Positions 1 to 33,073 of a stretch of 33,073 bases of DNA are shown here, piece by piece. Origin of the DNA: Paracoccaceae bacterium (GTDB taxonomy: Bacteria; Pseudomonadota; Alphaproteobacteria; Rhodobacterales; Rhodobacteraceae); contig JACIYW010000010.1 of assembly GCA_014359745.1 (NCBI GenBank), positions 1 to 33,073 on the forward strand, read 5' to 3'. Position numbers and translations under genes: made by a program. The notes beneath the pieces were generated by a model. The model was given only the letters and a program-made list of their open reading frames with translations. It was not told the DNA's origin and did no database searches. The stretch's first letter is position 1; each line of letters opens with the position of its first letter.

Positions 1-563
1 TCAACGGCCTTGAACATCATCGGCAAGCAGGCCGATGCCATGACCATATCCGCCGTCAGTTCTTCGCGATCAAACACCTTTACCTTGCCGGTTTCGACAT
101 TGGTCGCCGAAATGAACAGGCCGAAAGCATTGCAGGCGCGCACCGATTTGAAATCAATGCAGTCATCCAGCAATTCCTTGAGCGGGTTCATGTTCATCGG
201 ATTAAGCTGATAGGGCGACATGACCCGCGACAGGAGATCCAGCATCAGATAGGCCGGCGATTGATCAAGCGACCAGTTGCCCATCATCACGTCGATCGGC
301 GACCGCTTGATCGGGCTCATCCTTGCGCCATCGCTGATCCGGCGCCAGAAGGTGTTCAACGCTTTGCGCGCACCTTCCGGCCCGGCCTTTGTATAGCCAT
401 CCGCCAGGACCACGGCATTCATCGCGCCCGCAGATGTGCCAGAAATCGCCGCTATTTCAAGGCGTTCGTCTTCCAGTAACCGGTCAAGAACCCCCCAGGT
501 GAATGCACCATGGGCCCCGCCGCCTTGAAGGGCCAGGTTGATCTTCTTGCGCTGTGTGGGCAT
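1..563 (-). CDS. Patatin-like phospholipase family protein (C-terminus beyond window)
   Basis: Seen: reading the minus strand from the ATG at 561-563 gives at least 187 residues with no stop before the window edge. The N-terminus MPTQRKKINLALQGGGAHGA carries the patatin oxyanion-hole loop GGGAHG (residues 14-19), and SGTSAG (41-46) is the G-x-S-x-G nucleophile elbow with Ser44. The catalytic Asp of the Ser-Asp dyad would lie further along and is not in view. An AAAGGA ribosome-binding site precedes the ATG. Family knowledge: patatin-like proteins are Ser/Asp lipid acyl hydrolases, and some bacterial members are linked to polyhydroxybutyrate turnover. Inference: a cytoplasmic acyl hydrolase, since no signal peptide is seen. 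Its substrate cannot be told from sequence. It diverges from the H-NS-like gene, and its predicted promoter holds an inverted repeat (see 619-647). The family assignment is firm; the role is open. Confidence 0.9.
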   Translation of the reverse strand, partial: MPTQRKKINLALQGGGAHGAFTWGVLDRLLEDERLEIAAISGTSAGAMNAVVLADGYTKAGPEGARKALNTFWRRISDGARMSPIKRSPIDVMMGNWSLDQSPAYLMLDLLSRVMSPYQLNPMNMNPLKELLDDCIDFKSVRACNAFGLFISATNVETGKVKVFDREELTADMVMASACLPMMFKAV

Positions 564-618
564 TGCAAATCCTTTGAAACCTCATTCCGGATAACCCGGT
601 AATGTCACTGTCTGCGGC

Positions 619-647
619 ACGATATGCTGCCTTGCGGCAGAGGTCAA
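619..647 (-). promoter_or_regulatory. Predicted promoter of the patatin-like gene with an inverted repeat in its spacer
   Basis: On the minus strand TTGACC (647-642) is followed after exactly 17 nt by TATCGT (624-619), a good sigma-70 arrangement about 50 nt before the ATG. The spacer contains the perfect inverted repeat CTGCC-GCAA-GGCAG (640-627). An operator between -35 and -10 is a typical repressor position. The dyad resembles the CTGC/GCAG sites before ccr and pyc, although its spacing is longer. Inferred from sequence only. Confidence 0.5.
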
Positions 648-713
648 AACACGGATGGTTGCACCGGGTTCGGCATGTGGCGTGGCCTGCCGGGCAGCGG
701 AATTGTATTTCCC

Positions 714-743
714 TTGCCGATTTCGATACAAGTCTGATATCCT
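714..743 (+). promoter_or_regulatory. Candidate promoter of the H-NS-like gene
   Basis: TTGCCG (714-719) and TATCCT (738-743) are separated by 18 nt and lie about 28 nt before the ATG at 771. Both hexamers match the sigma-70 consensus only in part, so this is a plausible guess. Confidence 0.35.
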
Positions 744-770
744 GCGATCCAAACAACCCCAGGGGAAAAA

Positions 771-1094
771 ATGCTGCAACCAGATCTTGAAAACCTGTCC
801 TTGAAAGAATTGCGTGCCCTGCACAAGGATGTCGAAAAGGCAATTGCCACGTTCGAGGCAAGGAAAAAATCCGAAGCGCGGCTGAAACTGGAAGAGATGG
901 CGCGCGATCTGGGGTTTACCCTGTCGGAACTGGCCGAACAAACTGCGGCAAAATCGCGCAAACCGGCGGTGCCGAGATATGCAAACCCCGCCAATCCGGC
1001 GCAAACCTGGACGGGGCGGGGGCGCAAGCCGCATTGGGTTATTGATGCGCTGGCGCAGGGAAAAGCCCTGAACGATCTGAAAATCGGCCAATGA
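771..1094 (+). CDS. H-NS family nucleoid-associated protein (HvrA/Spb-like)
   Basis: A 107-residue protein with two clear parts. Residues 1-60 are charged and heptad-like, rich in Leu, Lys and Glu, as expected for the H-NS oligomerisation coiled coil. Residues 70-92 contain YANPANPAQTWTGRGRKP, which matches the H-NS C-terminal DNA-binding loop (consensus Y-x-N-P, T-W-[TS]-G-R-G-R-x-P). The start is set by AGGGG at 761-765, six bases before the ATG. Family knowledge: proteobacterial H-NS proteins bind AT-rich DNA and silence genes, and the Rhodobacter members HvrA and Spb modulate photosynthesis or nitrogen genes. Which targets this one controls cannot be read from the window. The YihY gene follows after 3 nt, so the two are probably co-transcribed. 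Confidence 0.93.
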   Translation: MLQPDLENLSLKELRALHKDVEKAIATFEARKKSEARLKLEEMARDLGFTLSELAEQTAAKSRKPAVPRYANPANPAQTWTGRGRKPHWVIDALAQGKALNDLKIGQ

Positions 1095-1097
1095 CCG

Positions 1098-1985
1098 GTG
1101 ACCGAGGCTGAAACCCCGATCCCCGAACCGCTCCCGCGCCGGATCATGGCCGAGGTGGTGTTGGCGCTGCGCGTTTCCATCGGGGTATTCATGCGGTTGG
1201 GCAAACGCAATGTCGGGCTGATTTCGGCGGGGGTTGCGTTTTTTTCGATCCTTGCGGTGTTTCCGGGGCTGGCGGCGGTGATCGCGCTGTTCGGTTTCAT
1301 GGCCGATCCCGTGGTCATCACAGAGCAGATGGACCTGTTGCGGGAATTCGCCCCGGAACAGGCCTATAACCTGCTGAATGCGCAGGTGACCGCGTTGCTG
1401 GCGACCAATCAAAGCACGCTTGGCTGGGCGTCGATCGTGTCAACCGGTGCGGCGCTTTGGTCGGCGCGGGCCGGGGTTGCGGCGCTGCAACGCGGGCTGA
1501 ACGCCATATACGGGGCCGACAACCGCGGCGGCCTGTGGCAGGTTCTGTCGGCGCTGGGGTTGACGGTGGCGCTGGTGGCGGTGGTTCTGGTGGCGCTGCT
1601 GGCGGTCATCGTGGTGCCGATCCTGCTGGCGCTGGTTCCGCTGGGGCCGTTGGCGGGGCCATTGCTGGCGGTGGTGCCATGGATCGTGGCGCTGGGCATC
1701 CTGGTGCTGGGGCTGACGCTGATCTATCGCTATGGGCCCAACCATGGCGCGGGTGGGCCGCCGCACCGCGTGGTTCCGGGGGTGGTGTTGGCGGTGGTGG
1801 TGTGGGCGGCGGCATCGATCGGGTTTTCGTACTACCTTCAGAACTTCGGCAGTTATAACGAGGTTTACGGATCAATCGGGGCGGTTATCGCGCTGTTGAT
1901 GTGGTTCTATATCGGCGCCTTCGTGGTGCTGCTGGGCGCCTGCCTGAACGCCGAGATGGATCAACGCGCCGCGCGCGATACCTGA
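1098..1985 (+). CDS. YihY/virulence factor BrkB family inner-membrane protein
   Basis: A 295-residue multi-pass membrane protein. The segment RNVGLISAGVAFFSILAVFP (about residues 38-57) is the family signature, and hydrophobic stretches follow near 60-75, 110-130, 150-180, 185-210, 235-255 and 265-285, giving about six helices. The C-terminus is short and cytoplasmic-looking. The GTG at 1098 lies 3 nt after the H-NS-like stop and lacks its own clear ribosome-binding site, which suggests translational coupling. The in-frame ATG at 1146 (residue 17) is an alternative start. Family knowledge: YihY/BrkB proteins were once called RNase BN by mistake; they are membrane proteins whose transported substrate is generally unknown. 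The gene converges on tamB with a 62-bp gap in which I see no clear terminator hairpin. Confidence 0.9.
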   Translation: MTEAETPIPEPLPRRIMAEVVLALRVSIGVFMRLGKRNVGLISAGVAFFSILAVFPGLAAVIALFGFMADPVVITEQMDLLREFAPEQAYNLLNAQVTALLATNQSTLGWASIVSTGAALWSARAGVAALQRGLNAIYGADNRGGLWQVLSALGLTVALVAVVLVALLAVIVVPILLALVPLGPLAGPLLAVVPWIVALGILVLGLTLIYRYGPNHGAGGPPHRVVPGVVLAVVVWAAASIGFSYYLQNFGSYNEVYGSIGAVIALLMWFYIGAFVVLLGACLNAEMDQRAARDT

Positions 1986-2047
1986 TCGGCGCGGCGGTTG
2001 TCGGGTTCGGGCGGTTGGGGGCAGAGGCGCGGCCTGTGCGAAGGGCG

Positions 2048-5000
2048 TCAGTAATCGCGCTCGAAGAACATGCCAAGGCCGGTGCTGCCGTCATTGGCCA
2101 CCGATCCGCGCGCCTTGAGCGATTTGGTGACATCGATGTTCAGGTTCAACTCGCTGCGCCCGGTCGCGTCGACGGCCACATCGGTATAGATCCGCCTGCT
2201 GATATATTTGCCTGCCCGCACGCCGGTGTTGCCCTCGGCATCGGTGGTCACGTCGAAATCATCCAGCGCGAAACCCTGCCGCAGGCGGCTGACCACCCCC
2301 TCGCCCTGACTGCCGCTGAGCGTGCCCACCGCATTGGCCAGTTGCAGGGCCTGAAAGGCGGAAATCGTGCTGAGATTCCGGCCGAACAGGATCTGCGCCA
2401 GCACCTCTTCCTCGGGCAGTTCGGGGGTCGAGGAGAAGGTGATCTTCGGGTCGTCGGCCGGCCCTTCGACGTTGATCGTGGCGGTGACATCGGGCGTGGT
2501 GGTCGATGTGGTCAGCCGGATATACGGTATCAGTTCACCCTGCAAAAGCGCCGATCCGTCATCCAGGGTGAACCGCTGGCCCAGAATGTTCAGCCGCCCG
2601 CGGATCAGATCGAAACCGCCGACCGGGATGATATCACTGGTGGTGCCCGTCACCCGCAGATCGCCACCCATTTCGGCGTCAAGCCCCCGGCCGCGTATGA
2701 AAATCCGCTGCGGCGCGCTGATACGCAGGTCCAGGCGGAACGGGCGTGCGGGGGCGGTTTTCGTATCGGCGCCCGGCGTTTCGATCAGACCGGCGCGCGC
2801 GCGCGTCTGTTGAACGGCGGTGGGTTCGTTGATGTGTTGCAGGCCCGCCACTGCCCCCGCGCTGCCAAAGCCGGTTGAGGGAACACGGATTTCCGTCTCG
2901 CCCAGCCGGATCGTGCCCGAGATCAGGCCGCCCCCGGTCAGCGGGCCGGTGATCGCCGCATCGCCGCGCAGTTCGGTGCGGTAAAGTTCGGGATCGACCA
3001 GCACCACCTTGTCAAGCACCAGCTTCAGGTCGCCGTTATAGGGCGCGGCAAGCGACACGGGGCCCGACAGCAGGATGCGCCCCCCGGTTTCCACATCGGT
3101 CTGAACGGCCAGATCGGCCCGCCCGCCGCCAAGATCAACAACAACATTCAGGTTTTGCAGATTGATGCGGCTGCCCGGATCGACAAGCCGCGCGCCGGGC
3201 ACCGTTACCCGCCCCGAAAGCGCGCCAAGCCCTGGCGCGCCGTTGAGGCGCAGATCGAAGCGCGCCGCACCGTCGATCAGGCGGGGCGCGATGAACGGGT
3301 TTGCAAGCGCGGTTTGCAGCGTGCCGGCAATGCCCAGATCGGCCGTGGAAAAATCCGCGGCGACGGTGCCGTTGACGGTGGCCTCGATGCCCCCCGGACC
3401 ACTGGCCTTGATATCCACGTCATAGCCCGCGGCGTCGCCGTTCACGCGGCCTTCGGCGGTCAGCGGCCCGGTCAGGCCGGGGGCGAGCAGCCCCAGATCG
3501 GCCAGCCGCGCCGAAAATGTCGCCTGCCGGTCGGCGCCGTTCAGATCGGCGGTGGCCTGTGCCGTCAGTTGCGGGTTGGTCAGGTCGGCCCTGGTGACGG
3601 TGATGCGCCCGGCCTCTTCGGTCAGGTCAAGCGCAAGGGTCGAGGTGCCGCGCAAGATGGCGTCGGCCTGTGGCTGCCCGATGGCCAACGCGGTTCCCGT
3701 GGCGTTCAGGCCCAGGTGCCGCGTGGCCCCTGCCTCGGTCAGGCGCGCCTGTGCGCTCAGCCCCCCGCGATAGCGGCCGCCCATGACCGAGAGATCGGAA
3801 AAATCCAGATCGGCGGTCAGGTCGCTGCGCCCCGGATCGACGGTGCCGGTGGCGGTCAGCGCTAGCGTGGTGGCGTTTATCGCAAGGGTTTCAACGCTGA
3901 TCACCTCGCCGCGCTGCGTGGCCTTCACATCGATGGTTGATGGCCCGGCCAGCAGCCCGTCCACCTCGGGGATGCCGGTTTTCAGCGCGTCGCCCCGCGC
4001 GGTCGCGGTGATGGTGCGCAGGCCATCGGCGGTGCCAATGGCCCGCACCGAGGCGTCAAGCGCGCCGCCATAGGCCGGGCCAAGCGCCACCAGATCGGTG
4101 AAATCCAGATCCGCCCGCACATCGCCCGCGCCCGGCGTCAGGCTGCCGCTGGCCCGCAGGTCAAGGGTGCGGGCGTTGACCGCCAGATTGCGCAGGGTGG
4201 TGCCGGTCTGATCGCGCAGCACTGAAAGGGCCACGCGCGATTGGCCGGTAAGCAGGCTGTCCACCTCGGCAATTCCGACGCCCAGATCCTGCCCGGTCAG
4301 CGCCAGATCAATATCGCCCGCGCCCGACAGCGGCGCATAGCTGCCGTTGACCACCAGATCGGCCGCGCCGCCCAGCGCACGGCCCGCCAGCGCCGAAAAC
4401 TGCGACAGGTCATCCAACCGGCCCCGCGCAGCGCCCGATATCCGCCCCGCCTGTTCCACACCCGCAAAGCTGAGGTCCGACAGGTCGATCGCATACCCCC
4501 CCCCGGCCAGCCGCAGCGCGGGCACCTGCACCGGCGCGCCCGTGGTCCAGTGCACCGTCGCGGTACCGACGATCCGGGGCCCAAGGGCGGTGGCAAGGGC
4601 CGGGTCGGTGGGGGCAAGCCCGGTCGCGGCAAAATCAAGCGCCATGTCCAGCGCGTCGGGGCCGCGCGTCAGGGTGCCGTTGCCGGTCAGCGTCAGCGCG
4701 GCAATGGCGATATCTGTGCGGTCAAGCCCGGTGATCCGCGTGGTCAGGCGCAGCGCATCGGGATCGGCGCCGTTGCCGAGGCTGAGGTTGAAATCGGCGC
4801 GCCCCAGCCGCGTCGGATCGCCCGAAAGCGGCAGCAGAACCGCGCCGCCATCTTGCGCGGCAATCGTGCCCGTCACATCCAGAAGATCGGGAAGCCCCCC
4901 GGCGGCGATGCCGATCCTGCCCGACAGCGACAAGGCAGCGGTGCGCAGATCGAGGGCCGAGATGTCAACCCGCCCGTCGGGCTGCGACACACCGGCCACA

Positions 5001-5869
5001 TCCAACGCGATGTCGGGGCCAAAGAACGCGCGATAATCCGGCGCCACCAGCGCCGCGATATCGCCCCCAAGCGCGGCGCGAAAGGTCTGGCCGCCGTCGC
5101 CTTCGGTAGTGCCCAGATCGATGCGCCCTGTCAGGCGTTCCCGCCCGGCAGTGGCCAGACGCAGGTCGGCCCCATAGGCCGACAGTGGCCCGGTGCCCGC
5201 CACACTCAGTTCAAGGGGCGGCGCGCCGGGCAGGCCGGTGATCCCGGCGATCAAACCGCCCGCCCCCTCAACCACCGAAAGATCGACGCGCAACTGCCCG
5301 GTCGCGTTGTCATATCCGCCATCAAAGGCGATCTGCGCGCGCTTGCCGTCGGTGCGGGTCAGGTTCAGCGTGGCCGTGCCCGCCCCATCGGCCAGCGTGG
5401 CCGAGGCGCGCAGCCGCATCACCGCCGCCTGTCCCAGCACCGGCGCGCCCAGCTCTACCCTATCGACGCGCAGCGCATCGACGCGGATCGATACCGGCAA
5501 ATCGGGCAGCGAAAACCCCGGCGCGGCGGCGGGGGGGGGATCGATGCCTTCGGGAGGAATCGGCGGGCGGGCGATGATGATTTCACGCGCCGACAGCTCG
5601 TTCACCTCGACCCGGCCGCGCAACAGGGCGGCACGGTTCCAATCCAGCGTGGCCCCGCGCAGTGTCAGCCAGGTTCCATCCCTGTCGCCGATCAGGATTT
5701 CGTCAATCGTGGCCTGCGATGACAGCGCCCCGGCAAAGCCGTTGATGGTGACCTGCCGTCCGGGGCTGGACAGGTTATCTTCCAGCAGGCCAACCAGAAA
5801 GCCGCGATCATCGCCTTGACCCAGCGCGATGCCGGGCAGCAGACACAACAAGAACGCCAAAACCCGCAT
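2048..5869 (-). CDS. tamB: Translocation and assembly module inner-membrane component TamB
   Basis: A 1273-residue protein. The N-terminus MRVLAFLLCLLPGIALGQ is a signal peptide or uncleaved anchor. A very long stretch of short alternating beta-strand repeats rich in Gly, Leu, Thr and Asp follows, typical of the AsmA/TamB beta-groove fold. The last 350 or so residues form the conserved TamB (DUF490) domain and end in GLGMFFERDY. Family knowledge: TamB spans the periplasm and works with TamA in outer-membrane protein insertion and, as more recently proposed, phospholipid transport to the outer membrane. Residues 524-822 contain about three tandem copies of a roughly 100-residue unit (see 3406-4300). 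The ATG at 5867-5869 overlaps the tamA stop by one base (TGATG), which points to translational coupling in a tamA-tamB operon. Confidence 0.95.
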   Translation of the reverse strand: MRVLAFLLCLLPGIALGQGDDRGFLVGLLEDNLSSPGRQVTINGFAGALSSQATIDEILIGDRDGTWLTLRGATLDWNRAALLRGRVEVNELSAREIIIARPPIPPEGIDPPPAAAPGFSLPDLPVSIRVDALRVDRVELGAPVLGQAAVMRLRASATLADGAGTATLNLTRTDGKRAQIAFDGGYDNATGQLRVDLSVVEGAGGLIAGITGLPGAPPLELSVAGTGPLSAYGADLRLATAGRERLTGRIDLGTTEGDGGQTFRAALGGDIAALVAPDYRAFFGPDIALDVAGVSQPDGRVDISALDLRTAALSLSGRIGIAAGGLPDLLDVTGTIAAQDGGAVLLPLSGDPTRLGRADFNLSLGNGADPDALRLTTRITGLDRTDIAIAALTLTGNGTLTRGPDALDMALDFAATGLAPTDPALATALGPRIVGTATVHWTTGAPVQVPALRLAGGGYAIDLSDLSFAGVEQAGRISGAARGRLDDLSQFSALAGRALGGAADLVVNGSYAPLSGAGDIDLALTGQDLGVGIAEVDSLLTGQSRVALSVLRDQTGTTLRNLAVNARTLDLRASGSLTPGAGDVRADLDFTDLVALGPAYGGALDASVRAIGTADGLRTITATARGDALKTGIPEVDGLLAGPSTIDVKATQRGEVISVETLAINATTLALTATGTVDPGRSDLTADLDFSDLSVMGGRYRGGLSAQARLTEAGATRHLGLNATGTALAIGQPQADAILRGTSTLALDLTEEAGRITVTRADLTNPQLTAQATADLNGADRQATFSARLADLGLLAPGLTGPLTAEGRVNGDAAGYDVDIKASGPGGIEATVNGTVAADFSTADLGIAGTLQTALANPFIAPRLIDGAARFDLRLNGAPGLGALSGRVTVPGARLVDPGSRINLQNLNVVVDLGGGRADLAVQTDVETGGRILLSGPVSLAAPYNGDLKLVLDKVVLVDPELYRTELRGDAAITGPLTGGGLISGTIRLGETEIRVPSTGFGSAGAVAGLQHINEPTAVQQTRARAGLIETPGADTKTAPARPFRLDLRISAPQRIFIRGRGLDAEMGGDLRVTGTTSDIIPVGGFDLIRGRLNILGQRFTLDDGSALLQGELIPYIRLTTSTTTPDVTATINVEGPADDPKITFSSTPELPEEEVLAQILFGRNLSTISAFQALQLANAVGTLSGSQGEGVVSRLRQGFALDDFDVTTDAEGNTGVRAGKYISRRIYTDVAVDATGRSELNLNIDVTKSLKARGSVANDGSTGLGMFFERDY
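3406..4300 (-). repeat. Tandem ~100-residue repeats within TamB
   Basis: Three successive units begin near residues 524, 624 and 723. Each opens with a variant of G-x2-L-x2-G-x4-D-x-[LI]-L-x-G, as in VGIAEVDSLLTG, TGIPEVDGLLAG and IGQPQADAILRG. The first two also share ADLDFTDL/ADLDFSDL about 60 residues in. The regular spacing of 99-100 residues suggests duplication of a structural module within the beta-groove. Confidence 0.75.
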
Positions 5870-7701
5870 CAGAATGCCTGCCCTATGCCGATATAGAATT
5901 GCAGCCCCTCGCCGCCGTCACCCGATACGGGCAGCGCCAGATCAAGGCGGATCGGGCCGATCCCGGTGTTATAGCGCATGCCCATCCCGGCCCCCGAATG
6001 CCAGTTGCCGCCCTGATCGAACAGCTCCCCCGCGCCCACAAAGCCCGCGTCGTAAAAGCCCACGACACCGATCGTATCGGTGACGCCCACGCGCACCTCT
6101 GCCGATGTCGCGAAAAAGCTGCGCCCGCCGCTGCGTTGGGTGGGGCTAAGCACGAAAACCCCCAGCGATTGGTACGGGTGGCCGCGCACCGTGCCCGGAC
6201 CGCCCGAATAGAACAGCATGTCGCGCGGGGTGTCGCGCAGATCGGCGCCCAGGATCGAACCGGCCTGCGCGCGCGCGGCCAGCACGAAACGCTTGTCGGC
6301 GAAACCCTGATAGGCCCGCGTATCGGCATAGGCCCGCGTGCCAAGGGTGCTGTCGCCGATATCGGTGAAGGGCGTCAGCCGGGCGTTGATGTAAAAGCCC
6401 TTGCTGGCGTTCAGGGCCACATCGCGCTTGTCCCAGATCAGGCCGACGGGCAGCGACAGCGTCTTGAACGTGGTCGAGCCGGTGGAATCGGTCACATCGG
6501 AATAGTCGAAGGCAAGGCCGACCGTCCCGGTCAGCGATTTCGAAAAGATATGTTCCAGCCCGACGTTCACGCCGTAATTGTAGGAATTGAAATCCTCTTC
6601 GTTCAGCCGCGCCACCGTCGCGCCCAGCGACAGCGCGGTATCGGGATCGAAGGTTGCGGGGCGGGTCACCGTGGCGCCGAACTTGAAATCGGTGCCGCCC
6701 TGTTGGGCGCCGATGCCGCTGATCTCTCCATCAAGCCGCAGGCGTTCGGCGCCGCCCAGAATGTTGCGGTGCAACCAGTAGCCCGACACCGTGGCCCCGT
6801 CGAGCGAGGCAATCTCGCCACCAAAGCCGATGCGGTGTGGCTTTTCCTCGATCAGGGTGGCAGAAAGATCAAGGGTGCCATCGGGATTGGGCACCTCTGC
6901 CTGGCGCAGGCTGACCGATTTGAATGCGCCGCTGCGCAGCAGGCGGGTGTTGACGCGCGAAAGATTGTCGGGGGTGAACAGCTTGCCGCGGGGCACGCCG
7001 GCAATGGCGCGCACCCGCCCGTTGCGCACCCCTTCGGCGCCGGTAAAGCTGAAATCGCCAAAGCGCAGTTGCGGGCCGGGGGCAAGGGTCAGGTCCGCGT
7101 CGATCCTGTGGGTCGCATGATCGGCGATCACGGTTTGCCCCGCCAGTTTCGCCTTGGGATAGCCCAGCACCTGCCAGCCCGCCACGCCCGCGGTTGCCGC
7201 CGCACCGATCACCGGGCTGCGGGCCTTCTTTCCCGGCGCAAAGCCTTCGGGCAGCACGGTATTCTTTGCCAGCGGCCCCACAGAGACGGTGCCAAAGCGA
7301 AACAACGGGCCGGGATCGATGCTGACCACGATGTCGCGGATTTCATCGGGAACATTCAGCGAAGAAATTTCCGCCGCCTCGCGCCCGTCAATGCGGATGT
7401 GGATGACGCTTGAATAATACCCCCGCGCGTAAAGCGTGGTCACCAGCCGTTCATAATCCGACAGCGCGGCGGAAAACACTTCATGGCTGTCGGTGGTGCC
7501 CGCGCGATTGGCGGCGGCAAGCTGCGAGGCTTCGGCAAGCGGGGCGCGCAGATCGCGGGCCGATCCGGGCAACTCGAAAACCAGGCTGTCAATCGCCAGC
7601 GCCGGGCCGGATACGGCGGCAAGCGCCAGGGCGCCCGCAACCGCCCGCGCAACGGTCTGCCCGGATTTCAGGGGGCGGGTCGGGGCGTGGCGCTTTGTCA
7701 T
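5869..7701 (-). CDS. tamA: Autotransporter/outer-membrane assembly protein TamA (BamA family)
   Basis: A 610-residue protein from the ATG at 7701. A signal peptide ends near VSGPALA (about residues 20-35), POTRA-type repeats fill roughly residues 40-265, and a C-terminal 16-strand-type barrel of the Omp85/BamA surface-antigen family follows. PGTVRGHPYQSLGVF fits the conserved G-x-x-x-[VI]-R-G-[YFH] region of loop 6, whose Arg is essential in Omp85 proteins. The protein ends in an aromatic residue (GIGQAF), the usual barrel insertion signal. In-frame TTG (7713) and GTG (7704) codons precede the ATG, and AAAGG at 7722-7718 would fit GTG best, so the start is uncertain by a few codons. It sits in the outer membrane, pairs with TamB, and heads the tamAB operon. 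Confidence 0.94.
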   Translation of the reverse strand: MTKRHAPTRPLKSGQTVARAVAGALALAAVSGPALAIDSLVFELPGSARDLRAPLAEASQLAAANRAGTTDSHEVFSAALSDYERLVTTLYARGYYSSVIHIRIDGREAAEISSLNVPDEIRDIVVSIDPGPLFRFGTVSVGPLAKNTVLPEGFAPGKKARSPVIGAAATAGVAGWQVLGYPKAKLAGQTVIADHATHRIDADLTLAPGPQLRFGDFSFTGAEGVRNGRVRAIAGVPRGKLFTPDNLSRVNTRLLRSGAFKSVSLRQAEVPNPDGTLDLSATLIEEKPHRIGFGGEIASLDGATVSGYWLHRNILGGAERLRLDGEISGIGAQQGGTDFKFGATVTRPATFDPDTALSLGATVARLNEEDFNSYNYGVNVGLEHIFSKSLTGTVGLAFDYSDVTDSTGSTTFKTLSLPVGLIWDKRDVALNASKGFYINARLTPFTDIGDSTLGTRAYADTRAYQGFADKRFVLAARAQAGSILGADLRDTPRDMLFYSGGPGTVRGHPYQSLGVFVLSPTQRSGGRSFFATSAEVRVGVTDTIGVVGFYDAGFVGAGELFDQGGNWHSGAGMGMRYNTGIGPIRLDLALPVSGDGGEGLQFYIGIGQAF

Positions 7702-7957
7702 CACTCGCGGCAAACCTTTATCAGAAATATTTCGGATGATGTGTCATGTAGGGCGCATCGGTTCAATGCAAAACAATCCGGGCAGCGTGCCCGAAAACGG
7801 CGGGTTCCTGCCCGCAAGATTGCACGGATGAAATGCGCGAGGTGCGGTGCGGCTGCGGTGGCCGGGATCCTTGCGCGATATCGGTGGGGTTGCAGGGCTT
7901 TTGTGCGGGGTTTGGCGCGTTGGCGGATCTGCCACCACACGGTCACCGCGCCGCGCG
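7702..7957. other. Intergenic region between divergent tamA and ecm
   Basis: About 350 bp separate the tamA and ecm starts. No ORF here has protein-like composition or a recognisable domain; the open frames are short and Arg/Pro-rich. The right end (7958-8062) carries the ecm promoter and ribosome-binding site. I found no convincing tamA promoter and no RNA gene or hairpin worth naming in the left part. Confidence 0.6.
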
Positions 7958-7975
7958 ATGCCGCGTCGCAGCGAA
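7958..7975 (+). promoter_or_regulatory. Degenerate CTGC/GCAG-like site next to the ecm -35
   Basis: ATGCCGCGTCGCAGCGAA matches the ccr dyad at 10172-10189 at about 13 of 18 positions in the best alignment, and it abuts the -35 hexamer at 7976. The dyad symmetry is imperfect (4 of 6 pairs). It could be an activator or weak operator site, or chance in GC-rich DNA. Confidence 0.25.
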
Positions 7976-8004
7976 TTGACAAGATCACAAAATTCCCGTT
8001 AATA
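7976..8004 (+). promoter_or_regulatory. Strong predicted sigma-70 promoter of ecm
   Basis: A perfect -35 TTGACA (7976-7981) is followed after 17 nt by TTAATA (7999-8004), four of six matches to TATAAT. Transcription would begin near 8011, leaving a leader of about 50 nt. It is the best promoter match in the window. Confidence 0.7.
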
Positions 8005-8051
8005 GGTTGTTTCAGTAATAATGTGTCGCGCCAAAACCCACCATGAGTTGC

Positions 8052-8056
8052 AGGAG
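8052..8056 (+). promoter_or_regulatory. Ribosome-binding site that fixes the ecm start
   Basis: AGGAG lies six bases before the ATG at 8063. The frame stays open upstream to an ATG near 8021, but that codon lacks a ribosome-binding site, and the extra 14 residues do not resemble family N-termini. The 8063 start is therefore preferred. Confidence 0.8.
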
Positions 8057-8062
8057 CCCCAG

Positions 8063-10027
8063 ATGACCACCACCCAAAGGGATAATCCATGGCTGTTTCG
8101 CACCTATGCCGGTCATTCCACGGCGCGCGAATCGAACGCGCTTTATCGCGGCAATCTGGAGCGCGGCCAGACCGGGCTTTCGGTGGCCTTCGATCTGCCC
8201 ACCCAGACCGGATATGACAGCGACCACATTCTGGCGCGCGGCGAGGTGGGCAAGGTCGGCGTGCCGGTCTGTCATCTGGGCGACATGCGGATGCTGTTCG
8301 ACGGTATCCCGCTGGACAAGATGAACACCTCGATGACCATCAACGCCACCGCGCCCTGGCTGCTCGCCCTTTATATCGCGGTGGCCGAGGAACAGGGGGC
8401 GGATGTGGCCGCCCTGCAAGGCACGGTGCAAAACGACATCATCAAGGAATACCTGTCGCGCGGCACCTATATCTGCCCGCCCGAACCCAGCTTGCGGATG
8501 ATCACCGATGTGGCGGCCTATACCCGCGCGCATCTGCCCAAATGGAACCCGATGAACATCTGTTCCTATCACCTGCAAGAGGCGGGCGCGACGCCCGAAC
8601 AGGAACTGGCGTTTGCGCTGGCCACCGCCTGCGCGGTGCTGGACGACCTGCGTGGCAAGGTGGCGGTCGACGATTTCCCCGCGATGGTCGGGCGGATTTC
8701 GTTTTTCGTGAACGCGGGCATCCGCTTTGTGACCGAGATGTGCAAGATGCGCGCCTTTGTCGATCTGTGGGATGAGATCTGTCTGCACCGCTATGGCGTG
8801 CAGGACGCGAAATTCCGGCGCTTCCGCTATGGCGTGCAGGTCAATTCGCTGGGGCTGACCGAACAACAGCCCGAAAACAACGTCTATCGCATCTTGCTCG
8901 AGGCGCTGGCGGTCACGCTTTCGAAAAACGCCCGCGCGCGGGCCGTGCAACTGCCCGCCTGGAACGAGGCGCTGGGCCTGCCGCGCCCCTGGGATCAGCA
9001 ATGGTCGCTGCGCATGCAACAGATACTCGCCTATGAAACCGATCTGCTGGAATATGACGACCTGTTCGATGGCAACCCGGCGGTGGACCGCAAGGTCGCG
9101 GCGCTGAAAGAGGGGGCGCGCGCCGAACTTGCGGCCATTGACGGCATGGGCGGCGCGGTGGCCGCCATAGAGTACATGAAAACCCGCCTGGTCGAATCGA
9201 ATGCCGAACGTATCGCCCGGATCGAGGCGGGCGAAACGGTGGTGGTCGGTGTGAACCGCTGGCAGGATGGCGCGGCCTCGCCGCTGACATCGGGCCCCGA
9301 GGCGATCATGGCCGCCGATCCCGGCGCCGAGGCCGATCAGATATCCCGGCTTCAGGCCTGGCGGGAGGGGCGCGACCAGCGGGCCATCGAGGCCGCGCTG
9401 GCCGCGGTGCGCGCCGCAGCGCGCACGGGCGCCAATATCATGCCGCCGTCGATCGCGGCCGCCAGGGCCGGTGTCACCACCGGCGAATGGGCTGAAGAGA
9501 TGCGCGCCGCCTTTGGCGAATACCGCGCCCCCACCGGGGTCGCCACGGCCCCGTCAAACCGGACCGAGGGCCTGGACGAGGCGCGCGCCGCCGTCGATGC
9601 CGTCTCGGCACGGCTGGGGCGGCGCATGCGGTTTCTGGTGGCCAAGCCCGGCCTTGACGGCCATTCCAACGGCGCCGAACAGATCGCGTCCCGCGCCCGC
9701 GACTGCGGGATGGAGATGCATTACGCGGGTATCCGCCAGACCCCCGCCGAAATTGCCGCTGCCGCGCGCGATACCGGTGCCGATGTGATCGGCCTTTCGA
9801 TCCTGTCGGGCAGCCATATGGCGCTGGTGGCCGATGTTCTTGACCGGCTGGCGGAAATGGGGTTGCGCATCCCGGTCACCGTGGGCGGCATCATCCCCGC
9901 GGCGGACGCGGACCATCTGCGATCGTTGGGGGTGGCCGCCGTCTATACCCCCAAGGATTTCGAGATGAACCGCATCATGCTGGATCTTGCCGGCCTGGTG
10001 GCTGTGCCCCGCGAGGCGGCGGAGTGA
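8063..10027 (+). CDS. ecm: Ethylmalonyl-CoA mutase (coenzyme B12-dependent)
   Basis: A 654-residue protein. The N-terminal part (about 1-400) is a methylmalonyl-CoA mutase-type TIM barrel with GLSVAFDLPTQTGYDSDH and NTSMTINATAPWLLALY. The C-terminal domain (about 520-654) binds B12: D532-x-H534-x-x-G537 in KPGLDGHSNG gives the lower-axial His, followed by GLSILSGSH and VTVGGIIP. The start WLFRTYAGHS and single-chain layout match the MeaA/Ecm group rather than the two-subunit methylmalonyl-CoA mutase. Reaction: (2R)-ethylmalonyl-CoA to (2S)-methylsuccinyl-CoA, a committed step of the EMC pathway for acetyl-CoA assimilation in the cytoplasm. It lies 179 nt before ccr, whose product supplies its substrate via an epimerase. 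Length and motifs are complete. Confidence 0.95.
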   Translation: MTTTQRDNPWLFRTYAGHSTARESNALYRGNLERGQTGLSVAFDLPTQTGYDSDHILARGEVGKVGVPVCHLGDMRMLFDGIPLDKMNTSMTINATAPWLLALYIAVAEEQGADVAALQGTVQNDIIKEYLSRGTYICPPEPSLRMITDVAAYTRAHLPKWNPMNICSYHLQEAGATPEQELAFALATACAVLDDLRGKVAVDDFPAMVGRISFFVNAGIRFVTEMCKMRAFVDLWDEICLHRYGVQDAKFRRFRYGVQVNSLGLTEQQPENNVYRILLEALAVTLSKNARARAVQLPAWNEALGLPRPWDQQWSLRMQQILAYETDLLEYDDLFDGNPAVDRKVAALKEGARAELAAIDGMGGAVAAIEYMKTRLVESNAERIARIEAGETVVVGVNRWQDGAASPLTSGPEAIMAADPGAEADQISRLQAWREGRDQRAIEAALAAVRAAARTGANIMPPSIAAARAGVTTGEWAEEMRAAFGEYRAPTGVATAPSNRTEGLDEARAAVDAVSARLGRRMRFLVAKPGLDGHSNGAEQIASRARDCGMEMHYAGIRQTPAEIAAAARDTGADVIGLSILSGSHMALVADVLDRLAEMGLRIPVTVGGIIPAADADHLRSLGVAAVYTPKDFEMNRIMLDLAGLVAVPREAAE

Positions 10028-10080
10028 CCGGCGGAATGACCGGGGGAATGATCGGCGGGCGTGATCATTTCGTCAAAATG

Positions 10081-10092
10081 CTGCGGTTGCAG
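10081..10092. promoter_or_regulatory. CTGC-N4-GCAG dyad upstream of ccr
   Basis: CTGC-GGTT-GCAG is a perfect inverted repeat embedded in AAATGCTGCGGTTGCAG, about 115 bp before the ccr ATG and upstream of its predicted -35. It shares the left arm AATGCTGCGG with the pyc site at 27800. The spacing equals one of the two forms I recall for the PhaR motif (CTGC-N3-GCAG and CTGC-N4-GCAG). Confidence 0.5.
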
Positions 10093-10125
10093 GGTCATAA
10101 AGTTACAAAAAAGAACTAACTGGTA

Positions 10126-10154
10126 TTGCAATGTTGCGCGTGTTGCCATATCAG
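10126..10154 (+). promoter_or_regulatory. Predicted promoter of ccr
   Basis: TTGCAA (10126-10131) and TATCAG (10149-10154) are 17 nt apart, which would start transcription near 10161. The -35 lies inside the palindrome ATTGCAAT (10125-10132). Its TTGCAA core resembles the TTTGCAAA element reported for ScfR-type short-chain acyl-CoA regulators (PccR, RamB). Regulation by such a protein is speculation. Confidence 0.45.
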
Positions 10155-10171
10155 CGGCGCTGTGGCACAGT

Positions 10172-10189
10172 AATGCTGCGATGCAGCAA
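10172..10189. promoter_or_regulatory. CTGC-N3-GCAG operator-like dyad before ccr
   Basis: AATGCTGCGATGCAGCAA contains the perfect inverted repeat TGCTGC-GAT-GCAGCA (10174-10188). It lies just downstream of the predicted transcription start and 18 bp before the ccr ATG, a position suited to repression. It matches the pyc-upstream site at 27800-27817 at 16 of 18 bases. Confidence 0.6.
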
Positions 10190-10206
10190 CTCGACAGGAG
10201 GTTTCC

Positions 10207-11499
10207 ATGGCTCTCGATACCCGGACCGGCATCACGCCCTACGAGGCACCGATGAAAGACCTTTACGCGGTCGGCGAAATGCCGCCCCTGGGCCATGTAC
10301 CCGCGAAAATGCACGCCTGGGCGATCCGCCGCGAACGCCACGGCGAACCCGACAAGGCCATGCAGCTTGAAGTCGTGGAAACCCCGGCCATCGACAGCCA
10401 CGAGGTGCTGGTGATGGTGATGGCGGCGGGCGTCAATTACAACGGCGTCTGGGCCGGGCTTGGCATCCCCATCTCTCCCTTCGACGGGCACGGCGCGCCC
10501 TATCACATCGCGGGGTCCGATGCGGCGGGCATCGTCTGGGCGGTGGGATCGGCTGTCAAACGCTGGAAGGTCGGCGATGAGGTGGTGATCCACTGCAATC
10601 AGGACGACGGCGATGATGAGGAATGCAACGGCGGCGATCCGATGTTCTCCCCCTCGCAGCGCATCTGGGGCTATGAAACCCCCGATGGCAGTTTCGCGCA
10701 GTTCACGCGCGTGCAGGCGCAGCAGCTCATGCACCGCCCGCGCCATCTGAGCTGGGAGGAATCGGCCTGCTACACGCTGACGCTGGCCACGGCCTATCGG
10801 ATGCTGTTCGGCCACCGGCCCCATGTGCTCAAACCCGGCGACAACGTGCTGGTCTGGGGCGCGTCGGGGGGGCTTGGGTCTTATGCCATCCAGTTGATCA
10901 ATACGGCGGGCGCGAATGCGATCGGGGTGATTTCCGACGAAGACAAGCGCGATTTCGTCATGGGATTGGGCGCCAAGGGCGTCATCAACCGCACGGATTT
11001 CAAATGCTGGGGCCAGATGCCGACCGTCAACACCCCCGAATATGCCGCCTGGTTCAAGGAGGTGCGCAAGTTCGGCGCGGCGATCTGGGCGGTCACCGGC
11101 AAGGGCAACAATGTTGACATGGTCTTCGAACATCCGGGCGAGGCGACGTTTCCGGTTTCCGTCTTTCTGGTCAAACGCGGCGGCATGGTGGTGATCTGCG
11201 CGGGCACCACCGGCTATAACCTGACGCTGGACGCGCGCTATCTGTGGATGCACCAGAAGCGCGTGCAGGGCAGCCATTTCGCCAATCTCAAACAGGCGGC
11301 GGCGGCCAACAAGCTGATGATCGAACGCCGCCTTGATCCCTGCATGTCAGAGGTGTTCCCCTGGTCCGACATCCCCGCCGCCCATGTGAAAATGCGCCGC
11401 AACGAACACAAGCCCGGCAACATGGCGGTGCTGGTGCAGGCGCCGCAGACCGGCCTGCGCACGTTTGAAGACACGCTCGAGGCCAGCCGGGCAGGGTAG
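10207..11499 (+). CDS. ccr: Crotonyl-CoA carboxylase/reductase
   Basis: A 430-residue medium-chain dehydrogenase/reductase, full length for Ccr. The GroES-like N-terminal half includes AAGVNYNGVWAGLG, with the Asn that helps form the CO2 pocket, and WGYETPDGSF, with the pocket Glu. The Rossmann part carries VWGASGGLGSYAIQL for NADPH binding, and WMHQKRVQGSHFAN provides the conserved His near the C-terminus. Reaction: crotonyl-CoA + CO2 + NADPH to (2S)-ethylmalonyl-CoA, the defining step of the EMC pathway. AGGAGG at 10196-10201, five bases before the ATG, gives strong initiation. Its own promoter and two CTGC/GCAG dyads in the 179-bp gap after ecm suggest separate control. No domain is missing. 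Confidence 0.97.
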   Translation: MALDTRTGITPYEAPMKDLYAVGEMPPLGHVPAKMHAWAIRRERHGEPDKAMQLEVVETPAIDSHEVLVMVMAAGVNYNGVWAGLGIPISPFDGHGAPYHIAGSDAAGIVWAVGSAVKRWKVGDEVVIHCNQDDGDDEECNGGDPMFSPSQRIWGYETPDGSFAQFTRVQAQQLMHRPRHLSWEESACYTLTLATAYRMLFGHRPHVLKPGDNVLVWGASGGLGSYAIQLINTAGANAIGVISDEDKRDFVMGLGAKGVINRTDFKCWGQMPTVNTPEYAAWFKEVRKFGAAIWAVTGKGNNVDMVFEHPGEATFPVSVFLVKRGGMVVICAGTTGYNLTLDARYLWMHQKRVQGSHFANLKQAAAANKLMIERRLDPCMSEVFPWSDIPAAHVKMRRNEHKPGNMAVLVQAPQTGLRTFEDTLEASRAG

Positions 11500-11515
11500 G
11501 GGCCAGCCCCATCCC

Positions 11516-11582
11516 TTCATCTTGGCCCAAATACGCCCCGCGCGGAGCGCATTTAACCCCTACGCCCGCCCCCCGCGCGCGC
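11516..11582 (-). repeat. Dispersed intergenic element, copy A (hairpin plus GTATTTGGGCCAAGATGAA)
   Basis: On the minus strand a 6-bp stem with one G-T pair (11549-11534, loop GCGC) is followed by GTATTTGGGCCAAGATGAA. The same blocks recur at 18293: TTCATCTTGG, then AAATAC, CATTT, CCTACGCCCGCC and CGCGCGC. It fills the gap between ccr and the helicase gene. The orientation does not suit termination of ccr, so a terminator role for this copy is doubtful. Confidence 0.6.
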
Positions 11583-11619
11583 TCTGGCCCTTGCCGGGGC
11601 GGCGCGGTAAGGTGGCGGC

Positions 11620-13137
11620 ATGAACAGGCCCGCCCTTCAGTTTTCCGATGATCAGGCCGAGGCCTTCGACCGCGTGAGCGAAGTGTTGCGCGCCGCCGGT
11701 GTCGATCTGGCCGATGCGGTGCTGACCCCGATGGCGGGGGTGGATGCGCTTCTGGCGGTGGTTGGCAAGGCGGGATCGGGCAAGACGCTGCTTCTGGCGG
11801 AACTTTACCGCGCGCTGACGGCGGCGGGGGTCGAAACCGTTTCGGGCGATTACGAGGGGCGGCGCCGCAAGGACCGGCGCACCCTGGCCATTCTTGCCCC
11901 CACCAACAAGGCCGCAAGCGTGCTGCGCGGCCGGGGCGTGCCCGCCACCACCATTCACCGTATCCTGTACACGCCGGTCTATGATCCCGAATACGAAAAG
12001 ATCGCTGAATGGCTGGCCGGAAACGGGCCGCGGCCCACGGTCGAGGGGCTGACCGAGGTGGCGCTGGACCGGGCGCAGGCGTTTTACGAACAGGTCAAAT
12101 CCATTCCCGGCGCGCTGGCGGCGGCGGGGCTGCGCGGCAGCGATTTCATCAAGGGCTGGAAACGCCGCGAAGATCCGCTCGATATCGGTTTCGTCGATGA
12201 AAGCTCGATGCTGGATGCGCGGCAACTGTCTGACCTGAAAGAAATCTTTCCCACCCTTGTCCTGTTTGGCGACCCGGCACAGCTTGCGCCCGTCAATGGT
12301 GCGGGCGGCATGGTGTTCGAAGGGCTCAAACCCGCCGAACGCCTGATACTGAACCGCATCCACCGACAGGCCAAAGGCAACCCGATCCTGGATCTGGCCC
12401 ATGCGCTGGGCGATGACGCGCTGACCTTCGAGGAGTTCGAGGCGCGGGTTGAAGCCGCCGCCCGCACCGATGACCGCGTGGTGCTGGCCGGGCGGGTAGA
12501 GGCCGATCTGATGGCCCGCTCGCCGGTGCTGGTGTGGCGCAACGTGACGCGCATCCGCCTGATACAGGCGTTCCGGTCGGCCTTTGACGCGCCCCAGACC
12601 CAGCTTTTGCCGGGTGAGCCGCTGATCTGCGACGGGATCGAACTGCCGCTCAAACACCGCAAGAAACGTATTGATCTGGAGGCGCGCGGCCTGATCAAGG
12701 GCGCGCAGGTGATCTATATGGGCCCCGGATCGCGCACCGGATTTTCGCGCCTGCATGTGATCGGCGCCGAACAGCCGCAGGTGTCGGTTGCCTCGATCAT
12801 CAAGATCGAACTGCCGGGCGAGGAAGAACCCTTCATCCCCTTCGCCGCCAATATGGGTGCGGCCTTTCTGCACGGCGCTGCGGTGACCATCCACAAGGCG
12901 CAGGGCAGTCAATGGCCCGAGGTGCAGGTCTTTGCCCCCGACCTTTACGCCGCCGCCCGCGCCGGGCGCAGCGAAGGCGGCATCGCGCTGTGGAAACGGC
13001 TGGCCTATGTGGCGATCACCCGCGCCGAGGAACGGCTTTACTGGGTGGTGCGCAATCGCCTTGCGCGGCCTACCGCACCCCTGTCGGTCGATGATCTGAA
13101 ATTTGAGCCCGAGGCGCTGCGCCTTGATGCCCAGTGA
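11620..13137 (+). CDS. RecD-like superfamily 1 DNA helicase/ATPase
   Basis: A 505-residue protein with helicase motifs in order: Walker A VGKAGSGKTLLL (about 48-59), motif Ia LAPTNKAASVLRG, Walker B VDESSMLD (DE at 193-194), motif III FGDPAQLAPV (216-225), then VTIHKAQGSQWPEV and YVAITRAEERLYWV in the C-terminal UvrD-like domain. The pattern fits SF1B helicases related to RecD. It lacks the RecBCD-binding N-terminal domain and is shorter than RecD2, so it should not be called recD. Family knowledge: such ATPases translocate 5'-3' on single-stranded DNA; the physiological role of this short form is not settled. It stands alone after an intergenic element, with only a modest AAGG ribosome-binding site and about 135 bp before the lolA-like gene. 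Confidence 0.85.
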   Translation: MNRPALQFSDDQAEAFDRVSEVLRAAGVDLADAVLTPMAGVDALLAVVGKAGSGKTLLLAELYRALTAAGVETVSGDYEGRRRKDRRTLAILAPTNKAASVLRGRGVPATTIHRILYTPVYDPEYEKIAEWLAGNGPRPTVEGLTEVALDRAQAFYEQVKSIPGALAAAGLRGSDFIKGWKRREDPLDIGFVDESSMLDARQLSDLKEIFPTLVLFGDPAQLAPVNGAGGMVFEGLKPAERLILNRIHRQAKGNPILDLAHALGDDALTFEEFEARVEAAARTDDRVVLAGRVEADLMARSPVLVWRNVTRIRLIQAFRSAFDAPQTQLLPGEPLICDGIELPLKHRKKRIDLEARGLIKGAQVIYMGPGSRTGFSRLHVIGAEQPQVSVASIIKIELPGEEEPFIPFAANMGAAFLHGAAVTIHKAQGSQWPEVQVFAPDLYAAARAGRSEGGIALWKRLAYVAITRAEERLYWVVRNRLARPTAPLSVDDLKFEPEALRLDAQ

Positions 13138-13272
13138 CGTGATGACCAGTGACGCGAATGGGGCGACGCGCATGGGGGCAGGGTGTGGCGCGTCGGCAAT
13201 GTTTTGCCCATGAAGGGGTGCATTTTGCAGATCGCTGATGTCAATCCGGCCACAAGGCCCTAGATACATCGC

Positions 13273-13875
13273 ATGAACAGGCTCGTCGGTTTCCTCGCCC
13301 CGGTGTTTTTGATCGTCTCCGTGGCGCAGGCCATGTCGCAGCCGATTTCGCTGGGCGCTCTTTCGCAATATCTGAACCGTCTGACCACGGCGCAGGCGGG
13401 CTTTACCCAGATCAACGGCGATGGCACCATCTCGACCGGCACGCTTTACATCAACCGCCCCGGACGCATGCGCTTTGAATATGATCCCCCCGACCGCGGC
13501 CTGGTGCTGGCGGCGGGCGGCAGCGTGGCGGTGTTCGATCCCAAATCGAACCAGCCGCCCACGCAATACCCGCTGCGCCAGACACCGCTGAGCATCATTC
13601 TGGCCAAGGATGTGGATCTGGGGCGCGCCCGGATGGTGACTGGCCACACAAGCGACGGGGTGACCACCACCGTGATCGCGCAAGACCCCGACAATCCCGG
13701 CAATGGCAGCATCCGGCTGGTGTTCACCGACGCCCCGATAGAGTTGCGGCAATGGGTTGTCACCGATGGCGGCGGCGGGCAGACGACGGTGATCCTGAAC
13801 GATCTGAAAACCGGGGAACAGATCCCGCAATCCTATTTCAACATCGTCGGGGAAACCCAGCGCCGGATGCGCTGA
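13273..13875 (+). CDS. lolA: LolA-like outer-membrane lipoprotein carrier protein
   Basis: A 200-residue protein. Residues 1-22 form a Sec signal peptide (LVGFLAPVFLIVSVAQAMSQ). The mature part has the LolA fold signature: QYLNRLTTAQAGFTQINGDG near the start, a GTLYINRPGRMRFEYDPP block, and beta-strands ending in FNIVGETQRRMR. Family knowledge: LolA takes lipoproteins from the LolCDE ABC complex at the inner membrane and carries them across the periplasm. No receptor LolB is nearby; alphaproteobacteria commonly lack it. The ATG at 13273 follows GGCCCTAGATACATCGC without a strong ribosome-binding site. The next gene, an MsbA-like exporter, is also an envelope gene in the same direction, 98 bp on, and may share a transcript. 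Confidence 0.9.
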   Translation: MNRLVGFLAPVFLIVSVAQAMSQPISLGALSQYLNRLTTAQAGFTQINGDGTISTGTLYINRPGRMRFEYDPPDRGLVLAAGGSVAVFDPKSNQPPTQYPLRQTPLSIILAKDVDLGRARMVTGHTSDGVTTTVIAQDPDNPGNGSIRLVFTDAPIELRQWVVTDGGGGQTTVILNDLKTGEQIPQSYFNIVGETQRRMR

Positions 13876-13973
13876 AGCCCCCATCACGCCCCCTGCGGCA
13901 ATGCGCCAGAACGGCGCCGCTTGCCCCCGGCGCGACGATTGCCTAAACCCGTGGCATAACGGAAGGCAGGCGG

Positions 13974-15767
13974 ATGGCACGAGGCGACAAGGACAAGCGC
14001 GAAGACCGCGCCAAATCCCGGCGGGTCGGGGCGTTGCGCGGGCTGGCGCCGTTTGTGCGGCCCTATCGGCTGCTCGCGGTGGCGGCGCTGCTGGCGCTGG
14101 CGGTGACGGCGGGCATCTCGTTGACGCTGCCGCTGGCGGTGCGACGGGTGGTCGACGGGTTCGGCGGGCCGGATGCGCACCTGCTTGACAGTTATTTCCT
14201 GGCGGCGATCGGCATTGCCGCCGCTTTGGCCGTGGGCACCGGGCTGCGGTATTTCCTTGTCACGCTGCTGGGCGAACGGGTTGTCGCCGATATCCGCAAG
14301 GTGCTGTTCGCGCGGATGATCGGCATGAGCCCGGCTTTCTTCGAAAAGATCATGACCGGCGAGGTACTGTCGCGCCTGACCACCGATACCACGCTGATCC
14401 TGTCGGTGATCGGATCGTCGGTGTCGATTGCGCTGCGCAATGCGCTGATCCTTGCGGGCGGGCTGGTGCTGATGCTGCTGACCAGCGCCAAGCTGACGGG
14501 GATGGTTCTGCTGATCGTGCCTGCGGTGATCGTGCCGATTCTGGTTCTGGGGCGCCGGTTGCGCGCCCTGTCGCGCCAGAATCAGGACTGGATCGCGGAA
14601 AGTTCCGGCAAGGCATCGGAAACGCTGCTGGCCGCGCAGGCCGTGCAGGCCTTCACCCACGAAGACCCAAGCCGCCGTGCCTTTTCCGAGGTGACAGAAC
14701 TGTCGTTCGATGCGGCGCGCCAACGCATCGGCACGCGATCCCTGATGACGATGATCGTGATATTTCTGGTCTTTACCGGCATCATCGGGGTGCTGTGGAT
14801 CGGTGCGCGCGATGTGCGCGCGGGGTCGATGACGCCGGGCGAGCTGGTGCAGTTCGTCATCTATGCGGTGATGGTGGCCGGCGGTGTCGCGGCCCTTTCC
14901 GAGATTTGGGGAGAGGTGCAGCGCGCCGCGGGGGCGACCGAACGGCTGATGGAATTGCTGCAAACAAAGGATGCGGTGGTTGATCCCGCCGCCCCGCGCA
15001 AATTGGCCGCGCCGGTGCGGGGCGATGTCAGGTTCGACGATGTCAGCTTTCGCTATCCCGCCCGCCCCGAGGTCGCGGCACTGGCGGGGGTGTCGCTCAA
15101 TGTGCGCCCCGGCGAAACCGTGGCGCTTGTTGGCCCGTCGGGCGCCGGGAAATCGACGATCATCCAGCTTTTGCTGCGCTTTTACGACCCGCAGCAGGGC
15201 AGTGTCAGCATCGATGGCATCGACCTGCGCGAACTGGCGCGCGCCGATTTCCGCCGGGCGATTGCGCTGGTGCCACAAGACCCGGTGATCTTTGCCGCCT
15301 CGGCGCGCGAAAACATCCGCTTTGGCCGCCCCGAGGCAAGCGACGCCGAGGTAGAGGCCGCCGCCCGCGCCGCCGTCGCCGACGGGTTCCTTTCGGCGCT
15401 GCCGCAGGGCTATGACACCTATGTGGGCGAACGCGGCGTGATGCTGTCGGGCGGGCAGAAGCAACGTATCGCCATTGCCCGCGCCGTTCTGCGCGACGCG
15501 CCGATCCTGCTTCTGGACGAGGCGACATCGGCGCTGGATGCCGAAAGCGAACGCGCGGTGCAGATGGCGGTGGAAGGCATGGCGCGCGATCGCACCACGC
15601 TGATTGTCGCGCACCGGCTGGCCACGGTGAAAAAGGCCGACCGCATTCTGGTGTTCGATCAGGGCCGCATCATCGCCGAAGGCACCCATGACGCCCTGGT
15701 GGCCGAAGGCGGGCTTTATGCGCGCCTGGCACGGTTGCAGTTCACCGACGGGATCGCTGCGGAATAG
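13974..15767 (+). CDS. ABC exporter half-transporter, MsbA-like (membrane domain fused to ATPase)
   Basis: A 597-residue protein. About six membrane helices fill residues 30-300, and a nucleotide-binding domain occupies about 340-590: Walker A VGPSGAGKST (Lys near 393), signature LSGGQKQRIAIAR (about 491), Walker B ILLLDEATSALD and switch His in IVAHRLAT. The fold is a homodimeric type IV exporter. Family knowledge: the closest named relatives export lipid A (MsbA), lipids or drugs. Substrate cannot be assigned from sequence, although position after a LolA-like gene suggests an envelope lipid. The start is the ATG at 13974 after an AAGGCAGG stretch. The N-terminus is unusually charged (RGDKDKREDRAKSRR) before the first helix. 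Confidence 0.92.
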   Translation: MARGDKDKREDRAKSRRVGALRGLAPFVRPYRLLAVAALLALAVTAGISLTLPLAVRRVVDGFGGPDAHLLDSYFLAAIGIAAALAVGTGLRYFLVTLLGERVVADIRKVLFARMIGMSPAFFEKIMTGEVLSRLTTDTTLILSVIGSSVSIALRNALILAGGLVLMLLTSAKLTGMVLLIVPAVIVPILVLGRRLRALSRQNQDWIAESSGKASETLLAAQAVQAFTHEDPSRRAFSEVTELSFDAARQRIGTRSLMTMIVIFLVFTGIIGVLWIGARDVRAGSMTPGELVQFVIYAVMVAGGVAALSEIWGEVQRAAGATERLMELLQTKDAVVDPAAPRKLAAPVRGDVRFDDVSFRYPARPEVAALAGVSLNVRPGETVALVGPSGAGKSTIIQLLLRFYDPQQGSVSIDGIDLRELARADFRRAIALVPQDPVIFAASARENIRFGRPEASDAEVEAAARAAVADGFLSALPQGYDTYVGERGVMLSGGQKQRIAIARAVLRDAPILLLDEATSALDAESERAVQMAVEGMARDRTTLIVAHRLATVKKADRILVFDQGRIIAEGTHDALVAEGGLYARLARLQFTDGIAAE

Positions 15768-15879
15768 CGATTGCGCAACAGGGATTGCTCCGGGCCGCGA
15801 CAACGCCGCGTCACGCTTGCACGATGGTCTGAATTTGCGCATGTTTCCCCAACGCCCGAACGGGTGAGGGAGGAACCGA

Positions 15880-17775
15880 ATGTCTGCCTATGCCACCGCC
15901 GCCGACCGCGACGCCATCGAACGCGAAATGCCCTGGGCGGAACGCGACGTCCCCGCAACGCTTTACCGGTTTCTAAGCGAAACGCGCGACGCGCACGGGC
16001 CGCGCCCGGCGCTGTCGTTTCAGTTGCTGTCGGGCGCCGCCGATCCGGCCCGGACCCTGACCTGGAACGAGGTGCACGCAAAGGTCACGCAGGCGGCCAA
16101 CCTGTTTTCCAGCCTTGGTGTCACCGCGACCGATACGGTGGCCTTCGTGCTGCCGAACTGTCTGGAAACCGCGCTGGTGCTGATCGGGGGCGCGGTGGCG
16201 GGGATCGCCAACCCGGTCAACCCGTTGCTGGAGCCGGAACAGATTTCGGCGATCCTGCGCGAAACAAAGGCCAAGGTGGTCGTGACCCTGCGCGCCTTTC
16301 CCAAGACCGATGTGGCGCAAAAGGTGGCCGAGGCGGTCAGGTTCGCGCCCGATGTCAAGACGGTGCTGGAGGTGGATCTCAACGGCTATCTGACCCCGCC
16401 GAAATCCTGGATCGTGCCGCTGGTGCGCCCCAAAAACCGCCCCGAACACGACCGCCGGGTGCTGAATTTCAACCGCGAACTGGCGCGCCAGCGCAGCGAC
16501 GCGCTGAATGTGCCCGATGCCACCGGCGACCGGGTGGCGGCCTATTTCCATACCGGCGGCACCACCGGCATGCCAAAGGTGGCGCAGCACAAATATTCGG
16601 GAATGATCTATAACGGCTGGCTGGGCGCGCAAATTTTGTTCAAGCGCGAGGATGTAGTGCTGTGCCCCCTGCCGCTGTTTCATGTGTTCGCGGCCTATCC
16701 GGTGCTGATGTCTGTGATCGCATCGGGCGCGCATCTGGTGCTGCCCACCCCCGCAGGCTATCGCGGCGAAGGGGTGATGGATAATTTCTGGAAACTGGTC
16801 GAACGCTGGAAGGCGACATTCGTCATCACGGTGCCCACCGCGATATCGGCGCTGATGCAGCGCAAGGTGGATGCCGATGTGTCATCGCTCAAACTGGCGT
16901 TTTCGGGATCGGCGCCCTTGCCGCCGGAACTCTATCGCCGGTTCGAGAAGGCCACCGGCGTGACCATCCTTGAAGGATACGGGCTGACCGAGGCCACCTG
17001 CCTTGTCTCGATCAACCCGCCCGACGGGGTGAAGAAAATCGGCTCTGTCGGGTTGCCGTTTCCCTATACCCATGTGCGCATCCTGCATTTCGACGCAGCC
17101 CATAACGTGACCCATGAATGCGGCGTTGACGAGGTGGGCGAGATCTGCATCGCCAACCCCGGCGTGTTCGAGGGATCGACCTATACCGAGGTTGACAAGA
17201 ACCACGGCCTTTTTGCCGAAGGGCGGTATCTGCGCACCGGCGATCTGGGGCGGCTGGATGCCGACGGATTCCTGTTCATCACCGGCCGGGCCAAGGATCT
17301 GATCATCCGTGGCGGTCACAATATCGACCCCGCCATCATCGAAGAGGCGCTGGCAGGCCATGACGCGGTGGCCTTTGCCGGCGCGATCGGCCAGCCAGAC
17401 GCCTTTGCGGGCGAATTGCCCTGCGCCTATGTCGAACTTGTGGCCGGGGCGGATGTGAGTGCCGAGGAATTGCTGGCCTATGCCCGCGATCACATCCATG
17501 AACGGGCGGCGATCCCCAAGACCATCGAGATCATGGACGAATTGCCAAAAACCGCCGTGGGCAAGGTGTTCAAGCCCGAGCTGCGCAAACGCGCCATCAC
17601 CCGCGTCTATAACGAGGCGCTGCGCGATGCGGGGCTGGCGGCCGAGGTGGTGGCGGTGGTCGAGGACAAGAAGCGCGGCCTGGTGGCGAAACTGCGCCGC
17701 ACTGGCGAGGTGGATGCGGAAAAGCTGGCCCACAAACTGGGCGAATTCACCCGCCCCTGGGATTGGGAAGACTGA
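15880..17775 (+). CDS. Acyl-CoA synthetase (AMP-dependent ligase, FadD-like)
   Basis: A 631-residue member of the ANL adenylating superfamily. Motifs in order: P-loop YFHTGGTTGMPKVAQ (222-236), ILEGYGLTEATC (A5), LRTGDLGRLD (A7), FITGRAKDLIIRGGHNIDP (A8 hinge) and PKTAVGKVFKPELR with the catalytic Lys near residue 560 (A10). Reaction: carboxylate + ATP + CoA to acyl-CoA + AMP + PPi. The tail of about 65 residues past A10, ending FTRPWDWED, is longer than in standard FadD. Chain length is not predictable by eye; a medium or long-chain acid is likely. GGGAGGAA just before the ATG is a strong ribosome-binding site. The stop is followed at once by a hairpin terminator. Acyl-CoA supply fits the acetyl-CoA-centred neighbours. 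Confidence 0.9.
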   Translation: MSAYATAADRDAIEREMPWAERDVPATLYRFLSETRDAHGPRPALSFQLLSGAADPARTLTWNEVHAKVTQAANLFSSLGVTATDTVAFVLPNCLETALVLIGGAVAGIANPVNPLLEPEQISAILRETKAKVVVTLRAFPKTDVAQKVAEAVRFAPDVKTVLEVDLNGYLTPPKSWIVPLVRPKNRPEHDRRVLNFNRELARQRSDALNVPDATGDRVAAYFHTGGTTGMPKVAQHKYSGMIYNGWLGAQILFKREDVVLCPLPLFHVFAAYPVLMSVIASGAHLVLPTPAGYRGEGVMDNFWKLVERWKATFVITVPTAISALMQRKVDADVSSLKLAFSGSAPLPPELYRRFEKATGVTILEGYGLTEATCLVSINPPDGVKKIGSVGLPFPYTHVRILHFDAAHNVTHECGVDEVGEICIANPGVFEGSTYTEVDKNHGLFAEGRYLRTGDLGRLDADGFLFITGRAKDLIIRGGHNIDPAIIEEALAGHDAVAFAGAIGQPDAFAGELPCAYVELVAGADVSAEELLAYARDHIHERAAIPKTIEIMDELPKTAVGKVFKPELRKRAITRVYNEALRDAGLAAEVVAVVEDKKRGLVAKLRRTGEVDAEKLAHKLGEFTRPWDWED

Positions 17776-17778
17776 GGG

Positions 17779-17815
17779 CGCGCCGCCTTCGGCGAGAGTA
17801 TTTGGATCGAGAGGA
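17779..17815 (+). terminator. Hairpin terminator after the acyl-CoA synthetase (element copy B)
   Basis: CGCCG-CCTT-CGGCG (17781-17794) forms a compact stable stem starting 5 nt after the stop codon, followed by AGAGTATTTGGATCGAGAG. The order hairpin then GTATTTGG matches the minus-strand reading of the element at 11516, so this may be a third, diverged copy in terminator orientation. There is only a three-base T run, so it is not a classical U-tract. Confidence 0.55.
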
Positions 17816-17857
17816 TGGGGGCGTGCCAAGGGAACCCCCCGGCACGCGCCGCCCGTG

Positions 17858-18148
17858 TCAGGCGAAGACGTCTTCGATGGTGATCGAATGCGGTGGTTCG
17901 CTGAACCCGTGGGCTATTTCCTTCAGCCCGCCATTCTCGGCGCGCCAGGCGGCATAGGCCCGATGCGCCTCGGGGCTTTCCCAGCGTTCGTAAAGCAGGA
18001 TCGAATGATCGGCGGGGTTGCCGCCGGCATAGACGCCAAGGCAGCCCTTGAAGGTCTTGGTGTCTTTCAGGATCTTGGCGATGCCGACCTTGAGGTTTTC
18101 CTAGGTCTCGGGGCTGGCCTTGATGGTCAGCAGGATGACGATTGACAT
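17858..18148 (-). pseudogene. Antibiotic biosynthesis monooxygenase-like small protein interrupted by an amber codon
   Basis: From the ATG at 18148, after a GGAAGAA ribosome-binding site, the minus strand reads MSIVILLTIKASPET, a TAG at codon 16 (18103-18101), and then continues in frame for 80 residues to TGA at 17858. The later part, with GCLGVYAGGNPADHSILLYERW and HRAYAAWR, has the dimeric ferredoxin-like ABM fold (usually about 95-100 residues). TAG is one base from TGG, so a Trp codon may have mutated. No ATG, GTG or TTG with a ribosome-binding site follows the TAG to allow a restart. Either this is a recent nonsense mutation, or a base-call error, or a suppressed stop. Family members include heme-degrading and quinol oxygenases as well as many unknowns; no function is claimed. 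Confidence 0.8.
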
Positions 18149-18292
18149 GGGTTCTTCCGATTGCCTGCGGGTTGAGTGCCACGCGGCTGCGAAGAAGGGG
18201 AGTCATGTTGTCGTCATAAGTGTGTCAGGAATAGCGCCCGTTGTCCCTGACCCAGACCCGCCGCTTGTCTGCGCAGGAAAACGCGCGCTCAT

Positions 18293-18337
18293 TTCATCTT
18301 GGAAAAAATACTCATTTCCTACGCCCGCCACGCGCGC
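18293..18337 (-). repeat. Dispersed intergenic element, copy C
   Basis: Plus-strand blocks TTCATCTTGG, AAATAC, CATTT, CCTACGCCCGCC and CGCGCGC occur in the same order as in copy A at 11516. The approximately 20-nt hairpin segment present in copy A is missing here. The minus-strand core reads GTATTTTTTCCAAGATGAA. Confidence 0.6.
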
Positions 18338-18388
18338 ACCGGACGCGGAAATGAACCCGACTGCCCCAAATCCGATCAGACCCGGTTC

Positions 18389-18415
18389 GGCGGCCCCCGC
18401 CGTGCGGGGGCCGCC
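18389..18415 (-). terminator. Terminator hairpin of aconitase
   Basis: A perfect 12-bp stem GGCGGCCCCCGC / GCGGGGGCCGCC with a 3-nt loop starts 17 nt past the aconitase stop. No T run follows on the minus strand, so it is a strong mRNA 3' stem and possible terminator rather than a textbook intrinsic one. Confidence 0.65.
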
Positions 18416-18432
18416 AAGTGATTGCGATGAGA

Positions 18433-21183
<2,751 letters not shown>

Positions 21184-21263
21184 GGCGGGCCTCCTGGTTA
21201 AGATGACGTGGCTAACCTGCACATGCCGCATCGGGGCGATGCGATCAAGGGGGCAGCGCCGTT

Positions 21264-21283
21264 TTGTATACCATTGTGCACAG
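21264..21283. promoter_or_regulatory. Adjacent GTATAC and TGTGCACA palindromes upstream of aconitase
   Basis: TTGTATACCA and TTGTGCACAG sit side by side, 10 bp apart start to start, matching at 6 of 10 positions. Each holds its own palindrome, about 80-100 bp before the acnA ATG. One-helical-turn spacing of TTGT-x-x-AC blocks suits a dimeric regulator such as a GntR-type protein. This is pattern only; no regulator is identified. Confidence 0.3.
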
Positions 21284-21325
21284 ATTTCTGCGCCGATCTC
21301 ATCCCGATGGTCGCCAACCGCGCCG

Positions 21326-21384
21326 GGGCCGGGGAAACGGGGCCGGAAACGGGGCCAAGGAAAGGGGGCCGCAGAAACGGGGCC
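21326..21384 (+). repeat. G-rich 12-bp tandem repeat
   Basis: GGAAACGGGGCC occurs twice in perfect tandem (21333-21344, 21345-21356). After 2 nt comes GGAAAGGGGGCC (21359-21370), and after another 2 nt AGAAACGGGGCC (21373-21384). With the preceding GGGGCC there are six runs of at least four G on the plus strand in about 60 nt. Repeat expansion, slippage or a G-quadruplex are possible. Confidence 0.8.
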
Positions 21385-21477
21385 GGAGTAAACCGTAACT
21401 TGCCTCGCAATTCCTTGATTGGTTATTTCGGTTGTCGGCCGGTATGCTTCGGCGCAGCAATGAGGTGGTTCGGATCG

Positions 21478-22252
21478 ATGCGGCTGAAGATGATCCAGGT
21501 TGCCTGTGCGGCGGCAGTCCTCGCAGGATCGATACCCGACCCCGCATATACCCAGTCCGCGCAGGGCCAGGCGGGTCAGGACACGGGTCAGGACCAGCTT
21601 CATGGCCCGGTTGTTGTCGAACTCTTTACCTCGCAGGGCTGTTCTTCCTGCCCGCCCGCCGATGCGTTCCTGGCCGGGATTGCCGACCGTGGGGATGTGA
21701 TCGCCCTGGCGCTGCATGTCGATTACTGGGATTATATCGGCTGGCCCGATCATTTCGCCTTGCCCGCGTTCACGACGCGGCAAAAAGCCTATGCGCGGAT
21801 GAATGGCACCCGCAGCGTCTATACCCCGCAGATCGTGGTGGACGGGCAGCAGTTTTTCGCCGGTTTGCAGCCGATGAAGGTGTTAAACGCCATTCTGGAC
21901 GCGCGCGAAGCGGTCGATCCTGTGACGTTAAGCCTTGTGCGCAGCGGTGATGAGCTGTCGGTCGGGCTGATGGCGGTTGCGCAGAGACGCGGCAGATGGG
22001 GGGGATACCACCCCGTCCAACGTCTATATGGTGCGCTACATCCCGCAAGAGACCGTCGCGATCGAACGGGGCGAAAATGCCGGCAAGACCGTGATCTATC
22101 GCAACATCGTGACCGACTGGCAGATCCTTGCCACCTGGGACGGCGTGACGCCCTTGTCGCTGCAAACCCCGGTGTCGGGCGATCAGCCGATCGTGGTGAT
22201 CGTGCAGGCCGCCGAAAACGGCCCGGTTCTGGCGGCCGGGGTTGTGGACTGA
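21478..22252 (+). pseudogene. DUF1223 thioredoxin-fold secreted protein, frameshifted
   Basis: From the ATG at 21478 (AGGTGG ribosome-binding site nine bases before; an in-frame ATG lies at 21460) the frame gives a signal peptide ([20 protein letters not shown]) and the DUF1223 core [30 protein letters not shown] and [10 protein letters not shown]. Near 21977-22005 it turns into Arg-rich nonsense, while the +1 frame carries on with the expected VYMVRYIPQETVAIERGENA and NIVTDWQILATWDG up to TGA at 22250-22252. One extra base explains both halves, either near 21982 (which would restore VARDAADGG) or in the G7 run at 21998-22004. Family function is unknown; the CxxC-like motif (CSSC) suggests a periplasmic redox role. 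The gene converges on the acyltransferase gene with a 10-bp gap. Confidence 0.85.
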
Positions 22253-22262
22253 TCGGCCATCC

Positions 22263-23192
22263 TCAACCCCCGGCGCTTTTGCCCGGTGTCCGGTGGCGGC
22301 GCGGCGTGGCCCAGCGGCGATGTATCCAGAACCATTGATCCATATGGCCGCGCACCATCGCCTCTAGTGAGTCGTTCAGCGCCTGCATCATCTCTTCGGG
22401 GGTGGTGTGGGGCACCGGGCTTTCGACCAGAACCTTGAAATCGATCCCGTTTTCCTGCCGGACCGCATAGACCGGTATCAGCAGGGCATCGAATTTCAGG
22501 GCCATTTGCGCCGCTGACAGGGCGGTATAGGCCCTGTGGCCAAAGAAGCGCAGCGGCCGGCCCGATCCCATGCGCTGATCCACCAGCATCGAAAGCACCC
22601 CGCCCCGGCGCAGATGCCGAAGCATCGCGGCCAGCCCGCGCGTGTTGCGCGCAAACATCGGCTTGGCGATGCGGCCCATGGCGTTGACGTAATGCGCATC
22701 GAAATAGCGGTTGTTCATCGGGCGATAAAGCGCGGCCTGACCGATCCCGCGCGCGCCCAACGCGGCGCGCCAGACGTTGAAGTTGCCAAAATGCCCGCTG
22801 ACCAGGATCACCGGCCGACCGGCGGCATGGGCAGCATTCAGCGCTGCCATCCCCGCGCCGGTCACGGGGGCCGCGACGGCGCGCGCGATCAGATCGGCGG
22901 GGGAATAAAGTTCGATCAGATTGCGGCCGATATTGTCGGGAACCGCGCGGCACAGGTGCCGAACCTGCGATGCCGGCATGTCGGGGCAGATCAGCGCAAG
23001 GTTCGCGCGGATGCGGCGCCGATGCCCGGCAATGGGCGCGATCAGATGCGAAAACACCCATCCCCCCACGCGCACCCGCCGTTCATAGGGCAACCACGCC
23101 GCCGCGCCGATCAACGCCCGAAACAGCGCGTCCACCGCCCAGGCACCGGGTTGAAACCCGACCTTATGTTGCTTGATCATGGGTTCGGTCAT
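22263..23192 (-). CDS. LpxL/HtrB-type lysophospholipid or lipid A acyltransferase
   Basis: A 309-residue protein from the ATG at 23192 (MTEPMIKQHKVGFQPG). Residues 20-60 hold a membrane-anchoring hydrophobic region. VILVSGHFGNFNVWRAAL is the acyltransferase active-site block, and later blocks include YRPMNN, MLVDQRMG and WFWIHRRW near the C-terminus, as in the LpxL/HtrB family (usually 290-310 residues). Family knowledge: these inner-membrane enzymes move secondary acyl chains onto Kdo2-lipid A or related lipids. Oddity: the catalytic H-X4-[DE] dyad reads H-F-G-N-F-N here, so the acid is replaced by Asn. No strong ribosome-binding site is seen; the ATG at 23180 is an alternative start, and the frame extends to 23303. 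The exact substrate is unknown. Confidence 0.85.
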   Translation of the reverse strand: MTEPMIKQHKVGFQPGAWAVDALFRALIGAAAWLPYERRVRVGGWVFSHLIAPIAGHRRRIRANLALICPDMPASQVRHLCRAVPDNIGRNLIELYSPADLIARAVAAPVTGAGMAALNAAHAAGRPVILVSGHFGNFNVWRAALGARGIGQAALYRPMNNRYFDAHYVNAMGRIAKPMFARNTRGLAAMLRHLRRGGVLSMLVDQRMGSGRPLRFFGHRAYTALSAAQMALKFDALLIPVYAVRQENGIDFKVLVESPVPHTTPEEMMQALNDSLEAMVRGHMDQWFWIHRRWATPRRHRTPGKSAGG

Positions 23193-23325
23193 GCGCGGTC
23201 CGCCGGTGTTGATCCTGGGGGCGGTAGCCCGCAGCAAATCCAGGCCGCGCCGCCGCCCACCACAAGGCAACACATCGGTGCCCCCGGAAAGGGGAATTTT
23301 CACATCGCACGTCAGTTTTGAAAAT

Positions 23326-23400
23326 TGGAGCGGGCGAAGAGATTCGAACTCTCGACCCTAACCTTGGCAAGGTTATGCTCTACCCCTGAGCTACGCCCGC
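23326..23400 (-). tRNA. tRNA-Gly (anticodon GCC)
   Basis: The minus strand gives a 75-nt cloverleaf: acceptor GCGGGCG / CGCCCGC, D-arm GCTC-AGGGGTA-GAGC, anticodon arm AACCTTGCCAAGGTT with GCC at 23368-23366, T-arm with GTTCGAATC, discriminator T and an encoded CCA. All stems pair. It lies between terC and the acyltransferase gene. Confidence 0.97.
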
Positions 23401-23417
23401 GTCCTTGGGTAGGGCGG

Positions 23418-23446
23418 TATCTATTAAGTCCCGCCCGGTGTCGCAA
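23418..23446 (-). promoter_or_regulatory. Predicted promoter of tRNA-Gly
   Basis: On the minus strand TTGCGA (23446-23441) is followed after 17 nt by TAGATA (23423-23418). The tRNA 5' end lies 17 nt beyond the -10. The intervening CCGCCCTACCC is a GC-rich discriminator, as is usual for stable-RNA promoters under stringent control. Confidence 0.6.
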
Positions 23447-23472
23447 GGGAAAAATGCAGCTTTCGCAGAATT

Positions 23473-24216
23473 TCATTTGTGGCCGTCGACCTGTGCCGCC
23501 GCCAGTTCCCGGCGGCGTTTCGCGCGGGCAAGGTTCAACATCTCGACCGCACCCGAAAACACCATCGCGGCATAGATGAACCCGCGATCGATGTGGAAAT
23601 GCGCCGCATCGGCAATCAGCGCCATGCCCACCATCACCAGAAACGCCAGCGCCAGCATCTTGGTGGAAGGATGCGCCTCGACGAAATCGCCGATCGGTTC
23701 GGCGGCGATCATCATCACCAGAATTGCGATCACCACGGCGGCGATCATCACCTCAAGATGATCGGCGATGCCGACGGCGGTGATCACGCTGTCGATGGAA
23801 AACACCAGATCCAGAACCATGATCTGCACGATGACCGCAACAAGCGTGGCCTGCACCACCGAGGCCTCGGGGCCGTGGCTGCCCTCCATCTCGGTGAAAA
23901 TCTCGGTCGAGGCTTTCCAGATCAGAAACAGCCCGCCCACACCCAGAATGACGTCGCGCCACGACAGGCCGAACCCGGCCAGGGTGACAAAGGGTTCCGA
24001 CATCGACACGATCCAGCTTATCGAGAACAGCAACAGAACCCGCAGCACCAGCGCCCCCGAAAGGCCAACGATCCGCGCCGTGCGCCGCTGTGCGGCAGGC
24101 AGCTTTGACGCGGCGATGGAAATGAAGATCACATTGTCCACGCCCAGAACGATTTCCAGGATCGTCAGTGTCAGAAACGACGCCCAGACAGCAGGATCGG
24201 CAAGCAGGTTCAACAT
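23473..24216 (-). CDS. TerC family integral membrane protein
   Basis: A 247-residue protein with about seven hydrophobic helices and the two TerC signatures carrying membrane-embedded acids: TILEIVLGVDNVIFIS (about 19-34) and MVLDLVFSIDSVITAVG (about 133-149). Family knowledge: TerC proteins, named from tellurite resistance, are linked to metal-ion homeostasis, notably manganese export that serves secreted or exoenzyme metalation. Inference: a metal-ion exporter in the inner membrane. An AAAGG ribosome-binding site lies before the ATG. I looked for a yybP-ykoY manganese riboswitch in the 107-bp upstream gap and saw no convincing match. The tRNA-Gly gene lies 72 bp downstream. Confidence 0.93.
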   Translation of the reverse strand: MLNLLADPAVWASFLTLTILEIVLGVDNVIFISIAASKLPAAQRRTARIVGLSGALVLRVLLLFSISWIVSMSEPFVTLAGFGLSWRDVILGVGGLFLIWKASTEIFTEMEGSHGPEASVVQATLVAVIVQIMVLDLVFSIDSVITAVGIADHLEVMIAAVVIAILVMMIAAEPIGDFVEAHPSTKMLALAFLVMVGMALIADAAHFHIDRGFIYAAMVFSGAVEMLNLARAKRRRELAAAQVDGHK

Positions 24217-24323
24217 GATTTACCTTTCGGGGTTCCGGTGCGGATCAAGGGCGGGCCGGTCCGCGCGCGGGACAGGCCGATACCAGCTAAACATCCGCGC
24301 CACGGCGATCAAGCCCGGCGCGG

Positions 24324-27300
24324 TCATTCCAGTTCCACCAACAGATCCTTGGCGTCGATCTGCGTGCCCGGCTGCACATGCACGGCCTTGATCACGGCGG
24401 CGCGATCGGCGTGCAGGCCGGTTTCCATCTTCATCGCCTCGATGGTCAGCAACAGATCGCCGGCCTTCACATGCGCGCCCACCGTTGCCGCGATGCTGGC
24501 CACCACGCCGGGCATCGGCGCGCCGATGTGATCGGCGTTGCCGTCAACGGCCTTGGGGCGTGCGGCGGTGGTGGCCTTGACGGCGCGGTTCGCCACCCGG
24601 ATCACCCGTGGCTGGCCGTTCAGTTCAAAGAACACCTTCACATCGCCGTCATCGCCGGTTTCGCCCACCGCTTGCAGGCGGATTTCCAGGGTCTTGCCCG
24701 GATCGATTTCGGCGCTGACCTCGGCCCCCGGTTCCATGCCGTAAAAGAACGCGGACGTGGGCAGGGTGCGCACCGGGCCATAGATGCGGTGGCGGCCCAT
24801 GTAATCCAGATAGACCTTGGGATACATGAGGTACCCGTTCAGATCCTCGTCATCGACGCGGAAACCATCCAGATCCCGCGACAGTTTCGCGCGCGTTTCC
24901 TCCAGATCGACGGCGGGCAGATGCGCGCCGGGGCGGTCGGTTTGCGGGGCCTCGCCCTTGAGCGCCTTTTTCATGATCGCCGCCGGCCAGCCCCCCGGCG
25001 GCTGGCCCAGATTGCCGCGCAGCATGTCCAGAACCGAATCGGGGAAGGACACATCCACCGCCGGGTCTTCGACCTGCGCACGGGTCAGCCCCTGCGCGAC
25101 CATCATCAGCGCCATGTCGCCCACCACCTTGGACGACGGCGTTACCTTGACGATATCGCCAAACATCATGTTCACATCGGCATAGGTCTGCGCCACCTCG
25201 TGCCAGCGGTCTTCCAGCCCCAGGCCGCGCGCCTGCGCCTTGAGATTGGTGAACTGCCCGCCGGGCATCTCGTGCAGATATACCTCGGACGCGGGGGCCT
25301 GAAGGCCGGTCTCGAACGCCGCATACTGGCCGCGCACCGCTTCCCAGTAATTCGACATCTCGCGCACGCGGGCGATATCCAGCCCGGTGTCGCGGTCGGT
25401 GTGGCGCAGCGCCTCGACGATGGTGCCAAGCGTCGCCTGCGACGTGTTGCCCGACAGCGCGTCCATCGCGCAATCGACGGCATCGACACCCACCTCGGCC
25501 GCCGCAAGGATGGTGGCGCAGGCGATGCCGGCCGTATCGTGGGTGTGGAAATGGATCGGCAGACCCACCTCTTCCTTCAACGCCTTCACCAGCACCCGCG
25601 CGGCGGCGGGTTTCAAAAGCCCCGCCATGTCCTTCAGCCCCAGCACATGCGCGCCCGCATCGCGCAACGCGCGCGCGGTATCGACATAGTATTTCAGATC
25701 GTATTTGGCGCGGTCGGGATCAAGGATATTGCCGGTATAGCACACCGATCCTTCGCAGATCTTGTTGGCTTCCAGCACCGCGTCCATGGCCACGCGCATG
25801 TTGGGCACCCAGTTCAGGCTGTCGAAAACCCGAAACACATCGATGCCGGTTTCGGCGGCCTGTTTGACAAAGAACCGCACCACATTGTCGGGATAGTTGG
25901 TATAGCCAACCGCGTTCGATCCGCGCAGCAGCATCTGCGTCATCACATTGGGCAGGCGTTCGCGGATGTCGCGCAGGCGTTGCCAGGGGCATTCCTGCAA
26001 GAACCGGTAGGCCACATCGAACGTGGCCCCGCCCCAGCATTCCACGCTGAACAGTTCGGGCAGGTTCGCGGCATAGGCGGGGGTTGCGTTCACCATGTCG
26101 ATGGAACGCATCCGGGTAGCCAGCAGGCTTTGATGCCCGTCGCGCATCGTGGTGTCGGTGATCAGCAGCCGCTTTTGCGCCGCCATCCAGTCGGCCACGG
26201 CCTGCGGGCCCTTCTCTATCAGCAAATTCCGGGTGCCGGGGGCAGGGGCGGCGCGCCGTTCGGGGGCGACGGGCAGGCGCGCATCATTGGCCGGGCGCGG
26301 GCGGCCCGCGGTTTCGGGATGCCCGTTGACGGTGATATCGGCGATATAGGTCAGGATCCTGGTCGCCCGGTCGCGGCGCTTGCGGAAATTGAACAGATCG
26401 TCGGCGGTGTCGATGAATTTGGTGGTGTAGGTATTGTCAAGAAACACCGGATGTTTCAGCAGGTTCTCGACAAAGGCGATGTTGGTCGAAACCCCGCGAA
26501 TGCGAAATTCGCGCAGCGCGCGATCCATGCGCGCGATCGCCGTTTCGGGCGTCTGCGCCCAGGCGGTGACCTTGACCAGAAGGCTGTCGTAATAGCGGGT
26601 CACAACCGATCCCGCATAGGCGGTGCCGCCATCCAGCCTGATCCCCATGCCCGTGGCGCTGCGATAGGCGGTGATGCGGCCGTAATCGGGGATGAAGTTG
26701 TTCTGCGGGTCTTCGGTCGTCACCCGGCATTGCAGGGCATGGCCCGACAGGGTGATATCGCCCTGGCTGGGCGCGCCGGTCGCCTCGGCGATGGTCTTGC
26801 CCTCGGCAATCAGGATCTGGGCGCGCACGATGTCGATGCCGGTGACTTCCTCTGTCACCGTGTGTTCGACCTGGATGCGGGGGTTTACTTCGATGAAATA
26901 GAATTTCTCATCGTCCATATCCATCAGGAATTCGATGGTGCCCGCGTTCTGATACCCCACATGGCGGGCGATCTTCAGCCCCAGATCGCAGATTTCGGCG
27001 CGCTGTGCGTCGGTCAGATAGGGGGCGGGGGCGCGTTCGACCACTTTCTGATTGCGGCGCTGCACGGTGCAGTCGCGTTCATAAAGATGGTAAAGGCCGC
27101 CGTGCTGGTCGCCCAGTACCTGCACCTCGACGTGGCGGGCGCGCTGGATCATCTTTTCCAGATAGCCCTCGCCATTGCCAAAGGCGGCCTCGGCCTCGCG
27201 CCGCCCCTCGCGCACCTTGGTTTCCACCTCGTCCGCGCCCATGATCGGGCGCATGCCGCGCCCGCCGCCGCCCCAGGACGCCTTGAGCATCAGGGGATAA

Positions 27301-27764
27301 CCCACCGCATCGGCCATGGCGCGGATGTCATTCATATCCTCGCCCAGCACCTCGGTGGCGGGGATCACCGGCACGCCGGCCTCTATCGCCACGCGCCGGG
27401 CGCTGGCCTTGTCGCCAAGGGCGCGCATCGTGTCGGCGCGCGGGCCGATGAACTTGATCCCCGCCGCGTCGCAGGCATCGACCAGTTCGGGGTTTTCCGA
27501 CAACAGGCCATAACCGGGATGGATCGCATCCGCCCCGGCCATTTTCGCCACGCGGATGATTTCGGGGATGGACAGATAGGCCGCCACCGGCCCCAGCCCC
27601 TTGCCGATCTGGTAAGCCTCATCGGCCTTGAACCGGTGGAGACCCAGCTTGTCTTCCTCGGCATAAACGGCGACGGTGCGTTTGCCCATCTCATTGGCCG
27701 CGCGCATGATGCGGATGGCGATCTCGCCGCGATTGGCGATCAGGATCTTGCGAAATTCTGCCAT
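24324..27764 (-). CDS. pyc: Pyruvate carboxylase
   Basis: A 1146-residue single-chain enzyme of standard length. Biotin carboxylase (about 1-450) has KASWGGGGRGM for ATP and EVNPRIQVEHTVTEEVTG. Carboxyltransferase (about 530-800) has TDTTMRDGHQSLLATRMRS and the metal His pair in IHFHTHDTAG. A PYC-specific middle domain follows, and the C-terminal biotinyl domain carries EAMKMETG with the biotinylated Lys at 1112. Reaction: pyruvate + bicarbonate + ATP to oxaloacetate, refilling the TCA cycle. The ATG at 27764 is chosen because MAEFRKILIANRGEIAIRIM is the canonical start and GGGGA precedes it; the open frame upstream overlaps the promoter. CTGC/GCAG dyads in the divergent region suggest control shared with ccr. 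Confidence 0.97.
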   Translation of the reverse strand: MAEFRKILIANRGEIAIRIMRAANEMGKRTVAVYAEEDKLGLHRFKADEAYQIGKGLGPVAAYLSIPEIIRVAKMAGADAIHPGYGLLSENPELVDACDAAGIKFIGPRADTMRALGDKASARRVAIEAGVPVIPATEVLGEDMNDIRAMADAVGYPLMLKASWGGGGRGMRPIMGADEVETKVREGRREAEAAFGNGEGYLEKMIQRARHVEVQVLGDQHGGLYHLYERDCTVQRRNQKVVERAPAPYLTDAQRAEICDLGLKIARHVGYQNAGTIEFLMDMDDEKFYFIEVNPRIQVEHTVTEEVTGIDIVRAQILIAEGKTIAEATGAPSQGDITLSGHALQCRVTTEDPQNNFIPDYGRITAYRSATGMGIRLDGGTAYAGSVVTRYYDSLLVKVTAWAQTPETAIARMDRALREFRIRGVSTNIAFVENLLKHPVFLDNTYTTKFIDTADDLFNFRKRRDRATRILTYIADITVNGHPETAGRPRPANDARLPVAPERRAAPAPGTRNLLIEKGPQAVADWMAAQKRLLITDTTMRDGHQSLLATRMRSIDMVNATPAYAANLPELFSVECWGGATFDVAYRFLQECPWQRLRDIRERLPNVMTQMLLRGSNAVGYTNYPDNVVRFFVKQAAETGIDVFRVFDSLNWVPNMRVAMDAVLEANKICEGSVCYTGNILDPDRAKYDLKYYVDTARALRDAGAHVLGLKDMAGLLKPAAARVLVKALKEEVGLPIHFHTHDTAGIACATILAAAEVGVDAVDCAMDALSGNTSQATLGTIVEALRHTDRDTGLDIARVREMSNYWEAVRGQYAAFETGLQAPASEVYLHEMPGGQFTNLKAQARGLGLEDRWHEVAQTYADVNMMFGDIVKVTPSSKVVGDMALMMVAQGLTRAQVEDPAVDVSFPDSVLDMLRGNLGQPPGGWPAAIMKKALKGEAPQTDRPGAHLPAVDLEETRAKLSRDLDGFRVDDEDLNGYLMYPKVYLDYMGRHRIYGPVRTLPTSAFFYGMEPGAEVSAEIDPGKTLEIRLQAVGETGDDGDVKVFFELNGQPRVIRVANRAVKATTAARPKAVDGNADHIGAPMPGVVASIAATVGAHVKAGDLLLTIEAMKMETGLHADRAAVIKAVHVQPGTQIDAKDLLVELE

Positions 27765-27789
27765 GGTGTCCCCGTGAAACTCTGTATCC

Positions 27790-27818
27790 ATGCTACGGCA
27801 ATGCTGCGGTGCAGTAAA
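27790..27818 (-). promoter_or_regulatory. Predicted pyc promoter
   Basis: Minus-strand TTTACT (27818-27813) and TAGCAT (27795-27790) are 17 nt apart, each matching the sigma-70 consensus at four of six bases. The CTGC-N3-GCAG dyad at 27804-27814 falls in the spacer and edges the -35, the same arrangement as at the patatin-gene promoter. Confidence 0.4.
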
Positions 27819-27834
27819 TGCTGCTTGCCGCAGT
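27800..27834. promoter_or_regulatory. Pair of CTGC/GCAG operator-like dyads before pyc
   Basis: AATGCTGCGGTGCAGTAA (27800-27817) contains CTGC-GGT-GCAG and matches the ccr site at 10172 at 16 of 18 bases. Directly after it AATGCTGC recurs as the left arm of CTGC-TTGCC-GCAG (27821-27833). The pair lies 36-70 bp before the pyc ATG, between the divergent pyc and ydcZ-like genes. Confidence 0.6.
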
Positions 27835-27931
27835 GCGGTGCGGATTTCGGGCGTCCGCACGGGCGATAGGGCTTGCCGTGATCCGCCCCGGTGGTAGGTC
27901 TGTCCCAAACACAGGTGCGAAAGGGGGCACG

Positions 27932-28378
27932 ATGACGGGCGAAGGGGTGCGATACGGTCTGGTCATGCTGGCGGCGGGGGTCGGGATACCGATCCTGGCC
28001 GCGCTGAACGCACAGCTTGGGGCCCGTCTGGGATCGCCCGCGGCGGCGGCGGTGTGCCTGTTCGCGGTGGGGTTTTTGGTGGCGGTTCTAGCGCTGTTGG
28101 CAACCGGCGTCGCGCCGATCCGCGCCTTGCCGCGCCAGCCCGCGTATCTTTTCGGCGGCGGGGTGCTGGTGGCGTTCTATATCCTGTCGATCACCTGGAT
28201 CGCGCCGCATATCGGTTTGGGCAATGCGGTGATCCTGGTTCTCTTGGGGCAGATGCTGACCTTTTCGTTCATTGATCATTTCGGCCTGTTTGGGGCGTTG
28301 CAAAAACCCTTGAACCCGCAACGCATCATCGGCGTGGTGATGCTGGCGGCGGGGGCGTTTCTGGCGATCCGGGCCTGA
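27932..28378 (+). CDS. Small DMT-superfamily transporter (YdcZ/DUF606 type)
   Basis: A 148-residue hydrophobic protein with about five membrane helices: residues 8-25, 37-58, 70-90, 97-118 and 128-146. The motif GIPILAALNAQLGARLGSP near the N-terminus and the short single-domain length are typical of the DUF606/YdcZ branch of the drug/metabolite transporter superfamily. Such proteins probably pair to form a carrier; their substrates are mostly unknown. The ATG at 27932 is chosen for AAGGGGG at 27921-27927; the frame is open further upstream, but that stretch overlaps the shared regulatory region. It diverges from pyc and converges on pepN with a 19-bp gap. Confidence 0.85.
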   Translation: MTGEGVRYGLVMLAAGVGIPILAALNAQLGARLGSPAAAAVCLFAVGFLVAVLALLATGVAPIRALPRQPAYLFGGGVLVAFYILSITWIAPHIGLGNAVILVLLGQMLTFSFIDHFGLFGALQKPLNPQRIIGVVMLAAGAFLAIRA

Positions 28379-28397
28379 CCGGACCGCCTGTCTCCGC

Positions 28398-30959
28398 TTA
28401 GCCGCGCATGCGGCTGACCATCTCGGTCATGTCGCGGCTCAAGCCCGGCGTGGCCAGAATGCGCGCCATCTCGGCCAGGATCAGCGCCTGGCGGTTTTCG
28501 TCATAGCGCGCCCAGGTCTCGAACGCGGTTGACATGCGCGCCGCCGTCTGCGGGTTCACCGGGTCAAGCCGGATCAGCCAATCGGCCAGCAGCCGGTATG
28601 ACGCCCCCGAAGGGTCGTGAAACCCCGCGGCATTGGCCGAAAGCGCGCCGATCACCGCGCGAAAGCGGTTGGGGTTCTTCCAGTCGAAATCGGGGTGTTC
28701 GGTCAGACGCCGGGCGGTGGCCGCCGTCTGATCCGGCGCCGCATAGGCCACCTGAACCGAGAACCACTTGTCGATCACCAGCCGGTCCCCCGACCATTGC
28801 CGATAGAATTCCGCCAGTTCGGGCCCGCCCGCGCCCACGTCCAGCAGGCAGGAAAGTGCTGCGAAACGTTCGGTCATGTTGTCGGCCCCGGCAAAAAGCC
28901 GTGCCGCCCGCGCGCCGCCATCCACCTGCGACAACAGCCCAAGCGCCGTCAGCCGCAGCGCCCGCGCCCCCGCCGACCGGGGTTCGGGCGTATAGGGGCC
29001 GGGCAGGTTCATCGCCTCGAACAGATCGGCCAGCACCGGTTCCAGATGCAGCGCCACCGCCTGCGACAGCTTGCGCCGCGCGGCGTGAATGGCGGTTGGG
29101 TCGGGGGTGATCCCGGCCCCGGCCAGCGTCTGCGCGATATCGTCCTCAGAGGGCAGGCGCAGGGCAAGGCCGCGAAACGCCGGATCAAGCGCATCGTCGC
29201 GCGCCACCCGCGCCAGCGCGTCCAGATATTGCGGGCCGGGGGCGGCATCGCCGGTGACCATTTCCACCAGAATATCCCTGGCCAGGGCGCGCCCTGCCTC
29301 GCATTTGTTGAACGGGTCGGTGTCATGGGCCAGAAGCAGCGCGCGTTCCTCGGGGGTGGTTGCCCGGTCAAGCAGCACCGGCGCCGAAAAACCGCGCAGG
29401 ATCGACGGCACCGGCCGGGCGGCAAGGCCGGGAAAGTCAAAGCTTTGTTCGGGCGCGTCGACTTCCAGCACCACGGTTGGCTGCACCTCGGCCCCATCGG
29501 GCCCCAGCAGGCCCAGCGCCACCGGTATCAGCGCGGGTTCCTTGAGCGGCTGGCCGGGGGTCGGCGGCACGGATTGGCGAAACGTCAGCCGATAGGTGCT
29601 GCCATCCCAATCCTCGGTCACTTTCAGATGCGGGGTGCCGGCCTGGGAATACCAGCGTTTGAACTGCGACAGGTCGCGGTGGGTCACATCCTCGAACACC
29701 TGAATCCAGTCTTCGATGGTGCAGGCCTGCCCGTCATGCCGGTCGAAATACAGGTTGAGCGCCGCGTCATAGGCATCATCGCCCACCAGCAGTTTCAGCA
29801 TCCGGATCAGCTCGGCGCCCTTTTCATACACCGTGGCGGTATAGAAATTGTTGATCTCTACATAGCTTTCGGGCCGCACGTTATGCGCCAGCGGCCCGCC
29901 ATCTTCGCGGAACTGGCGCGCGCGCAGCGTCAGCACATCCTCGATCCGCTTCACGGCTTCCGAACGCGTCTCGCCTGAAAACTGCTGATCGCGGAACACC
30001 GTCAGCCCCTCTTTCAGGCAAAGCTGGAACCAGTCGCGGCAGGTGATGCGGTTGCCTGTCCAGTTGTGGAAATATTCATGCGCGATGATGCGTTCGATAT
30101 TCTCGAAATCCTGATCGGTCGCGGTCTCGGGCGAGGCCAGAACGTAGCGGGAGTTGAAAATGTTCAATCCCTTGTTCTCCATCGCGCCCATATTGAAGTC
30201 GTCAACGGCGACAATGTTGAAAACGTCCAGGTCGTATTCGCGCCCGTAACGGTCTTCATCCCAGCGCATCGACCGTTTCAGCGCATCCATCGCATAGGCG
30301 CAGCGCCCTTCGTCGCCCGGCCGTACCCAGATGTTGAGCGCCACATCCCGCCCCGACCGCGTGATGAACCGGTCGGAAAACGCCCGCAGATCGCCCGCCA
30401 CCAGCGCGAACAGATAGGCCGGTTTCGGCCATGGATCGTGCCATTCCGCCCACCCTGGCCCCGATCCGGTCGGGTTGCCGTTCGACAAAAGCACCGGCAA
30501 ATCGGAGTCGACCCGCACCGTAAAGCGGGCCATCACATCGGGGCGGTCGGGGTAATAGGTGATCTTGCGAAAGCCTTCGGCCTCGCATTGGGTGCAATAC
30601 ATGGCGCGCGACATGTAAAGCCCCTCCAGCGCGGTGTTGGCCTCGGGCGCGATTTCCACCTCGGCCTCCCATGTAAACGGGCCGTCGGGCAGGGCGCCCG
30701 CAGGCACGGTCAGGCCGGACTCTGTAGGGTTGACCTGCACCTGCGCACCGTCGATGCGCGCCGATATCAGCCGCAGCCCTTCGCCATCCAGCCACAAATC
30801 CTGCATGCCAGAGCACGCCGGATTGCGCCGGAAGCTGATGCGCGAGAGCACCCGCGTGGCCTTGGGGTGCAGGCGAAAGGTCAGGTGAACATCGTCCACC
30901 AGAAAGGCGGGGGCCTGGTAATCGGCCAGGTGAATGGCGTGCGGGGCGTCGTCGCGCAT
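28398..30959 (-). CDS. pepN: Aminopeptidase N (M1 family zinc metallopeptidase)
   Basis: An 853-residue protein of the E. coli PepN type. GAMEN at 259-263 recognises the substrate N-terminus. The zinc site is H295-E296-x-x-H299 in IIAHEYFHNWTGNRITCRDW, with the third ligand Glu318 in LKEGLT, giving the family spacing HEXXH-X18-E. The N-terminal beta domain precedes it, and the C-terminal helical domain (about 530-853) is complete. Reaction: removal of N-terminal residues from peptides in the cytoplasm, for peptide recycling. AAAGGAG seven bases before the ATG makes the start secure, and no signal peptide is seen. It stands alone, diverging from malate synthase across 231 bp. Nothing is missing. 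Confidence 0.96.
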   Translation of the reverse strand: MRDDAPHAIHLADYQAPAFLVDDVHLTFRLHPKATRVLSRISFRRNPACSGMQDLWLDGEGLRLISARIDGAQVQVNPTESGLTVPAGALPDGPFTWEAEVEIAPEANTALEGLYMSRAMYCTQCEAEGFRKITYYPDRPDVMARFTVRVDSDLPVLLSNGNPTGSGPGWAEWHDPWPKPAYLFALVAGDLRAFSDRFITRSGRDVALNIWVRPGDEGRCAYAMDALKRSMRWDEDRYGREYDLDVFNIVAVDDFNMGAMENKGLNIFNSRYVLASPETATDQDFENIERIIAHEYFHNWTGNRITCRDWFQLCLKEGLTVFRDQQFSGETRSEAVKRIEDVLTLRARQFREDGGPLAHNVRPESYVEINNFYTATVYEKGAELIRMLKLLVGDDAYDAALNLYFDRHDGQACTIEDWIQVFEDVTHRDLSQFKRWYSQAGTPHLKVTEDWDGSTYRLTFRQSVPPTPGQPLKEPALIPVALGLLGPDGAEVQPTVVLEVDAPEQSFDFPGLAARPVPSILRGFSAPVLLDRATTPEERALLLAHDTDPFNKCEAGRALARDILVEMVTGDAAPGPQYLDALARVARDDALDPAFRGLALRLPSEDDIAQTLAGAGITPDPTAIHAARRKLSQAVALHLEPVLADLFEAMNLPGPYTPEPRSAGARALRLTALGLLSQVDGGARAARLFAGADNMTERFAALSCLLDVGAGGPELAEFYRQWSGDRLVIDKWFSVQVAYAAPDQTAATARRLTEHPDFDWKNPNRFRAVIGALSANAAGFHDPSGASYRLLADWLIRLDPVNPQTAARMSTAFETWARYDENRQALILAEMARILATPGLSRDMTEMVSRMRG

Positions 30960-31077
30960 CTGAAGGCTCCTTTATCCTGCCCCCATAGGTAACCGGCTGA
31001 TCGCCACGCGCAAGGCGCGCCAGCCCCAATTGCGCCGGAACCCGTGCCCGCGCCACCCCGGCAGGGCCCGACAGGCC

Positions 31078-31089
31078 CTGACTGGTCAG
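31078..31089. promoter_or_regulatory. CTGAC-TG-GTCAG inverted repeat in the pepN-glcB gap
   Basis: A perfect 5-bp dyad with a 2-nt spacer lies about 100 bp before the malate synthase ATG. Its right part ACTGGTCAGA equals one half of the FadR-type consensus ACTGGTCnGACCAGT, but the other half is absent. A regulatory role is only a possibility. Confidence 0.25.
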
Positions 31090-31105
31090 AAAACTTGACC
31101 GCCGC

Positions 31106-31135
31106 TTGTTGCCTATCGGAAACTTTTTTTCTAAT
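31106..31135 (+). promoter_or_regulatory. Predicted promoter of malate synthase with a downstream TGCATATGCA palindrome
   Basis: TTGTTG (31106-31111) and TCTAAT (31130-31135) are 18 nt apart; the -10 is good and the -35 weak. The perfect palindrome TGCATATGCA (31140-31149), inside CTGTGCATATGCATATA, covers the likely transcription start, a place where a repressor would act. Confidence 0.45.
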
Positions 31136-31190
31136 GCTGTGCATATGCATATATCGCCCAAACCGGCGACACGACGTAAAGGACAGGAAC

Positions 31191-33073
31191 ATGACACAGC
31201 GCGTTGATAAAAATGGGCTTTTGGTGGATGCCGATTTTGCCGGGTTTATCGAATCCGCCGCCCTGCCGGGCACGGACGTGTCGGCAAGCGCGTTCTGGGC
31301 CGGATTCTCGGCGCTGGTGCATGACCTTGGCCCGAAAAACCGCGCGCTGCTGGCCACCCGCGAGAAAATGCAGGCACAGATCGACGCTTGGCACATCGCG
31401 CGCCGCGGGCAGGCGCATGATGCCGCGGCCTATGCGGCTTTCCTGACCGATATCGGCTATCTGGTGCCCGAAGGGCCGGATTTCACCATTGAAACCACCA
31501 ATACCGACCCCGAGATGGCAACCGTGCCCGGCCCGCAACTGGTGGTGCCGATCATGAACGCGCGCTATGCGCTCAATGCCGCGAATGCGCGCTGGGGCAG
31601 CCTTTATGACGCGCTTTACGGCACCGATGCGCTGGGCGATCTGCCCACGGGCAAGGGCTTTGACCCCGCGCGCGGCAAACGGGTGATCGCCTGGGCGCGC
31701 AGCTTTCTGGATGAGGCCGCGCCGCTGGCGGGTGCAAGCTGGGCGGATGTGCGGGGCCTGTCGGTTGCGGGCGGCGCGCTGGTGGTCCGCCATGCTTCGG
31801 GGCAGACCGGGCTGGCGAATTCCGATCGCTTCGTCGGCCATGTGGGCGATGCTGGCGCGCCCGATCAGATCATCCTGCGCAACCACAATCTGCATATCTC
31901 GGTGGTGATCGACGCGCAAAACAGCATCGGTCGCGACGATCCGGCCCATATCGCCGATGTGCGGCTGGAATCGGCGATCACCTCGATCATGGATTGCGAG
32001 GATTCGGTCGCCGCCGTCGATGCCGAAGACAAGGTGCTGGCCTATGCCAACTGGCTGGGCCTGATGAAGGGCGACCTGACCGAAACGGTTTCCAAGGGCG
32101 GCACCACCTTTACCCGCGCCCTGAACGATGACATCGCCTATACGGCCGCGAATGGCAGCGCCGCCGCGCTGAAGGCCCGCGCGCTGATGCTGGTGCGCAA
32201 CGTCGGCCACCTGATGACCAACCCCGCCATCCTTGACCGCGACGGCCATGAGGTGGGCGAGGGGCTGATGGACGCCATGATCACCACCCTGATCGCCATG
32301 CACGATCTGAAAAAGACCGCAGGCCCGCGCAACTCGGCCACCGGATCGGTTTATGTGGTCAAACCCAAGATGCACGGCCCCGAAGAGGTGGCCTTTGCTG
32401 ATGAGATTTTCACCCGCGTCGAGGCGGCGCTGGGCCTGCCGCAATACACCGTCAAACTGGGCATCATGGATGAGGAACGCCGCACCTCGGCCAACCTCAA
32501 GGAATGTATCCGCGCGGCGCGTCACCGCGTGGCCTTCATCAACACCGGCTTTCTTGACCGTACCGGGGATGAGATTCACACCTCGATGGAAGCCGGGCCT
32601 ATGGTGCGCAAGGGCGAGATGAAGAATTCGGTATGGATCGCATCCTACGAGGATCGCAATGTCGATATCGGGCTTGCCTGCGGGCTGAAGGGGCGCGCGC
32701 AAATCGGCAAGGGCATGTGGGCGATGCCCGATCTGATGGCCGATATGCTGGCCGCCAAGATCGGCCACCCGCAGGCGGGCGCCACCTGCGCCTGGGTGCC
32801 ATCGCCCACGGCGGCCACGCTGCACGCCACGCATTACCACCGCGTTGACGTGCTGGCACGGCAGGACGAAATCGCCGCAGGCGGGCCGCGCGGCACGCTG
32901 GGCGATCTGCTGACCATCCCGCTGGCGGCGGGCGTCAACTGGTCTGACGCGGAAATCACCGCCGAGGTCGAAAATAACGCCCAGGGCATCCTGGGCTATG
33001 TGGTGCGCTGGATCGATCAGGGGGTCGGCTGTTCCAAGGTGCCCGACATCCACGACGTGGGCCTGATGGAAGA
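31191..33073 (+). CDS. glcB: Malate synthase G (C-terminus beyond window)
   Basis: 627 full codons are present of an enzyme usually about 720 residues long. The start [68 protein letters not shown] and [17 protein letters not shown] are hallmark blocks of isoform [27 protein letters not shown] holds further conserved active-site residues. Reaction: glyoxylate + acetyl-CoA + water to malate + CoA. The window ends at GLMED, and the presumed catalytic Asp (E. coli Asp631 equivalent) falls in the incomplete last codon (ga-). AAAGGA seven bases before the ATG sets the start. Context: glyoxylate comes from the EMC pathway, or from glycolate or isocitrate; no isocitrate lyase or glycolate oxidase gene is in view. 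Confidence 0.96.

Follow-up and report, generated by a model that had tools for sequence, protein, structure and literature searches.

We describe here a set of short dyads upstream of ccr, ecm and pyc in a 33,073-nucleotide stretch of DNA (the window), and we think it probable, with fair confidence, that PhaR, the repressor that binds PHB, uses these boxes as its operators. The ethylmalonyl-CoA pathway makes biomass from acetate in many bacteria, including many Rhodobacteraceae, and the boxes probably couple the PHB state of the cell to this pathway. Carbon storage may be in direct control of this central pathway, a possibility raised by the presence of a PhaR-like box at the key acetate-assimilation gene ccr in nearly all relatives compared and by its breakage in a few in which no PhaR was found. 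The sites, their conservation, the form they have in common with phaP, the presence of PhaR, and the broken ccr boxes where no PhaR was found are observations. The regulator and its box are already known, and it is the targets and their wide conservation that appear to be new. A 2023 Paracoccus study notes that the up-regulation of the ethylmalonyl-CoA pathway "remains enigmatic" (PMC10370305), and a conserved PhaR-type box at both ccr and ecm is a specific candidate answer. If it is correct, PHB storage and the use of its precursors would be under one sensor, which is relevant to the engineering of both.

The window belongs to a genome of 2.93 Mb in 262 contigs, whose best ccr matches in named genomes are Rhodobacterales. 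The gene for crotonyl-CoA carboxylase/reductase, ccr, lies on the plus strand at 10207..11499 (TIGR01751, 618.1 bits), and the two dyads that an earlier note had reported 5' of it are present as described, an N4 form, CTGC-GGTT-GCAG, at 10081-10092 and an N3 form, CTGC-GAT-GCAG, at 10176-10186, ahead of the ATG at 10207. The second is the core of the proximal candidate operator AATGCTGC-GAT-GCAGCAAC (10172..10190, plus strand). The gene for pyruvate carboxylase, pyc, is on the minus strand at 24324..27764 (TIGR01235, 1764.7 bits), and its candidate operator, TTTACTGC-ACC-GCAGCATT, is on the same strand at 27800..27818, 36-54 bp 5' of the ATG, with its core CTGC-GGT-GCAG at 27804-27814, 40 bp before the minus-strand ATG at 27764. 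The close likeness claimed for the ccr and pyc sites is borne out, with AATGCTGCGATGCAGCAA and AATGCTGCGGTGCAGTAA differing at two of 18 bases. The promoter said to lie between the two ccr dyads fared less well: a sigma-70 scan of the plus strand did not recover it, and it stands as a by-eye reading of conservation, in which TTGCAA-17-TATCAG (10126..10154, plus strand) is the putative ccr core promoter and TTGCAA-17-TATnnn recurs in many ccr loci. The proximal box is situated between this putative -10 and the start codon.

Upstream of ccr on the plus strand is an open reading frame with hits to the methylmalonyl-CoA mutase family, which we name ecm (ethylmalonyl-CoA mutase; 8063..10027) from its position beside ccr. 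The frame opens at 8021, and the likelier start is 8063, which is adjacent to an AGGAG. Its candidate operator, ATGCCGC-GTC-GCAGCGA (7958..7974, plus strand), is directly 5' of a TTGACA (7976-7981), and fits only the looser YGC-RNY-GCR. A weaker candidate box at 21444..21460 (plus strand) has the minus-strand aconitase gene acnA on one side and a DUF1223 gene on the other. We also note that ecm and ccr point the same way in the window, whereas they are on opposite strands in 67/67 relatives with ecm at above 60% identity.

These boxes resemble those published for PhaR in other bacteria. In the published model PhaR represses in the absence of PHB, and PHB granules draw it off the DNA (PMC12542648). 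The Sinorhizobium meliloti protein (PhaR/AniA) has palindromic YGCRNYGCR boxes and exerts central carbon control beyond PHB; Pyc, PpdK and GltA are in a PhaR-repressed module, the Pyc module is PHB-responsive, and pyc is a named target, although it is missing from the motif table (PMC12542648). The two systems differ in that ccr and the word ethylmalonyl are absent from the main text of that paper, whereas the window has boxes at ccr, ecm and pyc. For Rhodobacter sphaeroides PhaR that source reports CTGCNNNGCAG, and it cites phasin-gene repression in R. sphaeroides and Paracoccus denitrificans. In the genomes studied here phaP is next to phaR. Phasin and phaR are the only targets named for those two species in the sources consulted; our proposal adds ccr, ecm and pyc. 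In Bradyrhizobium diazoefficiens the PhaR consensus is TGCRNYGCASMA and the ppc box is TGCGCTGCGGCA, the ppc promoter being bound more weakly (PMC6201568). That ppc 12-mer is identical to the one at several ccr promoters (e.g. L032 and L036), although ethylmalonyl, crotonyl-CoA and pyruvate carboxylase are absent from the main text of that paper. Taken together, the published YGCRNYGCR, TGCRNYGCASMA and TGCGCTGCGGCA allow the variants seen at ccr and ecm. Among the matches listed in the open-access literature there is no report that puts PhaR at ccr or ecm or at any other gene of the ethylmalonyl-CoA pathway, which is no proof that none exists.

Within the window alone the exact core barely exceeds the chance level, with six copies of CTGC-N3/4-GCAG against 2.22 +/- 1.53 expected (4/100 shuffles reached six), three of which are elsewhere than at ccr and pyc. 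In the whole genome the exact core shows a moderate excess, with 76 copies per strand compared with 43 for the reversed pattern. For the extended box the excess is larger: AWTGCTGCRNYGCAGCAWT with up to three mismatches gives 18 sites versus 3 for its reversed pattern; the two best are those at ccr and phaP, and pyc is among the next three, although this pattern was designed after the ccr, pyc and phaP sites had been viewed. The Bradyrhizobium consensus TGCRNYGCASMA is independent of the window's genome, and on both strands it returns 56 rows versus 7, with exact matches at ccr (both strands) and at pyc (minus strand). We also trained a matrix on 67 phaP boxes, drawn from 41 of the 44 other genomes with a usable phaP upstream region, the window's own genome being excluded; since the training boxes were located with the expression TGC-RNY-GCA, the matrix describes that class. 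It ranks the sites of the 33-kb window as ccr (25.84), pyc (21.14), the acnA/DUF1223 site (17.42) and ecm (10.58). Across the parts of the genome scanned, which were stretches around some of the pattern hits, the top three are phaP (28.8), ccr (25.8) and pyc (21.1). These are followed by sites at a gene for a MaoC-type hydratase (21.0), in the gap separating a DUF1127 ORF from an Mrp-type ATPase gene (19.5), in that separating an H-NS-type ORF from a patatin-like gene (18.7), at acnA/DUF1223 (17.4) and at typA/MFS (16.5). By our reading of the open reading frames, seven of the top eight places are intergenic and the eighth is at the 5' end of DUF1223; of twelve places scoring 10 to 16.5, the three inspected closely are all inside ORFs. 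In the window's genome phaP adjoins phaR, with the upstream box CATGCTGCAGTGCAGCATT, and phaC and phaZ are also beside phaR. The expectation that the upstream regions of all four would score highest holds for phaP, which is first, but phaC, phaZ and phaR of this genome showed no box above 10.

The ccr box is retained in nearly all relatives. The comparison covered ccr in named genomes and took the best 80 of at least 597 loci. Within 300 bp 5' of ccr, 30/80 have the exact CTGC-N3/4-GCAG, against 103/1694 control windows from the same loci; this form was dropped as a conservation test because it misses the usual GCGG half-site; the exact CTGC-N3-GCAG is a minority form (19/80 loci), and the GCGG form is commoner. 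Side-by-side reading of the promoters places the exact copies within a more general element. Over the 80 bp that precede ccr, CYGC-N3-GCRG occurs in 79/80 loci and 191/6615 control windows, CTGC-RNY-GCRGC in 73/80 and 28/6615, and ATTCTGC-RNY-GC(A/G)GC in 71/80 and 0/6615. This relaxed form was picked after the promoters had been viewed, and it is the control windows that carry the weight of the test. The sole locus lacking the loosest form is that of Albimonas (L078). With the promoters aligned by the box, the conserved stretch extends from a C at -5 to an A at +12, beyond which conservation drops; six columns are set by the anchoring expression, and among the free ones T at -2 and R are found in 80/80, and Y and C at 11 in 79/80. 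The middle of the box is R, N, Y, which matches the published core.

The other promoters have related boxes. CYGC-RNY-GCRG is present at phaP in 45/45 upstream regions (200 bp) versus 82/2548 control windows, often as paired boxes about 28 bp apart. Here phaP was located beside phaR by means of the PhaP of the window's genome, 44/50 genomes being usable; the phasin family TIGR01841 was tried as a finder and set aside, having hit 3/50 genomes, none over the cut-off. At ecm the same expression is found in 64/70 upstream regions (220 bp; 69 loci and the window, with distances measured from 8021, 42 bp before the likelier start) versus 92/2388 control windows, and the commonest form is ATGCCGC-RNY-GCAGCGA. 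At pyc it is found in 32/48 (120 bp) versus 84/4329; two genomes with a contig-end cut (G003, G045), one with no match over threshold (G026) and one second copy (G050) were left out. Nine of the 16 pyc promoters lacking CYGC-N3-GCRG have an N4 relative near the start (control 32/7614). The sites singled out in the earlier note are thus kept at orthologous promoters of both genes, at 79/80 in the relaxed form for ccr and at 32/48 for pyc. The sample of 50 genomes behind some of these sets is non-random, comprising the 33 best ccr matches in order and 17 lower-ranked ones, most of them picked for a site; the 80-locus ccr counts are unaffected by this hand-picking, and the ccr count of 21/51 in that sample is not a rate. 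Several pyc upstream regions of relatives (L226, L230 and L236 among them) also contain TTAGCGCTAA-like palindromes, which we take to be LacI/PckR-like, and some of these relatives have a CTGC-RNYY-GC element near the pyc start.

We also followed the distribution of PhaR itself. The window's genome has one copy (TIGR01848, 157.8 bits; cut-off 109.45), and PhaR is present in 50/50 genomes of the relatives sample, which made a comparison of PhaR and motif in these first relatives uninformative, and genomes without PhaR were therefore sought. Among 296 genomes of the family, one per genus and filtered at 95% completeness, 290 have PhaR. In the six with no match, ccr is above 80% identity in one (G053), at 50-54% in three, and below threshold in two; ATTCTGCRNYGCRGCR is found in 0/6 of them and in 11/14 PhaR-bearing genomes, a comparison in which a close ccr is present in only one of the six. 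Within the genus of G053, ccr is present in 8/8 genomes and PhaR in 3/8. Two of the three PhaR-bearing members have an intact ccr box, GATTCTGC-GCT-GCGGCA in G346 and ATACTGC-ACT-GCAGCA in G352, and in G348 it is altered. In the five with no PhaR match the right half of the box is broken in all, for example GATTCTGC-GCC-ACGGCT in G053 and G350, with TTGCA-N-TATTGCGC kept in 5/5 of these promoters and AATTACAAA in 3/5. These five genomes are 100, 98, 91, 81 and 66% complete, so that in the two least complete a PhaR may have been missed. Pooling all comparisons, CYGC-N3-GCRG within about 80 bp of ccr is intact in 66/73 genomes with PhaR (51/51 for the window and the 50-genome sample, 13/19 in the wider set, and 2/3 in the mixed genus) and in 0/5 without; the seven exceptions are 6/19 and 1/3. 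Fisher's test gives p = 3.8e-5, or 0.0017 with the three PhaR-less genomes that are at least 90% complete, values which are optimistic since the genomes are related. All PhaR-less cases with a close ccr are in one genus and so represent few losses, which the ccr protein tree of the genus does not allow to be counted. Upstream of ecm, CYGC-N3-GCRG occurs in 0/6 regions of this genus including that of the PhaR-bearing G346, and ecm is thus uninformative for the comparison.

The interpretation of the dyads as PhaR operators is partly supported: the N3 sites stood up in most computational tests, but the support does not clearly extend to the N4 form nor to phaC, phaZ and phaR. The earlier note gave both spacings as reported PhaR forms; in the sources consulted CTGCNNNGCAG is the sole form given for Rhodobacter, and none of them shows PhaR on the N4 form. 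The distal ccr element, CTGC-GGTT-GCAG (10081..10092, plus strand), is only a possible PhaR site. Its 12-mer is identical in Yoonia sp. Kmv28, and N4 elements are enriched 5' of ccr (23/80 versus 67/5020 control windows). In 81 ccr promoters, a distal dyad ahead of the conserved block described below has the N3 form in 18 and the N4 form in 21; another 28 show neither form, and the block itself is unrecognised in the other 14, leaving the distal element unrecognised in 42/81, about half.

Between the distal element and the putative promoter is a conserved CATAAAGTTACAAAA block (10096..10110, plus strand), and a related block is found in 78/81 ccr upstream regions with a loose expression and in 67/81 at the expected distance. 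Such CATAAAATTACAAAA-like blocks 5' of the ccr -35 are widely conserved (the window and L032-L111), and each is perhaps the site of another, activating factor. This bears on the likeliest of the alternatives, that PhaR binds these boxes with an effect that is minor or of the opposite sign, as at a road-block or an activator site, while the main driver is another factor, perhaps acting at the CATAAAATTACAAAA block. The presence of a related block in most ccr promoters, the retention of AATTACAAA in three of five PhaR-less promoters, and accounts of PhaR both repressing and activating targets in rhizobia (in the sources consulted) are in its favour, but the proximal box lies downstream of the putative -10, where binding usually represses. 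We regard this alternative as possible, at perhaps one chance in a handful or a little better.

Somewhat less likely, and in our view doubtful, is that the ccr/ecm box belongs to a different ethylmalonyl-CoA regulator with a PhaR-like site. The usual ccr (GATTCTGC-RNY-GCGGCA) and ecm (CCGC-RNY-GCAGCGA) forms do differ consistently from the phaP form, and the ccr box is missing in the 6/19 PhaR-bearing genomes noted above. However, exact PhaR-consensus versions occupy the same ccr position in some genomes, the window's included, and both the breakage of the box in the five genomes of one genus with no PhaR match and the distribution of ATTCTGCRNYGCRGCR follow PhaR. A search for another regulator, confined to the ecm-ccr neighbourhoods, showed a geneless gap in the window and an acyltransferase between the two genes in the four relatives scanned.

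It is very unlikely that the ccr box works as a hairpin of the 5' leader RNA and not as a DNA operator. CTGC can pair with GCAG and with GCGG, and pairing survives the variation seen, since position 1 is T in 76/80 and position 9 is A or G (the latter being built into the expression used); a four- or six-pair stem forms in two of three leaders folded, the third piece having begun at the box. But the three leaders fold no better than shuffled sequences (z of -0.29, 0.87 and 0.86), R and Y are conserved even though the RNY triplet would form the unpaired loop, and the ecm box of the window is upstream of its -35-like TTGACA. Chance recurrence of palindromes in GC-rich DNA, which the modest excess of the exact core in the window might suggest, is negligible given the absence of the long ccr form from every control window, the matrix ranking, and the control counts for ccr, ecm and phaP.

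Returning to PhaR as a repressor at these boxes, binding, repression, PHB dependence and a graded response are what we infer from the comparisons. With little PHB, free PhaR would occupy the YGC-RNY-GCR boxes of ccr, ecm and pyc, positioned between the putative -10 and the start codon at ccr, against the -35 at ecm, and close to the start at pyc, and would keep expression of these genes low. A surplus of acetyl-CoA would lead to PHB granules, PhaR would be pulled onto them, and its withdrawal would free the genes for phasin, the ethylmalonyl-CoA pathway and pyruvate carboxylase together; during growth on acetate, surplus acetyl-CoA should favour PHB and the pathway alike. Because one half-site at ccr and ecm is often off consensus, PhaR is predicted to bind there more weakly than at phaP, and hence to give a graded response. 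The occurrence at several ccr promoters of TGCGCTGCGGCA, the weaker-bound Bradyrhizobium ppc box, makes such grading plausible. It counts against PhaR that the commonest ccr form has GCGG, which is rare among phaP sites. The broadest form of this proposal, to which we give slightly better than even chances, is that the family-wide regulator missing for the ethylmalonyl-CoA pathway is PhaR, with PHB granules gauging acetyl-CoA surplus and phasin, ccr, ecm, a MaoC-type hydratase and pyc being freed through graded boxes.

Other studies touch on parts of this scheme. RamB/ScfR of P. denitrificans, a protein from the same group of organisms, likewise ties together acetyl-CoA assimilation routes but differs in its target, the glyoxylate cycle, and in acting on a pair of boxes that an 18-bp spacer separates, and Ccr is induced before Icl in Paracoccus after a shift to acetate (PMC10370305). 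In Methylorubrum a role of PhaR in acetyl-CoA flux partitioning is reported, and when phaR was mutated in an engineered strain 1021 genes changed relative to the control, with ccr unmentioned in the main text (PMC6520949). The main text of a 2025 Cereibacter transposon screen makes no mention of PhaR (PMC12632250).

Several further boxes are of note. A strong box is situated 34 bp 5' of the gene for the MaoC-type enoyl-CoA hydratase (L023/L331, 1113-1129), and this enzyme is a candidate supplier of crotonyl-CoA for Ccr. Box-like sites occur just 5' of typA/BipA in the window's genome and in one relative (L268 at about 978 and L312 at about 1501), and in Rhodobacter sp. KR11 (L310, 1501) an HpcH/HpaI-family (CitE-like) ORF is overlapped at its 5' end by an ATTCTGC-type box.
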